Below are positions 1 through 64,000 of a stretch of DNA of 64,000 nt, in pieces. The notes beneath the pieces are model-generated. The model worked only from the letters and a program-made list of their open reading frames with translations. It did not search any database and was not told the DNA's origin. The position numbers were made by a program, and so were the translations under genes. Numbering within the stretch: position 1 is the stretch's first letter; each line of letters opens with the position of its first letter. Source of the stretch: Hyphomonas sp. L-53-1-40 (lineage in GTDB: Bacteria > Pseudomonadota > Alphaproteobacteria > Caulobacterales > Hyphomonadaceae); contig NZ_AWFI01000019.1 of NCBI RefSeq assembly GCF_000682775.1, forward strand, positions 62,001 to 126,000. Direction: 5' to 3'.

Positions 1-252
1 CAAAATCTGCGACAGGCCATCAATTTGTTCGTGTGTTGGCTGCCTCTTGCCGCTTTCGATCAAGCTCACGAGCGATTTTGTGACGCCAAGTTTCGTGGCT
101 AAATCCGATTGACTCAGGCCCAGATTTTCTCGGCGACTTTGAATTGAAAGAAAACTATTGAACGTCAATTTGAGTTCCGATCCGAATCGATTTTTTCTTG
201 ATTTGTTCTTTTGGATAGGGTGTTTACAAGAAACGTCAACGGGGAAAGTCAT
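1..252 (-). CDS. XRE-family transcriptional regulator, 3' end outside window
   Basis: Reading the minus strand from ATG at 252 gives an open frame that leaves the window at position 1 without a stop. A basic, Lys/Arg-rich N-terminal stretch is followed by a helix-turn-helix of the XRE type (segments GLSQSDLATKLGVTKSLVS and LIESGKRQPTHEQIDGLSQI). An in-frame ATG at 282 is an alternative start; neither has a strong ribosome-binding site. The protein should bind DNA and probably regulates the integrated element it belongs to. Family assignment is firm; targets are unknown. Confidence 0.75.
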   Translation of the reverse strand, partial: MTFPVDVSCKHPIQKNKSRKNRFGSELKLTFNSFLSIQSRRENLGLSQSDLATKLGVTKSLVSLIESGKRQPTHEQIDGLSQIL

Positions 253-340
253 GTTTCGCTCGAGACCTTGGTCAATAAGCATATCGAACGGCGGAACCGC
301 CTGAGCGTTGAGATTTCTCAAGGTTCAGCCACCTGGCTGA

Positions 341-496
341 GCGAATGTTGATCGGTCCTATTTGGGCGGGCTCGAACGCGTTGCGAAGGTGCTGGATGTG
401 CCTCTTCGCGATCTTTTCGCGGAGTACGATCCAGAGGTGGGCGAGATTGAGGGATTGCCGCCGGACGGAAGCCCAGCGAAACCTGATTACAGCTAG
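341..496 (+). pseudogene. Decayed XRE regulator fragment
   Basis: The plus frame 341-496 encodes ANVDRSYLGGLER joined directly to VAKVLDVPLRDLFAEY and a short tail ending in TAG. These are the second half of an XRE HTH domain and its usual C-terminal helix, but the segment normally lying between them is missing. The matching N-terminal half (about 265-338, RRNRLSVEISQ) is in another frame and closed by a stop. I read this as a regulator broken by a frameshift and an internal deletion, divergent from the intact XRE gene at the left edge. Confidence 0.55.
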
Positions 497-597
497 GGCC
501 GCTTGCCCGCTTCAAGGTGAGCAGAACCACAACTTCCTTGAATCGCACCCCGAAATAAATAGAATACGAATTCTTATTTTATATTAATGAGGTCGAG

Positions 598-1350
598 ATG
601 GTGCCTCCGTTCAAGAAATCGAATGGCCGAGGCCGAAAGCGCATTGTTGCCAGTCTGGCTGAGTCAAAGACACTTGCCCTCTACCGGGAAGGGCGTGCGC
701 TTCTGTCTCGGAATGACTTGGACCAGGTGTCGATCTCCCAGGTGTCGAAGGCTGCGGGAATATCCGTTGGAGCCTTCTACGTCCGGTTCAGGGATAAGGA
801 CGCATTCTTAGATTTTGTGATCGCAAACACGTTTGCAGAGGCCAGATCTGTTTTCCAAGAACAAGCTGACGTTCTCTATGCACCCAATTTGTCAGATGTG
901 CTTATCCGGCATTTCTCTGATCCTGAGTTTAATGGTATAGTTCGCACAGCCGTCAAACTCGGCTTTTTGGCAGAACGGCACCGCACGCCGTTTGATGAAT
1001 ACCGGGCATATGTCTCTCAGCATCTCGCGGGGTTGTTGCTAGAAGATGCGAAAAAGGGAGAGCGTCGGCAAAGGATTGCCGCTATCGATTCAGCATTGGC
1101 AGTTCTTACGTACGCTGCGTTGTTCCCAGATTCGGAAATTGATTTTGGAGAAATCGAAATTCAGCAAGTCATCATAGATTTGTTGTCGGGAAAGTCAGGC
1201 AACGTAACACCGCTTCCGGTAAAAAGGAGTTCCACAACTAAACCCAAGAACAAACCCTCCAAATCTCCGCGCGATCCGGAAAGTCTTCGCAAACCAAATT
1301 CCGATAAGGTGAAGTCAAAGGGATCGAGTAACGGATTAAAGAAAATCTGA
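598..1350 (+). CDS. TetR/AcrR-family transcriptional regulator
   Basis: A 250-residue protein. Residues about 20-75 form a TetR-type HTH, with the typical stretch VSISQVSKAAGISVGAFYVRF followed by an acidic/aromatic helix. The middle is a helical ligand-binding-like region. The last 45 residues are a Lys/Ser/Pro-rich tail that is unusual for the family and may be disordered. ATG 598 follows a GAGGTCGAG ribosome-binding site. It lies in AT-richer DNA than the core genome and sits just upstream of the unknown gene at 1377. A ligand cannot be inferred. Confidence 0.8.
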   Translation: MVPPFKKSNGRGRKRIVASLAESKTLALYREGRALLSRNDLDQVSISQVSKAAGISVGAFYVRFRDKDAFLDFVIANTFAEARSVFQEQADVLYAPNLSDVLIRHFSDPEFNGIVRTAVKLGFLAERHRTPFDEYRAYVSQHLAGLLLEDAKKGERRQRIAAIDSALAVLTYAALFPDSEIDFGEIEIQQVIIDLLSGKSGNVTPLPVKRSSTTKPKNKPSKSPRDPESLRKPNSDKVKSKGSSNGLKKI

Positions 1351-1376
1351 TCCCGCAAAGTTTGTTGGGATCGGTT

Positions 1377-2081
1377 ATGTCTAACGATGTTTCAGACAAT
1401 ATAGCGCCACTCGATCCAGAAACCGTTCTGCCAGATGCCGTTCTGGATGACATTGCAGAGCAATTAGGTCTTCAACCGTTTTCAGATAACGTTCGTAAGG
1501 ATCTGAGAAGTACGGTTCGGCGTTATTCCTTCTACCAGCGTATTTTCGGTTCTCACGAAGCAAACCGAAAAGCGGCTACCGCTGATTACAAGTCTTTCAA
1601 GGAAACTGTTTCGGAATTTTGTGCGTTCCTGGAACAACAGGACCAGGACAACCTTGCTTCGGATCTCCACTTTGCAGCCCTTCACAGGAATGCGCCTCTA
1701 CCGGAGACGAACTTTCCTGAGATTGCGGATTTTGAGAAAACAAACGGAACGCCGTATCTCTTAGAGCTCAAGCGGCTTTTATCTTTGTTAGAGTACGCAA
1801 CAGATTTAGGACTCGAAAAATCCGCTGTTCCCAGAGGCCGTAAACCCAATCATACCTTAGAGAGTTTAGTGCGGCGGTTAGCTTATGTGTGGGAAGAGCT
1901 ATTAGATCAGAAGTTCACTATCGATTATCACAAGGGAAGCGGACTAACGCCTGCCTTTGAGTTTGTTCGATTAGTCTTAGAGAGAATAATTCCTGACATT
2001 GGTGAAACAGAAATTGTCACGGCCATGCGGACGATTGTTTCCAAACTAAATCAGAAAGCCCCCAATCCCTCACAGGAATAG
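1377..2081 (+). CDS. Hypothetical protein of the tRNA-Arg element
   Basis: A 234-residue, acidic, mostly helical soluble protein with no signal peptide, membrane segment or motif that I recognise. ATG 1377 is preferred over the upstream TTG 1362 because GGGA lies six bases before it. It starts 26 bases after the TetR gene, so the two are probably co-transcribed. It is cargo of the serine-recombinase element. The codon use (many TTA, AGA and AAA codons) differs from the core genes to the right and fits horizontal transfer. Confidence 0.55.
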   Translation: MSNDVSDNIAPLDPETVLPDAVLDDIAEQLGLQPFSDNVRKDLRSTVRRYSFYQRIFGSHEANRKAATADYKSFKETVSEFCAFLEQQDQDNLASDLHFAALHRNAPLPETNFPEIADFEKTNGTPYLLELKRLLSLLEYATDLGLEKSAVPRGRKPNHTLESLVRRLAYVWEELLDQKFTIDYHKGSGLTPAFEFVRLVLERIIPDIGETEIVTAMRTIVSKLNQKAPNPSQE

Positions 2082-2146
2082 CCCGCTCTTTCCTACCTTG
2101 TTTCCGCCAGCGCCTTTTGCGGCGCTCGCCCCCTCATTCTGCTCTC

Positions 2147-2389
2147 ATGAACTGGCCCGGCAGACCGCCGGTCCGGATCAAGAGTGCAGAGTTGAAAGCC
2201 ACGAAATCTCCCCGCAAAGCCGATGCCCGGAAGCAGATTGCTTCCGGCTCTCGCGGCGTGGAGATAGAGGTTTTCCCTGATATTCCCATCACTGAAGCGG
2301 AACTTCAGATTGTCGAGACCTATCTGTCCGCTATGATCCGGGACTTGCTGGACGAGGCAGAAGCCTCTGAGGAACTGATGGAGGGGTAG
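2147..2389 (+). CDS. Small protein preceding the serine recombinase
   Basis: An 80-residue protein starting at ATG 2147, with a basic N-terminal half (VRIKSAELKATKSPRKADARK) and an acidic helical C-terminus. It ends three bases before the recombinase start, so the two are very likely translated from one transcript. The size, charge and position would suit an accessory factor of recombination, but no family is recognised and that idea is inference. Confidence 0.5.
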   Translation: MNWPGRPPVRIKSAELKATKSPRKADARKQIASGSRGVEIEVFPDIPITEAELQIVETYLSAMIRDLLDEAEASEELMEG

Positions 2390-2392
2390 TCC

Positions 2393-4006
2393 ATGACGCG
2401 GGCGGCAATCTATGTGCGGGTTTCAACAGGGAAACAGGCCGCCGGTGAACTCTCCATCCCCGATCAGGTTCGCCAATGTGAGGCTTATGCCGAGCAGAAC
2501 GGCTACGAGGTCGTCAAAGTCTATACCGATGCCGGGGTAAGTGCCCGCACTGACAAGCGGCCTCAGTTTCAGGAAATGATTTCTCGTGCCGTTGCGCCGG
2601 ATCACCCCTTCGATGCCATCCTTGTTCATAGTCAGTCCCGCCTGTTCCGAAATACGAAAGACCTGTTGGTCTATCGCTCGCTTCTGGATGAACGGCACGT
2701 CCGGTTCGTTTCGATCACGCAGGATCTGGGCGAAGGTGAAACGGCAGACATTCTGACGACAATGGTTGGCGCGCTGGATGAGTACCAGAGCAAGGAAACC
2801 GCCAAGCACGTCGCTCGGTCCATGATCGAGAATGCCAAGCAAGGATTCTGGAATGGAGCCGCTGCGCCATTAGGGTTCCGCACCTATGCCGCCGAAACGC
2901 GCGGCGCGCGGATCAAAAAGAAGATCGAGATCGACCCCGAAGAGGCTGAGACTGTCCGGTTGATCTTCAAACTCTACGTCATGGGCGATGGCACGTCCGG
3001 TCCGATGGGGGTGAAGCGGATTACGACTTACCTGAATGTGCAAGGCTTCGTAAATCGTCAGGGCAAGCCGTTCCGGGTTCAGTTCATCGACAAGATTCTG
3101 AGAAACACGGCATACATTGGCGAGCACTACTTCAACCGGACGGACTCGCGCCGGAAGACACCACGCCCTCGCGAAGAATGGGTTCTCTTCCCGATGCCGC
3201 GCATTGTGGAGGATGTCCTGTTCTATGAGGCGCAGGAAAAGCTGGATCGCCAGCATCCGATGAAGACCGCTCCAAGGCTGGTTTCGAGCGACGTGCTTCT
3301 GACCGCTTTGGCAGTTTGTGAAGAATGCGGAGCACCTATGCGCAAGCTCTCCGGCAAGAGCGGGCAGTATCACTATTACCGTTGTTCTCGGAAAGCCGAT
3401 GCCGGGCAAGCAGCCTGCAAGGGCGTGTCGATCCCGATGCAGGAACTGGATGATATTGTTATCGATGCGCTGGAAGGCTCAATCCTTGAACCGAAGCGCC
3501 TTCGCAAGATGACGGAAATGCTGCTTGCCCGTGCTCAGGAGCGGGGACGCTCTGCAAAAGAGCGGCGCAAAAAGCTGGATGGCGAGAAGCGGAAAGCTGA
3601 GGCCCAGGTCACGAACCTCTACACGATGGTTGGCACTGGCGAGTTGTCGATGGATGGCACCTTGTCGGCACACATCCGCGAACAACAGGATAAAGTTGAG
3701 CGTCTGAAACGGCAGATTGCGCTGCTGGATCGGGATCGGAGTGCGCCTGTCGATAAGCTTGGCGACAAGGTTGTTGAGAAGTTCGGGAATGCTGTGTCGC
3801 AGGCTCTCAGAAATCCGGACAATCGCCAGTTTGCCAAAGCCTATGTCCGCACACTCGTCAGCAAGATCGAGGTTGGCGAAAAACAGATCAGAATCAGCGG
3901 ATCAAAGGATGCCATCGCCCATCAGGCTATGTCTTTTTCTGCCAGCGGGGAATTAGTGCCTGCTTTTGCACAGGAATGGCGCACCCAAGAGGATTCGAAC
4001 CTCTGA
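2393..4006 (+). CDS. Large serine recombinase (site-specific integrase)
   Basis: A 537-residue large serine recombinase. The N-terminal resolvase domain (residues about 4-150) has the nucleophile in YVRVSTGKQ (Ser11). A recombinase domain follows, then a zinc ribbon around residues 305-345 (CEECG and a later Cys pair) and a coiled-coil stretch around 375-430. It catalyses integration and excision of the element through a phosphoserine intermediate. ATG 2393 follows GGAGGGG. The last ten codons (WRTQEDSNL and TGA) are supplied by the 3' end of the antisense tRNA-Arg gene, which marks the element boundary and probable att site. Confidence 0.93.
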   Translation: MTRAAIYVRVSTGKQAAGELSIPDQVRQCEAYAEQNGYEVVKVYTDAGVSARTDKRPQFQEMISRAVAPDHPFDAILVHSQSRLFRNTKDLLVYRSLLDERHVRFVSITQDLGEGETADILTTMVGALDEYQSKETAKHVARSMIENAKQGFWNGAAAPLGFRTYAAETRGARIKKKIEIDPEEAETVRLIFKLYVMGDGTSGPMGVKRITTYLNVQGFVNRQGKPFRVQFIDKILRNTAYIGEHYFNRTDSRRKTPRPREEWVLFPMPRIVEDVLFYEAQEKLDRQHPMKTAPRLVSSDVLLTALAVCEECGAPMRKLSGKSGQYHYYRCSRKADAGQAACKGVSIPMQELDDIVIDALEGSILEPKRLRKMTEMLLARAQERGRSAKERRKKLDGEKRKAEAQVTNLYTMVGTGELSMDGTLSAHIREQQDKVERLKRQIALLDRDRSAPVDKLGDKVVEKFGNAVSQALRNPDNRQFAKAYVRTLVSKIEVGEKQIRISGSKDAIAHQAMSFSASGELVPAFAQEWRTQEDSNL

Positions 4007-4053
4007 CCTCTGCCTTCGGAGGGCAGCGCTCTATCCAGCTGAGCTATGGGTGC
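3977..4053 (-). tRNA. tRNA-Arg (anticodon CCG)
   Basis: The minus strand folds as a complete 77-nt tRNA: acceptor GCACCCA pairs with TGGGTGC, the anticodon stem CTGCC/GGCAG encloses loop CTCCGAA (anticodon CCG, reads CGG), the T arm contains GGTTCGAATCC, and CCA is encoded. It is the insertion target of the serine-recombinase element on its 3' side. The gene remains intact because the inserted element keeps the 3' end. Confidence 0.97.
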
Positions 4054-4184
4054 AAACCGAAGCTGGTGAATACGGCAACCAGCGAGTGAGTGCAACGTCG
4101 GAGTGCGGTTTGCGCAGCGCTGGGTGCTTGCGCCTTGATCACTTTGGGCTAGGTCTGGAACGGACACAGATTCAGGAGCCAGAC

Positions 4185-5186
4185 ATGCGGACTTTCACCA
4201 TTGCGATGACCGTCACAGCCATGGCGCTGTTGCTGGGCCTTTCGGCCTGCGGGGCAAGGGAAGAGTCCAGCCCGGCGGTGCCTCAGGAAAAGCCCGCAGA
4301 CCGGGCGGCGCAGCTGGAAGCGCAGAAGGCTGCTTATGAGGCCGCGTTGAGCGAAGCGGAAGCTTCCCGAGGGGCAGGGGAGCCAGCCTTGTGGACGCTG
4401 CAGGACGAAGACACGACGCTTTACATATTTGGTACGGTGCACTTGCTCCGCCCGGAGTTGGAATGGCGCAGCGATGAGATGGACGCTGCGCTCGCGGAGG
4501 CTGATACGGTCGTCTTTGAGGCAGATGTCACAAGCCAAGCTGCGGCGTCCGAAATGATGAAGTTCATCTCCACTCAGGGCATGCTGCAAAATGGTCAGCA
4601 ATTGTCGAGTTTGCTCAGTGAACTGGAGCGAGCAGAGCTTCAAAAGGCGCTTGACCATGTCGGACTGCCCCTCGGCGCGATTGAGCCGATGCGGCCGTGG
4701 TGGGCGGCGGTGAATCTCTCTGTTCTGCAGATCAAGAAGGAAGGCTTCGACCCGAATGCCGGCGTAGAAACCGTTCTGGGCGCAGAAGCTCGCGCGGCAG
4801 GCAAGTCATTCGCCTATCTGGAGACAATAGACGAGCAGTTGGGCCGTCTCGCCAATATGCCCACAGATGTGCAGGTCGATTTCCTTGTGAGCTCTGCCGA
4901 GTCCATCGAGGAGGGGGGAGATGTGCTCGATACGCTGGTGTCCGAGTGGGTTGATGGCGATGTGCACGGGATTGGCCTGCTTATGTCCAATCCGGACATG
5001 ATGGGGTCAGACGATGTCTATGATGCGCTGTTGAAGTCTCGTAACGAGATCTGGGTTGGCAAGATCGAAGCCATGCTGGAAGAGCCCGGTACGCGCTTGA
5101 TCGCTGTCGGAGCCGGTCATCTGGCTGGTGAAGACAGCGTTATCGAAATGTTGGAAGCCAAAGGCTATGAGGTCGAGGGCCCGTAG
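4185..5186 (+). CDS. TraB/GumN-family lipoprotein
   Basis: A 333-residue protein. The start is ATG 4185 with CAGGAG upstream; the reading frame is open further upstream only because it runs through the tRNA region. A signal peptide ends in a lipobox (LGLSAC, Cys22), so it should be a lipoprotein. TraB/GumN features are the GTVH motif in YIFGTVHLL and the C-terminal GAGHLAGEDSV. Members of this family are putative metal-dependent proteases or chaperone-like proteins; the substrate is unknown. Confidence 0.85.
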   Translation: MRTFTIAMTVTAMALLLGLSACGAREESSPAVPQEKPADRAAQLEAQKAAYEAALSEAEASRGAGEPALWTLQDEDTTLYIFGTVHLLRPELEWRSDEMDAALAEADTVVFEADVTSQAAASEMMKFISTQGMLQNGQQLSSLLSELERAELQKALDHVGLPLGAIEPMRPWWAAVNLSVLQIKKEGFDPNAGVETVLGAEARAAGKSFAYLETIDEQLGRLANMPTDVQVDFLVSSAESIEEGGDVLDTLVSEWVDGDVHGIGLLMSNPDMMGSDDVYDALLKSRNEIWVGKIEAMLEEPGTRLIAVGAGHLAGEDSVIEMLEAKGYEVEGP

Positions 5187-5190
5187 GCGC

Positions 5191-6006
5191 TCATGTATCG
5201 GCAGACCGGCGGAGCGCCAACAGCGCTTGCTCGAGGATTTCCTCGCTGGCACAGCAGACGATCTGACCGCCGAGCTTTGGTTCATTGCCGCGCCAGTCAG
5301 TCGCGAGGCCACCTGCGCCCCGCACAACCGGGATCAGCGCGGCCACATCCCATGCTTTCAGGCCACTTTCCGCTACAAGGTCGATCGTGCCGGCGGCCAG
5401 CCGGGCATAAGCGTAGGCGTCCAGGCCGTAGCGGCTGATCCGAGCTGTAGCTCTCAGATGAGTCCACGCGCCCTGTTCGGCGGGGTTCAGGATAAAGGGA
5501 TCTGTCGTCGAGATGACCGCTTCGCGGAGGTCTCGGCAGTCGGAGACCTGGATTGGCGTTTGTGTCCCAGTTCGCTGAACCGCTGCACCGCCCGGCCAGC
5601 CGAGATAGCGCTCGTCCAGAACAGGCTGGTCAATGATGCCGATGACGGGCGTGCCCGTTTCATCGCACAACGCAATTAATGTGGTCCAACTCGGCAGGCC
5701 AGCTACGAAAGCGCGCGTGCCATCTATCGGATCCAGTAACCAGGTGAAGCCGTTCTTCGAAGGTTTAGCGGGGAATTCCTCGCCAGTAACGCCGTGATCG
5801 GGCCGTTCCGCTTCGATCAGGGCGCGCATCGCCGCTTCGGCGCCCGTGTCGGCGGCCGTCACGGGGTCAAAATCGGCGTGGGGTATTGTGATCTTGTTGT
5901 CGACGGCATCCAGTGCACGAAAATGCGGCCGGATCGCTGACCAGGCCGCATCTGCGAGACGACCTGCAAAGGTCAGCTCATCTTCTAGGGAGTAGGAATT
6001 TGTCAT
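5191..6006 (-). CDS. hisN: Histidinol-phosphatase, inositol-monophosphatase fold
   Basis: A 271-residue member of the IMPase superfamily. Metal-binding motifs are GEEFP, LLDPIDGTRAF and AWDVAA near the C-terminus. Alphaproteobacterial members with DPIDGTRAFVAG are usually histidinol-phosphate phosphatase, which removes phosphate from L-histidinol phosphate in histidine synthesis. ATG 6006 is chosen because the upstream extension is out-of-frame coding of the XRE gene. It is 34 bases downstream of that gene on the same strand and probably co-transcribed. Another sugar-phosphate substrate cannot be excluded. Confidence 0.82.
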   Translation of the reverse strand: MTNSYSLEDELTFAGRLADAAWSAIRPHFRALDAVDNKITIPHADFDPVTAADTGAEAAMRALIEAERPDHGVTGEEFPAKPSKNGFTWLLDPIDGTRAFVAGLPSWTTLIALCDETGTPVIGIIDQPVLDERYLGWPGGAAVQRTGTQTPIQVSDCRDLREAVISTTDPFILNPAEQGAWTHLRATARISRYGLDAYAYARLAAGTIDLVAESGLKAWDVAALIPVVRGAGGLATDWRGNEPKLGGQIVCCASEEILEQALLALRRSADT

Positions 6007-6040
6007 GCGGGCATGGGATTGCCCCGCCCCGGGCTGGGCG

Positions 6041-6436
6041 TCAAGCGACGCCCGTGCTGCTGGTGTCGCCTTCCAGCGCCTTGGCCAGTTCCAGGAGGCG
6101 TTTGCGGGGGCGCTCGCCGAGGCGATAGTAGGCGCGAACCAGTTCCAACGTCTCTTTTTGCGAAAGAATATCGCCTTCCATGCGTTCGGCGTCATTCGCG
6201 GCATCCGGTGCGTCTGCTGCGGGAATGCCGTCGAAGAAGTATTGCACTGAGACGTTCATGGCTTTCGCCAGTTCATAGAGTCGAGATGCCGTGATGCGGT
6301 TGGCACCGCATTCATACTTCTGGATCTGCTGGAAACGCACGCCTACCTGACTCGCAAGGTCCTGTTGGGTCATGCCCAGCAGGCGGCGGCGGCGGCGAAG
6401 GCGTTTGCCTACGTGCAGGTCGGTTTCATCAGCCAT
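6041..6436 (-). CDS. XRE-family transcriptional regulator
   Basis: A 131-residue protein with an N-terminal HTH (residues about 10-65: MTQQDLASQVGVRFQQIQKYE, then ANRITASRLYELAKAM) and a C-terminal helical region (residues 95-125). This architecture is common in alphaproteobacterial chromosomal regulators. It is the first gene of a probable two-gene unit with hisN. Its regulatory targets are not visible from sequence. Confidence 0.85.
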   Translation of the reverse strand: MADETDLHVGKRLRRRRRLLGMTQQDLASQVGVRFQQIQKYECGANRITASRLYELAKAMNVSVQYFFDGIPAADAPDAANDAERMEGDILSQKETLELVRAYYRLGERPRKRLLELAKALEGDTSSTGVA

Positions 6437-6594
6437 GTTCAGCTCCTTGCGGATGGGACCGCTCTCAGTCCCAAAACGGGATGTTCGGGCTGGTCTCTCG
6501 CAAATGGCGTGCCGGTGGTCACATTTGCCTAAAATTTGGGCTGCATTTCCAAATTGCAGGAATTTGCCAAATCATCGGTTGCGTTTTGTGCGCC

Positions 6595-6687
6595 GCAACA
6601 TAAATCTGGTCTTGCACTCCGGTGCAGACGCCTCTGGCGTTTCCTCCCTTTGACCTTGGCCGCGCTCTCGTAGCGCGGCCTTTTTTT
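6595..6687 (+). ncRNA. Candidate structured small RNA with intrinsic terminator
   Basis: There is no gene on the plus strand between 6437 and 7820, yet a strong plus-strand terminator lies at 6658-6687. Upstream of it are two more hairpins (GTCTTGCAC with GTGCAGAC at about 6609-6629, and ACGCC/GGCGT at about 6628-6640), then a single-stranded TTTCCTCCC, which resembles an anti-Shine-Dalgarno element. A weak promoter (TTGCGT, 16 bp, TAAATC at about 6579-6606) would start it near 6612, so the 5' end is uncertain. I infer a trans-acting sRNA; no known family was recognised. Confidence 0.4.
6658..6687 (+). terminator. Rho-independent terminator
   Basis: A perfect 9-bp stem GGCCGCGCT/AGCGCGGCC with loop CTCGT is followed by seven T on the plus strand. 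Both flanking genes are on the minus strand, so it must end a plus-strand transcript (see the candidate sRNA). Confidence 0.8.
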
Positions 6688-6730
6688 GGAAGTAACGCAG
6701 ACCTGTTGCAATTGCAGGGTATTCCGACGA

Positions 6731-7660
6731 TCAGCGTCGACCGATCTGGGTCGCGACGTCGAGGATTTCGACGACAATAGCGGACAAGACTTGCTGCATT
6801 TGCGCAAAGCCGACACTGGTCTCGACCGCTTGTTCATCCATGTACAGTCCGCGATTGATCTCGATCTGTACCGCATGGAAGTCTCGCTTGGGGCGGCCAT
6901 ATCGACGTGTCGTATACCCTCCTGCATAGGGCGCATTCCGCACAACGCTGAACCCGTTCGCTCGGAATGCGCGCTCAATTCGCCCCGTCAGACGTGGGTC
7001 ACAGCTGGAGCCGAACCGGTCCCCCAACACAATATCTGCCAGATTGCGACGCCCAGGCTGGACGCTGGGCATTGAGTGGCAGTCAATAAGGAAGGCCCGG
7101 CCGTGCCGCTCCTTCAGACTGCCCAGCTCGGTCGCCAGGCACTGGTGATAGATGTCGTGAATGCCGGACAGGCGCGCTTCTCCTTCTGATCGGGTAAGGC
7201 GGCGCGCATAAATCGCCTCTCCCCTGGCTGCGACACGCGGCAAGCAGCCGAGCCCGGCTTCCACACGCGCTGTCGGCATGCCGCAGGGGCGAGGGACTCC
7301 ATCACTGAACATGTTCGGGTCGAGTTCCCGTGGGTCGCGATTGAGATCAGCGACTGTGCGAGCATATTTCGCCGCCACGAGTATGCCACCCTGCTCAGGC
7401 ACGGCACTGAACAACTCGTCCACGAACGCATCTTCCGTCCGGCGTACGGTGTCCACCGGTACGCAGAGCGCCTCACGCATCTCACGTGGATAGAGACTGC
7501 CCGAATGCGGCGAGGCAAAAATGACTGGCGCCAACATTTTTTCCGGGGTTACCAGCCGGTACGGCGTTTCATAACGAGGCGTGGCCGCAGGGCTGTCCTG
7601 CGAACCGGCCGTTCGCTGAAAATGTTCAGGTCTGTCAAGAAATTGGGGGGCGTCTGTCAT
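6731..7660 (-). CDS. N-formylglutamate amidohydrolase family protein
   Basis: A 309-residue protein of the FGase family. Motifs are IFASPHSG near residue 50, TEDAFVDELF, and DCHSMP in the second half, which supply the metal-binding and catalytic His/Asp/Glu residues. Characterised members hydrolyse N-formyl-L-glutamate to formate and glutamate at the end of histidine degradation, but many alphaproteobacterial members stand alone, as here, and the true substrate is uncertain. It is divergent from cpdR. Confidence 0.85.
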   Translation of the reverse strand: MTDAPQFLDRPEHFQRTAGSQDSPAATPRYETPYRLVTPEKMLAPVIFASPHSGSLYPREMREALCVPVDTVRRTEDAFVDELFSAVPEQGGILVAAKYARTVADLNRDPRELDPNMFSDGVPRPCGMPTARVEAGLGCLPRVAARGEAIYARRLTRSEGEARLSGIHDIYHQCLATELGSLKERHGRAFLIDCHSMPSVQPGRRNLADIVLGDRFGSSCDPRLTGRIERAFRANGFSVVRNAPYAGGYTTRRYGRPKRDFHAVQIEINRGLYMDEQAVETSVGFAQMQQVLSAIVVEILDVATQIGRR

Positions 7661-7820
7661 TCAGCACATCGTTTCTTTGTTTGCCTGAAGGTCAAGCCTT
7701 TTCACGAGAATCCAGCCGGTGCCCGCAGTAATTTCCGACTTTAAGTCCGCAGATATTCACGCCTGATTTACCGAACTGCGTCTTTATGCTTAGGGTTCTA
7801 CCGAGAAGAGGGTATTCCGC

Positions 7821-8180
7821 GTGACCAAGATTTTGCTGGCCGAAGATGACGATTCCATGCGCTTGTTCCTGGCTGCCGCTCTGCGTCGCGCCGGACACGA
7901 GATCCAGGATTACGCTGACGGCGAAAGCGCGTTGTCCGCGTTGGAGCGCGAAGTGTTCGATCTGCTGCTGACCGATATTGTCATGCCCGGCCTTGATGGA
8001 ATCGAACTGGCACGCCGGGGCGCCGAACTCGACCCGGCCATGAAAATCGTCTTCATTACGGGGTTCGCCGCCGTGGCGCTCTCCTCCGGGGCTCCGACAC
8101 CTGCAGGCGCGAAAGTCCTGTCCAAACCCTTCCATCTCCGCGAAATCGTGGATGAGGTCGACAAGGTGATGGCGGCCTGA
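7821..8180 (+). CDS. cpdR: CpdR-type single-domain response regulator
   Basis: A 119-residue receiver domain alone: acidic pair EDDD at the N-terminus, phosphoacceptor Asp52 in LLLTDIVMPGLDG, and Lys in VLSKPFHL. Length, residues and the neighbouring N-formylglutamate amidohydrolase match Caulobacter CpdR, the adaptor that, when unphosphorylated, directs ClpXP to cell-cycle proteins and is controlled by CckA-ChpT. The role in this organism follows by homology. Confidence 0.85.
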   Translation: MTKILLAEDDDSMRLFLAAALRRAGHEIQDYADGESALSALEREVFDLLLTDIVMPGLDGIELARRGAELDPAMKIVFITGFAAVALSSGAPTPAGAKVLSKPFHLREIVDEVDKVMAA

Positions 8181-8500
8181 TGGGGCGGGGCTCCGACATC
8201 GAGCCTCCCAAGCTGCTGAAATCCCTATCCCATGACGCTGGCCGGCACTTCTTTGATGCGCCGGCTGCGATGAGTATGGATGAATGCATGCTGCGCCTGA
8301 ATTTTCTGGATGGCGCGAACATAGTGTCTCTTACGCCCTCGGAGCTTGGACATTGGTTGTCTTTCGAGTTTGAGGGACATGCCTTTTCCGCAAATGATCC
8401 GTTTGGCGAAGTCTGGTTTTTTGCCGAAGATCCTGCGACACCGGAGCCAATACTGCAGAAAATTGCGCTCTGCGTCGTTACACCGCCAAACCCGGCTTGA
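8180..8500 (+). CDS. Hypothetical protein coupled to cpdR
   Basis: A 106-residue protein whose ATG overlaps the cpdR stop (TGATG), so translation is probably coupled. There is no signal peptide or transmembrane segment; the middle is rich in Phe and Trp (HWLSFEFEGHAFSANDPFGEVWFF). I recognise no family. The position suggests co-expression with the cell-cycle regulator. Confidence 0.6.
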   Translation: MGRGSDIEPPKLLKSLSHDAGRHFFDAPAAMSMDECMLRLNFLDGANIVSLTPSELGHWLSFEFEGHAFSANDPFGEVWFFAEDPATPEPILQKIALCVVTPPNPA

Positions 8501-8544
8501 CGGCGCGCGCTGAATTATCCATTACCCCTGCTTCCGAATGGATC

Positions 8545-8620
<76 letters not shown>

Positions 8621-8688
8621 CGCTACTAAGCTGTTTTCTCAGGGTTATCCCTAGAAGCAGCCCCGCGACCCAAGCCCTCAAAAGTCAG

Positions 8689-8709
8689 TCTGTCACACTG
8701 GTGTCACAC
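8689..8709 (+). repeat. Left copy of 21-bp subterminal repeat (probable integrase arm site)
   Basis: T followed by CTGTCACACTGGTGTCACAC also occurs at 15895-15915 in the same orientation. Each copy contains two TGTCACAC units spaced by 3 bp. It lies 69 bp inside attL and just before the integrase start, as expected for an arm-type integrase or excisionase site that could also autoregulate int. Confidence 0.6.
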
Positions 8710-8726
8710 TCGACGAGGGTTTTCCT

Positions 8727-9701
8727 ATGGCGACAATACGTAAACGTGCCAATCGCTGGCAGGTTCAGGTGAGGCGAAAGAACGCCCCAAACATATCCAG
8801 AAGCTTCGTGAAGAAGGCTGACGCCGATACCTGGGCGAGATCAATGGAGGTGGAAGCTGATCGCCGAACCCTCAAGCATGACCCCCGCCTTCTCGATGAA
8901 CTCACATTGGGGGATCTCGTCACCCGCTATCGCGACACGGTCTGTCAGGCAAAGAAGGGAGCTGAAGTTGAAACCTTCCTGCTGAACGCCTTTCTAGGAC
9001 AATCCCTGAACCACAAATCCCTATCATCAATCTCAGTGTCGGACTTTGCAGCTTACCGAGACGAGCGCTTGAAGACGATCAGCGCATCCGGGTTCAATCG
9101 TGAGCTTGCGCCCCTCCAGCACATGTTTTCGATTGCGCGATCCGAGTGGGGTATCCCTATTCTGGAGAACCCTGTCGCCCTGCTTCGCAAACCGCAGAAC
9201 AATCCTCCACGCGAGAGAAGGTTTAGGTCTGGCGAGTACGCCGCGCTGCTTGAGGCAGCAGACCAAACGAAGAACAAATATCTCAAGCCATCTATCATCA
9301 TTGCCGTTGAGACTTCGATGCGACGTGGAGAGATATTGAACGTGAGACAAAGGGATTTTGGCGAGGCGCTGAGGACGCTCAGGATTCCGGTCACCAAGAC
9401 GGGCAGGGCAAGGTCCATATCCCTCTCAGAAGGCGCTGTAGGGGCCTTTGGGAGTCTTCTGGAGGCATTCTCGGTAGAGCACGGCGCCCCGATCATCCCG
9501 ATCACTCCAAATGCGTTCCGATTGTCGTGGGAGCGAACCGTAAGACGAGCGAAATTGGATGATCTCCACTTTCACGACTTAAGACATGAAGCCATCTCGC
9601 GCCTATTTGAGAAAGGTCTGTCGATGCCTGCAGTCGCAGCAATCTCGGGGCACAGGGACTATCGTATGCTAGCCCGATACAGTCATGTGAGTTCTGGCTG
9701 A
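8727..9701 (+). CDS. Tyrosine recombinase/integrase of the tRNA-Val element
   Basis: A 324-residue phage-type integrase. It has an N-terminal arm-binding-like segment (residues 1-60), a SAM-like core-binding domain (about 65-165) and a catalytic domain with Arg in TSMRRGEIL, the HDLRHEA box, a His in GHRDY and the nucleophilic Tyr in MLARYSHV. It sits 107 bp from the tRNA 3' end, the standard position. It catalyses insertion into and excision from tRNA-Val. Its last 19 bases overlap the convergent membrane-protein gene. Confidence 0.95.
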   Translation: MATIRKRANRWQVQVRRKNAPNISRSFVKKADADTWARSMEVEADRRTLKHDPRLLDELTLGDLVTRYRDTVCQAKKGAEVETFLLNAFLGQSLNHKSLSSISVSDFAAYRDERLKTISASGFNRELAPLQHMFSIARSEWGIPILENPVALLRKPQNNPPRERRFRSGEYAALLEAADQTKNKYLKPSIIIAVETSMRRGEILNVRQRDFGEALRTLRIPVTKTGRARSISLSEGAVGAFGSLLEAFSVEHGAPIIPITPNAFRLSWERTVRRAKLDDLHFHDLRHEAISRLFEKGLSMPAVAAISGHRDYRMLARYSHVSSG

Positions 9702-10204
9702 TGTGACATGTCTTTTCGTTGAAGCAATTGGATCAAGGGTTCGTTCGCGATCACATACTCCTTAGACAGCTTCCTTATGAGCGCGTGGTAGGAATCGAAG
9801 GTGCTCTTGTAGGCCTGCCAAAACCCATCTTTCCGACGTTGTGCCGATGCCCAGACCGCACCGAAGTTACGAAGATTACTTTCGTAGGATTCGAACATTT
9901 GGTTCAGTTCTATGGGAAGGGAGTCGCGGTCGTTGAGCATGTTCCTCAGAGTCACAACTCTTTCAAAGTATAGACCGATCATCCAGACTTCTCGGTAACC
10001 GGTTTCCGACCATTCCTTCGTAGCTCTTCGATACATCTCGCGCTGTATGTTGGTCAGCTCTTCGAGCACGCGCTTCTTTTCTCGTTTGCCGATCTCTCTG
10101 CGAGAGAAGACCATGCCGATCATCAAGAAGATGACGGCCAGCGCAAACTCCCAGATATAGGGCCCAAAGGTCGCGAGGCGGGCCATCCATTCTGCTTGTG
10201 TCAT
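9683..10204 (-). CDS. Small membrane-anchored protein of the tRNA-Val element
   Basis: A 173-residue protein. One N-terminal membrane segment (residues about 13-35, YIWEFALAVIFLMIGMVFS) is followed by a Lys/Arg/Glu-rich stretch likely to be coiled coil, then a helical cytoplasmic region with many Arg, Trp and Tyr. ATG 10204 is preferred because GGGGAAAC lies upstream. It is convergent with int and overlaps its 3' end. No family is recognised; a single-span sensor or effector is one possibility. Confidence 0.6.
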   Translation of the reverse strand: MTQAEWMARLATFGPYIWEFALAVIFLMIGMVFSRREIGKREKKRVLEELTNIQREMYRRATKEWSETGYREVWMIGLYFERVVTLRNMLNDRDSLPIELNQMFESYESNLRNFGAVWASAQRRKDGFWQAYKSTFDSYHALIRKLSKEYVIANEPLIQLLQRKDMSHQPELT

Positions 10205-10302
10205 GTTCGTTTCCCCAACCAACTCAATAAGCGCCCATCTTGAGAGCGCATCGATTGACCGTACAGGAATCAGTCATGACATCAACGAGAAGGTGATTTT
10301 CC

Positions 10303-10331
10303 TTGACAAATTCGACCTTTTGTGATACAAT
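10303..10331 (+). promoter_or_regulatory. Strong sigma-70-type promoter for the polymerase gene
   Basis: TTGACA (10303-10308), a 17-bp spacer and TACAAT (10326-10331); TATAAT overlaps at 10331-10336. Transcription would begin near 10338, leaving a leader of about 180 nt before the ATG at 10520. The rest of the 315-bp gap (10205-10519) is AT-rich and holds no gene that I can see. Confidence 0.7.
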
Positions 10332-10519
10332 ATAATTTCAGATTGGGATTGCGTCTCAGGCAAAATTGGCCTCTCCGCATTGCTCTAGTCGATTCAAAAA
10401 AATGAATTTTTCAAATATTGGGCGTCGTCTTCGTCGTGTCTTTTGATACGTCGATATAGACCCCCTATCACCTCCAAAAATAGGACCCCGGACAACGGGG
10501 CCAGAAAGTAGATTTGTCC

Positions 10520-12190
10520 ATGCAAAATGGAAAGAGAACGAGAGAAGATTTTACGAACAAGATATATGTAGACCTCAACTTAGTGACTTCAGACCCACTG
10601 GTTGAGTTGATCGCCTCAAAGCTAATCGAAATCGCATTGTCTACCGCTCGGCCACGCACAAGATCCGCCACAAAAGAGCAGACAAAAAAAGCGATCCGAT
10701 CCCTACTAGCAAACCTGTTTCGAACCCGATGGACTGGCGACGCATTGATTGCCATCTCATTGATGAAGAAAAATTACTCACCTGCGAAAAGGTTCGGCAT
10801 TGGCTACGAAGCCATTACACGGGCGATCCATTTGTTGGTGACACCCCAGGTGGTGAATGGTCATGAACTGGAACCACTAGTGACCAAATACAAGGGCTTT
10901 CGAAGTCCTGACGGTTACATGGACAATACGAAGCTCAAGCTCAGAGATGAATCTGTGATCGAATGGATTCGCTTGTTGAAGGTTGGAACTAAATACGATT
11001 CCATCGACCCTGCTTCTATCCTTCTTGTTCCTACAAGTTCTTCTGCCTACTCAAAGGAAGTTGAAGGTTTAAAAGATAAAAGAATTACGCCTATAACTAG
11101 TACGCTAAACTCAGTGTTCAGATCGAACATTCAGTCTGCTCCTATCTGCCTGCTTGATGATCACAGACAACAGGTCGAGTTTGATCGCTCCGACGAAACA
11201 GACCGGATGTCAAAGTTGGTGTCTACCTACAATCGCCATTTGGACCAGCATAGGGTCGGGCTGTTCATAAGTGATGCTGAAATCGCCTCAGTCCTTAGAA
11301 CGACACAGGAAAAGCTCGCGGAACGAAAGCGCGCCGGAGACTACACGCACACGATGTCCCAGATTATGGGATGGCAGGCGAACAAGCTGCATCGCGTATT
11401 CAATCGAAGTAGCTTCGAGTGCGGTGGGCGGCACTATGGCGGTTTCTGGCAAAATCTTCCAAAGCTCTATCGGCCGTTCTTGACGATTAATGGACACCCG
11501 ACCGTGGAGCTAGACTTTCACGCCCTGCACCCGACGATGATCTATCATCAACACGGTCTGACTTTGGACGGCGATCCATATGAAGTTGAAGGACTGCCAA
11601 GCGAGTATCGCACATCTGCAAAAAAAGCTCTGATGGCATTGGTCAATGCAAAGCCAGGCGCCCGTCATCTGGAATCATTAGATCATCTATCACTGCCAGC
11701 AGAATGGACACCAGTGCGACTCATAAGGGCTCTTGAGAAGAAGCATGAAGCCATAGCCGACAGTTTTCGCAGTGATGCGGGAGTGAAACTTCAAAGACTT
11801 GATTCTGATATTGCGGAAATCATTATGCGAACAATGCGGGATCAACATAGAGCGCTGGCTTTGCCCGTGCATGACAGCTTCATCGTGACAGAGGATCAGG
11901 GGGCGAATCTCAATTCTAGCATGTTTGACGCGTATAAGACCGTGATAGGGTGTGAGGACATTAAGGTCGACTGCAAGGCTACACTCTTTGACTATTGGCA
12001 AGATCTTTTGGAGTTGAGTGCCGAGGCCAAACTAATTAGGTCGATTGAAGCGAACGTGGATATCGGTTGGTCCGCCAAGGCGAGAGAGAAAATATTTAAG
12101 TCGCATAGCATTTCATCAAATTATACTTGGTATCTGCGTCACCTTTCGGGCTGCATTGAGCAGCCAGGTCGTCGTGCTATGAGTTCGTAA
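10520..12190 (+). CDS. Family-A-like DNA polymerase palm protein
   Basis: A 556-residue protein. Its C-terminal half has the three polymerase motifs in order. Motif A is VELDFHALHP (Asp332) and motif B is RTSAKKALMALVNA (Arg364, Lys368/369). Motif C is ALPVHDSFIV (His451-Asp452, compare HDE in Pol I). There is no 3'-5' or 5'-3' exonuclease motif, and the N-terminal 250 residues match nothing I know. It is therefore probably a template-directed nucleotide polymerase of unknown template. TTG 10514 is an alternative start. The thymidylate-synthase-like gene follows after 107 bp on the same strand. Similar proteins occur in proteobacterial islands without an assigned role, as far as I recall. Confidence 0.65.
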   Translation: MQNGKRTREDFTNKIYVDLNLVTSDPLVELIASKLIEIALSTARPRTRSATKEQTKKAIRSLLANLFRTRWTGDALIAISLMKKNYSPAKRFGIGYEAITRAIHLLVTPQVVNGHELEPLVTKYKGFRSPDGYMDNTKLKLRDESVIEWIRLLKVGTKYDSIDPASILLVPTSSSAYSKEVEGLKDKRITPITSTLNSVFRSNIQSAPICLLDDHRQQVEFDRSDETDRMSKLVSTYNRHLDQHRVGLFISDAEIASVLRTTQEKLAERKRAGDYTHTMSQIMGWQANKLHRVFNRSSFECGGRHYGGFWQNLPKLYRPFLTINGHPTVELDFHALHPTMIYHQHGLTLDGDPYEVEGLPSEYRTSAKKALMALVNAKPGARHLESLDHLSLPAEWTPVRLIRALEKKHEAIADSFRSDAGVKLQRLDSDIAEIIMRTMRDQHRALALPVHDSFIVTEDQGANLNSSMFDAYKTVIGCEDIKVDCKATLFDYWQDLLELSAEAKLIRSIEANVDIGWSAKAREKIFKSHSISSNYTWYLRHLSGCIEQPGRRAMSS

Positions 12191-12297
12191 ACATAGAAAA
12201 TTTGGCCGCCAAATAAGATTGAGAGCCGTATTGTTGGTTCAAGTCACGAATCCTAGGGGAATTTTGAACTGGCGAACGATAATTGGAGCGCAGATAG

Positions 12298-13251
12298 ATG
12301 TACATCAACAAAGAAACCTTGGATGATTTGCTGCGGGCCGTTCTTACTGAGCTTCTTGCAAATGGCAGCCCGATAGATCCAACTCGGGCGCCTGCCGTGG
12401 AATTGGCAGGTGTCCTGCTTGAGATAGGGAATCCTCGGGCGCGTCTGAGCAGAACTGAAACTAAAGGGAAGGCGATTAGCTGTGTGGGCGAATTGCTTTG
12501 GTACTTGTCAGGTTCCGATAGTGCTGAGCACATTCGATACTACATACCGCTGTATGCTGAAGAATCAGAGGATGGAGAAACGATATACGGCGCGTATGGT
12601 CCTAGGTTGCTCAATTGGCATGGTCAGAACCAACTACAGAACGTCATAAATTTGTTGAAGGTGACGCCGAACACAAGACGAGCTGTAATTCAGATCTTCG
12701 ATGCTCTAGACATTGGGGAGCGCTCGACTCGGCGAAAGGAGATTCCTTGCACTTGCATGCTCCAGTTCTTGTTAAGAGACAATCAGCTTCAACTGATCGT
12801 CAACATGCGTTCGAACGACGCTCACCTTGGTCTAGCGCACGACGTGTTCGCTTTCACAATGCTCCAAGAAATAGTCGCACGATCTCTAGGTGTTGAAATT
12901 GGAACCTACAAGCACTTCGTGGGAAGCCTTCATTTGTATAATCGAGATCGCGCGAAGGCAGAAAAATTCCTATCAGAAGGGTTCCAGCCTACCAATATTC
13001 CAATGCCCGAAATGCCGAGCGGTGATCCATGGGACTCTATAGAAAAAATGTTGCGCGTTGAGCAATCGTTGCGGTCAAATGAAAAGTGCAATCTGAGCGA
13101 TTTCGATCTTCCTCTTTACTGGCAAGATTTGGCTAGATTGTTGGCGATCTTCGCAGCTAGTAGGGCCGCTGACGCTGGCGAAGCACAGAAGAACGCACTG
13201 GAAATAGGGGATCCGGCATATAAAATTTATATTGAATCGAGAGTCAAATAG
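12298..13251 (+). CDS. Thymidylate-synthase-fold enzyme, probable dCMP/dUMP hydroxymethylase
   Basis: A 317-residue protein of the ThyA superfamily. Conserved positions are Glu65 in GELLWYL, Tyr97-Gly98, Arg127-Arg128, catalytic Cys151 in PCTCMLQF, NMRSND (Arg171, Asp174) and His212/Tyr214 in GSLHLYNRD. Where ThyA has Asn177, which reads uracil, this protein has Asp182. T4 dCMP hydroxymethylase also has Asp there and shares the NMRSND signature. A dCMP hydroxymethylase or methylase is thus more likely than a housekeeping ThyA. The C-terminal 100 residues diverge from ThyA. GGAG precedes ATG 12298. Confidence 0.75.
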   Translation: MYINKETLDDLLRAVLTELLANGSPIDPTRAPAVELAGVLLEIGNPRARLSRTETKGKAISCVGELLWYLSGSDSAEHIRYYIPLYAEESEDGETIYGAYGPRLLNWHGQNQLQNVINLLKVTPNTRRAVIQIFDALDIGERSTRRKEIPCTCMLQFLLRDNQLQLIVNMRSNDAHLGLAHDVFAFTMLQEIVARSLGVEIGTYKHFVGSLHLYNRDRAKAEKFLSEGFQPTNIPMPEMPSGDPWDSIEKMLRVEQSLRSNEKCNLSDFDLPLYWQDLARLLAIFAASRAADAGEAQKNALEIGDPAYKIYIESRVK

Positions 13252-13320
13252 CAGCGTAAGTTGAATCGAAATCTGGTAGAGCGGGCCAAAGCGCCAACTG
13301 CCCTGAATGAAAGTGATTTG

Positions 13321-14247
13321 ATGATTCGACCGAAACAAATTGCGCATGCAGCCGCGCTGAACTCGGCCCTACAGAAATATTCCGCGCAGATATTCCCGCT
13401 GCCTGGGGTCGATGATCCTGTACGGCGAAACGTCTTGGTCGCGCAGATATTGGAAAGCATTCGACGAATCGAATACGTCAAAGCTATCGCTTCCCGACCG
13501 ATAGATCCTGATCGAGCGGACCCAAAGAGTGATTTATTCGACCCGCTGAAAGCAGCGCTTCTGTGCATGCGCGCGGGAGACCGAGACGAAGCGTTTTGGT
13601 TGATCTTTTTAGCAACGCATTTTAGCAAGCATGCTGTCGATGGTTGGGGGTTGATGAGAGCAGTATACGGACGGCTGGGTACGAACCCTTATTGGAGTTG
13701 GGCCGAGATTTGCAGTGACTTGAGCGGCTTTAGACTGTGGCTTCGCGCCAACCAAACGGGGCTTTCGCACCTTCGGTTTGGCAATCACAGAAAGTATGAA
13801 AGCAAGAGAGAGAACAGTCCGAAAGGTTTGGCTGCCGTTGTGGAAAGCTACGTGGCATGGGTCGGCCCGCCCGGAACACACGATCAACGCTTTACCGGCA
13901 TCATAGGCCATACCAATGACCCCACAGTCGCTTTTGAACAACTCTATCAGTCGGTATCGTCTATTACTCGTTGGGGGCGACTGGGGGCTTTTGATCACCT
14001 TACTATGATCGGAAAGCTAGGCCTGCTGCACATCGAACCGGGCAGGACCTTTCTTAAAGGCGCCACCGGACCTAGGGCAGGCACAGCACTTTTGCTCAAC
14101 GGCGATGCTGCGGCTAAACTAGATGTCAAGCACGCGGAAGCGGAGCTTATAAAATTAGGAACCAAGCTATCAGTAGGCCAACAAGTGCTCGAAGATTCAC
14201 TCTGCAATTGGCAGAAGAGCCCATCAGTATTCGTGGCGTTTCGCTAG
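13321..14247 (+). CDS. Alpha-glutamyl/putrescinyl thymine pyrophosphorylase-like protein (clade 3 type)
   Basis: A 308-residue protein (ATG 13321; TTG 13261 would add 20 residues). Landmarks are FDPLKAALLCMRAGDRDEAF, FLATHFSKH, GWGLMRAVYGRLG, RFGNHRKYES and VVESYVAWVGPPG. From memory these match proteins annotated as aGPT-Pplase clade 3, the family proposed by Iyer, Aravind and colleagues to activate 5-hydroxymethylpyrimidines in DNA by pyrophosphorylation before hypermodification. The neighbouring hydroxymethylase-like gene, 69 bp upstream, supports this. Activity is inferred. It ends with a 4-bp overlap against the convergent HTH-ImmA gene. Confidence 0.55.
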   Translation: MIRPKQIAHAAALNSALQKYSAQIFPLPGVDDPVRRNVLVAQILESIRRIEYVKAIASRPIDPDRADPKSDLFDPLKAALLCMRAGDRDEAFWLIFLATHFSKHAVDGWGLMRAVYGRLGTNPYWSWAEICSDLSGFRLWLRANQTGLSHLRFGNHRKYESKRENSPKGLAAVVESYVAWVGPPGTHDQRFTGIIGHTNDPTVAFEQLYQSVSSITRWGRLGAFDHLTMIGKLGLLHIEPGRTFLKGATGPRAGTALLLNGDAAAKLDVKHAEAELIKLGTKLSVGQQVLEDSLCNWQKSPSVFVAFR

Positions 14248-15344
14248 AAGGCCAAGGCCAGTTGATCCCAATTGAACCTTCGTTTGAGTGAATTCAGCTG
14301 ATTGGGACGTAAACATCCAGCATGCTGAAGTTGGCCCACTACAATTCCTGGAGAAATTCCAATCTTTAGTGCAAATCGCACAATGGATCTGAAATTGGAG
14401 GGGAGCGATTCCATTTCTGGGACATATTGGGTCGGAACCAGTACGTTCCTAGAGAAATCATTTGCTTCTTGCTCTTCCTGACCAGTCACCTCGCTTCCAT
14501 CTTCAATGAAAAGAGCGCGCTTGTCGTGCAGTATTAGATGTGCGGCTTCGTGGAAGAACGTGAACCAAAAGTGATCGTCTGACAGATATCGGAAGCTCAA
14601 TACGATCATAGCCTTGTCGGCGTTGATAAACTGAGTAGCGCCACTAGCGCGGCAGCCCTTTGGGGCGCGAACAAACACTACAGCGACCCCGCACTCCGCA
14701 CAAAGTTTGATTAGCTTTGGCAGGAAGGCCGCAGGGTCTTTCATTTTAGCAAATGCCCGCATCGCCGTGAGGTTAGAGACAAATTTGTCCTTGTCCCAAG
14801 ATCCGCAACGTACGAGCGTAGCAGCTCTCTCAGCCTGCCTTAGCCATACCAATGTACTATTAGGCTCACTGGAATAGGTAGGAGATTGCCGGAAGGCTAC
14901 GGCCTTTTCTTTGGCTTCATATTTCGCAGACCAATCGTCGATCCCAGATATGTCGAAGAATTGTAGAATAGAGCTAAGATCATTTGATGCGGTTGGTAGC
15001 CAACCATGTTTTTTCATCTCTTTAATTGGAAGATTTGAAAGGAACGCATCCGCTTGTTGCTCCTTAATTTGGTTCGCGCAGCGCTGAAGATCTGAATCGA
15101 AATCCTTTTGTCGCTGGAGCCAAAACGCCGGTGATGAACCAATATGTTTTGAAAGAGTGGAAGCAATATCAGCGTCAATTTTAAGCTGGCCTTGAAGCAG
15201 ATCCCTAGTGCGTTTTTGATTCCAGCTTGCGAGGTCCGAGAAGTCGTTAATGTCTAATTCTCGACGTTGCAGAACAGCGTTTATGGTGATGCCCGGATGA
15301 GAAAACCAATCGGGAGCGAATGTCGAAGGGTCAGACAGCATCAT
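14244..15344 (-). CDS. HTH-domain protein fused to ImmA/IrrE metallopeptidase
   Basis: A 366-residue protein. Residues about 15-90 are a HigA-like XRE DNA-binding domain (LQRRELDINDFSDLASW ... LSKHIGSSPAFWLQRQKDF). The C-terminal half is an ImmA/IrrE zinc peptidase with HEAAH (His265, Glu266, His269) and a downstream Glu-rich EEQEANDF segment. Such proteins cleave or bind repressors that control mobile elements or DNA-damage responses. The start overlaps the upstream gene by 14 bp, so translation is coupled. It could be the control module of the element, or an antitoxin for its partner. Confidence 0.85.
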   Translation of the reverse strand: MMLSDPSTFAPDWFSHPGITINAVLQRRELDINDFSDLASWNQKRTRDLLQGQLKIDADIASTLSKHIGSSPAFWLQRQKDFDSDLQRCANQIKEQQADAFLSNLPIKEMKKHGWLPTASNDLSSILQFFDISGIDDWSAKYEAKEKAVAFRQSPTYSSEPNSTLVWLRQAERAATLVRCGSWDKDKFVSNLTAMRAFAKMKDPAAFLPKLIKLCAECGVAVVFVRAPKGCRASGATQFINADKAMIVLSFRYLSDDHFWFTFFHEAAHLILHDKRALFIEDGSEVTGQEEQEANDFSRNVLVPTQYVPEMESLPSNFRSIVRFALKIGISPGIVVGQLQHAGCLRPNQLNSLKRRFNWDQLALAF

Positions 15345-15771
15345 TAGTGATTTCCATGATTCGAATTCTCTTCACCTGCGACCAATCGACTCCGGCGACA
15401 TCCTTGTCTCGACTGTGATTGCTCGAAAATACGATACTACCAGTGGGCTGCAACATAATGCGAATCACTGCGGGCGAGCCGTTTGTCGCTTGGGCTTGCT
15501 CGCCAAAGAAGAGATCGTCAACGGTTATAGCTGCCCTCATGTCAGCCAATCGAGCTTTGAAGTCGGTTATAACAAGAGGCCCCAATGCAGCTTCGGCGGC
15601 GCTTGAGTGTTCACATATATTTCGCAGCTCCTCCGTTTCCCACGCCAATTCCAATTCAAAAACTCCAATGTCGTCCAAAATGGTCGAGGCTACGAACACC
15701 ATGCAAACGTTAGATATGAGCGTTTTGAACCCCATTGAGTTGAGTTCAGCAACTAAATTCGCCCGGTTCAT
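15331..15771 (-). CDS. Hypothetical protein coupled to the ImmA/IrrE gene
   Basis: A 146-residue soluble protein with no recognised domain. The N-terminal third is hydrophobic (FKTLISNVCMVFVAS) but not a clear membrane span; the rest is acidic, and the C-terminus is beta-rich. It is first in a two-gene minus-strand operon with the HTH-ImmA/IrrE gene, sharing 14 bp with it. The arrangement resembles toxin-antitoxin or effector-regulator pairs, but I cannot assign a function. Two perfect inverted repeats lie just upstream. Confidence 0.55.
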   Translation of the reverse strand: MNRANLVAELNSMGFKTLISNVCMVFVASTILDDIGVFELELAWETEELRNICEHSSAAEAALGPLVITDFKARLADMRAAITVDDLFFGEQAQATNGSPAVIRIMLQPTGSIVFSSNHSRDKDVAGVDWSQVKRIRIMEITNDAV

Positions 15772-15808
15772 TTTGCTTGTTGTCTAAATGGAGAGAGGAG
15801 GTTCGCGC

Positions 15809-15825
15809 AATTTCTGCGAGAAATT
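15809..15825. promoter_or_regulatory. Operator-like inverted repeat upstream of the HTH-ImmA operon
   Basis: AATTTCT-GCG-AGAAATT is a perfect 7-3-7 palindrome, 38 bp upstream of the start at 15771. Its size and position suit an XRE-type operator, for example autoregulation by the HTH-ImmA protein. Confidence 0.45.
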
Positions 15826-15834
15826 TTGATCGTC

Positions 15835-15850
15835 TAGTATGCATATACTA
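15835..15850. promoter_or_regulatory. Second operator-like inverted repeat
   Basis: TAGTAT-GCAT-ATACTA is a perfect palindrome with 6-bp arms, 9 bp beyond the first inverted repeat. Its sequence is unlike the first, so it may bind another protein. The remaining DNA to 16027 holds a C-rich stretch (15854-15880), the 21-bp arm repeat and no gene. Confidence 0.4.
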
Positions 15851-15894
15851 AGGGCCCCCCGTCCCCCTGCCTCCCCCCCTTGCAGTCTTCGATT

Positions 15895-15915
15895 TCTGTC
15901 ACACTGGTGTCACAC
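15895..15915 (+). repeat. Right copy of 21-bp subterminal repeat
   Basis: Identical to 8689-8709 and in the same orientation, 112 bp inside attR. Matching copies near both ends of the element support a role in recombination by its integrase. Confidence 0.6.
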
Positions 15916-16027
15916 CAAAATGATGATTCCCCGAGGAATGACGGGCGGTTGCGTGTCTGGCCGCATTGCCTTAGGCTGCGCTAGCAGACTGATTTAAAAG
16001 GCAAAAGGTCGACAAAAGCGAAGCGGA

Positions 16028-16093
<66 letters not shown>

Positions 16094-16157
16094 TCCGAAG
16101 TCTTCCGAAACCTCCTGAAACCTGCCGCGTTGTTTTAAAAAATGACGGGATGTTTCC

Positions 16158-16433
16158 ATGATTGATCCAGATTTGCCGGACGCCGATATGTTTGTCGTCT
16201 ATTACACCGGCGGGAAAATGCTGCAGGCCTCCAATATTTCTCTGATGACTAGGAAGCTGGATGAACGTCTGTTTCTTGTTGCGACGCCGGAGACGCAGTC
16301 CAGACTCTACCACCACGTCAAACGCCTGGCCCAGCCGGACGCCCTGTTCGTCGGTCGCTTGGACTCCCTGCCCAAATTCAAAGGGATGGAAGAAGGCACC
16401 ACGAAATGGGTCCGCCGTATGATGGACGTATAA
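16158..16433 (+). CDS. Hypothetical protein next to katE
   Basis: A 91-residue soluble protein (VVYYTGGKMLQASNISLM, then VGRLDSLPKFKGMEEGTTKWVRRMM) with no recognised family. It belongs to the original chromosome beyond attR and is convergent with katE. The start follows a GGGATG-like sequence; the shared terminator overlaps its stop. Confidence 0.55.
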   Translation: MIDPDLPDADMFVVYYTGGKMLQASNISLMTRKLDERLFLVATPETQSRLYHHVKRLAQPDALFVGRLDSLPKFKGMEEGTTKWVRRMMDV

Positions 16434-16460
16434 AAAAGGAAGGCGAACTGGCCGCCTTCC
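16432..16460 (-). terminator. Intrinsic terminator of katE
   Basis: An 8-bp stem GGAAGGCG/CGCCTTCC with a 7-nt loop. On the minus strand it is followed by about six T, so it ends katE transcription; it may also work weakly for the convergent small gene. Confidence 0.7.
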
Positions 16461-16497
16461 TTCATGTTCGTTTCAATTCCGGGGCAGGGGCCTTGTC

Positions 16498-18585
16498 CTA
16501 GCCGTCAAGGTCAACCATCGGTTCGCGATCCCAATGGCGGAGCTTGCCGAGTGTCTTCACGAAACCGGGCACATCTCCGGTCTTGCTGATCGCGACGCAG
16601 CCCTCATCCTTCGCATCCCAGACGCTGACCTTCTCCATGAGAGGTTGGGCCGTTTCGACATAGCCGATGAATTTGCAATGCGCGAACGCGTCGGCCACGA
16701 AATCCCGGCTAGGGGCGTCGTTCTTGACCATGTCCGCCCCCTCTTCGGAGATCAGCAGGGCGACGGCATCGAAGAGGACCGATGGACCGCCATCGATTTT
16801 CTCGTCAGCATCCATGTGCGACCCGTCACTGAGTGTGATGCCGCCCACTTTCGGGCTGATCAGCATCGTCATGCCGCCAGCGGAGGTCACTTCCTCTTTC
16901 AGCGCGTTCAGGAGGTCTGCATCCGCGCCGTCCGTAGCAAAGATACCCAGTTTTCGGCCTGCGAAACTGTCTGGAGCGTTCTTCAGGATGCTCAGGGGAT
17001 CGGAAGCAGGCAAGTCCGTGATGGGAGGGCTGGCCGGATCAGCCGCTGGTGGCATGTCAGACACGCCGAGCCCATCCGCCACTTTCTTCGCCAAGTCCTC
17101 ATCGATGTTCAGCAAGTGAGACAGCATGCGAAGACGGATTTCCAACTTCTGAACCTTGCTGAGCTCGAAGGTCAGGGCATCTGCCATGTGTTTTTGCTCG
17201 ACCTTGGTCTGGCTCACATAGAATTGGCGGGCCTGGCTGTAATGATCGGCGAAGGATTCCGGGCGCAGGCGCGTCTTTTCTCCGCCAACCAGCTCGGCAT
17301 AAGATCGATACCCCTTGGCGGGATCTTCGCGCGGTCCGCCTTCTTCCGGTCCCCAGCTGTTCGGTTCGTAGTTGGCGCGGCCTTTGGGATTCTCCATCGC
17401 CATATGGCCATCCTGCTGGAAATGGCGCATCGGGCATTGCGGACGGTTGATCGGGATATGTGTAAAGTTCGGGCCACCAAGGCGTTTCAACTGGGTGTCG
17501 AGATAGGAGAAGTTACGGCCCTGAAGCAGCGGGTCCGCAGTGAAGTCGACACCGGGCACGATATTCTGTGTGCAGAAGGCGACTTGTTCAGTCTCAGCGA
17601 AGAAATTGTCGACGACGCGGTTCAGGACCATGCGTCCGACAATGCGGACGGGCACTTGTTCTTCCGGAATGATCTTGGTCGCATCCAGTACGTCGAACTC
17701 AAAATTCTCGGCAAATTCCTCGTCGAACAATTGCACGCCGAGTTCCCATTCCGGATAGTCGCCCATCTGGATGGCATCCCACATGTCGCGGCGGTGGAAG
17801 TCCGGGTCGGCTCCATTGATCTTCAGGGCTTCGTTCCAAGCTACCGACTGCAGGCCGTGCTTTGGTTTCCAGTGGAACTTCACAAAGGTTGCTTTGCCTT
17901 CGGCATTCACAAACCGGAATGTGTGGACGCCGAAGCCTTCCATGAACCGCAGGGAACGGGGAATGGTCCGGTCGGACATGATCCACATGACCATGTTCAT
18001 GGATTCCGGTGACAGGGAGATGAAATCCCAGAAGTTGTCATGTGCTGTCTGGGCCTGCGGAAAGCCGCGATCCGGAGCAGGTTTGGCCGCATGAATCAGG
18101 TCTGGAAACTTGATGGCGTCCTGAATGAAGAAGACAGGAATGTTGTTGCCCACAATATCCCAGTTGCCTTCTTTCGTGTAGAACTTCACGGCAAAACCCC
18201 GCACATCGCGCGCAAGATCGGGCGAGCCCTTATTGCCAGCCACAGTAGAGAAGCGGGCGAAGACATTGGTCTTCTCACCTTTTCTCTGGAAAATGTTTGC
18301 CGTGGTGACGTCCTCAAGCGTATCCAGTGTCTCGAAATAGCCATGCGCACCGTAGCCGCGGGCATGCACGACGCGTTCAGGAATGCGCTCATGGTCGAAG
18401 TGGAAAATCTTTTCACGGAAGATGAAGTCTTCGGTCAGCATCGGTCCGCGCGCGCCCGCTTTCAGATGGTTCTGGTCGTCGGCAATGGGCACGCCTTGCT
18501 GGGTGGTGATGGTCTCGTAGCCATCCTCAGTAGTCTGATGAGGTGCGCCGCCCTCGTCGAGGGAAAGGTCTGGTTTGTCGGACAT
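16498..18585 (-). CDS. katE: Catalase HPII type (clade 2, large subunit)
   Basis: A 695-residue catalase that decomposes hydrogen peroxide to water and oxygen. The catalytic His lies in [13 protein letters not shown], the distal Asn region in the [11 protein letters not shown] stretch, and the proximal haem-ligand Tyr in [16 protein letters not shown]. The long C-terminus (about 545-690) is the DJ-1/flavodoxin-like domain typical of large clade 2 catalases. A sigma EcfG-like promoter lies 39-64 bp upstream, consistent with general-stress control. Confidence 0.95.
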
Positions 18586-18623
18586 GAGAGAAATCCATCT
18601 GCTGGTTGGAGGGTGTTCTAATC

Positions 18624-18649
18624 AACTGCGCGACGGGCTCATTGGTTCC
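18624..18649 (-). promoter_or_regulatory. Sigma EcfG-like promoter of katE
   Basis: On the minus strand, GGAAC (18649-18645), 17 bp, then AGTT (18627-18624). The alphaproteobacterial general-stress consensus is GGAAC-N16/17-CGTT, so there is one mismatch. Confidence 0.5.
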
Positions 18650-18747
18650 TCGCATATGCGGCTTTCATCCCCCTTCGAGGGAATCCAATGAACGGGGGCG
18701 GCTCCAGAAAACAGAACCGCCCCTCAAAATTTCTGCTATGCCTGTAT

Positions 18748-19191
18748 TCAGCTCAAGCTGTCCGCAAAGGCTTCGCCAGAGCGGGCGCTCGAATAGGCTT
18801 CTTCCAGAAGGGCGCGGGACTGGCCGTGGACTTCGGACTTTTCAAGGCGATCCTTGATCGAGTCGGCCAGGTGTTCTTCGCCGTCATCAATCGCCTCAAG
18901 GGCAGCTTTTCTGTCGTCCTGAAACATGGACGAGAACTCGGTCAAGGCGCGATGAAGCGACCCAAGCGCACCACCCTCAGTTTGGGGTTCGCCGCCGAGA
19001 GTACGGACCTGCTGCTGGAAGCGGCTGATCAGTGCTGCGCGATCACTGGCGCGCTTCTGGAACTGGGTGCGAAACGCAAAACTCTCATCTGAGAGTTCAG
19101 CGCATTTCTCATAGCCTTTGCGGCTGTCGATCAGCACTTTGGTGACGTCGTTGAGGGCGTCAATTTCGGTTTTGTTGATTGTGTCGGTCAT
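18748..19191 (-). CDS. DUF2383 / PA2169-type four-helix-bundle protein
   Basis: A 147-residue all-helical protein of the DUF2383 family (INALNDVTKVLIDSRKGYE-like N-terminus, then DRAALISRFQQQVRTLGG). Family members are ferritin-like stress proteins of unknown activity. ATG 19191 is chosen because it follows a good ribosome-binding site (TGAGGAG). A sigma EcfG-like promoter sits directly upstream, and it neighbours katE, which supports a stress role. Confidence 0.82.
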   Translation of the reverse strand: MTDTINKTEIDALNDVTKVLIDSRKGYEKCAELSDESFAFRTQFQKRASDRAALISRFQQQVRTLGGEPQTEGGALGSLHRALTEFSSMFQDDRKAALEAIDDGEEHLADSIKDRLEKSEVHGQSRALLEEAYSSARSGEAFADSLS

Positions 19192-19220
19192 TTGGAAACT
19201 CCTCATTGTCTGTCCTGACC

Positions 19221-19245
19221 AACAGGGAGACAAGGCATGAGTTCC
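19221..19245 (-). promoter_or_regulatory. Sigma EcfG-like promoter of the DUF2383 gene
   Basis: On the minus strand, GGAAC (19245-19241), 16 bp, then TGTT (19224-19221), one mismatch from GGAAC-N16/17-CGTT. It lies 30 bp upstream of the ATG. Confidence 0.5.
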
Positions 19246-19284
19246 AGACAGAAAACCTTAAATGACGGACATGATCAAAGGCGC

Positions 19285-20577
19285 TTAGCCCTCGAACGGG
19301 TCTTTCATCAGGATTACGTCTTCGCGCTCCGGCGACGTGGAGACCAGCGCGCACGGTTTGCCGACCAGTTCTTCGAGGCGGCGAACATACTTGACCGCCT
19401 CGGCTGGCAGGTCTGCCCAGGAGCGTGCGCCAGCGGTCGAGCCTTTCCAGCCCTGAAGCGTCTCATAGACGGGCTCTACAGCGGCCTGGTCGGTCAGGCC
19501 GGCAGGGTAGTGGTCAATCGTCTCGCCATTCAGCCTGTAGGCGACGCAGACCTTGATCTCGTCAAAGCCGTCCAGCACGTCGAGCTTGGTCAGGGCGAGG
19601 CCGGTAACGCCGGAGGTCGCGCAGGCCTGACGTACCATGACGCTGTCGAACCAGCCGCAGCGGCGGGCGCGGCCTGTGTTCACGCCGACTTCGCGGCCGA
19701 CGGTGCCGAGGCGTTCGCCGATCTCATTGTCCTGTTCGGTGGGGAAGGGGCCGGAACCGACGCGCGTGGTGTACGCTTTTGCGAGGCCCAGCACATAGGA
19801 GATGGCGCCGGGGCCAACGCCTGAGCCAGCAGAGGCGTTTCCTGCCACTACATTGGACGAGGTGACGAAGGGATACGTGCCGTGGTCGACGTCCAGCATC
19901 ACGCCTTGCGCGCCTTCGAACAGGATGCGACTGCCGGCGCGGACCTGTTCGTCGAGCAGTTTCCAGACGGGTTTGGCATAGGCCAGGATCTGGTCGGCGA
20001 TCTTCAGGAGTTCGGCCTTGAGTTCTTCGCCATCCGGTTCCGGCAAACCAACGCCGATGCGTAGCGGCTTGTGGTGGGCCAGCAGGCGCTCGATCTTCAT
20101 GTCGAGGGCGGCGGGGTCTGCGAGGTCAGCCACGCGGATGGCGCGGCGGCCGACGCGGTCTTCATAGGCCGGGCCGATGCCGCGTTTCGTGGTGCCGATC
20201 TGGCCAGCGCCGAGCGCGCCTTCGCGGGCGGCGTCGATGTCCTTGTGCCACGGGAGAATGAGCGAGGCATTGTCGGCGAGCACGAGCGTCTCAGGCGTGA
20301 CTTCGACGCCCTGGGCCTGAATGCCCTTTATCTCTTCCAGCATGTGCCAGGGATCCACCACGACGCCATTGCCGATCACCGAGAGCTTGCCGCCGCGCAC
20401 GAGGCCGGAGGGCAGCAGCGCAAGCTTGAACACCTTGCCGTCAATGACCAGCGTGTGGCCGGCATTGTGCCCGCCCTGAAAGCGGACGACCACATCGGCG
20501 CGGCTGGACAGCCAGTCGACGATCTTGCCCTTGCCTTCGTCGCCCCATTGGGCCCCGACAACCACTACTCCGGCCAT
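19285..20577 (-). CDS. purA: Adenylosuccinate synthetase
   Basis: A 430-residue protein of normal length. It has the GTP-binding GDEGKGK loop at residues 12-18 and the nearby HNAGHT catalytic stretch, [15 protein letters not shown], and [10 protein letters not shown]. It joins IMP and aspartate with GTP to give adenylosuccinate, the first committed step to AMP. It stands alone on the minus strand. Confidence 0.97.
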
Positions 20578-20735
20578 GATTCCTGCTCCTGCAAAGTCCG
20601 CGGCGACATGGGCAGGATTTGGGCACCAATTGCAAGAGGGGGGAATGAAATCCCTTTGTCGCAGGCGGGCGCGGATGCGCCCCTATCCGGACACGCGGCC
20701 TGCGCTCCGGCAATCCATCTGCATGTGGAGGGGCC

Positions 20736-21356
20736 TCAGCCGGACTCCTCCCATGTCGCCTCAAGCGAGGCAGTGAGGAGCCCCGGCAGGGCCGTGGAAA
20801 GCGCCCCGAGCTCCGCAGATAGCCGGAACGCGCTGTGCGCATGTCCCGCCATGGGCCTTGGTTCGCCCCTGGCCTTGAGGCGCTGGATGAACCGGGCAAG
20901 GCGCTTGGCGGCGCTGTCCGGGGATTTCAGGACGCGATGGAGCGCCCGGATGCGCGCGAGCAGTCTTGTGGTCGGGACCTGTCCGGCTGGTCCACAAGTG
21001 GTCCCGAAAGTGTCCATAACTGGTCCAGAGGGAAATGGGCCACCCGCACGGGGCAGCAGCGCGAAACAGGGGTCTGCCGCACCTGGGAAGGTGAGCAGCT
21101 GGGCGCCCTCCGGCAGATCGGGGGTCGGTGCGCGCTTGCGCGGCGGCGCGAACACGATGTGCAGGCTGAGCGCCATAAGGGTGAGCAGCCGCCGGACGAT
21201 CTGTTCAATTTGTTTCAAGCGGCCATTTGCCTTGCCCCGGCGCGTGCGCGGCATCTTTTCAGGCCGCAGATGCAGATTGTCGCGCGCGACCAGATCGGTC
21301 AGCGCGCGCTCCGCAACTTCCAGCCCCATGCTGAGGAAAGACCGGTCAACACTCAT
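20736..21356 (-). CDS. Hypothetical protein downstream of trpS
   Basis: A 206-residue protein starting MSVDRSFLSMGLEVAERAL at ATG 21356. A helical N-terminus is followed by basic and proline-rich regions; no domain is recognised. The N-terminal 45 codons and about 75 bp of upstream DNA are duplicated, diverged, at 22685-22837 on the other side of trpS. The conserved upstream block argues for this start and suggests that the promoter was copied with the gene. Confidence 0.55.
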   Translation of the reverse strand: MSVDRSFLSMGLEVAERALTDLVARDNLHLRPEKMPRTRRGKANGRLKQIEQIVRRLLTLMALSLHIVFAPPRKRAPTPDLPEGAQLLTFPGAADPCFALLPRAGGPFPSGPVMDTFGTTCGPAGQVPTTRLLARIRALHRVLKSPDSAAKRLARFIQRLKARGEPRPMAGHAHSAFRLSAELGALSTALPGLLTASLEATWEESG

Positions 21357-21433
21357 GGGCCCGAGTGTGGGGGCGGAACCTGTCAGACAAATTCGGGGCG
21401 GCTTATCCTCGCGGGCGGGGACGATGGGAGAGG
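21281..21433. repeat. Direct repeat flanking trpS, copy A
   Basis: This segment aligns without gaps to 22685-22837 (offset 1404 bp) at roughly 80 percent identity or better, with an unbroken identical core GAGGAAAGACCGGTCAACAC continuing past the start codon. It covers the 5' end and upstream region of the gene at 20736-21356. Confidence 0.75.
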
Positions 21434-21474
21434 AGGCATCCGCCACAGGCAGATGCCCCATTGCACCCGGACTT

Positions 21475-22476
21475 TTAAAGCCGGAAAATTCCGAGCCCGT
21501 CATAAATCTCGGATTTGGTCTGTTCCGTCAGGTTTCGCGCTGTCTCGGTACCATCCCGAACGATGTCGCGGATATAGTCCGGATCTTGTTCAAGCTGGGC
21601 GCGACGGTCTCGTACCGGCTCCAGAAAGTCCTGCAAGATCCCATCAAGGCGCTTTTTCAACGTCACGTCTCCAAGGCCGCCGCGGCGATAGTGAGCCTTC
21701 AGCGCTTCCACTTCCTCGGCATCATCGTGGAAGGCATCCAGATAGGTGAAAACCACATTTCCCTCGACTTGTCCGGGATCCTGCACACTGAGGTGATTTG
21801 GGTCTGTGTACATCGCATTTACAGCCGCCGAGATTTCAGCCGGGCTTGCCGACAGTTTGATGGCGTTGCCGGCGGACTTGCTCATCTTGGAAGCCCCATC
21901 GACGCCCGGCAACCGTCCTGCCTTCGGGACAATCGCCTCGATTTCCTCGAGCAGAGGGCGGCCGGCAACCGCATTCACTCTGCGAATGATTTCGTTGGTT
22001 TGCTCGATCATCGGGATCTGGTCTTCGCCCACTGGCACAAGGGTCGCCCTGAACGCCGTGATGTCAGCCGCCTGAGCGGCGGGATAGCACAGGAACCCGG
22101 CCGGGATGCTCTTTTCAAGGCCACGCGCACGGACTTCTTCCTTGACGGTGGGGTTTCGCTGCAATCGCCCGACCGAAACGAAATTGAGATAGAGCAGTGA
22201 GAGCTCGGCGAGTGCGGGCAAATGCGACTGAACGCAGATTGTCGTCTTCTGAGGATCAATACCGACGGCGAGATAGTCCATCACCACGTCCAGAACGCTC
22301 TCCCGGACCTTGCCGATATTCCCGATATTGTCGGTCAGGGCCTGGGTGTCGGCGAGCAGCACGAATTGCCTGTGGGTCTCCTGGTATTTCAATCGGTTCC
22401 TGAGGGATCCGGCATAATGCCCCAGATGGAGCGGGCCGGTTGTGCGATCGCCGGTGAGGATGATGGGGTGTGACAC
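21475..22476 (-). CDS. trpS: Tryptophan-tRNA ligase
   Basis: A 333-residue class I aminoacyl-tRNA synthetase. The HIGH-type box is GPLHLGHYAGSL and the KMSKS box is in SKMSKSAGN. It charges tRNA-Trp. GTG 22476 is chosen because CAGGAG lies seven bases upstream; a GTG at 22503 lacks a site. The only route for a transcript into the gene passes through an intrinsic terminator 43 bases upstream, within a Trp-codon leader (next entries). Confidence 0.92.
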   Translation of the reverse strand: MSHPIILTGDRTTGPLHLGHYAGSLRNRLKYQETHRQFVLLADTQALTDNIGNIGKVRESVLDVVMDYLAVGIDPQKTTICVQSHLPALAELSLLYLNFVSVGRLQRNPTVKEEVRARGLEKSIPAGFLCYPAAQAADITAFRATLVPVGEDQIPMIEQTNEIIRRVNAVAGRPLLEEIEAIVPKAGRLPGVDGASKMSKSAGNAIKLSASPAEISAAVNAMYTDPNHLSVQDPGQVEGNVVFTYLDAFHDDAEEVEALKAHYRRGGLGDVTLKKRLDGILQDFLEPVRDRRAQLEQDPDYIRDIVRDGTETARNLTEQTKSEIYDGLGIFRL

Positions 22477-22518
22477 TGTATTCTCCTGAATGTGTGGGGG
22501 CACCGCAGGAGAGGAAAC

Positions 22519-22541
22519 AAAAAAAGGCCGCTCATGCGGCG
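22519..22541 (-). terminator. Attenuator terminator hairpin of trpS
   Basis: GCCGC/GCGGC stem, ATGA loop and seven T on the minus strand, 43 bases before the trpS start codon. No promoter is visible between it and trpS. Confidence 0.8.
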
Positions 22542-22575
22542 ACCCATTTTGGAATATGAAAGCTGGGCCACCCGA

Positions 22576-22623
22576 TTATCGGATGTGCCACCAAGCGAAA
22601 TTTGAGGTGCTTCGTTTGCTCAT
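22576..22623 (-). CDS. trpS leader peptide with tandem Trp codons
   Basis: A 15-residue frame MSKRSTSNFAWWHIR, then TAA. The two TGG codons (22593-22588) lie directly before the 1:2 hairpin, as in classical trp leaders. Its ATG overlaps the stop codon of the truncated paralogue upstream (ATGA), so translation may be coupled. It is too short for ordinary gene callers. Confidence 0.75.
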   Translation of the reverse strand: MSKRSTSNFAWWHIR

Positions 22624-22760
22624 GAGCGCTGCCTATAGCGCGCACAGGGGCGCGTCAACTTTTCAGGCTGCCGATCCAGATGCTCCCGCGCGATCACATC
22701 GAGCAGCGCGCGCTCGGCAGTTTCGAGGCCCAGGGTGAGGAAAGACCGGTCAACACTCAT
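22620..22760 (-). pseudogene. Truncated paralogue of the 20736-21356 gene (or a 46-aa leader ORF)
   Basis: An open frame of 46 codons starting MSVDRSFLTLGLETAERALLD, closely matching the N-terminus of the 206-residue protein downstream of trpS, then diverging (RPCARYRQRS) to a stop. The stop TGA overlaps the ATG of the trpS leader peptide. It is either a decayed copy whose promoter now drives trpS, or a short translated ORF. Confidence 0.5.
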
Positions 22761-22837
22761 GGGCATAAGTGTGGGGTCGGAACCTGTCAGACGAATTCGG
22801 GGCGGCGTATCCTCGCGGGCGGGGGCGATGGGAGGGG
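22685..22837. repeat. Direct repeat flanking trpS, copy B
   Basis: Gapless counterpart of 21281-21433. It includes the start of the truncated frame and about 75 bp upstream of it, probably the promoter region for the trpS leader transcript. Confidence 0.75.
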
Positions 22838-22985
22838 GGGGACTCCTGGCGAATTCCATGTGGTGGAGGCTTTGTTCGTATCTACTGCTTTGGTCGCAAA
22901 AGCGGACGTTGGCTCCAGCAACAGTGATGTCGTTGGCTCAAGAATCTGATAGAGGAATGCCCACTTGGAATAGGAGTCGCCGACA

Positions 22986-23876
22986 GTGACCGACGAAACC
23001 GATTTGAATCCACAAAAACGCGTGCAGGTATTCTTGCAAGAGGAGAGTGAGCGGTTCATGAAGTCTCTTCTCGAGGCATCAACTAAGCCGTCGTCTGGGA
23101 TTATCTATCACTATTCGGGTCAAGAGGCTCTGCTCGGGATTCTAAAATCCGCCCGCATATTCGCGTCCGATCTTCGCTTTATGAATGACCACACTGAAAG
23201 GCGGTTTGCAGATCGGTTTATTGAGCAAATGATTCAGGAAAATGAGGAGCTCGGTCCATTTCTTTTGCCGCTGACGGACCAATCACCCGTACAGATCGAG
23301 ATACCGGAGTACGCGGCGTGTTTTTCTCGGGACGGTGACAGTCTGGCCCAATGGCGAATGTATGCGGGGTTCAATGGGTATGCCATTGGTTGGAAACACT
23401 CTGCAATTGCGGCAACGGCAATGTCTTCCCCGACAATGACCCGCTTTTGTCCTTGCTGCTATGATCCCGAGGTCCAGCGGAAATCACTCGCCGACAGCAT
23501 TGGAAGGATAAAGGATTTCGTCGAAGCGGAAGGTCTCACTCTCGAGACGGCGAGCTATCTCTATTCCAATATAGTGTGGTGTGCTCGCTCCTTCTACAAA
23601 CACCCATCTTTTGCGTACGAGCGCGAGATGCGGCTCATAACGTTCGAACACAGAAATCAGGATCAAGAAGGCACGGATTATCAGTTCTCGGTGCGACCAG
23701 GTCGTAACAATCTAATCCCCTACGTCCGAATTCCAGTTCCAACGCCGGCAGAGATCATTATCGGTCCTTCTGCCCATCCCGAGCGCTCTAAACAAGCATT
23801 GGATGAGTTGATCATCAGAATCGGCTTCCAGAACTTGCCGACAAAAATCTCTTCCGCACCTTTCGTGGAGTTTTAG
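22986..23876 (+). CDS. DUF2971 family protein
   Basis: A 296-residue soluble protein. DUF2971 signatures are IIYHYSGQEALLGILKS, ASDLRFMNDHTE, the AACFSRDGDSLAQWRMY stretch and YEREMRLI. GTG 22986 is preferred because TAGGAG lies upstream. The family has no proven activity; members often occur in accessory regions and beside defence genes. Here it is a solitary gene with AT-richer codon use between trpS and a core metabolic region, consistent with acquisition. Confidence 0.75.
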   Translation: MTDETDLNPQKRVQVFLQEESERFMKSLLEASTKPSSGIIYHYSGQEALLGILKSARIFASDLRFMNDHTERRFADRFIEQMIQENEELGPFLLPLTDQSPVQIEIPEYAACFSRDGDSLAQWRMYAGFNGYAIGWKHSAIAATAMSSPTMTRFCPCCYDPEVQRKSLADSIGRIKDFVEAEGLTLETASYLYSNIVWCARSFYKHPSFAYEREMRLITFEHRNQDQEGTDYQFSVRPGRNNLIPYVRIPVPTPAEIIIGPSAHPERSKQALDELIIRIGFQNLPTKISSAPFVEF

Positions 23877-23965
23877 ACGAAAGTCGTGTTTGTTATGTTC
23901 GCAATCGGGATGAGCCGGTTCCCCGACCATTGGTTGCCCTAAGCCCCAACTCCCCATCAAGCCCC

Positions 23966-25432
23966 TTACACCAGCTCGTAATCCTCCAGCTTCACCTCGG
24001 CGACGGCGTCGGCATAGGCGCGGGTGTGGCCGCCCCAGTTCTGGGTGATCTTGCCGGAGCCGGTCTTGTACCAGCTGTTGCAGGCCGGATCGGCCCAGAC
24101 CGTCTTGCCGAGCTGTGCCTGAAGATCCTTGTTGAAGGCCGCCTGGGCCGCTTCGGTCGGAACGAGGGCGGCGGCGCCTTTTTCTTCCAGCGCTTGCAGG
24201 GCCAGAATCGTGTATTCGACCTGGCGTTCCAGCATGAAGGTGATGGAGTTGTGGCCGAGATTGGTGTTCGGGCCGTAGAGGACAAAGAGGTTCGGGAACC
24301 CGTTCACGGTGATGCCGAGATAGGCTTCCGGGCCGTCGTCCCACTGATCTGCGATCGTCACGCCATTGCGGCCGACCACGTCGACAGACCAGCGCCAGCC
24401 CGTCGTTTCGAACCCTGTGGCAAAGGCGATCACGTCATACTCATGCACTTTGCCGTCTACCGTCTTGATGCCCTCCGGCACGATCTCCGCGATGTGCTCG
24501 GTGACAAGGTCGACATTCGGTTCCATCAGCGTGGTGAGATAGTCGTCTGAAATCAAGATGCGGCGGCAGCCGACCGGATAGTCCGGCGTCAGCTTCTTGC
24601 GCATCTCTTCATCAGGGACCTGCTCCTGAAGGTGATCAGTGGCCAGCCGCGTGAAATGGGCCCGGCCTTCAGGTGTCCACTGGAAAGCCTGCCAGAAGAA
24701 ATAGTCAGCATTCTCATAGATCAGCTTGCGGTTCATTTCCGCGAACTCCATCGCCTTTTCCGGAAGGGTGAACATCAGCGCCATTTCTTCCGGGGCAATG
24801 AAGCGGTCATTGCGCGGGATCACCCAATTGGGCGAGCGCTGGAACACGCCGACCTTGGCGCAGGTCTTGGCAACTTCCGGAATGATCTGCACCGCGCTGG
24901 CGGCAGAGCCGACAATGGCGATCCGCTTGCCCTCAAGATCGACCGAATGGTCCCACGCGGCTGAATGCATGACCGGGCCGTTGAAGCTGTCCTTGCCGGG
25001 AATATCCGGCCAGAAGGGACGGTTGAGCTGACCCAGCGCGCCGATCACAGCATCCGCCTCTAGCGTGTCGCCCTTTGCGGTCGTGACGGTCCATGTCTTT
25101 GTGCCTTCGTCCCAGACGGCTTTCTCTGCGGCCTCGTTCAGGCGGAGGTTTGGGCGCAGCTGGAAACGATCGGTGATCTCCTCGGCATAGGCCTGAATTT
25201 CGGGCTGCTGCGGGTAGACGCGCGTCCAGTTCATCGACTGCGCAAAGGAGAGCTGGTAGGCGGCGACGGGCACGTCGCAAGCACATCCCGGATACGTGTT
25301 CTGCGCCCAAGTGCCGCCGACCCGATCTGCCTGTTCCAGAATCGTGAAGTCGTAGCCGGCTTCCTGCAGCTTGATGGCGGCGGTCAGTCCGCCCAGGCCA
25401 GCGCCGATGATGACGATATGTTTGTCCGGCAT
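23966..25432 (-). CDS. Flavin-containing (Baeyer-Villiger type) monooxygenase
   Basis: A 488-residue flavoprotein. The N-terminal FAD-binding motif GAGLGGL is followed by the Baeyer-Villiger fingerprint FNGPVMHSAAWD (FxGxxxHxxxW), a NADPH-binding GSAASAV motif and ATGFETT near the C-terminus. It should insert oxygen into ketones or oxidise related substrates with NADPH and oxygen; the substrate is unknown. It is monocistronic. Confidence 0.9.
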   Translation of the reverse strand: MPDKHIVIIGAGLGGLTAAIKLQEAGYDFTILEQADRVGGTWAQNTYPGCACDVPVAAYQLSFAQSMNWTRVYPQQPEIQAYAEEITDRFQLRPNLRLNEAAEKAVWDEGTKTWTVTTAKGDTLEADAVIGALGQLNRPFWPDIPGKDSFNGPVMHSAAWDHSVDLEGKRIAIVGSAASAVQIIPEVAKTCAKVGVFQRSPNWVIPRNDRFIAPEEMALMFTLPEKAMEFAEMNRKLIYENADYFFWQAFQWTPEGRAHFTRLATDHLQEQVPDEEMRKKLTPDYPVGCRRILISDDYLTTLMEPNVDLVTEHIAEIVPEGIKTVDGKVHEYDVIAFATGFETTGWRWSVDVVGRNGVTIADQWDDGPEAYLGITVNGFPNLFVLYGPNTNLGHNSITFMLERQVEYTILALQALEEKGAAALVPTEAAQAAFNKDLQAQLGKTVWADPACNSWYKTGSGKITQNWGGHTRAYADAVAEVKLEDYELV

Positions 25433-25511
25433 ACGTGTATCCTCCCATTATTTTTATGGGAGAAGAGTGTCACGATGCCTGCGTTTCGCAAGGGGTTCCG
25501 CAGCGCGAGCC

Positions 25512-26093
25512 TTAGCCGTCGAATTTGTAGGAGATGCGCACGCCGATATTGTCCAGGCCCTGATTGCGGCCATTGCCGAGAATCTGGCCGTGGCTGAGAT
25601 GTTCATAGAGCAGTTCTGCGCCCCAAACCTCGTTGATCTTGTAGTGCAGACCAAACGTGGTGCGGAACAGGTCGCGTGACCCGAGCAGGACATGGTCTTC
25701 GGTGAACGCATCACCTTCCGGGCTACCTTGCGGGAAGGGGCTGTTCAGTTCGCCATCATGCAGCACATAGCCCACGCTCGGTTCAAAGGACCATTTGTCC
25801 GAGAAGGGGAAGGACCAATGCAATCCCACGCCGCCAAAGCTTGTATTGCTGTTGGTGCTCAGGCTGCCCATCACATAGGGCTTGGGACTCCAGATCAGGT
25901 CCAGAAACTCCGGAGATGTGAAAAGGAGCTCAGCGCTGATGTTCTGGCCGGGCTCCTTGTTCGCATTGTTGCAGTCGGTGACGCAGATATTTTCCTGCAT
26001 GACGCCCAGCCGGGCTTCGCTCAGAATATCAGCCTGCGCGGATCCGGCGAAGACGGTTGTGGCGGAAAACAGCAAAATGGCGGCGCGGTTCAT
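25512..26093 (-). CDS. pagL: Acyloxyacyl hydrolase / lipid A 3-O-deacylase (PagL-like)
   Basis: A 193-residue outer-membrane beta-barrel with a signal peptide ending near residue 21 (GSAQA). The C-terminus EHLSHGQILGN with LDNIGVRISYKF matches the PagL active-site region, where His and Ser act with an acidic residue. PagL removes the 3-O acyl chain of lipid A, remodelling the outer leaflet. The family call is good; activity is inferred. Confidence 0.83.
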   Translation of the reverse strand: MNRAAILLFSATTVFAGSAQADILSEARLGVMQENICVTDCNNANKEPGQNISAELLFTSPEFLDLIWSPKPYVMGSLSTNSNTSFGGVGLHWSFPFSDKWSFEPSVGYVLHDGELNSPFPQGSPEGDAFTEDHVLLGSRDLFRTTFGLHYKINEVWGAELLYEHLSHGQILGNGRNQGLDNIGVRISYKFDG

Positions 26094-26160
26094 ACATTAC
26101 CCCGAATTAACGTTAATACACAAAGATGGAAGTCAATGCGGCACCGTCAAGCGCGTTCCG

Positions 26161-26748
26161 TCAGCTTTTTCCTCGCGCCCAGCGTTGGGTGGCATTTGCG
26201 ACACGTTCACCGAACAATTCCGCCGTCTTCAGATCAGCCGCATCGGGCCCATCTTCGGCGGATAGATCGGTGAGGGCCTGTGTGGCGAGTCCATTGGAAT
26301 GCCCAGCGCGGTTGAGCGCTTCCGAGAAATCGTGGCCCGAAGCATTGAATCCGGACTTCATGCCGAAATTCACCCAGATCATGCCTTGTTGCGCGGCGAG
26401 GGTGGCGAACTGGGCGAGCGTGCCGGACTTGTCGCCGGACAGAGAGCCGGAATTGGTGAAACCTGCGGCGATCTTGTCTTTCCAGGCATCGGTGAACCAG
26501 GCCTTGGAAGAGGCATCCATGAACTGTTTCATCGGCGCTGAGGCGGAGCCCATATAAGTCGGCGCGCCAAAGATGATGGCGTCGGCCGCAGCCAGCTCGT
26601 CCCAAGGGCCAGCCTCAGGGGAGGCAAGGTCTTCGGCCTTGTAGAGCGTGACCTCGGTGTCGGTGGTTGCGGCGCCCTTGCGCACGTGTTCGGCAACCTT
26701 GGCCGTGTGGCCATAGCCGGAGTGATATACGATCGCGATCTTGGTCAT
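26161..26748 (-). CDS. Flavodoxin family / NAD(P)H-dependent FMN protein
   Basis: A 195-residue protein starting MTKIAIVYHSGYGHTAKVAEH, the FMN phosphate-binding loop of WrbA/flavodoxin-type proteins, with FGAPTYMGSASAPMKQFMD as the second flavin contact. ATG 26748 has AAGGA upstream. It probably carries out two-electron reduction of quinones or other acceptors. It lies between pagL and serA on the same strand. Confidence 0.85.
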   Translation of the reverse strand: MTKIAIVYHSGYGHTAKVAEHVRKGAATTDTEVTLYKAEDLASPEAGPWDELAAADAIIFGAPTYMGSASAPMKQFMDASSKAWFTDAWKDKIAAGFTNSGSLSGDKSGTLAQFATLAAQQGMIWVNFGMKSGFNASGHDFSEALNRAGHSNGLATQALTDLSAEDGPDAADLKTAELFGERVANATQRWARGKS

Positions 26749-26860
26749 GAGGATGTCCTTTCGTGTTGAAAGGAGCAAATAGGACGGGCGATCCCTCGGA
26801 TCAGCCCGCCCCATTCGAATAGGATTTATGCAAGTCCGGTATGAAAGCCGGCCTGAATTG

Positions 26861-28456
26861 CTAGAAGGTCAGCACTTTCGCATAACGCACCTGGGGCAGG
26901 CCCTCGAGCGTCTCCATCATGTCTGCGGGTGGCACCGCATCAATGCCAATCAGGGCAATCGCCTCTTCACCGGCCGCCGTGCGGCCGAGATGGAAGGTGG
27001 CGATGTTGATGCCGGCCTCGCCGAGCAACTGGCCGAGCGCGCCGATGAAGCCCGGCTTGTCGAGATTGTTGACGTAGAGCGTGACCGGCGAGAAATCGCC
27101 TTCCAGCGCCATGCCCTTCACTTCGACAATGCGGGGCTGACCGGCGATGATCGTGCCGGCCAGCGTGCGCCAGCCGCCCTCGGGGGCGTTCTTCGTCGCC
27201 TTGGTTTTCACCTTGACGCGGATCAGGCTGTCATAGACCGGGCTGTCCTCGGTTTTGGTCTCGGTCAGCTTGACGCCGCTGTCGGCAAGGATGGCTGGCG
27301 CAGACACCATGTTCACATCACCGCGCGAGGCGCGCAGCATGCCAGCCAGCAGGGCCGCCGTCAGCGGCTTGCGGTTGAGGTCAGCGACTTCGCCTTCATA
27401 TTCGATGACGACTTCATCATAGCCGAAATCCGAAATCTGGCCTGCAAAGCTGCCGAGCTTTTCCGCCAGCGCCGCGAAAGGCTTGATGCGGGGAGCTTCC
27501 TCGGCCGTGATCGACGGCATGTTGAGAGCGTTGGTCACTGCGCCGGAGAGCAGATAGTCCGACATCTGTTCGGCGACCTGCAGGGCGACGTTCTCCTGTG
27601 CCTCGGCCGTTGCCGCGCCAAGGTGCGGCGTAGCGATGAAGTTCTTCGTGCTGAACAGAACATTGTCTTTGGCGGGCTCTACTGCGAACACGTCAAAGGC
27701 AGCGGCCTGGATATGCCCGCTTTCGAGCAGGTCTTTCACGGCTTCCTCGTCGACAAGGCCGCCGCGTGCACAGTTGACCAGGATCAGGCCCTTCTTTGTC
27801 TTCTCCAGCGCTTCGCGGGAGAGAACATTCTTGGTCTGCTCCGTCAGCGGAACGTGCAGTGTGATGACGTCTGCGCGGGTGAGGAGGTCTTCGAGTTCAA
27901 CCTTTTCTACCCCCAGTTCCACAGCGCGTTCGTCGGTCAGGAACGGATCATAGGCAGCGACCTTCATTTTCAGGCCGATGGCGCGCTCGGCAACACGGCT
28001 GCCGATATTGCCACAGCCGATCAGGCCGAGCGTCTTGTAGGAAACTTCGGTGCCCATATAGCCGGATTTCGGCCATTTGCCTTCTTGCGTCTCGGCATTC
28101 GCCGCAGGGATCTGGCGGGCGGCGGCGAACATCATGGCGATGGCGTGCTCGGCCGTCGTGATGGCGTTGCCGAAGGGCGTGTTCATCACGACCACGCCCT
28201 TGGCGGTGGCGGCCTTGATGTCGATATTGTCGACGCCGATACCGGCCCGGCCGATGACTTTCAAGTTCTTGGCGGCGGCGATGACGTCCGCATTCGGCTT
28301 ACAGGCCGAGCGGACGACGAGGCCGTCATATTCCGGAATCTCCGCGATCAGTTCTTCCGTGTTCAGACCGGTCTTTGTGATGGTTTCGATGCCACGCGCG
28401 TGGAAGATTTCCACGGCGGCGGGAGAGAGTTTGTCTCCGATGAGGACTTTGGGCAT
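26861..28456 (-). CDS. serA: D-3-phosphoglycerate dehydrogenase
   Basis: A 531-residue long-form enzyme. It has an N-terminal catalytic domain, a Rossmann motif GCGNIGSRVAERA at about residue 150, the catalytic Arg/Glu/His of the family (HLGAATAEA contains the His), an intervening domain and a C-terminal ACT domain (residues about 455-531). It oxidises 3-phosphoglycerate, the first step of serine synthesis. It lies downstream of serC with one gene between them. Confidence 0.96.
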   Translation of the reverse strand: MPKVLIGDKLSPAAVEIFHARGIETITKTGLNTEELIAEIPEYDGLVVRSACKPNADVIAAAKNLKVIGRAGIGVDNIDIKAATAKGVVVMNTPFGNAITTAEHAIAMMFAAARQIPAANAETQEGKWPKSGYMGTEVSYKTLGLIGCGNIGSRVAERAIGLKMKVAAYDPFLTDERAVELGVEKVELEDLLTRADVITLHVPLTEQTKNVLSREALEKTKKGLILVNCARGGLVDEEAVKDLLESGHIQAAAFDVFAVEPAKDNVLFSTKNFIATPHLGAATAEAQENVALQVAEQMSDYLLSGAVTNALNMPSITAEEAPRIKPFAALAEKLGSFAGQISDFGYDEVVIEYEGEVADLNRKPLTAALLAGMLRASRGDVNMVSAPAILADSGVKLTETKTEDSPVYDSLIRVKVKTKATKNAPEGGWRTLAGTIIAGQPRIVEVKGMALEGDFSPVTLYVNNLDKPGFIGALGQLLGEAGINIATFHLGRTAAGEEAIALIGIDAVPPADMMETLEGLPQVRYAKVLTF

Positions 28457-28460
28457 TGGT

Positions 28461-28853
28461 CTAATTTTCTCTTTTCAGTATCTTCAGGAGTCCTGACATG
28501 AGTTCGTCAGGCATAAATTCGGGAATGTCTGCAGCAAGAGCTGCTCTTGCGACGTCTTCAATTTGGCTTCGAAAATTCAGAGCTTCAGGTTCTTCCGCGC
28601 AACCGACAACGTTCTTCAAAAGATCGCCGGGATACATATCGCCTTCCAGCCAAGGGTCCGACATCAATCGTCCAAGGGCCACGGGAAGCAGATGTTTCAG
28701 ATGAATCCGCTGACCGACCAGCAAGCGAACACCTTCGTTAGTGAGCATGGATACATCAGTTTTGACGTACTTCGCACACTTTCGAACAAGCGGGGTCGCA
28801 TCCGACTCGGGATCGGGCCAGCGTGAGCCAGAAAGCTCTTCGAGCGTTGCCAT
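28461..28853 (-). CDS. CdiI-type immunity protein inserted between serC and serA
   Basis: A 130-residue protein whose core LTNEGVRLLVGQRIHLKHL with LMSDPWLEGDMYPGDLL matches the contact-dependent growth inhibition immunity family (CdiI_2 type, as I recall the family pattern). ATG 28853 gives a normal length. The gaps are 10 bp to serC and 4 bp to serA, so it is embedded in the serine operon. No CdiA toxin is nearby; it is an orphan immunity protein or has been recruited to another job. Confidence 0.7.
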   Translation of the reverse strand: MATLEELSGSRWPDPESDATPLVRKCAKYVKTDVSMLTNEGVRLLVGQRIHLKHLLPVALGRLMSDPWLEGDMYPGDLLKNVVGCAEEPEALNFRSQIEDVARAALAADIPEFMPDELMSGLLKILKREN

Positions 28854-28863
28854 TGGGTAATCC

Positions 28864-30027
28864 TCAGAGTGTTGCAGCTTCCTGGGCGAAGGCCCAGTCA
28901 AGCCAGGGCGTCAGCTTGGCGACGTCGGATGGCTCAACCGAGCCGCCACACCAGATGCGCAGTCCCGGAGGGGCCTTGGCGTATCCAGCCGCGTCAAAGC
29001 AGGCATTCTCGGCTTCGAGCCGTTTCATCATCGTCTTTACGAAGGCGCGCTGGGCGTCCTCATCCAGGTTGGCCACGCGGGGATCGACTATCTTGAAGGT
29101 TACGCCCGTATTGGAGCGGACATCCGCATCCGGACAAAGGAAGTCGACCCAGTCTGTCTTGGCGACCCAGTCCGTGAGATGCGCAAGGCTCTCGTCGGAG
29201 CGGGCCTTCATGCCCTTCCAGCCGCCGAGGCTTTCGCACCAGTCGAGCGCCTGCAGATAGTCTTCCACGCACAGCATGCTTGGCGTGTTGATCGTGGCGC
29301 CTGCGAAGAGGTCCTCGTTCAGCTTGCCGCCTTTGGTCATGCGGAACAGCTTCGGCAGGGCGCGATCCGGCGTATAGGTTTCGAGACGGCGGACGGCGTT
29401 CGGTGACAGAATCAGCATGCCGTGGGCCGCTTCCCCGCCAAGGCATTTCTGCCAGGAATAGGTCACGACATCGAGCTTGGCCCATTCAATGTCCTGCGCG
29501 AAGGCGGCAGAGGTCGCGTCGCAGATCACGACACGGTCCGGGTTCGGCTTGATCCAGTCTGCATTCGGCACGCGCACACCAGAGGTCGTGCCGTTCCAGG
29601 TGAAAATGATGTCCGCATCATCGCGCGCCTTGGAGAAATCCGGCAGCTCGCCATAGTCGGCGCCGTATGTCTCACACTCAGGCAGCTTCAATTGCTTGGT
29701 GGCATCGGTGACCCAGTCCTGGCCGAAGCTTTCCCAGGCGAACACGTCCACGGGCTTTGCGCCCAGCATGGACCACATGCACATCTCGACGGCACCGGTA
29801 TCGGACGCAGGCACAATGGCCACGCGATAATCGTCCGGAATACCGAGAATGGCTTTCGACCGGTCAATCGCGGCTTTCAGCTTCTTCTTCGCATCACCGG
29901 AACGGTGCGAGCGGCCAAGAGCGGCGGTTTCAAGTTTTTCGAGGGAAAATCCGGGACGCTTTGCAGTCGGACCGGAAGAAAAGTGCGGGCATGCTGGCAG
30001 CACGCCGGGTTTGGCGACATTCGTCAT
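28864..30027 (-). CDS. serC: Phosphoserine aminotransferase
   Basis: A 387-residue PLP enzyme of the alphaproteobacterial SerC type: ACPHFSSGPTAKRPG at the N-terminus, GAVEMCMWSMLG, and the PLP Lys in TYSWQKCLGGE. It transaminates 3-phosphohydroxypyruvate to phosphoserine. It is first in the serC-cdiI-serA operon, behind a structured leader. Confidence 0.95.
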   Translation of the reverse strand: MTNVAKPGVLPACPHFSSGPTAKRPGFSLEKLETAALGRSHRSGDAKKKLKAAIDRSKAILGIPDDYRVAIVPASDTGAVEMCMWSMLGAKPVDVFAWESFGQDWVTDATKQLKLPECETYGADYGELPDFSKARDDADIIFTWNGTTSGVRVPNADWIKPNPDRVVICDATSAAFAQDIEWAKLDVVTYSWQKCLGGEAAHGMLILSPNAVRRLETYTPDRALPKLFRMTKGGKLNEDLFAGATINTPSMLCVEDYLQALDWCESLGGWKGMKARSDESLAHLTDWVAKTDWVDFLCPDADVRSNTGVTFKIVDPRVANLDEDAQRAFVKTMMKRLEAENACFDAAGYAKAPPGLRIWCGGSVEPSDVAKLTPWLDWAFAQEAATL

Positions 30028-30110
30028 CTGTTTTTACTCCTATCCTCACAGATAGGCTGGGCACCGTTGGGGGCGCCTGGCCCGCCGCGTCTGTCTCACA
30101 TTTCCATGGG
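30028..30110 (-). promoter_or_regulatory. serC leader element (RF00517-like)
   Basis: Upstream of serC the minus strand contains two hairpins: GGCGCC/GGTGCC (plus positions 30060-30077) and CCTATC/GATAGG (30039-30056). The second holds part of the GAGGATAGGAG ribosome-binding region, so it could hide the site. Position, lineage and layout match the alphaproteobacterial serC leader. The family name is from memory, without a covariance-model check. Confidence 0.5.
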
Positions 30111-30163
30111 ACGCGCAAATGACATTATTGCGTCTGGTGTAGCGGGGTGCTTCACTTCGGCTC

Positions 30164-31000
30164 ATGACCCTCACCATTCACCGCCTGTCGGGCACTCTGG
30201 GTGCCGAAATCCATGGAGCAAACCTGCTCGCTGGGCTGTCCAATGCCGATTTCGATGAGATCCATCAGGCTTTCCTGGATCACAAGGTGATTGTTCTGCG
30301 CGGCCAGCACGGTTTGTCGCCAGACCAGCAGAAGGATTTTGCCCGCCGCTTCGGCACGCTGAACATTCACCCCTATGTGAAGGGGATGGATGACCATCCG
30401 GAACTCATGGAGATCATCAAGGAGCCGGACGAGAAAACCAATTTCGGTGGCGGCTGGCATTCCGACATGAGCTTCCTTGAGGAGCCAGCGCTCGGCTCGG
30501 TCCTGCACGCCATCGACGTGCCGCCCTATGGTGGGGACACATTATTCGCTGACCAGCAGGCCGCCTATGATCGGCTGTCCGATGGGCTGAAGGCCACGCT
30601 GCAAGGTATGACCGCCATCCATACGGCCAGCAAGGAATACGGCGCGGATGGCTATTCCGCTGCCGTGCGCCAGTCGATGGACGCCAAAGCCGCGCCCGAT
30701 GCGCCGGAATACGAACACCCCGTTATCCGCACGCATCCGGAAACGGGACGCAAGGGCCTGTTCATCAACCCGGCTTTCACGCTGCGCTTTGCCGGCTGGA
30801 GCCGGAAGGAAAGCCGGCCGCTGCTCAACTATCTGTTCGACCTGTCACGGGAAGAGCGCAATACGTGCCGCGTGCGCTGGCAGGAGGGCGACGTGACCAT
30901 GTGGGACAATCGCTGTGTCTGGCATTATGCGCTGAATGATTATCACGGCCATCGCCGTCATATGCGCCGGGCGACGATCAATGGTGACAAGCCGCGCTAG
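30164..31000 (+). CDS. TauD/TfdA-family Fe(II)/2-oxoglutarate dioxygenase
   Basis: A 278-residue protein. The iron-binding facial triad is seen in GGWHSDMSF (His99, Asp101) and the distal His near CVWHYALNDYHG; the 2-oxoglutarate-binding Arg is in HRRHMRRATI. It probably hydroxylates an organic acid, sulfonate or similar small molecule. It is divergent from serC; its 3' end overlaps the convergent YhhN gene by 4 bp. Confidence 0.9.
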   Translation: MTLTIHRLSGTLGAEIHGANLLAGLSNADFDEIHQAFLDHKVIVLRGQHGLSPDQQKDFARRFGTLNIHPYVKGMDDHPELMEIIKEPDEKTNFGGGWHSDMSFLEEPALGSVLHAIDVPPYGGDTLFADQQAAYDRLSDGLKATLQGMTAIHTASKEYGADGYSAAVRQSMDAKAAPDAPEYEHPVIRTHPETGRKGLFINPAFTLRFAGWSRKESRPLLNYLFDLSREERNTCRVRWQEGDVTMWDNRCVWHYALNDYHGHRRHMRRATINGDKPR

Positions 31001-31650
31001 GCGAGGTTGCTGAGCACGCCCCAGGCGATCAGGGCCTGACCGCCATAATAGAGAAACCAGAGCGCGATAGAGGGCAGGGCGGGTTTCGGCGCGTCCGCTG
31101 GCCTGACAAATAATTGAAACGACAGGATCACATCTGACGCGATGAACATGAGCGCGCCCAGCAGGACAAGAAGATAAGCGGGCTCGAGCCTCAGGGCGGC
31201 AGCGCCCATCATCAGGATGATGCCGCCATATCCGATCACCGGCAGGCGCATGTCCTTTGTGACCCACGGCGCCAGCCAGCGAATGAAAACAACCCCGCAG
31301 GCGATCAGGCCAATCTGTGCTGCGAGGATCAACAGGGTCCGGTCGGCCTGGGGCAGCGCCCAGAACAGGGCGATATAGGCGACATGCGCGGCAAAGAACG
31401 CGCCCATGCCAGGCAGAAGGAATTTGTCATTTTCGTCGGCCTCAAGGAAGAAATCACCAAGAGAACTGAGGGCCAGCCCGGCCACCAGCAGGACTGGGCC
31501 GCCCAGCAAATATGCCCACAGCGCCAGCAGGGCGGTGGAGCCGGTTTTCACGATCAGCTTGAGCAGGTTGTGCGGTCGCCAGCAGAAGGCCGTGCCGTAC
31601 AGGACGCCGAGGACCATCGATGTGAGCAGGACGCCAGTTGGAAGTGTCAC
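30997..31650 (-). CDS. YhhN/TMEM86-family membrane protein (lysoplasmalogenase-like)
   Basis: A 217-residue protein with seven to eight hydrophobic segments. Family landmarks are LSSLGDFFLE in the middle and FIASDVILSF toward the C-terminus, which carry the conserved Asp residues of the YhhN/alkenyl lysophospholipid hydrolase family. It probably acts on lysophospholipids or ether lipids in the membrane. It follows the DUF1232 gene on the same strand after 4 bp. Confidence 0.85.
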   Translation of the reverse strand: MTLPTGVLLTSMVLGVLYGTAFCWRPHNLLKLIVKTGSTALLALWAYLLGGPVLLVAGLALSSLGDFFLEADENDKFLLPGMGAFFAAHVAYIALFWALPQADRTLLILAAQIGLIACGVVFIRWLAPWVTKDMRLPVIGYGGIILMMGAAALRLEPAYLLVLLGALMFIASDVILSFQLFVRPADAPKPALPSIALWFLYYGGQALIAWGVLSNLA

Positions 31651-31654
31651 CGGA

Positions 31655-32056
31655 TCAGTCTGCGCGCTTGACCGGTTCCGGCAGGCGAAGCAGGCGTCGC
31701 GCCATGCCGCGATGCACGTCTTTCACATGCATGCCGACAATACCCAGTGCCGTGGCCAGCACGGTTGCGTCATCTGTAAAACCGAGCCCGGCCAGGAAAT
31801 CCGGCAGCAAGTCGATCGGCATCACGAAATAGGCGGCTGCGGCAAACAGAACGCCTTTTGCCTTCAACGGTGTATTCGGATCGCGCGCGGCGAAATAAGC
31901 TGCCGCAAGGTCATCCGCGAACGGTATCTTTCCCGCAACGCGCAGCAGCTTGGGCACGAGCCCTCTCGTGTCGCGTTCAAGGCGCTCGACCGATTGCGGT
32001 GTGAACCGTCCATCGGCGTCCTCGACCATGTTGATAATTTCCGCTGCGTCAGACAT
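31655..32056 (-). CDS. YkvA/DUF1232 family protein
   Basis: A 133-residue protein with the DUF1232 core, AAAYFVMPIDLLPDFLAGLGFTDD. The core forms a short hydrophobic hairpin and suggests membrane association. Function is unknown in the family. It probably forms an operon with the YhhN gene. Confidence 0.85.
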   Translation of the reverse strand: MSDAAEIINMVEDADGRFTPQSVERLERDTRGLVPKLLRVAGKIPFADDLAAAYFAARDPNTPLKAKGVLFAAAAYFVMPIDLLPDFLAGLGFTDDATVLATALGIVGMHVKDVHRGMARRLLRLPEPVKRAD

Positions 32057-32121
32057 TGCGAACTCCTGTCAGCACTATAGACCAGCAGTGTATCAACAAA
32101 AACAAGGGAGGGCAGCAGCCC

Positions 32122-32901
32122 ATGGAACTGAACTCGAATATCTCTGCCGTTATTACAGGTGGCGCATCCGGCCTTGGTGCTGCAACCGCCCGTAAGCTGG
32201 CATCGCAGGGCGTGAAAGTCGCTCTTTTCGATCTGAATGAGGAGAAGGGCGAAGCTCTCGCCAAGGAACTCGGCGGCGTTTTCTGCAAGGTGAACGTGAC
32301 TGACGAAGAGTCTGTGGATGCCGGTTTTGCAAAATCCCGCGCTGCTATTGGCCAGGAACGCATCCTCGTCAATTGCGCCGGTACGGGCAATGCCATCAAG
32401 ACGGCCAGCCGTAATCGGGAAACAGGTGAGATCACCCATTTCCCGCTCGACAAGTTCAACATGATTATCCAGATCAACCTTGTCGGCACCTTCCGCTGCA
32501 TTGCAAAGTCTGCGGCCGGTATGATGACGCTGGATCCGATCGACGGTGAGCGCGGCGCAATCGTGAACACGGCGTCTGTTGCTGCTGAAGACGGTCAGAT
32601 GGGCCAGGCATCCTACTCCGCCTCCAAGGGCGGTGTTGTTGGCATGACCCTGCCAATCGCGCGCGACCTTGCTCGCGAACTGATCCGCGTCAACACGATC
32701 CTGCCGGGTATCTTCAACACCCCGCTGATGCAGGGCGCACCTGACAATGTGAAACAGGCGCTTGCCGCTTCGGTGCCAAACCCTGCTCGTCTCGGTAACC
32801 CGGACGAATATGCGTCACTCGCATGTGAGATGCTCAGCAATGGCTACTTCAATGGCGAAGACGTTCGCCTCGACGGTGCCATTCGCATGGCTCCGCGCTG
32901 A
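32122..32901 (+). CDS. Short-chain dehydrogenase/reductase (3-hydroxyacyl-CoA dehydrogenase type II-like)
   Basis: A 259-residue SDR. The cofactor motif is TGGASGLG; there are also NCAGTG, Ser of the catalytic triad in VNTASVAAEDG, and the YSASKGG (YxxxK) motif. The layout, including FNTPLMQGAPDNVKQALAASVP, resembles HSD17B10-like 3-hydroxyacyl-CoA dehydrogenases of fatty-acid oxidation. ATG 32122 follows AAGGGAGG. Confidence 0.9.
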   Translation: MELNSNISAVITGGASGLGAATARKLASQGVKVALFDLNEEKGEALAKELGGVFCKVNVTDEESVDAGFAKSRAAIGQERILVNCAGTGNAIKTASRNRETGEITHFPLDKFNMIIQINLVGTFRCIAKSAAGMMTLDPIDGERGAIVNTASVAAEDGQMGQASYSASKGGVVGMTLPIARDLARELIRVNTILPGIFNTPLMQGAPDNVKQALAASVPNPARLGNPDEYASLACEMLSNGYFNGEDVRLDGAIRMAPR

Positions 32902-32931
32902 TCGGCTCACGCCGTCTCAGCACGCTTCAAA

Positions 32932-32965
32932 GGCCCGCTCCCGGTTCTCGGGGGCGGGCCTCTTT
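32932..32965 (+). terminator. Intrinsic terminator after the SDR gene
   Basis: An 11-bp stem GGCCCGCTCCC/GGGGGCGGGCC (one G-U) with a 7-nt loop and TCTTT after it. Confidence 0.7.
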
Positions 32966-33018
32966 AATGGAAGCGGGCTACGAGGACGGAAAGGGAGCCC
33001 GGCTCCCGGTCGTCCCCT

Positions 33019-33780
33019 TTACTGTCCCTTGCGTTGTTTTACGCCTTCCTCGTCAGCAATCGCGCGATCTTCGTCATTGAAGATGATTTCTGCTTCCTCG
33101 CCTTTGCCATAGGCGCGGGATTTCTTGGCCAGTGCCGACATGGAGTCTCGCATTGAGCCTTGGCCTACCGCCATTGTTTTCGCGGCGGAAACACCAACGG
33201 CTTCGGCATCGTCAAAGCGGGCAAATTCTGCGCCGAGGAAGACGACTTCCCAACCTTTTGCCTCGGCCCTGTCGAGCGCGGCCTTGGCACCATCGCGGGT
33301 AAGCTCACGAGATGAGTTCTCCAGACCGTCCGTCATGATCACGATCACAGCCTTTTCCGGATCGTCAGCCTCGGCCAGCGACACCATCCGGCCAATCGCG
33401 TCAAACAGGGGTGTCATCCCCCGCGGATTGGCTTCCTCATTGGTAACATCCGTCCAGTCTTCGGCACCGACTTTCTCGCGCAAGACATCAAACTGCATGC
33501 TCTCCTGAAAATCGAAGATGGCGAGCGTCACATCGGTTTTAATGTCGCTACCCTCGATTTCTCCTTCATCGGCCTCGCCGACGCTCGCGGCATAGGCATT
33601 CACGGATGTGAGGGCTTCATCCCAGATGCTGCTCATCGAGCCGGTGCGGTCGAGCAGGATGTAGGAATGCACCGCCCCCGGATCATCGTCCGGCTCCGGT
33701 GCGGGTATCTTGGCGGAGGCTGGCCCCATCAGGGCGATGGCGGCTGCGCCGGCGGCGAGTGTTGTGATGAGCTTTTTCAT
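33019..33780 (-). CDS. Secreted von Willebrand factor A domain protein
   Basis: A 253-residue protein with a signal peptide (MKKLITTLAAGAAAIALMG, cleavage after ASA) and a vWA domain with the MIDAS signature DRTGSMS, then TPLFDAIG and IMTDGLENSS. It is probably a periplasmic protein involved in metal-dependent protein contacts. ATG 33780 is chosen for the signal peptide. A CtrA-like half-perfect site lies about 90 bp upstream. Confidence 0.85.
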   Translation of the reverse strand: MKKLITTLAAGAAAIALMGPASAKIPAPEPDDDPGAVHSYILLDRTGSMSSIWDEALTSVNAYAASVGEADEGEIEGSDIKTDVTLAIFDFQESMQFDVLREKVGAEDWTDVTNEEANPRGMTPLFDAIGRMVSLAEADDPEKAVIVIMTDGLENSSRELTRDGAKAALDRAEAKGWEVVFLGAEFARFDDAEAVGVSAAKTMAVGQGSMRDSMSALAKKSRAYGKGEEAEIIFNDEDRAIADEEGVKQRKGQ

Positions 33781-33866
33781 GCGTGCGTCCCTGTCCAGAA
33801 ATCTACATCGGGCCACCCGGCCTGATGCATGTTAATCTCCGGGCGAAATCGGGCACACATGTGGCA

Positions 33867-33881
33867 TTAACGCGTTGTTAG
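33867..33881. promoter_or_regulatory. CtrA-like box, one mismatch
   Basis: TTAA-CGCGTTG-TTAG matches TTAA-N7-TTAA except for the last base. It lies upstream of the vWA gene. Confidence 0.35.
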
Positions 33882-33976
33882 AAAGGAAATCGGGTGCGAA
33901 CGACTGTCCGCACCCGGTGAATATGAGCAGCTGTTCATATTGGCTGCTATAGGCGTAAGATTTCCGAGCTGGAAAT

Positions 33977-34870
33977 TTAGGCGAACTGGGGCGCGATTTT
34001 CAGATTCCGCACCCACCCGATCTTTTCCATGGCCAGAAGGATCGTGCCATTATAGTCGACAATCCGATTCCAGACGCCGCGACGCGGACGGTGCAGCGCG
34101 CTGATGGGCTGGTCGTGGTGATGGTCGTGGAAGGCTTCGCCGCCTGTCAACAGCGCCATCATATGGTCAGCCCAGATTGGGGTTTTCAGATGGCCCAGCA
34201 CGTTGATGCCATAGACCGTGGCGTGGAACTGAATGGCGCGGCCAATCACAACCGATGCATGGATCAGCGCAGTTAGCAGCAATGAGCCACCAGCGGCCCA
34301 GACGATCAGATAGATCGCGGCCGGGATCACAAGATGAACGACGAGGCTGATCTCATTATAGAAGCGGTCCATCCACACTACAGCTGGCTGGTTCTTCAAC
34401 CACATTGCCAGAGGGCGCTGAGTGTCGCGATGGTCACGCCAAAGGATCCAGCCGACCCAGGCCCAGCGCTTGGACTCGAACGGATTGTGCGGATCACCGG
34501 GCTTGTCTGAAAAGCGATGGTGCTGGGAGTGATAGTTCACCCAGTCCTTCACATTGCCCTGCATGGCAATCACGAGATTGATCATGGTCACGATCTGGCC
34601 GGGCATGGCCAGTTCGCCTGCGCGATGTTGAAGGATGCGGTGAAGCGGCCCGATGCCGGCATTGCAAACGAAGATCGATGCGCCGATCACGGCGATGGCC
34701 AGCGGAACGTACCACCAATGGAAGGTCAATTGGCTCAGGGCAACGCCAAGCACGATCATGGTGATGAACAGCGCCAGGCCGAGTGCCGGATAGCCGAAGG
34801 CTGAAAAGAAGCTCGCATAATTGAAATTCTTCCACGTCTTGGGAATGGCGAGCGAACGCGGCAGCGTCAT
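33977..34870 (-). CDS. Acyl-CoA/acyl-lipid fatty acid desaturase
   Basis: A 297-residue integral membrane di-iron desaturase with three His boxes: HRILQHR, HSQHHRF and HDHHHD. Four hydrophobic segments anchor it. It introduces a double bond, most likely at delta-9, into fatty acyl chains. ATG 34870 has CAGGAGG upstream. A perfect CtrA-type site lies about 67 bp upstream. Confidence 0.9.
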   Translation of the reverse strand: MTLPRSLAIPKTWKNFNYASFFSAFGYPALGLALFITMIVLGVALSQLTFHWWYVPLAIAVIGASIFVCNAGIGPLHRILQHRAGELAMPGQIVTMINLVIAMQGNVKDWVNYHSQHHRFSDKPGDPHNPFESKRWAWVGWILWRDHRDTQRPLAMWLKNQPAVVWMDRFYNEISLVVHLVIPAAIYLIVWAAGGSLLLTALIHASVVIGRAIQFHATVYGINVLGHLKTPIWADHMMALLTGGEAFHDHHHDQPISALHRPRRGVWNRIVDYNGTILLAMEKIGWVRNLKIAPQFA

Positions 34871-34936
34871 TGAGTGTCCTCCTGAGAGCCTCACATCCTG
34901 TGGGCCTTGATTTTCCTGAGTGTCCAGCGGACTGAA

Positions 34937-34951
34937 TTAATACAGACTTAA
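34937..34951. promoter_or_regulatory. CtrA-type binding site TTAA-N7-TTAA
   Basis: TTAA-TACAGAC-TTAA is a perfect match to the cell-cycle regulator CtrA consensus, between the divergent desaturase and zinc-ribbon membrane-protein genes. Confidence 0.55.
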
Positions 34952-35094
34952 GGCCTCAAAGCTGTTGTCGTAAAGATGGAACCGCATGGTTGACGGGCTT
35001 GTGACCGAAACGTGCGGTGCAGGGGTGACGAACTGGCTCCTAACCCGCTAGAACACGTCAGGAACATATGCCGGGCTGGTATGGGAGGCGCTGC

Positions 35095-36276
35095 ATGGCA
35101 GACGATCGTCGCCAATTTGATCTGCAACGCCTTCGGGACCTGGGACTGGATCTGGATTCCAGTCAGGATGAGGCTGAACTCAAAAGTACGTGCCCCCTGA
35201 CCCGGGACTGTATTGAGGCTGGCGACAACAGCCTCACACTGAACCAGCTGACGGAGAAATTCCATTGCGCCAATTGTGGACAATCGGGTTCGTTCCGGGA
35301 GCTTGTTCGCGCGCTTGAAAGCGGCGAGCTGACCCAGGAAGCCCGAGCGCCCGCCATCATGGATGCTGAATTCTCAGAAGCGCCGATCCGGGCAACCCAC
35401 GCGGTCGTTCGCGCCGAGCCGAGAGTGATGCAATTGGGGGAGGGGCAGCGGGTCCGGTCCGACGCCGAATTACGACTGGAGCGCAAACAAGCCCGCAAGG
35501 CGGCGCGTCAGGGTCGTCACACAGGCGAGAAGATCATCATCACATTGCTGGCCCTTGTCTTTCTCGGGGCAGGCCTGGCGGCAGCGGGCCTCTCCGGTTT
35601 CGCGAACTATCAAGCCTTTTCCAGATCCGTTGCAGACCCGCTTCAGTCGGGCGTCTGGGGATGGACCGGCGTGATCGCGGCGATCATTTCATTCGGTGGC
35701 TTCACTTTCTTCTATTGGCATTCGGCCAACCACCGAATGAAAGAGGGTGTGCGTGCCTTGCTGTTTGCCCTTGCTGGAGGGGGCACTTCTATCGTTGGCA
35801 CGCAAATGTACATCGCCGCCAACAATCAGGCCGCCGAGGCAGAGCTTGTCCGGGCTGGTTCAAACCGGGACGTACTCACCACCCAAATCGCTGACTGGCG
35901 GCGCCAGTTGGAAGGCATCCCTCCAGAAACCCGATCAGTCGATGGATTGGAGGCCTATATAGAAGAGGTCGAGCGGGTTGGGCGGACGCACCAGAAGCCG
36001 TACCGAGATGCACAGAATGAACTCGGACTGGCGCGCCGGCGCGATGACCTGCTGGCTCGAATTGAGACCGCAAATGCGGAACTGCTGGGCACGGGCTCGG
36101 GAGACATTCTCGTTGAAGCGCAGACCCGCACATCGATTCCGGGCTGGTTCTTCGCGCTCATGCTTGAACTTTTTTCCAGTCAGGGCACGTCGATCGGTCT
36201 GGTCGCGCTTTTGATCCTGTATGGCAGGTCGCAAGTAAACGCCGAACCTGAAAGCGTTAACCAAGACATTTCCTGA
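35095..36276 (+). CDS. Zinc-ribbon membrane protein of unknown function
   Basis: A 393-residue protein. The N-terminus has Cys pairs (CPLTRDC, then FHCANCGQSG) that could bind zinc. After a basic linker come four membrane segments: IIITLLALVFLGAGL, GWTGVIAAIISFGGF, VRALLFALAGGGTSI and a C-terminal GTSIGLVALLILYG. A coiled-coil-like region lies between the third and fourth (residues about 245-330). No family is recognised. ATG 35068 is an alternative start. A terminator follows. Confidence 0.7.
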   Translation: MADDRRQFDLQRLRDLGLDLDSSQDEAELKSTCPLTRDCIEAGDNSLTLNQLTEKFHCANCGQSGSFRELVRALESGELTQEARAPAIMDAEFSEAPIRATHAVVRAEPRVMQLGEGQRVRSDAELRLERKQARKAARQGRHTGEKIIITLLALVFLGAGLAAAGLSGFANYQAFSRSVADPLQSGVWGWTGVIAAIISFGGFTFFYWHSANHRMKEGVRALLFALAGGGTSIVGTQMYIAANNQAAEAELVRAGSNRDVLTTQIADWRRQLEGIPPETRSVDGLEAYIEEVERVGRTHQKPYRDAQNELGLARRRDDLLARIETANAELLGTGSGDILVEAQTRTSIPGWFFALMLELFSSQGTSIGLVALLILYGRSQVNAEPESVNQDIS

Positions 36277-36349
36277 AAAATGAACTCTTCTGCGTGTCAC
36301 GCATAGAACTATTGAAGCAACGACATGGTGCTTCTCCATCTGAACTAAA

Positions 36350-36375
36350 CCGGCACAGAATGTGCCGGTTTTTTT
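36350..36375 (+). terminator. Intrinsic terminator
   Basis: An 8-bp stem CCGGCACA/TGTGCCGG with loop GAA and seven T. It ends the transcript of the zinc-ribbon membrane protein gene. From here to 36557 I see no convincing gene. Confidence 0.85.
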
Positions 36376-36557
36376 CTGTCTTGCGGAGCATTTACTACGT
36401 TTCTGGCCTGCGACTTGCGAAAGCTGGTCGTACCGGCGCTCTTCATTCTCTTGCAGGAAGTTCAGAGCAAAGGTGCAGTTGTTACGTAGCGTGATCTGGT
36501 GATTGAGAGCGAATTCTCTGTTTACCATGATACGCGTCCACGGGTTAGAGTAAGTCC

Positions 36558-37106
36558 ATGAATCTGTTCTTCAGGTTTCTTCGCATTTTCCTTCCGGCTT
36601 TCTTCACGAAAAAGCGGACCGGACTGATGGATGTTCATACAGTCCGCTCCTCCGTCTGGATAGGTGACCAGGACCCGTTGGGTCACATGACCAATTCGCG
36701 CTATTCCTCGTTCACCGATCTCGGCACGATGAACTATATGGGCCGTACCGGTGCGCTGATGACGTATCGCAAGCGCGGCTGGAGTCCGATCATCCAGCAC
36801 GAGTCCATCACCTTCTATCGGATGATGAAATTCCCGCAGAAATTCGAACTGACGACGCAACTGGTTGGGTGGGCTGACTGCTATATTTGTTTCCGTCATC
36901 AGTTTCACAGCAAGGGCAAGCTGATTGCGGAGAGCCGCATGGTGGCGCGGCTGGTGGGGCGAGGTCGGAAAAAGGTGGACACGCAAATGGCGCTCGAAGC
37001 AATGGGGCTCAACCTCGAAAGCCCGCAGCTGAGCCAGCGCTATCTTGACGCGATCGCAGACTTGCAGGCGAAAGACGCTGCGCGGAACGCGGAAAGAAGC
37101 ACCTAG
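36558..37106 (+). CDS. Acyl-CoA thioesterase, hotdog fold (4HBT/THEM6-like)
   Basis: A 182-residue protein. The catalytic Asp region is GDQDPLGHMTNSRYSSFTDLG, followed by a hotdog-like pattern (SITFYRMMKFPQKFEL). A hydrophobic N-terminus (FFRFLRIFLPAFF) may anchor it to the membrane. It should hydrolyse acyl thioesters. Its stop overlaps the convergent cdd stop (CTAG). Confidence 0.85.
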   Translation: MNLFFRFLRIFLPAFFTKKRTGLMDVHTVRSSVWIGDQDPLGHMTNSRYSSFTDLGTMNYMGRTGALMTYRKRGWSPIIQHESITFYRMMKFPQKFELTTQLVGWADCYICFRHQFHSKGKLIAESRMVARLVGRGRKKVDTQMALEAMGLNLESPQLSQRYLDAIADLQAKDAARNAERST

Positions 37107-37510
37107 CGATCAAACGAAAAGGCGTTTGGGAGCAGATCTGCCATCTTCCACTCTTTCAGGGCGGTCCCGTCCGCTGCTACCGCGTAGACGATGCAGTCCG
37201 GACCACACAATTCGGCAATACGCTGGCGGCAGCCACCGCATGGCGAAAGGTCTCCGTCCCCGCCTATTACCAGCACGTGCGAGCAAGTCTTTCCGCCCGA
37301 AACCACCATGGCACCCAGGGCGACCGCTTCAGCGCACGTTCCTAATGGATAGGCCGCATTCTCGACATTGCAGCCCGCGAAAATCCTGCCCTGTTCATCC
37401 AAGACGGCGGCGCCAACCTTGAATTTGGAATAGGGAGCGTGGGCCTGTTCACGCGCGGCGCTCGCGGCAGCTTGAAGTCGGTCAATCAGGGAAGGGGACG
37501 GGTCGGTCAC
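37103..37510 (-). CDS. cdd: Cytidine deaminase
   Basis: 135 residues from GTG 37510, which has AGAGGA upstream and gives the normal homotetrameric length. The zinc site is CNVENAAYPLGTCAEAVAL with the catalytic Glu, plus PCGGCRQ. It deaminates cytidine and deoxycytidine to uridine forms. It is divergent from the nucleoside hydrolase gene, so the two share a salvage locus. Confidence 0.93.
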   Translation of the reverse strand: MTDPSPSLIDRLQAAASAAREQAHAPYSKFKVGAAVLDEQGRIFAGCNVENAAYPLGTCAEAVALGAMVVSGGKTCSHVLVIGGDGDLSPCGGCRQRIAELCGPDCIVYAVAADGTALKEWKMADLLPNAFSFDR

Positions 37511-37596
37511 GCAGGTATCCTCTGGCCAAGTGCGGGCTTCCTGCTTAGGCATTGTCGCCTGTCTTGTCACTTGATTGCCGAATCCTGCGAAGCGCC

Positions 37597-38520
37597 ATGT
37601 CCCGTATTCCCCTGATAATTGATTGTGATCCCGGTGTGGATGACGCCGTCATGTTGATGATGGCGCTGGCCAGTTCAGATCTGGACATACGTGCCATCAC
37701 GACCGTTGCCGGCAACGTGCCGCTTCATCTGACCAGCCGGAATGCGCGCATGATGTGCGACTTGATGGACCGCAGGGAGGTCCCCGTATATGCCGGGTGC
37801 CCGCGTCCGATGGTGCGCACGCCGGTCACTGCGGAGGATTTCCATGGTGAAAGCGGGATTGCCGGGCTTGAACCGTTTGCGCCGGAAACGCCGCTGGCCG
37901 AAGCGCATGCCGTCAACGCGCTGATCGACATGCTTCGCGCCGCCGGGCCGAAGGGCCTGTCGATCGTGATGACAGGGCCGATGACCAATCTCGCGACAGC
38001 GCTGATCATGGCGCCGGATATTGCGGAGAGTATTGACCAACTGGTCCTTATGGGCGGCGCTGACAGCGAGGGCGGCAATATCACGCCCTTTGCCGAGTTC
38101 AATGTCTTTGCAGACCCCCATGCGGCGGCTGTTGTTCTGGGGAGCGAGACGTCAGCCACAATTCTCTCTCTGGATGTGACGCATCAGGTCCGGGCGCTCG
38201 ACTCCCATCTGGCTCCCTTCCGCACACTGGAGGGCGACCGGCCGCGCATCATGGTCCAGCTACTGGAAGCGGCGAACGCCCTGGAACAGAAATGGAAGGG
38301 CAAGCGCACGCCGATGCATGATCCCTCCACAATCGCATTCCTGCTTGCGCCGCATTTGTTCGAGGGCCGAAGGGCTGACGTGACGGTTGAAACAGAATCG
38401 GGCGCGCGTTTCGGACAGACCCGGCCGTCCAAACTGGAAACGGGTCGCCATACCTGGATCACCAAGGCGGATGCCGCGGGCTTCTTTTTGTTGGTGAAGG
38501 ATTTGCTGGAGACATCATGA
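37597..38520 (+). CDS. Ribonucleoside hydrolase
   Basis: A 307-residue protein. The calcium-binding DCDPGVDDAVML motif is at residues 9-20, with MTGPMTNLA and EFNVFADPHAA further on. It cleaves nucleosides to ribose and base; specificity (pyrimidine or broad) is not clear. It overlaps the ribokinase start by 4 bp (ATGA), so the released ribose is handled by the next gene. Confidence 0.93.
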   Translation: MSRIPLIIDCDPGVDDAVMLMMALASSDLDIRAITTVAGNVPLHLTSRNARMMCDLMDRREVPVYAGCPRPMVRTPVTAEDFHGESGIAGLEPFAPETPLAEAHAVNALIDMLRAAGPKGLSIVMTGPMTNLATALIMAPDIAESIDQLVLMGGADSEGGNITPFAEFNVFADPHAAAVVLGSETSATILSLDVTHQVRALDSHLAPFRTLEGDRPRIMVQLLEAANALEQKWKGKRTPMHDPSTIAFLLAPHLFEGRRADVTVETESGARFGQTRPSKLETGRHTWITKADAAGFFLLVKDLLETS

Positions 38521-39353
38521 TCACGATTGTTGGATCTATCAATCTCGATATCGTCGCGACGGGCGCGAGTTTGCCTCGGCCGGGGGAAACGGTGACGGGC
38601 GCCACGCTTGCCCGCCATCCCGGCGGCAAAGGCGCGAACCAGGCTTTGGCGGCGCGCCGTCTGGGCGCGGATGTCCGTCTGGTGGGGGCTGTCGGCGCGG
38701 ACGATATGGCAGAGGAAGCATTGAAGCTGTTGCAGGCCGGCAGCGTGGACCTGTCTGGAGTCCAACACGTGAATGGGGAAACAACGGGCGTCGCGCTGAT
38801 CGCGGTGTCTGCCGATGGCGAGAACCAGATAGTGGTCTGCCCCGGCGCGAATGCCGTGTTGCGCCCTGCTGATGTCGAATTCGTCGAGATTGAACACATG
38901 ATGGGGGTTCTGGAAGTCAGCGCAGACACGTTGCTTGCAGCAGCGCGCAAGGCCACCGGATTCGTAAGCTTGAACCTTGCTCCGGCCATGGTCGTGCCCG
39001 ACGCATTGCTAGCTGAAGCGGACCTGATCAGCGTGAACGAGACCGAAGCGGCCTTTTATGGCGGGGCGTTACACCAGTTGGATGCGTATGTTGCGATCTC
39101 GCTTGGCGGTGACGGGGCAACGCTCTGGAAAGATGGCAAGCAGATCGCTCAGGCGTTACCCCCGAAAGTGAACGTGGTCGACACGGTCGGAGCCGGGGAC
39201 ACGTTCACCGCGGCGCTGACCGTGGCCCTGATCGAGGGCCAGTCTCCTCAGAAGGCGCTGGAGTTCGCGGTGGCTGCGGGCGCTGTTGCATGTACGAAGC
39301 CCGGCGCGCAGCCGAGTTTGCCGAAGCGTGTCGATCTCGATCCATATCTCTGA
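38517..39353 (+). CDS. rbsK: Ribokinase
   Basis: A 278-residue PfkB-family kinase. The signature 1 region is GGKGANQALAARRLGA, and the C-terminal VDTVGAGDTFTAAL holds the anion hole and catalytic Asp. It phosphorylates ribose, fitting the upstream nucleoside hydrolase. Slightly shorter than E. coli RbsK. Confidence 0.93.
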   Translation: MITIVGSINLDIVATGASLPRPGETVTGATLARHPGGKGANQALAARRLGADVRLVGAVGADDMAEEALKLLQAGSVDLSGVQHVNGETTGVALIAVSADGENQIVVCPGANAVLRPADVEFVEIEHMMGVLEVSADTLLAAARKATGFVSLNLAPAMVVPDALLAEADLISVNETEAAFYGGALHQLDAYVAISLGGDGATLWKDGKQIAQALPPKVNVVDTVGAGDTFTAALTVALIEGQSPQKALEFAVAAGAVACTKPGAQPSLPKRVDLDPYL

Positions 39354-39440
39354 TTGGCGGGCGCAGGCGTCTTCATGCAATTGACGCATGGCCGCGCTAG
39401 GGCTTTCTGGAATTAGGTTTTGATGGTTGGAGGTTTCCCC

Positions 39441-40232
39441 ATGTTTCGATTGATTGCCGGCGCGCTCGCGGTGACGGCGCTCGCCCTTCCGGCCTCAGCC
39501 TGGGGCAAGACCGGCCACCGCATCGTGGGGGAGGTCGCGACGACCTATCTTAGCGAACCCGCTGCAACAGCTATCGAAGACATTCTCGGACCCGAAGGTC
39601 TTGCCGAGGCTGCCGACTGGCCAGACTATATGCGTTCCAATCCAGACTCCTTCTGGCGCTCGGAAGCCAATCCCTGGCATTATGTCACGATCCCTGAAGG
39701 GCAGACCTATGAGGAGGTGACACCTCCTGCGAACGGAGACGCCATCACGGCGCTTGCAAATTTTCGGGCCACCGTGCTCGATCCTGCCGCGTCTCTTGAG
39801 GAGCGCCAGCTGGCACTTCGGTTCATTGTGCACCTTGTCGGGGACCTCCAGCAGCCGCTCCATGCCGGCAACGGCACCGATCGGGGCGGGAACTGGGTCG
39901 ATGTCGTCTTCTTCGAGGAAATGTCGAATTTGCACGAGGTCTGGGACGAGAAGCTCATTCAGTATGAAGAGCTCTCCTATACCGAATGGGCCAATTGGCT
40001 GGTTCAGAAAATCACGCCGACTGACCTGGGCGAGTGGGGCGCGGCCACGCCCGGACAATGGGCCGATGAGAGCGCCGCCATTCGCGACACGATCTATCCG
40101 GAATCGGAAATCCTGTCCTACGACTACGCCTATATGGCGCGGCCAATCCTGAACCAGCAGATGAGCAAGGGCGGTGTGCGCCTTGCGGCCTATCTGAACG
40201 CGATGTTCGAGCCGGTCCCGGAGACTGAATAG
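39441..40232 (+). CDS. Secreted S1/P1-type nuclease
   Basis: A 263-residue protein with a signal peptide ending at ASA and the mature N-terminus WGKTGHR, whose Trp is the first zinc ligand in this family. Other ligands are in HYVTIP, FIVHLVGDLQQPLHAGN and the NLHEVWD stretch. It hydrolyses single-stranded nucleic acids outside the cytoplasm. ATG 39441 follows TTGGAGG. It could feed nucleotides to the adjacent salvage genes. Confidence 0.9.
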   Translation: MFRLIAGALAVTALALPASAWGKTGHRIVGEVATTYLSEPAATAIEDILGPEGLAEAADWPDYMRSNPDSFWRSEANPWHYVTIPEGQTYEEVTPPANGDAITALANFRATVLDPAASLEERQLALRFIVHLVGDLQQPLHAGNGTDRGGNWVDVVFFEEMSNLHEVWDEKLIQYEELSYTEWANWLVQKITPTDLGEWGAATPGQWADESAAIRDTIYPESEILSYDYAYMARPILNQQMSKGGVRLAAYLNAMFEPVPETE

Positions 40233-40235
40233 GGG

Positions 40236-41729
40236 TCAGGCGCTCGCGCGATTGATGCGGCGGCGCTGGACACTGGACGGGATGTTGAGGCTTTCGCGAT
40301 ACTTCGCGACGGTGCGGCGGGCGATATCCACGCCATAGCCTGTCAGGATTTCGACGATCTGGTCGTCCGACAGCACATCATCAGGCTTCTCGTTCTCAAT
40401 GAGATTCTTGATCCTATGGCGGACTGCCTCGGCTGAATGTGCTTCGCCGCCACCTGTTGCAGGGATTGAGGCGGAGAAGAAGTATTTCAGTTCAAACAGC
40501 CCGCGCGGGGTCGACATGTACTTGTTCGTTGTCACGCGACTGACCGTGGATTCGTGCATCTCGATCGCGTCTGCGACCTGCTTCAGATTCAACGGCCGCA
40601 AGTGTGCGACGCCATGCGCGAAGAAGGCGTCCTGCTGGCGGACGATTTCACTGGCGACTTTCAGGATGGTGCGGGCGCGCTGGTCGAGCGACTTGATCAG
40701 CCATGTGGCCGATGCGGCGCATTCGGAGATGAATTCCTTTTCCTTGTCGCGCATCGGCAAGGCTGTGACTTCAGCATAATAGGCCTTGTCCATCAGGACA
40801 CGCGGAAGGTTTTCTGAATTCAGCTCGACGGCAAACATGCCGTTGGGCATTTCGCGTACATAAACGTCCGGTGTCACCGCGACCGATGCATCGCCGGCAA
40901 AGCTCGAACCCGGCTTCGGTGACAGCTGGCGCAACTCGGTCATCATGTCGAGCAGGTCTTCCTTGTCGACACCGCAGATATCCGCGAGGCCTTTCAGGTC
41001 ATGCTTGGCAACGAGTTGAAGATTTTTGACCATGGCTTCCATGGCAGGGTCATATCGGCCACGCTCTTGCAGTTGCAAGCCCAGACATTCCGGTATCGAG
41101 CGCGCCATCACGCCTGTTGGATCAAAGCCCTGGCATACACCCAATACGGCCTCCACATTCGCGATGTCAGCGCCGAGCGCGGTGGCGACTTCCTCCAGAT
41201 CGGCACGCAGATATCCCGTGTCGTCGGTTTCGTCGATCAGGCGGGCCGCGATCAGTCGGTCGGCGGCTGAAAGGCCAGCCAGGTTCAGCTGCGTATGCAA
41301 ATGTTCGTGAAGGGATATTTCGGAGCTTATATTGGCGGTATAGTCGAAGTCTTCCCCAGATCCGCCGCCGCTGCTGGCGGTGGACCAATCGGTTGTGGCC
41401 GATGGCCCGGAATTTCCGGCTGGCATCGCCGCATCCGAACCTGTGCCCGGTTCATAGACGTCTTCACCCGGTGCATCGAGTTGCTCGCGCGCCGCGCCGA
41501 GGCCAGATGTGTCATCCAGCGAAAGTTGTTCGCGATTTTCCGTTCTCGGGGCGTCGCTTTCCGCGCCACCTTCTTCTTCGGCCTTGTTGAGCAGGGGATT
41601 GCGTTCAATCTCCGCTTCGACGAATTCCGACAGTTCGTGGTTTGACAGTTGCAACAGCTTGATCGCCTGCTGAAGCTGCGGCGTCATTACCAGGGATTGG
41701 CCCTGGCGCATGTCGAGTGACTGTTTCAT
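40236..41729 (-). CDS. rpoN: RNA polymerase sigma-54 factor
   Basis: 497 residues from ATG 41729. The N-terminal Gln-rich activator-interacting region (QSLVMTPQLQQAIKLLQLSN) and an acidic linker are followed by the core-binding domain and the C-terminal RpoN box ARRTVAKYRESLNIPSS. It directs transcription from -24/-12 promoters; one such promoter, for pspA, is in this window. It follows lptB after 22 bp. Confidence 0.96.
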   Translation of the reverse strand: MKQSLDMRQGQSLVMTPQLQQAIKLLQLSNHELSEFVEAEIERNPLLNKAEEEGGAESDAPRTENREQLSLDDTSGLGAAREQLDAPGEDVYEPGTGSDAAMPAGNSGPSATTDWSTASSGGGSGEDFDYTANISSEISLHEHLHTQLNLAGLSAADRLIAARLIDETDDTGYLRADLEEVATALGADIANVEAVLGVCQGFDPTGVMARSIPECLGLQLQERGRYDPAMEAMVKNLQLVAKHDLKGLADICGVDKEDLLDMMTELRQLSPKPGSSFAGDASVAVTPDVYVREMPNGMFAVELNSENLPRVLMDKAYYAEVTALPMRDKEKEFISECAASATWLIKSLDQRARTILKVASEIVRQQDAFFAHGVAHLRPLNLKQVADAIEMHESTVSRVTTNKYMSTPRGLFELKYFFSASIPATGGGEAHSAEAVRHRIKNLIENEKPDDVLSDDQIVEILTGYGVDIARRTVAKYRESLNIPSSVQRRRINRASA

Positions 41730-41751
41730 TCCCAAAGCCCGCGCCTTTTTC

Positions 41752-42486
41752 CTAAGCGGCGAACTGCTCACCCAGATAGACCCTGCGTACATCCTCATTG
41801 GTGAGCACGTCTTGCGGCGTACCATCAAACAGGACTTCACCTTCATACATCACATAGGCCTTGTCGACGATCTGCAAGGTTTCGCGCACTTGGTGGTCCG
41901 TGATCAGAACACCAAGGCCGCGCTGCTTGAGATAGCGGACAAGATCGGAAATGTCGGAAATGGCGAGCGGGTCGATACCGGTGAACGGTTCATCCAGTAG
42001 CATGAAGCTTGGACGCGATGCGAGCGCACGGGCAATTTCCACCCGGCGGCGTTCGCCCCCGGATAGCGACGTGGCTGCCTGGCCACGAAGATGTTCCACA
42101 TGCAATTCGCTGAGCAGGCTATCGACCTGTGCCATACGCTTTGCCCGGTCTTTTTCGACCAGTTCCGCGACGGCCATCACATTTTCTTCCACGGTCATGC
42201 CCCGAAAGATCGAGGCTTCCTGTGGAAGATAGCCCACGCCAAGGCGCGCGCGCTGGTACATGGGTAAACGGGTCACGTCTTCGCCATCGATGGAAATCGA
42301 TCCGGAATCCGCGCCGATCAGGCCCATGATCATGTAAAAGCAGGTCGTCTTGCCGGCCCCATTGGGTCCAAGCAGGCCGACAATTTCCCCACGTTGAAGG
42401 CTCAGAGACACATCCCGCACGACCTGTCGCTTACCAAAAGACTTGGCAATGCTGTTTACGACAAGGCCTTCGGCCGAATCCGTCAT
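41752..42486 (-). CDS. lptB: LPS export ABC transporter ATP-binding protein
   Basis: A 244-residue ATPase. Walker A is GPNGAGKTT, the signature LSGGERRR, Walker B FMLLDEPFTGID. With LptF/G it powers extraction of lipopolysaccharide from the inner membrane. It sits between lptA and rpoN on the same strand. Confidence 0.95.
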   Translation of the reverse strand: MTDSAEGLVVNSIAKSFGKRQVVRDVSLSLQRGEIVGLLGPNGAGKTTCFYMIMGLIGADSGSISIDGEDVTRLPMYQRARLGVGYLPQEASIFRGMTVEENVMAVAELVEKDRAKRMAQVDSLLSELHVEHLRGQAATSLSGGERRRVEIARALASRPSFMLLDEPFTGIDPLAISDISDLVRYLKQRGLGVLITDHQVRETLQIVDKAYVMYEGEVLFDGTPQDVLTNEDVRRVYLGEQFAA

Positions 42487-42584
42487 CTTTTCTGAATTCC
42501 CTCAATCTACTGGGATATTGCCACCCGGAAACAGGCTTAACCTTACATACTTAAGATCGGCTTCACGTGCGCGCCAAAATTTTT

Positions 42585-43106
42585 TCAGTTTCCTGACTGA
42601 TTGTCCGGATCAATCACCATTCGGGTGCGTCCGTCACCCCCGTCCAGCGTTGTCCGGCGATTGCCGATCTCGACCCGTAATACGGCGCCTTCGGCCACGT
42701 CGCGCTCGCGCAACAGGGCCACATTCCCGGTCATGGTGATGATATCGCTGGCCGCATCATATACGCCGCGATCGCCCTTGGCCTTCATATCTGCCGTGAT
42801 GTAGAAGACATTGCCCTCGGCGATCATTGTCTTGACCTGGCCGAAACCGCCGCCGACGCTGGTGGATTGCGTCGTGCCAGCCGGCTTTTCCGCAAAGATC
42901 ATGGTCACCGTATCCGCGCGCAAGCGGGCATCGCCCTGCTGGATATCGACATTGCCGATCAGCAGCACCTTGCGCTCGCGCTCCAGACTCTCGGTACGTT
43001 CCGAATTGATGTAGATCGGGCCGCCTTCAGAAGAGATCTGCGCGGCGGCCGGCATTGCGAAGGCTGCCAGAGCGGTCAGCGAAACAAGAATTCTATTGAG
43101 AGCCAT
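42585..43106 (-). CDS. lptA: LPS transport periplasmic protein LptA
   Basis: 173 residues, with a signal peptide (ALNRILVSLTALAAFAMPAAA) and an OstA-type beta-jellyroll: INSERTESLERERKVLLIGNVDIQQGD and GNVALLRERDVAEG. It forms the LPS bridge across the periplasm. ATG 43106 lies inside the end of lptC, overlapping by 14 bp. Confidence 0.9.
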   Translation of the reverse strand: MALNRILVSLTALAAFAMPAAAQISSEGGPIYINSERTESLERERKVLLIGNVDIQQGDARLRADTVTMIFAEKPAGTTQSTSVGGGFGQVKTMIAEGNVFYITADMKAKGDRGVYDAASDIITMTGNVALLRERDVAEGAVLRVEIGNRRTTLDGGDGRTRMVIDPDNQSGN

Positions 43107-43767
43107 CTGTCTCACCTTCAATCGTTTCATTTGTGTCTTCCGGGGCAGGGTAGAGCACCGTTTTGACATTGCCTTTGCAGATGACGCGGTTGCCATCTTC
43201 CAGAACTTCATACGAGTCACAGCTGATATCGCCAAGAGGCCCTCTGCCTTGTAATGGCGAAAGACCTTCGACGCGCCCCTCATCGACGAACACGCGCGCG
43301 CCAGATGTCATGAAGGTGAATCCATTGGCATCCGCGATGCGGACATCCTCATACAGTTCCAGAATTCCGGCATCACGGTCATACATCCCCGATGGTGCGC
43401 GGATTTCGCTTCCAGTCTGGTCCAACAGAACAGGATTGACGAGATCGACCAGTGTACCGGTGGTTTGGCGCCGTCGCGCCGCATCTGCCGTGATGTTGAA
43501 GCTCTGCCCGACCGAATCCCGGCCTGAAAAACGCGGATTGAGCATGGTGACGGTTTCACCCTGTGCCACCTGGACAGGTGTCGCATCCTTCGCGATAGCG
43601 CTGCGCACAATATATCCAAGAAACAAGCCAATCGAGATGGCCGCGCAAGCCGAAAAGGCGAGGCGTAACAGGCGCACGCCTTGAGACCGCTTGCGGGCCT
43701 GGTCCAGCGTCAATTGGCGCCGCGGAGCCCATAATGATGCCGGATCGTGATGCTTGACGGCGTCCAT
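43093..43767 (-). CDS. lptC: LPS export protein LptC
   Basis: A 224-residue protein with one N-terminal membrane anchor (residues about 32-55, LLRLAFSACAAISIGLFLGY) and a periplasmic LptC/OstA-like domain (NITADAARR, LYEDVRIADANGF). It passes LPS from LptBFG to LptA. It overlaps lptA. Confidence 0.88.
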   Translation of the reverse strand: MDAVKHHDPASLWAPRRQLTLDQARKRSQGVRLLRLAFSACAAISIGLFLGYIVRSAIAKDATPVQVAQGETVTMLNPRFSGRDSVGQSFNITADAARRRQTTGTLVDLVNPVLLDQTGSEIRAPSGMYDRDAGILELYEDVRIADANGFTFMTSGARVFVDEGRVEGLSPLQGRGPLGDISCDSYEVLEDGNRVICKGNVKTVLYPAPEDTNETIEGETDGSQ

Positions 43768-43855
43768 GGATACGCGGTTGCCTGTTTTCTTAACTACAGT
43801 AATCGTTTAGCGGCCCATGCTCCGAAACAAAAGCGGCGAAGGCATGACGACTATG

Positions 43856-44470
43856 TCAGCTATGCGCAAAAATGTCGGTTTCTGCCCACCCGGACAAGTC
43901 GAGCGTCGCGCGAATTGGCAGGAATGCAAAACAGGCCTCGGCCAGTTCCAGCCGGCCTTCGCGCTTCAGCATGGCTTCCAGCCCGTCCTTGATCTTGTGC
44001 AGGTAAAGCACGTCAGAGGCGGCATACTGGAGTTGCGCGTCGGTCAGTTCGGCTGAGCCCCAGTCTGAGCTTTGCTGGGCCTTGGACATGTCAGCGCCTG
44101 CGATTTCGCGTGCGACGTCCTTCAGGCCATGGCGATCCGTATAGGTACGCGCCAGCTTCGAGGCGATCTTGGTGCACCAGATCGGCGCGCAATCGATGCC
44201 CATCCAGCGTTTCATCATCGATACGTCAAACCGCGCGAAATGGAACAGTTTGAGCACTTTCGGGTCGGTCAGGATTCTTTTGAGGTTCGGGCAGTTATAG
44301 TCCCGGTCCAGCTGTACCAGGTGGGCCGTGCCATCCCCGGACGAAAGTTGGACGAGCGTGAGATTGTCGCGCAACAGGTTCAGGCCCATTGCCTCGGTAT
44401 CCACCGCCACAACAGGGCCAAAGTCGATACCAGCGGGCAGGTCGCCCTTGTGAAGAGTAATGCCGTTCAT
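43856..44470 (-). CDS. rnd: Ribonuclease D family 3'-5' exonuclease
   Basis: A 204-residue DEDD exonuclease: DTEAMGLNL (DxE), HFARFDVSMM, and YAASDVLYL (YxxxD). It lacks the C-terminal HRDC domains of E. coli RNase D, as is usual for the short alphaproteobacterial form. It is first in the rnd-lptC-lptA-lptB-rpoN series on the minus strand. Confidence 0.92.
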   Translation of the reverse strand: MNGITLHKGDLPAGIDFGPVVAVDTEAMGLNLLRDNLTLVQLSSGDGTAHLVQLDRDYNCPNLKRILTDPKVLKLFHFARFDVSMMKRWMGIDCAPIWCTKIASKLARTYTDRHGLKDVAREIAGADMSKAQQSSDWGSAELTDAQLQYAASDVLYLHKIKDGLEAMLKREGRLELAEACFAFLPIRATLDLSGWAETDIFAHS

Positions 44471-44538
44471 GCCGAGGCTCTAGCACTTCAGGCGTTAAGG
44501 GCAAGTATCTCCGCGCTCCGGAAACAATCGGCTCACAC

Positions 44539-45021
44539 TTAGCTGCCGGTTTTCTTCAGCGCGACGAGGGCTGCGTCCAAGGCGGAGAGAAAGCGCGACC
44601 TATCCGACTTGGAGAAGGGGGCAGGTCCGCGGGCGATGCCGTCGCCGAGGCCTGCACGAAGATCGGAATGAATTGCGCGCACGGCCACGGCATTGCCAAT
44701 TGAGGCATCCGTGAAGGGCTTTCCATTCGGGGAAATGACGGCTGCGCCCGCCTTCAGGGCGCGGTCGGCCAGCAGGATGTCCGCTGTGATGACGACCGAC
44801 TCTGGCGTGGACGCTTCCGCAATCCAATCATCGGCCGCATCGAAGCCGTCTGACACGATTTTGCGGCTGACCAATCTGTGCTCGGGGATGCGGATGTAGG
44901 AATTGGCAACGATCACCACAGCCGTGTCATGGCGTAGTGCAACCTTGTATATCTCGTCCTTGACGGGGCACGCATCTGCATCGACGAGAATTTGTAGCGG
45001 GGGCGGCTGGGTGTCAGACAT
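44539..45021 (-). CDS. YaiI/YqxD family (DUF188) protein
   Basis: A 160-residue PIN-like protein: ILVDADACPVKDEIYKVA, then TADILLADRALKAGAAVISPNGKPF. These acidic residues are conserved in DUF188, thought to be nuclease-like; function is unproven. It follows the acetyltransferase gene after 6 bp. Confidence 0.9.
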   Translation of the reverse strand: MSDTQPPPLQILVDADACPVKDEIYKVALRHDTAVVIVANSYIRIPEHRLVSRKIVSDGFDAADDWIAEASTPESVVITADILLADRALKAGAAVISPNGKPFTDASIGNAVAVRAIHSDLRAGLGDGIARGPAPFSKSDRSRFLSALDAALVALKKTGS

Positions 45022-45027
45022 GCGAGA

Positions 45028-45480
45028 CTACAGCTTGTGCACCAGACGGGGCAGGAAACGTCCTGGAATGGAGCCAGACTCGGCTTCTCCGGCGGGCTCT
45101 GCGCCCATGTGGACATAGAAGGGCGCCGCATCCGGATCGGCCTCGATCACCATCTCCTTTGCCCCCGAATCCTGTGCATAGCGGCACGCCCAGACATACA
45201 GCATCTTTCCGGTGCCTTCGCCGAGCCGGACCGGCTCGACAAATAGTTTGTCCAGATAGCTCGATCCGGTTTCATCAAAAGATAGTTGAGCTACCCCTGC
45301 CACACCGCGCAAATCCTCCGCCACAATGATGACGTCTGATTCCAGGTCGTCTTCAGTCAGCGTGAGTTCGCCCTGGAATGCGTCTAGCATGGCGTCGTCA
45401 TAGTCCCACACCGCCTTTGATCGCAGGCACAGGTCCGACAAGTATGGCAATTCGTTCAGGCGTGGCGGTCTCAAGATCAT
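45028..45480 (-). CDS. GNAT-family N-acetyltransferase
   Basis: A 150-residue GNAT. The strand preceding the acetyl-CoA loop is SSYLDKLFVEP; the loop is VRLGEGTGKML (RxxGxG variant), then AKEMVIEADPDAAPFYVHMGA. ATG 45480 is chosen for family length. The substrate is unknown. It is divergent from the nitronate monooxygenase-like gene. Confidence 0.85.
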   Translation of the reverse strand: MILRPPRLNELPYLSDLCLRSKAVWDYDDAMLDAFQGELTLTEDDLESDVIIVAEDLRGVAGVAQLSFDETGSSYLDKLFVEPVRLGEGTGKMLYVWACRYAQDSGAKEMVIEADPDAAPFYVHMGAEPAGEAESGSIPGRFLPRLVHKL

Positions 45481-45575
45481 TGGCAAGTCCTCCCGCCCGC
45501 AGGCACTGACGCAAGGCAAGGGCTTGCAGGCCTCGCCATTCCCCCCTCTTTTATCGGCAAAATGGAGGAAGTCAC

Positions 45576-46514
45576 ATGGCAACAGCACCAGTCCAAACCC
45601 GCATCACCGAAATGCTGGGAATCGAGAAACCCGTCATTCAGGCTGCGATGGGTTGGATCGCCCGCGCGCCACTCTCCTCGGCCTTCTCGAATGCTGGTGG
45701 CATGGGCATCATCGAGACGTCCTCCGGCGAACTGGATGCGATCCGCGAGGAAATCCTCAAGATGCATGACCTGACGGACAAACCGTTTGGTGTGAATGTT
45801 GCCCAGGCTTTCGTGCGTGACCCGAACATTGTCGACTTCATCATCGATCAGGGCATCAAGTTCGTCACGACATCTGCGGGCGACCCGATGAAGTACACGT
45901 CGATGCTGAAGGAGGCAGGCCTCACCGTGTTCCATGTCGTCCCATCGCTTCAGGGCGCGCTAAGGGCGATTGAAGCTGGCGTGGACGGCTTGATTGTCGA
46001 AGGCGGGGAAGGGGGCGGCTTCAAGAACCCGAAAGATGTTGCATCGATGGTTCTCATCCCGCTGGTTTGCGAACATGTGAATGTTCCCGTGGTCGCAGCA
46101 GGGGGCATAACCGACGGACGCAGTATGGCCGCTGCCTTTGCGCTTGGCGCGGAAGGTGTTCTGATGGGGACGCGTATCCTGTCTTCGGAAGAGAGCCCGG
46201 TGCACCAGAACTGGAAAGACGCGATCTTTGCTGCGGATGCGACCGACACCGTATTCCTGAACCGATCAGGTCCGGGGCCCGCACTGCGCGCCTTGAGTAC
46301 GGAGCGTACAGAACGCATCCTGAAGGAAGGCGTAGAGAATATTTTCGGAGAATTTGCCGGGACACAGAAAGTCTATTTCGACGGAGACCTCGAAGCGGGA
46401 ATTGCCCTTACGGGACAGGTCGCAGGGCGGATTCACGCGGTCAAGCCCGTCGCTCAAATCCTCGAAGAAACCCTGGCCGAGTATCATGAAGTCGTAGCTC
46501 GCCTGCCGAAATAG
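45576..46514 (+). CDS. Nitronate monooxygenase / FMN-dependent oxidoreductase
   Basis: A 312-residue TIM-barrel flavoprotein: PVIQAAMGWIARAPL at the N-terminus, GGEGGGFKN, and PVVAAGGITDGRSMAAAFALGAEGVLMGTRI as the FMN phosphate site. It matches the NMO/2-nitropropane dioxygenase family; many members are NADH:quinone reductases. ATG 45576 follows TGGAGGAAG. Confidence 0.9.
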   Translation: MATAPVQTRITEMLGIEKPVIQAAMGWIARAPLSSAFSNAGGMGIIETSSGELDAIREEILKMHDLTDKPFGVNVAQAFVRDPNIVDFIIDQGIKFVTTSAGDPMKYTSMLKEAGLTVFHVVPSLQGALRAIEAGVDGLIVEGGEGGGFKNPKDVASMVLIPLVCEHVNVPVVAAGGITDGRSMAAAFALGAEGVLMGTRILSSEESPVHQNWKDAIFAADATDTVFLNRSGPGPALRALSTERTERILKEGVENIFGEFAGTQKVYFDGDLEAGIALTGQVAGRIHAVKPVAQILEETLAEYHEVVARLPK

Positions 46515-46581
46515 GCCGCGACCGGTCTGGTTTTTGCCGTGATTTATCGCTAAACGGCATTAACTGACCTGAGAGGACCCC

Positions 46582-48780
46582 ATGACCAGAAAATCATTGC
46601 TCGCGGGCAGCGTTGCTGCGCTCGCCCTTGCCGTGTCCGCCTGTGGCGAGAAAGCGGAAACCCCGGAAACGCCCGCTGCAACCGAGGCGACCGCCAGCGA
46701 GACCGGGCTGCCGGAGATTGTCGTCAGTGATGAGGAACTCGCAGGTAATCCATTCCGTCAGGAGTGGACGGCCGACTATGGCGTACCGCCCTTCGCCGAA
46801 ATCGATGATGGGCATTACATGCCAGCGACGAAGAAGGCGATTCTGGAGTTGCGTGCGGACATTGATGCCATCGTCGACAATCCGGACGCGCCGACATTCG
46901 AGAACACAATCGTCGCGATTGATGTTGCCGGTGGGTCGCTGAACAAGGTTTTGAATGTTTTTGGCAACATCACGAATACAGATACCAATGACACGCTGAG
47001 CGAGCTGGAGGCTGAAATTTGGCCCATGCTGACTCGCGAGATGAACGCGATCAATTTCAATCAGGACCTCTTCGAGCGTGTTAAGACCGTCTACAGCCAG
47101 CGTGATCGGCTGGGGCTGGATGAACAGGATGCGCGCCTGCTGGAATTGGTCCATCGCGAATTCGTCCGCAATGGCGCGGACCTTTCGCCGGAAGTCAAAA
47201 CTGAGGTCGCCGCGATCAATGAGGAATTGTCGGGCCTGACCACCAAGTTCGGTCGCAATTTGCTCCTGTCGACCAAGGCTTTCAAGATCGAGGTCACTGA
47301 CGAGGCAGAGCTTGTCGGCCTTTCAGACGATTTCAAAAGCGCCCTGAAAGTCGACGGCGAAGACAAGTGGGTCCTGACCGTTGACCGCTCTGTCTACGAA
47401 ACCTTCATGACGCAGAGCGAGAACCGCGATCTGCGCGCGAAGATGTTCGATGGCTATCGCCTGCGTGCGTCCGAGGGCGAGTTCGATAATGGCCCGCTCG
47501 CGATCAAGATTGCCCAGCTGCGTGCCAAGCGTGCCGAATTGATGGGATACAAGTCCCACGCACACTACCAGTTGGAAACACGCATGGCCAAGACGCCGCA
47601 AGGCGCAGAGGAGTTCCTGCTCCGCGTCTGGGAACCGGGCCTCGAGCGCGCCAAGGAAGAACGCGCAGCCATGCAAGACATGGTTGGCGACGAATTCCAG
47701 ATTGCCGGACATGACTGGTGGCACTATTCCGAAAAGGTCCGCCAGGATCTCTACGCCTTCGATGACAATGCGTTGAAACCATATTTCGAACTCGGCGCCG
47801 TGCGGGATGGGGCGTTCGATGTTGCCTCCAAACTGCTCGGCATCACGATCGAGCCGGTCGAGGTTGACGGCTGGAATCCGGTTGTGACCGCGTATGACGT
47901 CAAGGATGCGGAGACCGGTGACCATCTCGGCCTGTTCATGGTCGATATGTATGCCCGCGATTCCAAGCGTGGTGGAGCGTGGATGAGCTCGTTCCGCGAC
48001 ACGTCCAACGTCAATGGCAACAATATTCGCCCGATCATCACCAACAATCTCAATCTGATCACTCCGGCCGAGGGTGAGCCGACCCTCATGCGGTTTGACG
48101 AAGTTGAGACGCTGTTCCACGAATTCGGCCACGGCCTGCATGGCTTGCTGACGCAGATCCGGTATTCCACATTCTCCGGTGTTGATGGTCCTCGCGACTA
48201 TACCGAATTTCCCGCCCAGATCCTTGAGCATTGGGCTGGCGCCCCCGAAGTGCTTTCGACTTATGCAAATCACTACGAAACCGGCGAGCCCATTCCGCTC
48301 GAACTGATCGACAAGATGAACGCTGCTGCGACCTTCAATCAGGGTTTCAAGACGACTGAGTTCATCGCTGCGTCGCTGCTGGACTTGCGTTGGCACATGC
48401 TGACTTCGGAGGAAGCCGCCGAAATCACCGATGCCCGGGCATTTGAGCAGCAAGTGCTGGAGGAATACGGCCTGATCCCGGAGATCGAACCGCGCTATCG
48501 CAGCCAGTATTTCAGCCACATCTTCGCGGGTGGGTATTCGGCAGGCTATTACGCCTATCTCTGGTCCGAGATTCTGGATGCCGATGGCTTCACCGCGTTC
48601 CGCGATACAGGCGACATCTATGATCCCGAACTGGCGGCACGGCTGAAGAAATGGGTCTATGAATCTGGCGGTCTGCGCGAAGCAGACGAGCTGTATCGGA
48701 ATTTCCGTGGCTCCGACCCAACCATCGAGCCGCTGTTGAAGCTGCGCGGTTTCTCTGAGCAGCAGCCAAGCGAGGGCTGA
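46582..48780 (+). CDS. M3-family metallopeptidase (Dcp-like) lipoprotein
   Basis: A 732-residue zinc oligopeptidase. The lipoprotein signal peptide ends VSAC; the zinc motif is FHEFGHGLHGLL (His513, Glu514, His517) with the downstream Glu in DYTEFPAQILEHWA. It probably cleaves short peptides, as peptidyl-dipeptidase Dcp or oligopeptidase A do, here at the cell envelope. It ends before a strong bidirectional terminator. Confidence 0.93.
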   Translation: MTRKSLLAGSVAALALAVSACGEKAETPETPAATEATASETGLPEIVVSDEELAGNPFRQEWTADYGVPPFAEIDDGHYMPATKKAILELRADIDAIVDNPDAPTFENTIVAIDVAGGSLNKVLNVFGNITNTDTNDTLSELEAEIWPMLTREMNAINFNQDLFERVKTVYSQRDRLGLDEQDARLLELVHREFVRNGADLSPEVKTEVAAINEELSGLTTKFGRNLLLSTKAFKIEVTDEAELVGLSDDFKSALKVDGEDKWVLTVDRSVYETFMTQSENRDLRAKMFDGYRLRASEGEFDNGPLAIKIAQLRAKRAELMGYKSHAHYQLETRMAKTPQGAEEFLLRVWEPGLERAKEERAAMQDMVGDEFQIAGHDWWHYSEKVRQDLYAFDDNALKPYFELGAVRDGAFDVASKLLGITIEPVEVDGWNPVVTAYDVKDAETGDHLGLFMVDMYARDSKRGGAWMSSFRDTSNVNGNNIRPIITNNLNLITPAEGEPTLMRFDEVETLFHEFGHGLHGLLTQIRYSTFSGVDGPRDYTEFPAQILEHWAGAPEVLSTYANHYETGEPIPLELIDKMNAAATFNQGFKTTEFIAASLLDLRWHMLTSEEAAEITDARAFEQQVLEEYGLIPEIEPRYRSQYFSHIFAGGYSAGYYAYLWSEILDADGFTAFRDTGDIYDPELAARLKKWVYESGGLREADELYRNFRGSDPTIEPLLKLRGFSEQQPSEG

Positions 48781-48804
48781 TCGGCGCGCGGTCGACATCC
48801 AAAC

Positions 48805-48838
48805 AAAAAGCCCGCCGGAAATATTCGGCGGGCTTTTT
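48805..48838. terminator. Bidirectional intrinsic terminator
   Basis: AAAAA, stem GCCCGCCG/CGGCGGGC with an 8-nt loop, then TTTTT. It serves both the M3 peptidase and the convergent ptsN. Confidence 0.9.
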
Positions 48839-48862
48839 CATGTCAGTAAAGTCAGGCGTGTC

Positions 48863-49333
48863 TCAGGCAGATTGTTCGACAGCTTCGCGGCAGACAATCG
48901 CTTTGACTTCATCTTCCGTATTCGCTTCGCGCAAGGCGTCACGTACGGCGCTCTGGCGGAATGTGCGGCTTACCTGTGCCAAGGCCCGCAAATGGTCAGC
49001 GCCCGAAGATTTCGGAGCCAGCAGCATGAAAATCAGGTCGCAAGGGCGATCATCAATCGCTTCAAAATCGACGCCGTGGACCAGTCTCAGGTAGCCACCA
49101 ACAGGCGCGTCGATGCCTTCAAGGCGGGCGTGCGGGATGGCAACGCCTTCGCCGACACCGGTCGATCCGAGGCGCTCGCGCTCCATCACGGCATCCTCAA
49201 TCTCACGCAGGCCAATGCCTGTCGCCTCGGCAAGTGCCTCTGCGAGCGCGTGAATTGCCTGTTTGCGGCTTTTCGCTTCCAAAGATGGTATGATTACCCC
49301 GCCCGCGAGCAGGGATGTCAAATCAGTGGCCAT
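48863..49333 (-). CDS. ptsN: Nitrogen-regulatory phosphotransferase EIIA-Ntr
   Basis: 156 residues from ATG 49333. The phosphorylated His lies in GVAIPHARLEG, followed by LIFMLLAPKSSGADHLRALAQ. It is the terminal acceptor of the PTS-Ntr relay and tunes potassium, nitrogen and stress responses. It follows hpf after 23 bp. In many proteobacteria hpf and ptsN lie beside rpoN; here they are 7 kb away. Confidence 0.93.
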   Translation of the reverse strand: MATDLTSLLAGGVIIPSLEAKSRKQAIHALAEALAEATGIGLREIEDAVMERERLGSTGVGEGVAIPHARLEGIDAPVGGYLRLVHGVDFEAIDDRPCDLIFMLLAPKSSGADHLRALAQVSRTFRQSAVRDALREANTEDEVKAIVCREAVEQSA

Positions 49334-49356
49334 GAAGTTACTTTCCGTGTTCCGGA

Positions 49357-49950
49357 CTAGTTCCTCGGGACGTTCGCTGGATCCACCCATCCAATATGAC
49401 CGTCTGGTCGGCGGTAGACCATATTAAGCCCGTCATGGCCAGCATTTCTGAACATTAGGGCCGGCACTTCCTGCAGTTCGAGCTGCATAACAGCCTCTGA
49501 GACGCTCATTGTCCGAATTGAGTGCGATGTTTCCGCGACAGTCAGCGGTGTGTCATCCGGCTCTTCGTAATGCTCTTCCTCGGCGGCATCGTGACCATTC
49601 ACCTGGAATACGGCTTCCGGAGCCAGCTCGTTCGGCATTGGAGCCGATGTACCGGCATGATGGTCCTTCAGTCGGCGCTTGTAGCGACGCACCCGCTTTT
49701 CCATCTTGTCGAGGCTGTTTTCCAGCGCAGCATAAGGGTCTTCCGCCTTGCCGGTCGATTGGAGGATAATGCCAGAGGGCAGGTGCACGTTGCAGTCAAC
49801 TTCGACGAAGGGGCCCTGTTGGGACACGAAAACGCGGGCGTCGCCGGTTCGGTTGAAATACTTACTGACTGCCGCCTCCAGTCCGTCTTCGATGCGGCTC
49901 CGCAGAGCCTCTCCGAGATCCATATGCTTGCCAGTAATCTGTATCTGCAC
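49357..49950 (-). CDS. hpf: Ribosome hibernation promoting factor, long form
   Basis: A 197-residue protein. The N-terminal S30AE/HPF domain (QIQITGKHMDLGEALRSRIE through RVRRYKRRLKDHH) is joined by a linker to the C-terminal dimerisation domain (SVSEAVMQLELQEVPALMF). It pairs 70S ribosomes into inactive 100S dimers. The start is GTG 49950, supported by AAAGGAGA upstream. Confidence 0.93.
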   Translation of the reverse strand: MQIQITGKHMDLGEALRSRIEDGLEAAVSKYFNRTGDARVFVSQQGPFVEVDCNVHLPSGIILQSTGKAEDPYAALENSLDKMEKRVRRYKRRLKDHHAGTSAPMPNELAPEAVFQVNGHDAAEEEHYEEPDDTPLTVAETSHSIRTMSVSEAVMQLELQEVPALMFRNAGHDGLNMVYRRPDGHIGWVDPANVPRN

Positions 49951-50258
49951 GGGCGGTCTCCTTTGTTTTTTCAGGATTCAAGTATGGCGCAGAATTGCCA
50001 ATGAGGCGAATCGAATTCCTCACTTTCCTGACTTGGGAAGGGGAAGAACCGCCCTCAAGAGCCGAGCGATACATTGCGTGTGGAATATGTATTCTGGCGT
50101 CACTGCAGTAGGATGCACCTGCAATGACTTGCATGCCCGTTGGCATCAAAAATTACATGGTTTCAATGTCGTATGATGAGTTCAGTTAGGGTAACCTGAT
50201 TTACATCTTCGCGTAGTTACTTGAATTAATATCTCTCCATCAAGGATGAACTCAAGGC
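49951..50258. other. Intergenic region without a recognised gene
   Basis: A 308-bp divergent region between hpf and the HWE kinase gene. It should contain promoters for both; AT-rich patches lie near 50190-50240. I see no clear consensus promoter, hairpin or small gene. Confidence 0.5.
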
Positions 50259-52043
50259 ATGTCGACCGGTGAGCCCGAGGAACCGAATAAGCCGGCAGTC
50301 ATGCTGGTTGAAAGTGATGCCATGTTCCGGGCCACGTTCGAGCACGCCAGCGTGGGGATCGCGCATGTGGGCCCTCAGGGACAATGGCTGAACGTCAACC
50401 AGCGCGTCTCCGAAATTGTGGGCTATCCGCGCGACGAATTGCTCAAGATCACGTTTCAGGACATCACTCACCCGGATGATCTGAATCTGGATGTCGGTCT
50501 CCTCAACGAGGTGCTTGAGGGCAGGCGCGAGACCTATCGGATCGAAAAACGCTATTACCACAAGTCTGGCCGGATTGTCTGGGTCTTGCTTTCGGTCAGT
50601 TGCTTGCGCAATCCGGATGGCACGGTCGCCTACTTCATTTCGATCCTTCAGGACATCACCGAAAAGAAGCGCATCAGCCAGGCGCTGGCAGACAGCGAAA
50701 CCCGGTTCCGCGTCGTGCAGGAAACCAATCCGGACGGATTCATGATCCTGCGAAGCCTGCGCGCCGTTTCCGGTGAGATCGAGGATTTCGTCTGGGAGTT
50801 CGTCAATCCCGCAGCAGAACAGCTGACGGCGCGCTCGGCGAATGTCCTGATCGGCAAGCGGCTATCGAAAGTCATGCCCGAGGCCTTTGCAAGAGGTCTG
50901 TTCAACGTCTTTTGCAACACGGTAGAGACCGGAACGCCTTGGCGGCGAGAGCTTTACTATCCAGACAATGGCGTTCCGCGCTGGTTCCGCTTCACGGTCG
51001 CTCGGGTCGGGGACGGCTTCGCTGTGTCATTTCAGGATGTCACCGCGCGCAAGCAGGCCGAACTCCAGTTGCATGCAAGCCAGCAACGCCAGCGCACCAT
51101 TCTCGATGGCATTGTTTCGATGATTGGTCTTACCACACCCAGTGGGATCCTGCTGGAAATCAACGAAGCGTCCCTTCGACTTACCGGAGCAGCGAGCCAG
51201 GACCTTGTCGGGAAGCCTATCTGGCAGCATCCGGCATGGTCTCACACGCGCGCGATGCAGGATCGCCTGATCTCGGCCTTTGCCAAGGCAGAAGCGGGAC
51301 AACGCATGCGGTTCGATGCTGAAATTCGGGATTCTCAAGGCTCGCTGATCCCGGTCGACGTACAATTGGCACCCATCTTCGACGAATCCGACCAGGTGAC
51401 AGACATTGTCATGTCCGCAGTGGATATCTCGGAACGCAAGCGGGCCGAAGCACATCGCGAAATGTTGCTCAGTGAACTGAATCACCGGGTCAAGAATTCG
51501 CTGGCGACCGTTCAGGCCATCGCCGCCCACACGCTGCGGGAGGCGACAGACTTTGAAGGCTTTCGCCAATCATTCACCGGGCGCCTGCGCGCCATCGCGG
51601 CCAGCCATGACCTGCTTGTATCCACGACGCAGGACTCATCGGATATTTCTCGGCTCATCCGGGATCAGGTTCTCGGCTATGCGCCCGCTGATGGCACGCG
51701 GCTGGAAATGACGGGGCCGCCGCTTGTCTTAGGGCCGCAAGGGTCACACGCTTTCGGATTGATCCTGCACGAACTGGCCACGAACGCGTCCAAATATGGT
51801 GCGTTTTCGAACGATAGCGGACGGCTCAGCATCCGCTGGTTCATAGAAGAGGCTGGCGATGATCCAGACGTGGTCATCGACTGGATCGAAATGGGCGGTC
51901 CGCCGGTGGTGCCTCCCAGCCGGAAAGGCTTCGGTAGTGTGCTTATCGAGCAGAGCCTGTCACACTCTCTTGGCGGGAAATCGAACTTAACCTTTGACCC
52001 GAAAGGATTAAAAGCTCAATTTCGCTTTCCAGCTAGAAGGTAG
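50259..52043 (+). CDS. PAS-domain HWE-family sensor histidine kinase
   Basis: A 594-residue soluble kinase. Three PAS domains (about 20-135, 150-265, 275-390; the first ends in ILQDITEKKR) precede an HWE-type transmitter: phospho-His in LNHRVKNSLATVQAIAAHTLR, N box HELATNASKYGAF and the WIEMGGPPV motif. There is no membrane segment, so it senses a cytoplasmic cue such as redox state or light. The receiver gene 8 bp downstream is the likely partner. HWE kinases often feed the general stress pathway. Confidence 0.9.
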   Translation: MSTGEPEEPNKPAVMLVESDAMFRATFEHASVGIAHVGPQGQWLNVNQRVSEIVGYPRDELLKITFQDITHPDDLNLDVGLLNEVLEGRRETYRIEKRYYHKSGRIVWVLLSVSCLRNPDGTVAYFISILQDITEKKRISQALADSETRFRVVQETNPDGFMILRSLRAVSGEIEDFVWEFVNPAAEQLTARSANVLIGKRLSKVMPEAFARGLFNVFCNTVETGTPWRRELYYPDNGVPRWFRFTVARVGDGFAVSFQDVTARKQAELQLHASQQRQRTILDGIVSMIGLTTPSGILLEINEASLRLTGAASQDLVGKPIWQHPAWSHTRAMQDRLISAFAKAEAGQRMRFDAEIRDSQGSLIPVDVQLAPIFDESDQVTDIVMSAVDISERKRAEAHREMLLSELNHRVKNSLATVQAIAAHTLREATDFEGFRQSFTGRLRAIAASHDLLVSTTQDSSDISRLIRDQVLGYAPADGTRLEMTGPPLVLGPQGSHAFGLILHELATNASKYGAFSNDSGRLSIRWFIEEAGDDPDVVIDWIEMGGPPVVPPSRKGFGSVLIEQSLSHSLGGKSNLTFDPKGLKAQFRFPARR

Positions 52044-52050
52044 GGGGACT

Positions 52051-52401
52051 ATGCTGAAGATATTGCTTTTGGAAGACGACTTCCTGATTGCTTTCGATAT
52101 GAAGGCGCAACTGGAAGATGCTGGCATGGAAGTGGTGGGGCCGGTCGCGAACAATGAGGACGCCAAAGCGCTCATTGAGCCGGGATCCATCCAGGCGGCT
52201 GTGCTCGATATGGATCTCGGAGGGGTCGCCTCTTTTCCGACGGCGCATCGACTGAAGGAATTCGGAATTCCGTTCGTGTTTGTTACCGGCAATAATGAGG
52301 CAGATTTGCAAGATGGGCTTGCCGATAGTCCAATCCATACAAAGCCAGTACATTTTCCGCGCCTGATCGAACAGTTGAAGGGTTTCGCAAACCCTGACTG
52401 A
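52051..52401 (+). CDS. Single-domain response regulator
   Basis: A 116-residue receiver domain: acidic EDD near the N-terminus, phosphoacceptor in VLDMDLGG (Asp53), conserved Lys in HTKPVH. It has no output domain. It directly follows the HWE kinase and probably acts as its phosphate acceptor or sink. Confidence 0.88.
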   Translation: MLKILLLEDDFLIAFDMKAQLEDAGMEVVGPVANNEDAKALIEPGSIQAAVLDMDLGGVASFPTAHRLKEFGIPFVFVTGNNEADLQDGLADSPIHTKPVHFPRLIEQLKGFANPD

Positions 52402-52409
52402 AGCGTGGT

Positions 52410-53498
52410 CTACATGGCCCTCACGGGGCCTTTGATGGGGGTGCCAGCCTCAGGATCGGCCGGCTTACCGGCATTGCGCCCATAGTCATGCTTCTTCAGC
52501 AGGCCCCGGAATTGATGATAGGAGAGTCCTAGCAGGTCTGCGGCGCGGCCCTGATGGCCTTGTGACAGGCTGAGCGCTTCATCAATCAATTGCATCTCGA
52601 AGGCAGCGACCTGCGCGCTGAAATCGGCGGCGATCTCTGGATTGTCGCGAATGCGTACCGGGTCGGCCCGAAGCGTCTCGGAGTGACCGGTCTTGCCGGC
52701 CCCGATCGGGCGCCAGGGAGAATCGAATGGGTCGAGTACGGCCGGATCGAACAAGACCGGTTCGTCCGGTGCCATCAGCATGGCGCGATGTGCGAGCCTT
52801 TGCGCGAAATTGCGCAGTTCACGTACATTGCCGGGCCAGTCATGAGCTTCGATAGCGGCGATGGTCGAGGGGGCAAAACCGGGGAAATCCTGCGCCATTT
52901 CGATCGCCATACGCCGAGCGAAATGGTCGGCCAGCAGGCTGGCATCACCAGGTCGGGCCCTGAGCGGAGGTAGGGTAATGACATCAAAAGCAAGCCGGTC
53001 CAGAAGGTCGGCGCGGAATTCGCCTGCCTCCACCATGCCCGGCAGGTCGGCGTTTGTGGCGGCCACGATGCGAACATCCGTTGAGAGTACTTTTGATCCG
53101 CCCACCCGCTGAAATTCGCCATACTCGACAACACGCAGCAATTTTTCCTGAACCTGTGCGCTGGCGGTCGCTATTTCGTCGAGGAAGATCGTACCGCCAT
53201 CAGCCAGTTCAAACCGGCCCCGCCGCATTTCAGTCGCGCCGGTAAAGGCCCCGCGCTCATGCCCGAACAGCTCAGAATCCAGCAGGGTCTCCGACAGTGC
53301 GGCGCAATTGACCTTTATGAATGGACCATCCCAGCGCTTCGACAGGAAATGAAGGCGTTCGCCGATCAGCTCTTTGCCTGTGCCTCGCTCCCCGATGACA
53401 AGAATGGAGCGATCCAGCGGGGCGACACGGGATACATGCTCCTGCGCGCTCAGCCAGGCGGGCGCCTGCCCCAATAATTGCGTACTTTGATCAACCAT
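52410..53498 (-). CDS. pspF: Phage shock operon sigma-54 activator PspF
   Basis: A 362-residue AAA+ enhancer-binding protein. Walker A is GERGTGKE, the sigma-54 contact loop is GAFTGA, Walker B is GGTIFLDEI, and a Fis-type HTH lies at about 310-345 ([21 protein letters not shown]). It has no N-terminal receiver, as in E. coli PspF, which is held inactive by PspA. It is divergent from the psp genes and faces two upstream activating sites. Confidence 0.93.
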
Positions 53499-53558
53499 TT
53501 AGTCAAAATAGCAAAAATTAGAGGCAAAACATATAAAAAAATTGGCTAAATACACCAA
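53499..53558 (+). promoter_or_regulatory. Two PspF upstream activating sites
   Basis: TTAGTCAAAATAGCAAA (53499-53515) and the reverse of TTGGTGTATTTAGCCAA (53542-53558) fit the TTWGNNNATTTNNNCWAA-like pattern of PspF sites. They lie about 75-135 bp upstream of the -24 element, in a very AT-rich stretch, matching the spacing in enterobacteria. Confidence 0.65.
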
Positions 53559-53632
53559 ATTATAAAAATCAAATAGTCCGAAATACCTAAAAATACCAAA
53601 TAAAACAAAGATCTATAAAATTAATTTTGAAC

Positions 53633-53648
53633 TGGCACGGTCCTTGAA
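53633..53648 (+). promoter_or_regulatory. Sigma-54 promoter of the psp operon
   Basis: TGGCAC-GGTCC-TTGAA: the -24 GG is at 53634-53635 and the -12 region at 53644-53648 (consensus TGGCAC-N5-TTGCA, one mismatch). It lies about 62 bp upstream of the first small gene. Confidence 0.8.
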
Positions 53649-53709
53649 ATGACAGAAGGGCTCGGAGCGACAGGGCGTTGCTCACAAACACAAGAAGGAC
53701 AAACTGAAA

Positions 53710-53841
53710 ATGGAAGATCGCTACAACACTTCGGAAGCCCGCTCGGATGCTGGCCGTTTCGGTCGGTGGCTCGCGACGCGCCCGGCGGAAAGCTGGATGT
53801 TCTTCGTCGTCGGCATCTTCTTCGGCGGTCTGTTCTTCTAA
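53710..53841 (+). CDS. 43-residue membrane protein leading the psp operon
   Basis: MEDRYNTSEARSDAGRFGRW begins a 43-residue protein whose second half (SWMFFVVGIFFGGLFF) is one membrane segment. It is the first gene after the sigma-54 promoter and 30 bp before pspA, so it is surely co-expressed. AGAAGGA lies upstream. It is too short for common gene-calling cut-offs. A role as membrane anchor or sensor for PspA is inference. Confidence 0.7.
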   Translation: MEDRYNTSEARSDAGRFGRWLATRPAESWMFFVVGIFFGGLFF

Positions 53842-53871
53842 TCCTCCCCCCACTCACGAAAGGACACCAAA

Positions 53872-54564
53872 ATGGGCTTGTTCTCCCGACTCGGTGACAT
53901 CATCAATTCCAACATCAACGCGATGCTCGACAGCGCCGAAAATCCTGAAAAGATTGCCCGGCTCATCATCCAGGAAATGGAAGATACGCTGGTTGAGGTT
54001 CGCACCGCCGCGGCCCGCGCCATGGCAGACAAAAAGGAAATGGAACGCGAAATCGTCCATTTCACGCAGACCCGCGACGAGTGGGCTGCAAAGGCTGAAT
54101 TGGCCATCGACAAGGGTCGTGAAGACCTTGCTCGTGGCGCTCTGACAGCCAAGCAAAAAGCTGATGGCGAAATCGAACGCCGCAAGCTGGCAATGGACGC
54201 GGCTGAAGAAGCCTTTGAGAAGCGTCAGGACGATCTGGCCAAGCTTCAAGCCAAGCTCGATGAAGCGAAGGCAAAGCATCGGGCACTGATGATGCGTCGT
54301 GAAGCTGCTGAACAGCGCATTCGCATCCGCAGCCAGGTCTATGACGGCAAAGTGGATGACGCGCTGGCTCGTTACGGCAATATCGAGCGCAAGGTCGATG
54401 AAATGGAAGCCTATGCTGACACGATCAAGGGCCGTGAACCGACCCTCGAAGCCGAATTCGCCGCGCTGGAGCGTGACGAGAGCGTCGAGAAGGAACTCGA
54501 AGCCCTGAAAGCGAAGCGCGCCAAGTCATCGGCGAAGTCTTCCAGCAAGAAATCGGAGGACTAA
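53872..54564 (+). CDS. pspA: Phage shock protein A
   Basis: A 230-residue PspA/IM30 protein. The N-terminal amphipathic helix (MGLFSRLGDIINSNINAML) binds stressed membranes; the rest is long coiled coil with many Ala, Glu and Lys, ending in a Ser/Lys tail. It restrains PspF in the absence of stress and coats damaged membrane as oligomers. AAAGGA precedes the ATG. Confidence 0.96.
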   Translation: MGLFSRLGDIINSNINAMLDSAENPEKIARLIIQEMEDTLVEVRTAAARAMADKKEMEREIVHFTQTRDEWAAKAELAIDKGREDLARGALTAKQKADGEIERRKLAMDAAEEAFEKRQDDLAKLQAKLDEAKAKHRALMMRREAAEQRIRIRSQVYDGKVDDALARYGNIERKVDEMEAYADTIKGREPTLEAEFAALERDESVEKELEALKAKRAKSSAKSSSKKSED

Positions 54565-54567
54565 TCG

Positions 54568-54678
54568 ATGTTGTTTTCACTCGCTTGCCTCACCGGCTTC
54601 ATGACGCTGGTTTGCGCTCCGGGCCTTATCGCCCAGGCGCGCGCCAACCGGCAGCAATCTGCTGACGAGGCCGCCTGA
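54568..54678 (+). CDS. 36-residue membrane protein between pspA and pspB
   Basis: MLFSLACLTGFMTLVCAPGL starts a 36-residue protein with one hydrophobic helix and a short charged tail. It begins 3 bases after the pspA stop (GGAGG lies within the end of pspA), and its TGA overlaps the pspB ATG. The tight packing argues that it is translated. No family is recognised. Confidence 0.65.
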   Translation: MLFSLACLTGFMTLVCAPGLIAQARANRQQSADEAA

Positions 54679-54932
54679 TGGATGAGTTTATTCCAATCAT
54701 AGCGATCGTCTCGCTGTTCATCGTCCTCCCGGGCATGATCTTCCACTACATCACCCTGTGGCGGAAGCAGAAAACCCTGATGCCCGACGATGAGCGCATG
54801 ATGGAGGATCTCTGGCGCTCGGCCAAGGCGATGGAACGCCGGATCGAGACGCTCGAATCTCTCCTTGAGCAGAGCGAAGCGGACAGCCCCCGCAGGCCGC
54901 CTCGTTCTTCCCGCCCCACTTTTGACGACTAA
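54678..54932 (+). CDS. pspB: Phage shock protein B
   Basis: An 84-residue protein with an N-terminal membrane segment (IIAIVSLFIVLPGMIFHYITLW) and a cytoplasmic coiled coil (MMEDLWRSAKAMERRIETLESLL). With PspC it relays envelope stress to PspA. Confidence 0.92.
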   Translation: MDEFIPIIAIVSLFIVLPGMIFHYITLWRKQKTLMPDDERMMEDLWRSAKAMERRIETLESLLEQSEADSPRRPPRSSRPTFDD

Positions 54933-54944
54933 GGACCCAGACAT

Positions 54945-55391
54945 ATGTCCCGCCAATCCCGTGCCTACCGTGATACAGCCCCAGAAGGCGACCAGTACGG
55001 CTCCCCGAATCCGAAGCGCTACTACCGCTCGCGCCATGACAAGGTCATTGCCGGTGTCTGTGGCGGCCTTGCCGAACGCTTTGGTTGGGAACCCATCCTG
55101 GTGCGCCTGCTGGCCGTGCTCGCCTTTTTCTTTGTCGCCGGGCCGATCGCCCTGATCGCCTATATCGTTGTCTGGATGATCACACCGCGGACACCTTTGG
55201 GCGGTCGTACCATATCACCGGAAGAAGATGTCTTCTGGCGCAATGTGAACGATCGCCCCAGAGCCACTTTCGGGAACCTGAAATACACTTTCATGGATCT
55301 CGATGAACGCCTCAGGGATATCGAACGCAAGGTCACGTCTGACGAGTGGCGCCTGCGCAAGGAATTCCGCGACCTGGAGCGTGGCAACTAG
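54945..55391 (+). CDS. pspC: Phage shock protein C
   Basis: A 148-residue protein. The PspC domain (KVIAGVCGGLAERFGWEPILVRLLAVLAF) contains a membrane segment, and a C-terminal cytoplasmic helical region follows (LDERLRDIERKVTSDEWRLRKEFRDLE). It senses envelope stress together with PspB. Confidence 0.92.
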   Translation: MSRQSRAYRDTAPEGDQYGSPNPKRYYRSRHDKVIAGVCGGLAERFGWEPILVRLLAVLAFFFVAGPIALIAYIVVWMITPRTPLGGRTISPEEDVFWRNVNDRPRATFGNLKYTFMDLDERLRDIERKVTSDEWRLRKEFRDLERGN

Positions 55392-55436
55392 ACCGCGCCC
55401 ATTCACCCTAACCATCCGACAAGAAGGACCGGAAAA

Positions 55437-55646
55437 ATGCGTAAGGGGACGCTACTGACGAATAACTGGCTGCTCGGAGGGATTTCCATCCTCATCCTGA
55501 TGATGGTACTCTTTCTCTCTAGCCTCCAAGGACAGACAGCACTGGAGTTCGGCGGGCTTCAGATGACGTTTGCGCCGCACGAAGAGGGGGGCGTTCGCCT
55601 CAGCATCGCCCGCTCTTTCGGCGATTCAGACTTCACCGCGCTTTAA
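55437..55646 (+). CDS. Small membrane protein at the end of the psp operon
   Basis: A 69-residue protein with one membrane segment ([20 protein letters not shown]) and a short outer domain. It lies 45 bp after pspC, with a good ribosome-binding site (AGAAGGACCGG). Its end overlaps the convergent mnmC stop region by 21 bp. A role in the Psp response is inferred from position. Confidence 0.65.
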
Positions 55647-57476
55647 GGCACGAACAATCAGGCGCATGGGGCTGACCGCCTCAAGCGCCGCCACTTCGGC
55701 GGGGGACGGCCCGCCAAGGCACATGGCCGCCAGCACCCGGCCGGCCCAGGGGCCCCAGGTAAAGCCGCGCGCGCCAAAACCGTTCACCATGAATATGCCC
55801 GGCAACACGGGGGCGTCCGCATCGACAGGGCGCCCTTTTCGCATGCCGGAAAATGTCTCCAGCGCTGCAGGATAATCGGGCACGGCGCCGACCAGGGGCA
55901 ATCGATCAGCGGTGGTCGCACGAATGGCAGCGCGAGACTGAACGGGCAGCGACGTTGCGCTTCGTTGCCACCATGGAGACAATTGTCGCAATGCGTCGGC
56001 ATTGGTGGCGCGGGCAGCGGCGGACGTTGCAGCCGGTACACCATCTTCGATTTTTTCAAACGTAGCGCCCCAGAGCCTCTGATCTTCCAATGCCAGTGCG
56101 TAGTGCCCGCTCGCCATTGCCTCTGCTTGAACGGGTGTGGCGTCCGCGACGCTCTCGACCTGACCCAATCGGCCTTCCAGCCCGACCCAGCCAAGTTGCC
56201 GGTTCGTCTCCATGGCGGTGGCGAGGACGATGATGTCGAACACCTCGGCATTCACCAAGCGATTCTGAAGCGAAACCTCGACCGCTCCGGTCCGAACCTG
56301 AACATTGTCAAGCAATCCGGAAATGATCCGCGCAGGCTCAAGGATCAGTGCGCGCTTGTGGAGCAGGCCGCCGCCCGAAATGGCTTCAAGGTCTTCCAAA
56401 GGCAGAGGCGGGTCCGCGAGCAATTTCGCGAACCGGGTCTGCTCGGCCTTGTCCTTTGGCATTTGGCGTACGGTGGTTTCGTGTGCGCCTTCCATGCCTG
56501 AATAGGCGCGGCGGGCGGCAAGATAAGCGTCGATCAGCAAGCGGGCTTGCGCCGTGTCGCCCGCATCGAGCCGAGGCATCACAAGGGCCAGCGGATTGCC
56601 ACTTGCGCCGCTTGCGGGACCGGTGGGGTCAAACACAGTCACATCTGCGCCGCGCTGCGCCAATGTGTAAGCCGCGCTCGCCCCGGCGATCCCTGCGCCC
56701 AGAATGGCGACCTTTTGGCTCGGGCCACTATGCGCGCGCAGGCAGTAGATGTCCGGCTTGGCGGGAGAGGCAAGTGCCAACCTTGCTTCCAGTCGCTGCC
56801 GCTTGCGTCCGTGTCCCGGTGCTTTGGCGACATCGAAGCCGACCTCTGTCAGTCCGCGCCGAACTGCGCCTGCCACGGTGAACGTGCCGATGCTTGCGCC
56901 GGGCTTGGAGCGCTCTGCAATCAGTCCGTAAAGATCAGCTGACCACATGGCTTCATTCTTTGCCGGGCTGAATCCGTCGAGAAACCAGGCATCGGCCATG
57001 AACTGGCTCTGTGGCAGCGTGTCATGAATATCGCCGAGATGAAGCGTGAGAGTCACGCCGATATCAGGCCAGACAAGGTGGTGAACACAGCGCACAGGCC
57101 CTGGCCAATCGGCGAGCAGTCGCGCTGCCAAGCATGCCAGTTCCGGCCACGCGCCCAACGCGCGCGCCGCATCAGCCTCAGTCAGGGGATAGCCTTCGAA
57201 GCTGACAAAATGGAGCCATGCATCCGGGGCTGGCCGGTGCGCTTGCCACAGTTCGCACAAGGCGAGGAAGTTCAATCCTGTGCCAAATCCGGTTTCGGCT
57301 ACCGTGAATTCGGTCTTGCCGGCCCAGGCTTCCGGAAGGCCGCAGCCCTGCAGGAAAACCGCGCGGGTTTCGGCCAGTCCATCCCCCGCCGTGAAGTACA
57401 CGTCCCCCGCCTCGCGGGCGACGGGCGTGCCGTCGTCCTTCCAGTCAATCATGGGATGCGTGAGCAAGCGGGCCAT
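55626..57476 (-). CDS. mnmC: Bifunctional tRNA mnm5s2U biosynthesis protein MnmC
   Basis: A 616-residue fusion. The N-terminal methyltransferase domain (residues about 1-235) has [13 protein letters not shown]; the C-terminal FAD oxidase domain has [17 protein letters not shown] and a final [14 protein letters not shown]. It converts cmnm5s2U34 of tRNA to mnm5s2U34 in two steps. It is convergent with the psp operon. Confidence 0.94.
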
Positions 57477-57551
57477 GCGAGACGGGTTAGCCGGGCAGTA
57501 CCGTTTTGAACAGTCCTCTGCGGCTGCATGCTTTCTGACACCGAATTAATC

Positions 57552-57576
57552 GGATCGCTCTTGTCCGTCGCGCGTT
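57552..57576 (+). promoter_or_regulatory. Sigma EcfG-like promoter of csbD
   Basis: GGATC (57552-57556), 16 bp, CGTT (57573-57576): one mismatch from GGAAC-N16/17-CGTT, 54 bp upstream of the csbD ATG. Confidence 0.5.
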
Positions 57577-57629
57577 GATTGAATGACCGCGATCATGCGG
57601 CCGACACAAACAAACTGAAGGAGACCCAA

Positions 57630-57800
57630 ATGGACAAGGAACATCTCAAGGGCGGTGCCAAGGAAGCTGAAGGCGAAGTCAAGGAAACTGTCGGTGAAAT
57701 GACAGACAACAAGAAGATGCAAGCCGAAGGCAAAATGGACAAGGCCGAAGGCGAAGCCCGCAAGACAGCGGGTGACGTAAAGGACGCCGTCAACAAATAG
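57630..57800 (+). CDS. CsbD-family stress protein
   Basis: A 56-residue, highly charged protein with repeated motifs (KGGAKEAEGEVKETVGEMTD, then KMDKAEGEARKTAGDVKD), characteristic of CsbD. Members accumulate in the general stress response; their molecular activity is unknown. ATG 57630 follows GAAGGAG. A sigma EcfG-like promoter precedes it and a terminator follows. Confidence 0.9.
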   Translation: MDKEHLKGGAKEAEGEVKETVGEMTDNKKMQAEGKMDKAEGEARKTAGDVKDAVNK

Positions 57801-57823
57801 GCGACCCCCTGAACCACTGTGAA

Positions 57824-57848
57824 AGCCGCTCCACCCGGGGCGGCTTTT
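57824..57848 (+). terminator. Intrinsic terminator of csbD
   Basis: GCCGCTCC/GGGGCGGC stem (one U-G) with loop ACCC, followed by four T. Confidence 0.75.
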
Positions 57849-57906
57849 CCTTGCGTGCTGCTTGATGGCGCGCCACATAGAGCCTCTCAGCAGAAGGCAT
57901 GCAATC

Positions 57907-58194
57907 ATGAGTGAGTTTGAGATCAAGCGCGAAGACGGAGAGACCGGCGGGCGCTATGTCACCTTGGTCAACGGCCACGAGGCCGAGATGACCTATTCGA
58001 AGGCGGGTACGGAGCGGATCATCATCGACCATACCGGCGTTCCGAAAGCGCTCGGCGGCATGGGTGTCGGCGTAGCCCTGGTCAAACGCGCGGTTGAGGA
58101 TGCGCGCCGGGACGGAATCAAGATCATTCCGCTGTGCCCTTTCGCGAAGGCGCAAATTCAAAAACATGCAGAATGGCAGGATGTACTGGCATGA
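57907..58194 (+). CDS. Small GNAT-like N-acetyltransferase, first of a tandem pair
   Basis: A 95-residue protein of the NATD1/YjdJ-type mini-GNAT family: YVTLVNGHEAEMTYSKAG, IIIDHTGVPKALGGMGVG (acetyl-CoA loop) and VKRAVEDARRDGIKIIPLCPF. ATG 57907 is preferred to an upstream ATG for family length. Its stop overlaps the start of the paralogous next gene (ATGA). Confidence 0.8.
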   Translation: MSEFEIKREDGETGGRYVTLVNGHEAEMTYSKAGTERIIIDHTGVPKALGGMGVGVALVKRAVEDARRDGIKIIPLCPFAKAQIQKHAEWQDVLA

Positions 58195-58472
58195 CCACGA
58201 TACCCATCACCCATGATGAAAATCATATGCGTTACAGCTATTTCGAGAACGGGCTGGAAGCGTATCTGACCTATGAGCGTCCGCGTACCGGGCTACGCCA
58301 TATCACGCACACGATCGTGCCGGGAGAACTGGGTGGACGCGGCCTTGGCAAAAATCTGGTGACGCGTGTGATGAATGACATCATTGCTGCGGGTGAGACG
58401 GTCTCTTCGTCTTGCTGGTTTGCAACGGCACTTATTGAAAAGACGCCGGAATGGGCTGCCCTGAGGGGATGA
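58191..58472 (+). CDS. Small GNAT-like N-acetyltransferase, second of a tandem pair
   Basis: A 93-residue paralogue of the preceding gene: EAYLTYERP, ITHTIVPGELGGRGLGKNLV and TRVMNDIIAAGETVSSSCWF. The acetyl-CoA loop is intact. The tandem overlap suggests a duplication with joint expression, perhaps as a heterodimer. Its stop overlaps the YcgN-family ATG. Confidence 0.78.
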   Translation: MTTIPITHDENHMRYSYFENGLEAYLTYERPRTGLRHITHTIVPGELGGRGLGKNLVTRVMNDIIAAGETVSSSCWFATALIEKTPEWAALRG

Positions 58473-58918
58473 CCAAGCCTTTCTGGAAAACCACACCACT
58501 GGCTCAGATGTCATCGCAGGAATGGGAATCCCTCTGCGACGGCTGTGGCAAATGCTGCCTGCTCAAACTGGAAGACGAAGACACCGGTGAGATCGCTTAC
58601 ACGCGACTCCATTGCCGCCTGTTTGACGGGGATAGCTGTCAGTGTGCCGATTACAAAAATCGCAAGAAGATCGTCGAAGACTGCGTGATTCTTACTCCGA
58701 AGAAGGTCGAGGAAATCCGCTGGATGCCAAAGACCTGCGCCTATCGCCTGATCCATGAGGGCAAGGAGCTGCCGGACTGGCACTATCTCGTATGTGGTGA
58801 CCGCAGCCGCATCCACGAAGAGGGGCATTCGATCCGGGGACGCACCGTTTCCGAGGACACGGTCTTCGATGAGGACACAGAAGACTGGGTCGTCGACTGG
58901 GAAGGCAATGAACCCTAG
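58469..58918 (+). CDS. YcgN-family cysteine cluster protein
   Basis: A 149-residue protein of the UPF0260/YcgN family: CDGCGKCCLLKLEDEDTGEI, with further conserved Cys in HCRLFDG and CQCADY. It probably binds zinc or an iron-sulfur cluster. ATG 58469 overlaps the preceding stop. Its own stop overlaps that of the convergent LysR gene. Confidence 0.9.
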   Translation: MTKPFWKTTPLAQMSSQEWESLCDGCGKCCLLKLEDEDTGEIAYTRLHCRLFDGDSCQCADYKNRKKIVEDCVILTPKKVEEIRWMPKTCAYRLIHEGKELPDWHYLVCGDRSRIHEEGHSIRGRTVSEDTVFDEDTEDWVVDWEGNEP

Positions 58919-59857
58919 ACGCCGACCACTTCACTATTGGTCGCCTCGGTCTTCAGCCATTTGATGAAGTTGCGCACATCTGGCGTCAGGTGACGGCCTT
59001 TCGGGTAGACGATCCAGTACCCGAAATCGATCAGGTGGGAGCCATCCGCGAAGGGCGCGACCAGCCGACCAGAGGCGAGATCCGCTGCTGCAATCGCGCG
59101 TTTGGCAAGCGCCACGCCGCGCCCGGCGGCAGCTGAAACGTGGGCCGCGTGAGCCATCAACATCTTTCACATTCCGCGCACGCAGCCAGCTGGCCCAGTC
59201 GGGGCAGGACGGGTCATTCTCGTTGCTCTCATCATGGATCAGTGTGTGATGCCGCAAATCCGAAGGCTTACGGATCGCGTCGGTTCCTTCCAGCAGGGCA
59301 GGGGAACAGACCGGCAAGACAGTCTCGTCCATCAGCTTTTCAGATTTCAGGCCGTCATAATTGCCCCGGCCATAGCGGATTGCGAAATCGGCATCGGCCG
59401 TGGTGAAATCGGTCAGGCCCATATCGGCCGAGATCCAGGCCTCGGTCTCCTCATGTTCCCGGTGGAAGCCATCAAGGCGGGGCGCCAGCCATTTCGCGGC
59501 GAAGGACGGCGCAGATGACACCATGACCCGGCCTTTGCGCGCTGGAGCCTGCATGATCCGCCCGGCTTCAGAAATTCTCTCGAATGCATCGCGCACCAGC
59601 GGCAGGCTGGCCTGGGCGGCATCTGTCAGCAAAACTGAACGGCCTGTGCGCTTGAACAGGGGCGTGCCAGCATATTCTTCCAGCTGCCTTATCTGTTGTG
59701 AAATCGCGCCGGGCGTGACATTCAGCTCTTCGGCAGCCTGTGTAAAAGACAGCCGCCGCGCGGCGGCCTCAAAAGCTCTCAGCGCGTTCAATGGGGGAAG
59801 TCGGTCGGATGAGTCTGACATGGATAGTTTCTCTAAAGGATCGCTGTAGGGGTTCAT
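58915..59857 (-). pseudogene. GcvA-like LysR-family regulator with a frameshift
   Basis: The N-terminal part from ATG 59857 (or 59821) encodes a LysR HTH (LPPLNALRAFEAAARRLSFT through GAISQQIRQLEE) and most of the effector domain. Near 59150-59163, after ARNVKDVD, the frame is lost. The correct continuation (AHAAHVSAAAGRGVALAKRA to HLTPDVRNFIKWLKTE, stop 58915) is in another frame. A one-base indel explains this. It is a recent pseudogene or a sequencing error. Confidence 0.8.
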
Positions 59858-59929
59858 GCTTGCGTCCGCCGCGTCAAGAGCCATTTTGACACCTGACTGA
59901 TCAGCTTGCCTAAAAAGAGGTCCGCCCGC

Positions 59930-61336
59930 ATGCGCCAATTCCCGGCTTTCTTCAACATGGATGACGCGCGCGTCGTCGTGTTCGGCGGTGGTGAGGAAGC
60001 GCGCCGCAAGGTGCGCCTGCTCGCCAAAACACCGGCGCATATCACTGTAATCATCGGAAAAGACATCGATTCCGGCTTCGCTCAGGAGTTTGCTGGGCGC
60101 ATCACGATTGCGCCGCAGGACCAGGCTGGCGCCGCGCTCGATGTTGCCCGTTTTGCAATTGTGGCCTGCCGAATTGATGAAAACACAGATCGCGCGATCA
60201 CTTGGGCGCGCCAATATGGCGTGCCTTTGAATGTCGTCGATCGGCCAGATCTCTGCGATTTTACGGTTCCATCCATCATGGACCGCGGCGAGATTGTTGC
60301 TGCCGTGGCCTCGGGCGGCTCTGCGCCTGTACTTGCCAAATCGGTGCGAGCCAAACTTGAAGCGCTTACACCCGCACGCATCGGCGATCTGGCGGAACTG
60401 GCCGGACGCATGCGAGAAGAGGTGAAGTCCAAATTGCCGGATTCTGGCGCGCGTCGGAAGTTCTGGGAGAGCGTGCTCAATGGCAAGGCTGCCGAACTTG
60501 CCTATGCGGGCGAGTTGGAAGCTGCTGAACAGGCGATGCGCGACGCACTGTCCGGCGGCCGGACGCAAGGCGTGGTTCATCTGGTTGGCGCGGGTCCGGG
60601 TGATCCGGAGCTGCTGACCCTGAAGGCGCTGCGCCTGCTGCAGGAAGCCGACATTGTCTATTATGACCGTCTGGTCAGCAACGATATCCTGACGCTCATT
60701 CGCCGGGATGCCGACCGCGTGTCTGTCGGCAAGAGCAAGGGCGACCATTCCGTCCCGCAGGATGAAATTCACGAAATGCTGATCCGCTCGGCCCGCGATG
60801 GCAAGCGCGTTGTACGCCTGAAGGGCGGCGACCCGTTTATCTTCGGGCGTGGCGGTGAAGAGATGGAAGCGGTGCTGGCCGCAGGCGTCGAAGCCTTCGT
60901 GGTGCCGGGTATTTCGTCGGCGCTGGGATGCGCGGCGCAGGCAGGTGTACCGCTGACCCATCGCGATCACGCCCAGAGCCTGACCTTCGTCACCGGCCAT
61001 GCCAAGGCGGGCGGCGTGCCCGATCTCGATTGGGAGTCTCTGGCCAAGCCGAACCAGACCGTCACCGTCTTCATGGGCGTCGGCACAGCGGCCGCCATTA
61101 CTGACAAGTTGATCGAAGCCGGGCGCGCGCCAGACACGCCGGTCGCAGTGATCGAGAACGGCACGCGGCCGAACGAAATTCAGGTTTTCGGTATTCTTGC
61201 TGAACTGCCTGACCTGATCACAGACAATGGTATCGAGGGTCCAGCATTGCTCATCATCGGCAAAGTGGCGGGCCTGCCTTTCGCGAGTGGCGCAATCGGC
61301 CTTTCAGGCTGCGTCAGCCAGGAGACTTTCGTATGA
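59930..61336 (+). CDS. cysG: Siroheme synthase
   Basis: A 468-residue trifunctional enzyme. The N-terminal dehydrogenase/ferrochelatase (FGGGEEARRKVRLL; CDFTVPSIMDRGEIVAAVASG) is fused to a uroporphyrinogen-III methyltransferase (HLVGAGPGDPELLTLKALR, VRLKGGDPFIFGRGGEE, VPGISSALG). It makes siroheme for the sulfite reductase encoded downstream. ATG 59930 follows AGAGG; TTG 59906 is an alternative. Confidence 0.95.
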   Translation: MRQFPAFFNMDDARVVVFGGGEEARRKVRLLAKTPAHITVIIGKDIDSGFAQEFAGRITIAPQDQAGAALDVARFAIVACRIDENTDRAITWARQYGVPLNVVDRPDLCDFTVPSIMDRGEIVAAVASGGSAPVLAKSVRAKLEALTPARIGDLAELAGRMREEVKSKLPDSGARRKFWESVLNGKAAELAYAGELEAAEQAMRDALSGGRTQGVVHLVGAGPGDPELLTLKALRLLQEADIVYYDRLVSNDILTLIRRDADRVSVGKSKGDHSVPQDEIHEMLIRSARDGKRVVRLKGGDPFIFGRGGEEMEAVLAAGVEAFVVPGISSALGCAAQAGVPLTHRDHAQSLTFVTGHAKAGGVPDLDWESLAKPNQTVTVFMGVGTAAAITDKLIEAGRAPDTPVAVIENGTRPNEIQVFGILAELPDLITDNGIEGPALLIIGKVAGLPFASGAIGLSGCVSQETFV

Positions 61337-61638
61337 CATCCGTTCGCCCGAAACTTAAGCCGGATACGCCAAAGGCCGTCACCGCATGGGAAACCGCGAC
61401 CGGCCAGAATGTCTGGATGGCCGCCGACGGCAGCTGGACCCAGGACGTTTCAAAAGTTGCCGCCTTTACCGGCGATGAGGCCGAAGCACGCCTTGCAGAT
61501 GCCCAGACGCAGGAGGGCATCGTTACCGATCCCTACTTCATGGAAGTTACCGAGACCGGGGAGATCACGGGCCGCGAGACCCTGCGCGAAACGATCCGCG
61601 CAAAAGGTCCGACCGTTTCCTATGGAGAGGGCGTGTAA
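61333..61638 (+). CDS. DUF2849 protein of the sulfite reductase operon
   Basis: A 101-residue protein (AVTAWETATGQNVWM, then TDPYFMEV) of a family regularly found just upstream of cysI in alphaproteobacteria. It overlaps cysG by 4 bp and the next gene by 1 bp, so it is fully within the operon. Biochemical role unknown. Confidence 0.85.
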   Translation: MTSVRPKLKPDTPKAVTAWETATGQNVWMAADGSWTQDVSKVAAFTGDEAEARLADAQTQEGIVTDPYFMEVTETGEITGRETLRETIRAKGPTVSYGEGV

Positions 61639-62267
61639 TGCCCCATCGCGAGATCCAGCGTCTCACACTTTACGGTGACTCCATTTCCGGCAATTGCATG
61701 AAACCGAAATGGACCGCTGACCTGCTCGGCATCCCATATGATTGGGTAGAGGTCGATATCCTTCAGGGCGGCACCCAGACCGAAGACTTCCTGTCGCTGA
61801 ACCCGGCGGGTCAGGTGCCGCTGGCGCGCTGGCCGGATGGCCGTGCGTTGCCACAGTCCAACGCTATCATGTTGTATCTCGCCGAAGAGGCAGGCAGTGA
61901 CCTGGTCCCTTCTGACACGTTCCGGCGTGCCCAGATGATGAGCTGGCTGTTCTGGGAACAATATTCTCACGAGACCGCCATCGCTGTCCGGCGTTTCCAG
62001 AAGCACTATCTCAATACGCCGGACGACCAGATCGATCCGCAGCTGATGGCCAAGGGCCGCCGCGCACTGGGTGTGATGGAGCTGCAGCTGACCTATACGG
62101 ACTGGATCGTCGGTGATGCGATGACGCTCGCCGACATCGCGCTGGTTGCCTACACACGGGTCGCCCATGAGGGCGGCTTTGACCTGTCTGACTTTCCCTC
62201 CGTGGAGAGATGGGTCAGCCGCACCGAGGCGGCCCTCAATATACCGCACGCAAAAGAGGCTGCGTAA
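61638..62267 (+). CDS. Glutathione S-transferase family protein
   Basis: A 209-residue GST fold: a thioredoxin-like N-terminus with SISGNCMKPKWTADLLGI (Ser/Cys-containing active-site loop), LNPAGQVPLARWPDG and QSNAIMLYLAEE, and a helical C-terminal domain with MTLADIALVAYTRVA. Its position inside the siroheme/sulfite reductase operon suggests thiol or sulfur-related chemistry; the substrate is unknown. Confidence 0.88.
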   Translation: MPHREIQRLTLYGDSISGNCMKPKWTADLLGIPYDWVEVDILQGGTQTEDFLSLNPAGQVPLARWPDGRALPQSNAIMLYLAEEAGSDLVPSDTFRRAQMMSWLFWEQYSHETAIAVRRFQKHYLNTPDDQIDPQLMAKGRRALGVMELQLTYTDWIVGDAMTLADIALVAYTRVAHEGGFDLSDFPSVERWVSRTEAALNIPHAKEAA

Positions 62268-63925
62268 TGTACAGATATGATGAGTTCGACGCCCGGATCG
62301 TCTCCGAGCGGGTTTCCCAATTCCGGGGACAAGTGAAACGCCGTATGGCGGGCACCTTGCTGGAAGACGAGTTCAAGCCGCTGCGCCTGCAGAACGGCGT
62401 GTATCTCCAACTGCACGCCTATATGCTGCGTGTGGCTATTCCATATGGTCAGCTCAGCGGCCGCCAGTTGCGCCAATTGGCCATCGTCGCGCGTGACTAT
62501 GACCGGAATTACGGCCATTTCACTACACGCCAGAACATCCAGTTCAACTGGGTCGCGTTGAAAGACATCCCGGATGTGCTGGCCAAGCTTGCCGAGGTCG
62601 AGATGCATGCCATCCAGACCTCCGGAAACTGTATCCGCAACGTGACATCCGATCATTATGCCGGTGCGACGAAAGACGAACTGATGGATCCGCGGCCCTG
62701 GTGCGAGATCATCCGCCAGTGGAGCACGTTCCACCCGGAGTTCGCCTTCCTGCCGCGCAAGTTCAAGATCGCCGTCACTGCGGCCGAGCATGATCGCGCG
62801 GCAATCCGCGTGCACGATATTGGCCTGCACATTCGCAAGCGCGGGGACGTGGTCGGGTTCGAGGTGCATGTCGGTGGCGGGCAGGGGCGTACACCGCACC
62901 TTGCTACACTGGTCAACGAGTTCGTGCCGGAAGCCCAACTGCTGGACTATCTCGAAGCCATCATGCGCGTCTACAATCGCTTCGGGCGCCGGGACAACAA
63001 GTACAAGGCTCGTATCAAGATCCTCGTCAGCGAACTGGGCGAAGCCGAGTTCCGTCGCCTCGTGGAAGAGGAATATGCCGCCCAACGCGAGAACGAAAAG
63101 ATCGACCTGCCACAGGCCGAAATTGATCGTATCCATGCCTATTTTGCGCCGCCGGAACTGGCCGCGAAGCCGGACAAATCTTCGGCGTTTGAAGCGCTGA
63201 AGGCCGAAGACACCGAGTTTGCGCGTTGGGCACGGATCAACCTCCATCCGCACAAGACCCCTGGCTATACGTCCATTACGGTCAGCCTGAAGCCGATTGG
63301 CGGTCTCGCCGGAGACGCCACCGACGCTCAGATGATGACCGTCGCGCATCTGGCCGAGACCTATGCCTATGACGATATCCGCGTCAGCCACGCCCAGAAT
63401 CTGGTCCTGCCACATGTTGCGCTGGATGATCTGCCGGATGTTTATCGCGAGTTGAAGGCTGCCGGGTTGCATACCGCGAACGAAAGCCTGATCACCGACA
63501 TGATTGTGTGTCCCGGTCTCGATTACTGCAACCTTGCCAATGCCCGTTCCATTCCGGTCGGGCAGGCGGTGCAGGAAGTGTTCGCCGATCCTGACTATCA
63601 GGAAGACATCGGCAGGCTGCACATCAATATTTCAGGCTGTATCAATGCCTGTGGTCACCACCATGTCGGCCATATCGGCATCCTTGGCGTCGACAAGAAG
63701 GGTGAGGAATTCTATCAAATCACCTTTGGTGGCCGCGCCGATGAGAAGGCCGCGATCGGCGATATTGCCGGCCCCGGCCTGAAGGCTGACGACGTGCCCG
63801 GCGCTCTCAAACGCGTCGTGGACACCTATCGCGAGCTGCGCGCCGACAAGGGCGAATTGTTCATCGAGACGCTGGCCCGCCTTGGCCATGATCCCTTCAA
63901 GGAGGCGCTTTATGCCGCTGGTTAA
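62267..63925 (+). CDS. cysI: Assimilatory sulfite reductase (nitrite/sulfite reductase, hemoprotein)
   Basis: A 552-residue siroheme/[4Fe-4S] protein with two ferredoxin-like halves. The cluster ligands are in VCPGLDYCNLANA and NISGCINACGHHHVGHIG; siroheme contacts include the TTRQNIQF stretch. It reduces sulfite to sulfide in cysteine synthesis. Its start shares a base with the previous stop. It belongs to the nirA-like type common in alphaproteobacteria, which uses ferredoxin or another donor in place of CysJ. Confidence 0.93.
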   Translation: MYRYDEFDARIVSERVSQFRGQVKRRMAGTLLEDEFKPLRLQNGVYLQLHAYMLRVAIPYGQLSGRQLRQLAIVARDYDRNYGHFTTRQNIQFNWVALKDIPDVLAKLAEVEMHAIQTSGNCIRNVTSDHYAGATKDELMDPRPWCEIIRQWSTFHPEFAFLPRKFKIAVTAAEHDRAAIRVHDIGLHIRKRGDVVGFEVHVGGGQGRTPHLATLVNEFVPEAQLLDYLEAIMRVYNRFGRRDNKYKARIKILVSELGEAEFRRLVEEEYAAQRENEKIDLPQAEIDRIHAYFAPPELAAKPDKSSAFEALKAEDTEFARWARINLHPHKTPGYTSITVSLKPIGGLAGDATDAQMMTVAHLAETYAYDDIRVSHAQNLVLPHVALDDLPDVYRELKAAGLHTANESLITDMIVCPGLDYCNLANARSIPVGQAVQEVFADPDYQEDIGRLHINISGCINACGHHHVGHIGILGVDKKGEEFYQITFGGRADEKAAIGDIAGPGLKADDVPGALKRVVDTYRELRADKGELFIETLARLGHDPFKEALYAAG

Positions 63926-64000
63926 GAACGGCACGGAGATCGACAATATCTGGGCCTTTGTCCCGGATGAAGGTGACCTGTCTCCTGGTGGATGTATTAC
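63912..64000 (+). CDS. DUF934 protein, 5' part only
   Basis: ATG 63912 overlaps the end of cysI by 14 bp. The visible 29 codons (MPLVKNGTEIDNIWAFVPDE and onward) match the start of DUF934 proteins that accompany alphaproteobacterial sulfite reductases. It is cut by the window end. Confidence 0.75.
   Translation, partial: MPLVKNGTEIDNIWAFVPDEGDLSPGGCI

Follow-up and report, generated by a model that had tools for sequence, protein, structure and literature searches.

A mobile four-gene candidate anti-phage module with putative cytosine-hypermodifying enzymes and toxin-antitoxin-like partners on a tRNA-Val island of Hyphomonas

We analyzed a stretch of 64,000 nucleotides from Hyphomonas sp. 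L-53-1-40 (assembly GCF_000682775.1, contig NZ_AWFI01000019.1, positions 62,001-126,000 of the forward strand), hereafter called the window. It contains a unit of four genes with the layout TS>aGPT><ImmA<SML. Copies of this gene set also turn up together in numerous distant bacteria, some Escherichia coli among them, so the unit is probably an anti-virus system, and we regard an anti-phage role as likely. Our fuller interpretation is that the unit is a mobile candidate anti-phage module that joins cytosine-hypermodification chemistry to toxin-antitoxin (TA)-like control, and that it is cargo of a tRNA island with an integrase and a polymerase-like gene; we favor this interpretation by a modest degree. 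Anti-phage defense had already been raised as one option in the initial annotation of this DNA; the genomic context speaks for it, and the module stays a candidate.

The unit, its mobility and its spread were established computationally. We compared 80 loci, which were retrieved via the AGPT protein and are the best 80 of 163, so AGPT presence is constant by construction; the census profiles were derived from these same loci. A TS-like gene adjoins aGPT in 79/80 relatives, the HigA-ImmA gene is present and convergent in all 80, and SML occurs in 79, with the one miss near a contig end. The stop codons of AGPT and IMMA lie at most 20 bp apart in 76/80 loci. Distances of TS, AGPT and IMMA co-vary (r 0.73-0.81), and none of 999 permutations reached values as high. 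The next most common neighbor families are accessory genes (24/80 and 19/80) and integrases (11/80), and no further family is constant within 6 kb in the 80 loci. The initial annotation had instead grouped TS and aGPT with the upstream polymerase-like gene. This trio does not hold as a unit, as the polymerase-like gene occurs in 0/80 module loci, and rare co-occurrence is what the annotation itself had named as refuting it; nor was it the full gene set, since it lacked the constant ImmA-type and SML partners; these two minus-strand genes (14244-15771) lie outside the interval that the annotation covered. The accessory gene found in 24/80 modules is absent from the window. It carries a GLNPS stretch that we take to resemble a UDG motif, and comparison with a UDG set of two motif types gave no profile or PDB support.

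The module is carried in varied contexts. Among 15 loci from viral collections (two of which share one contig), TS was found in 15, IMMA in 14 and SML in 12, with the misses near contig ends. AGPT occurs on 8 plasmid records, and all four genes were present in the 3 of these that were inspected. Module carriers make up 226 of 5426 E. coli genomes. Type I restriction-modification (RM) genes are near the module in 7/7 inspected E. coli loci; these are mostly near-identical and thus not independent. PADLOC hits were compared for 110 near and 110 far neighbors, with a weak excess among the near ones in an output that counts families rather than proteins. One divergent AGPT gene is accompanied by none of TS, IMMA and SML, so the enzyme can occur apart from the module.

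The first gene of the module (TS, 12298..13251, plus strand) encodes a TS-fold protein (Pfam PF00303, E 1.8e-25) that is predicted to be a dCMP 5-hydroxymethylase. Its closest PDB match is the CMP 5-hydroxymethylase MilA (E 2.6e-50). The catalytic Cys151, Asp182, Ser172 and Tyr100 are present in 77/77 alignment rows, Glu65 in 75/77, and an acid three residues before the cysteine in 69/77. We interpreted these residues with the help of passages in PMC5175136 and PMC6400193; as the former describes, an Asp replacing Asn177 of thymidylate synthase confers cytosine specificity, and Asp182 stands at this place in every row. Deoxycytidylate is therefore the predicted substrate, not thymine or uracil, and the thymine suggested in the initial annotation is disfavored as the modified base. 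At the place of MilA A176 the protein has Ser172 (77/77), and at the place of MilA K133 it has Arg127 (71/77) or Lys (6/77), which is the pattern of a deoxyribose-type enzyme. The protein thus shares the catalytic Cys, Glu65, Asp182 and the acid preceding the Cys with T4 dCMP hydroxymethylase and MilA, but differs from MilA in its deoxy-type Ser and Arg, and from the T4 enzyme in belonging to a bacterial module. The earlier suggestion of dCMP-hydroxymethylase-type residues is borne out, and the protein is not an ordinary ThyA. From these residues, we consider it very probable that the enzyme makes 5-hydroxymethyl-dCMP.

The second gene (AGPT, 13261..14247, plus strand) encodes a protein of aGPT-Pplase clade 3, with an amino acid:DNA transferase (AADT) fold. 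The listed start at 13261 is a TTG codon, and an ATG lies at 13321. Sequence models place the protein confidently in the aGPT family, as had been proposed (PF18746, E 2.7e-96 and 322.7 bits against a cut-off of 25; PF18724, 214.1 bits against 26.2), and its AlphaFold2 (AF2) model (pLDDT 94.3) has a fold like phage AADT. In Foldseek searches the best BFVD match was an unnamed entry (E 7.2e-5), and the AADT of phage LilMcDreamy matched with E 1.1e-4, probability 1.00 and a TM score of about 0.5. Solved structures gave no significant match, and the match to M6 gp51 was weak (E 0.013, probability 3.4%). Whether the protein makes hypermodified cytosine is close to an even question, and we propose it tentatively.

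Phage thymidine hypermodification (M6, ViI, phiW-14) uses hydroxymethylated dU, a 5hmdU DNA kinase and aGPT-Pplase/AADT enzymes, and resembles the module in combining a TS-fold hydroxymethylase with an AADT-fold enzyme. The module differs in its cytosine-type residue, its TA-like pair, its carriage on bacterial islands and its lack of a constant kinase gene: neither the module's gaps nor the 6 kb around it in the 80 loci hold a further constant gene that could encode a 5hmdU DNA kinase. The two genes therefore do not show the hydroxymethylation followed by pyrophosphate activation that the initial annotation had envisaged.

The third gene (IMMA, 14244..15344, minus strand) overlaps the 3' end of AGPT by 4 bp and encodes a HigA-like HTH domain with an ImmA/IrrE metallopeptidase (Pfam M78). 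It matches TIGR02607 HigA with E 4.7e-7, which is under that model's own cut-off, and the B component of a known system, PADLOC PD-Lambda-2_B, with E 3.4e-26. The HEXXH residues H265, E266 and H269 are present in 80/80 aligned rows, the window's copy included. The fourth gene (SML, 15331..15771, minus strand) encodes a small protein that is putatively RelE/HigB-like; relatives share approximately 15331-15663 with it, and its true start therefore probably lies downstream of the listed one. Its AF2 model (pLDDT 84.8) gave Foldseek matches that are weak (best E 0.14), among which 13 of the top 15 are of ParE, HigB, YoeB or RelE type. When 53 SML proteins were searched against PADLOC and Pfam toxin families, there was no PADLOC match and no Pfam match over cut-off, and one protein was weakly HigB-like (0.064). 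The SML profile matched no solved structure in the PDB.

PD-lambda-2 is described in part of its report as a TA-like defense of E. coli that gives abortive protection (Vassallo 2022; PMC9519451). It shares with the module a protein that joins a HigA-like HTH to an ImmA-type peptidase, and the small HigB-like gene ahead of it has a possible counterpart in SML; unlike PD-lambda-2, the module has TS and AGPT, in convergent orientation, in the place of the third component. PADLOC families named PD-Lambda-2 did not match the 53 SML proteins at E 0.1, nor did the C component match any of the seven island proteins. We consider it reasonably likely that IMMA and SML exert TA-like control.

Given these enzymes, a mechanism can be outlined. 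Judging by its conserved residues, TS would turn dCMP into 5-hydroxymethyl-dCMP, and AGPT, by family and fold, might then put an amine or amino acid in place of the hydroxymethyl group, or derivatize that group with one, either on the nucleotide or on DNA after incorporation, a route needing no dedicated kinase. The hypermodified cytosine could disturb phage DNA synthesis or mark DNA for failure. By analogy with PD-lambda-2, the HigA-ImmA/SML pair, convergent on the enzyme pair, would be a TA-like sensor and controller that keeps the module quiet until infection causes release, possibly of its own toxicity too. The active-site residues and the AADT fold match are direct computational observations. 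The complete scheme, in which a TA-like peptidase switch frees the two enzymes upon infection and amine-substituted cytosine enters the nucleotide pool or phage genome, is a possibility that we advance with considerable doubt. If it is true, then bacteria have repurposed phage DNA-hypermodification chemistry, and the module would represent a new anti-phage effector principle and yield a DNA base not seen before.

Modified cytosine is also the theme of defense by Brig1, which a passage of PMC11078745 presents as an antiviral glycosylase of the UDG superfamily. In the text of DefensePredictor (2026, PMC13092281), aGPT-Pplase is a predicted, unvalidated defense domain, while TS and 5hmdU kinase are among the validated ones; the likeness of those systems to the module is one of domain names. 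We found no description of the TS>aGPT><ImmA<SML architecture in the part of the literature searched, which for PMC13092281 was its running text. The present analysis replaces a loose defense prediction for aGPT-Pplase with a delimited unit: four genes in a constant convergent arrangement, with a proposed TA-like switch and with dCMP rather than dUMP as the predicted substrate. As E. coli copies are at hand, one cloning experiment in a laboratory strain could decide on defense, and LC-MS could seek a new base. SML is unannotated in the E. coli record examined, so constructs based on annotation would miss one component.

The alternative that survives best, although we think it improbable, is that IMMA and SML do no more than hold the island in place as an ordinary toxin-antitoxin pair, with TS and AGPT as passengers or makers of a sensed metabolite. 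The HigA-like and RelE-like parts and the module's presence on islands, plasmids and contigs from viral collections would fit such selfish stabilization. However, passengers would often be lost, whereas the two enzymes match the pair in constancy (AGPT by construction) and co-vary with it. Less probable still is that the enzymes hypermodify DNA of the host or island for self-protection, in the manner of RM systems or phages, and that IMMA/SML act when the mark is missing. Phages with related enzymes do modify their own DNA once a hydroxymethylated pyrimidine is incorporated, as a section of PMC6449724 relates. Yet none of the four genes was recognized as encoding a DNA nuclease or an enzyme specific for a DNA sequence, and a host whose cytosine is replaced would be expected to require control over dCTP, for which there is no constant gene; an E. 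coli MazG-like protein has relatives only in 3 E. coli loci of the 101 searched. It is very unlikely that the TS product serves a nucleoside antibiotic, as with MilA in mildiomycin: MilA is the nearest solved relative, but Ser172 and Arg127 fit deoxy-preferring enzymes instead, and the unit has no further constant biosynthetic gene. Least credible, and largely refuted already, is the initial proposal that the island replicates with a modified nucleotide produced and incorporated jointly by TS, AGPT and the polymerase-like protein. A common strand and one upstream promoter-like site favor this proposal, but it conflicts with the absence of the polymerase-like gene from the module loci and with the unrelated cargo beside it elsewhere.

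The polymerase-like gene (10514..12190, plus strand) is a marker of tRNA islands and is separate from the four-gene module. Its protein had been called a family-A-like polymerase palm from motifs seen by eye, and this label gained no significant match. The sole family match is phrog_4756, a PHROG of unknown function; Pfam (including PF00476) and the PDB gave no significant match, and hhalign against 30 PolA proteins gave a non-significant E of 0.07 (probability <1%), yet aligned at motif A. The gene was found in 24/385 genomes of the class, the window's genome counted, and in none of the 80 aGPT-bearing relatives, 10 of which have little upstream sequence. Cargo on its other islands is varied and unrelated to the module, so a role in incorporating a modified nucleotide is unsupported. 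RM genes occur on 6/16 of these islands, or 2/12 after removal of the four contexts that supplied the queries, and the same queries found none in 16 control stretches.

The island itself, approximately 7.5 kb and on tRNA-Val as first described, is sharply delimited. The tRNA-Val (GAC; 8545..8619, plus strand, found by ARAGORN) is the target of integration, and its 3' part forms the left att (8555..8620), an exact 66-bp direct repeat of the right att (16028..16093), both on the plus strand; a 59-bp portion had 0 matches in shuffled sequence, and the empty tRNA-Val site was found in two congeners. A tyrosine integrase (8727..9701, plus strand; PF00589, E 5.9e-22) belongs to the island's chassis. 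The 179-aa protein encoded at 9683..10222 (minus strand) has no assigned function; it has a hydrophobic N-terminal stretch by eye, and no family was found at E <=0.001 in Pfam, PHROGs, PADLOC and further family models. Consistent with the initial annotation, a Pfam and PHROGs scan of the seven island ORFs found no phage structural genes, and the three plus-strand ORFs (10514-12190, 12298-13251 and 13261-14247) are present. No plus-strand terminator-like site was found between 12190 and 12298. The single promoter proposed ahead of these ORFs corresponds to a sigma-70-like site at 10303..10331 (plus strand), with 11/12 consensus bases and a TG ahead of the second hexamer; the whole region has 3 promoter-like sites, which is fewer than the shuffle mean of 6.7.

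The four genes designated TS, AGPT, IMMA and SML, arranged as TS>aGPT><ImmA<SML, form a unit that is real, conserved and mobile. A scan with AGPT of contigs from one genome per species yielded 163 relatives, and our counts rest on the best 80 of these 163. Neighboring genes were sought within 5 kb of AGPT, using profiles made from these same families. By this measure, TS is near AGPT in 79 of the 80 loci, IMMA in all 80, where it is convergent with AGPT every time, and SML in 79; the sole locus without SML has 1063 bases remaining past AGPT. Among the same 80 loci, the stop codons of AGPT and IMMA are at most 20 bp apart in 76 and overlapping in 38. Evolutionary distances are correlated between TS and AGPT (0.73), TS and IMMA (0.78) and AGPT and IMMA (0.81), and 0 of 999 permutations were as high, with the effect of host kinship still included in these values.

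The initial annotation had instead proposed that TS and AGPT form a trio with the polymerase-like gene that precedes them (POL, 10514-12190, plus strand). The three plus-strand ORFs are confirmed to be real. However, the trio as a unit is not borne out: POL occurs in 0/80 AGPT loci by profiles, and phmmer searches of the whole loci were likewise positive in 0/80; in 10 of these loci, the sequence before TS is shorter than 1.7 kb. We therefore reject POL as a partner of TS and AGPT. Its interpretation as a family A DNA polymerase was also not supported, in that comparisons with PDB and Pfam and hhalign comparisons with 30 PolA proteins were all non-significant. POL matches phrog_4756, and in 257 phage records it has partial protein matches that cover 31-65% of its length; in the 30 of these records that were listed, the matching proteins are called hypothetical.

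Within its class, POL is found in 24 of 385 genomes, including the window's genome. We analyzed 16 stretches containing POL, from 15 of the 24 matching genomes, and aligned 18 POL proteins. A tRNA gene is present in 14/16 of these contexts versus 4/16 control stretches from the same genomes, and relatives of the window's integrase are present in 6/16 versus 0/16. To survey cargo, all 16 contexts were searched with queries picked by eye from the islands, plus restriction proteins of E. coli. Integrases were found in 11/16 contexts, restriction-modification genes in 6/16 and RNase HI in 3/16, versus 0/16 controls in each case, but the queries come partly from these contexts; without the query-source contexts, the counts become 8/13, 2/12 and 2/15, respectively. 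Because of this decrease, the link between POL and restriction is only suggestive. Type I, II and III restriction genes are named among the cargo, and three contexts have tRNA repeats of 51-55 bp. Since POL is tied to tRNAs, integrases and varied cargo, it is part of the island chassis, with cargo that is sometimes defensive. Thus, the phrog_4756 POL marks tRNA-borne integrase islands with varied cargo, sometimes near RNase HI, and these islands look like a class of mobile element that is worth its own study.

The window's island follows this layout, its cargo being the four-gene module. One border is an intact tRNA-Val (8545-8619), and the other is an exact 66-bp copy of the 3' part of this tRNA (16028-16093). 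In two genomes of the same genus, the flanks are contiguous through the tRNA (left flank to 3501 and right flank from 3443 in L214; left flank to 3852 and right flank from 3794 in L216), and the island is therefore a precise insertion. In a third congener, the flanks are roughly 2.1 kb apart, and this stretch represents neither the window's island nor a clean empty site. The island contains an integrase, a small protein, POL, TS, AGPT and two minus-strand genes that lay beyond the region initially annotated. The gene between the integrase and POL (9683-10222, minus strand) encodes a protein of 179 aa that includes a hydrophobic stretch and lacks a significant family match.

The initial calls of TS as a dCMP-hydroxymethylase-type enzyme and of AGPT as an aGPT family protein hold. 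TS (12298-13251) encodes a thymidylate-synthase-fold protein whose closest solved relative is MilA, a CMP 5-hydroxymethylase (E 2.6e-50). We aligned 77 TS sequences, from the window and 76 of the 80 loci, excluding loci with no TS and ORFs that are split or out of length. Residues that are invariant in all 77 rows include the nucleophile Cys151, Tyr100, Ser172, Asp182, His212 and Tyr214. Arg127 is present in 71/77 rows and replaced by Lys in 6, while an acid three residues before the Cys occurs in 69/77. In the relevant passages of the MilA and T4 papers (PMC5175136, PMC6400193), an Asp at the place of Asp182 leads to selection of cytosine, the places of Ser172 and Arg127 lead to selection of deoxyribose, and hydroxymethylation uses a water activated by the acid that precedes the Cys. 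Based on these residues, we predict that TS would convert dCMP to 5-hydroxymethyl-dCMP. A thymine route had been suggested initially, but Asp182, present in all 77 rows, predicts cytosine.

AGPT (13261-14247) scores 322.7 bits with the Pfam model aGPT-Pplase3 and 214.1 bits with ADDT. Its AlphaFold2 model has a mean pLDDT of 94.3, and Foldseek comparison with viral models gave four matches with E below 0.001, three of them unnamed and the other an amino acid:DNA transferase of phage LilMcDreamy (1.1e-4). Among the lower rows are two further AADT proteins, from phages Fortunato (6.9e-3) and Salmonella 38 (0.088), along with a PhiW-14 hmdU-kinase helical-domain protein (0.23). Among solved structures, no match was significant; weak rows for the Pa-AGOG 8-oxoguanine glycosylase (prob 0.23 and 0.15) are the sole hint of a glycosylase-like fold. 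AGPT was aligned in 80 rows, window included, and in a set of 65 proteins whose invariant residues include Q62, R69, H176, R177, R240, D245, E311, D312 and C315-K319. The terminal E..LC.W part aligns weakly with gp51 of phage M6 (E 0.013, probability 3.4%). No constant neighbor of the unit is a kinase gene, and therefore activation of the base would fall to a host kinase, or else AGPT works without pyrophosphate. Exocyclic-methylene chemistry, as in C5-methyltransferases, is a possibility for AGPT. Our best guess for the chemistry of the unit is cytosine hypermodification.

The unit is probably anti-phage. IMMA (14244-15344, minus strand) encodes an M78/ImmA peptidase with a HigA-like HTH that falls below the HigA model's cut-off, and it matches PD-Lambda-2_B of PADLOC (3.4e-26). 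All 80 aligned rows, window included, share the metal-binding HEXXH residues and Glu291. SML (15331-15771, minus strand) had no match in family searches. We aligned 53 SML proteins, and the predicted model is a helix-and-sheet protein (pLDDT 84.8). Its first 15 Foldseek rows comprise 13 toxins of the ParE/HigB/YoeB/PrpT/RelK type and two Txp40 proteins, with a best E of only 0.14. According to the sections of PMC9519451 on PD-lambda-2, its A protein is HigB-like, its B protein is a HigA-peptidase that is toxic alone and is rescued by A, and defence needs C. The gene order SML then IMMA corresponds to A then B; no C was found in the window's island. By analogy, the putative IMMA/SML pair may work like PD-lambda-2 A/B. 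Enrichment of PADLOC defence neighbors around the 80 loci is weak, and we give it no weight as evidence. Inverted repeats upstream of SML were dropped as a signal: in 78 loci, the longest arms barely exceed those of shuffled sequences (mean 5.65 vs 5.20), and arms of at least 8 occur in 10% vs 2.5%.

The 2026 DefensePredictor paper (PMC13092281) predicts aGPT-Pplase to be a defence domain, as yet unvalidated, whereas its newly validated domains include a TS and a 5hmdU kinase. The TS-aGPT-ImmA-SML unit is not described in the literature we searched; the founding aGPT-Pplase papers and the DefensePredictor supplements lie beyond that literature, and the unit may be drawn there.

Some loci have accessory genes, although the window lacks the three families described here. 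A family of roughly 265 aa (A1) is present in 24/80 loci (e.g., L034:9204-10004 and L002:9189-10007), and is located between TS and AGPT in 22 of the 23 found first. It had no match in Pfam (three members), PADLOC (one member) or PDB profiles. A GLNPS stretch resembles a UDG motif, but neither the PDB profile nor hhalign comparison with 30 UDG proteins supports assignment as a UDG. In 19/80 loci, 10 of which also have A1, the module contains or adjoins a DUF4031-like gene encoding about 100 aa (one tested member has a Pfam E of 4.8e-27; e.g., L035:8501-8803 and L043:8884-9189). A 125-aa family (MZ) is encoded directly before SML on the same strand in 7/80 genome loci, 6/15 viral loci and 1/3 plasmids, and in 14 of the 101 loci searched overall (e.g., L068:12411-12788 and L123:10458-10871 (minus)). 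It looks MazG-like by eye, but searches of six of these genomes with PF03819 and PF12643 listed no hit placeable at the MZ genes, and we therefore do not call the family MazG. Other neighboring families occur in at most 11/80 loci, the 11 being integrases, as judged by eye.

Record titles place loci in Chloroflexi, Acidobacteria, Planctomycetes, Actinobacteria, Verrucomicrobia and Proteobacteria; further loci belong to genera that are presumably Bacteroidota. AGPT is present on a Leptospira plasmid. Among 15 loci from the viral collection, two of them on one contig, 15 have TS, 14 IMMA and 12 SML, and the misses are near contig ends. A tblastn search of phage records found no AGPT, although one paper reports that Acinetobacter phage SH-Ab15599 has clade 3 domains. 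The family is rare: among 101 genomes around the window's genome, it occurs only in that genome, and it occurs in 4/398 genomes of the phylum, window's genome included. The whole module is present in two of the remaining three genomes; the third has a divergent AGPT (L224:1651-2559) without TS, IMMA or SML, in a setting that looks ordinarily chromosomal.

In E. coli, 226 of 5426 complete genomes contain, over at least 80% of its length, a 3.8-kb stretch that spans TS through a MazG-like gene located past SML, with copies mostly >99% identical and thus representing few independent events. Type I restriction genes are nearby in 7/7 inspected loci, and a dGTPase-family gene in 5/7. In the public record examined for the E. 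coli module, SML lacks an annotation although the gene is there (L213, 11161-11487, minus strand). The E. coli module is found on variable islands (L213, L220 and L222), which in some strains have resistance genes: floR, a frameshifted tet(A) and CTX-M-15.
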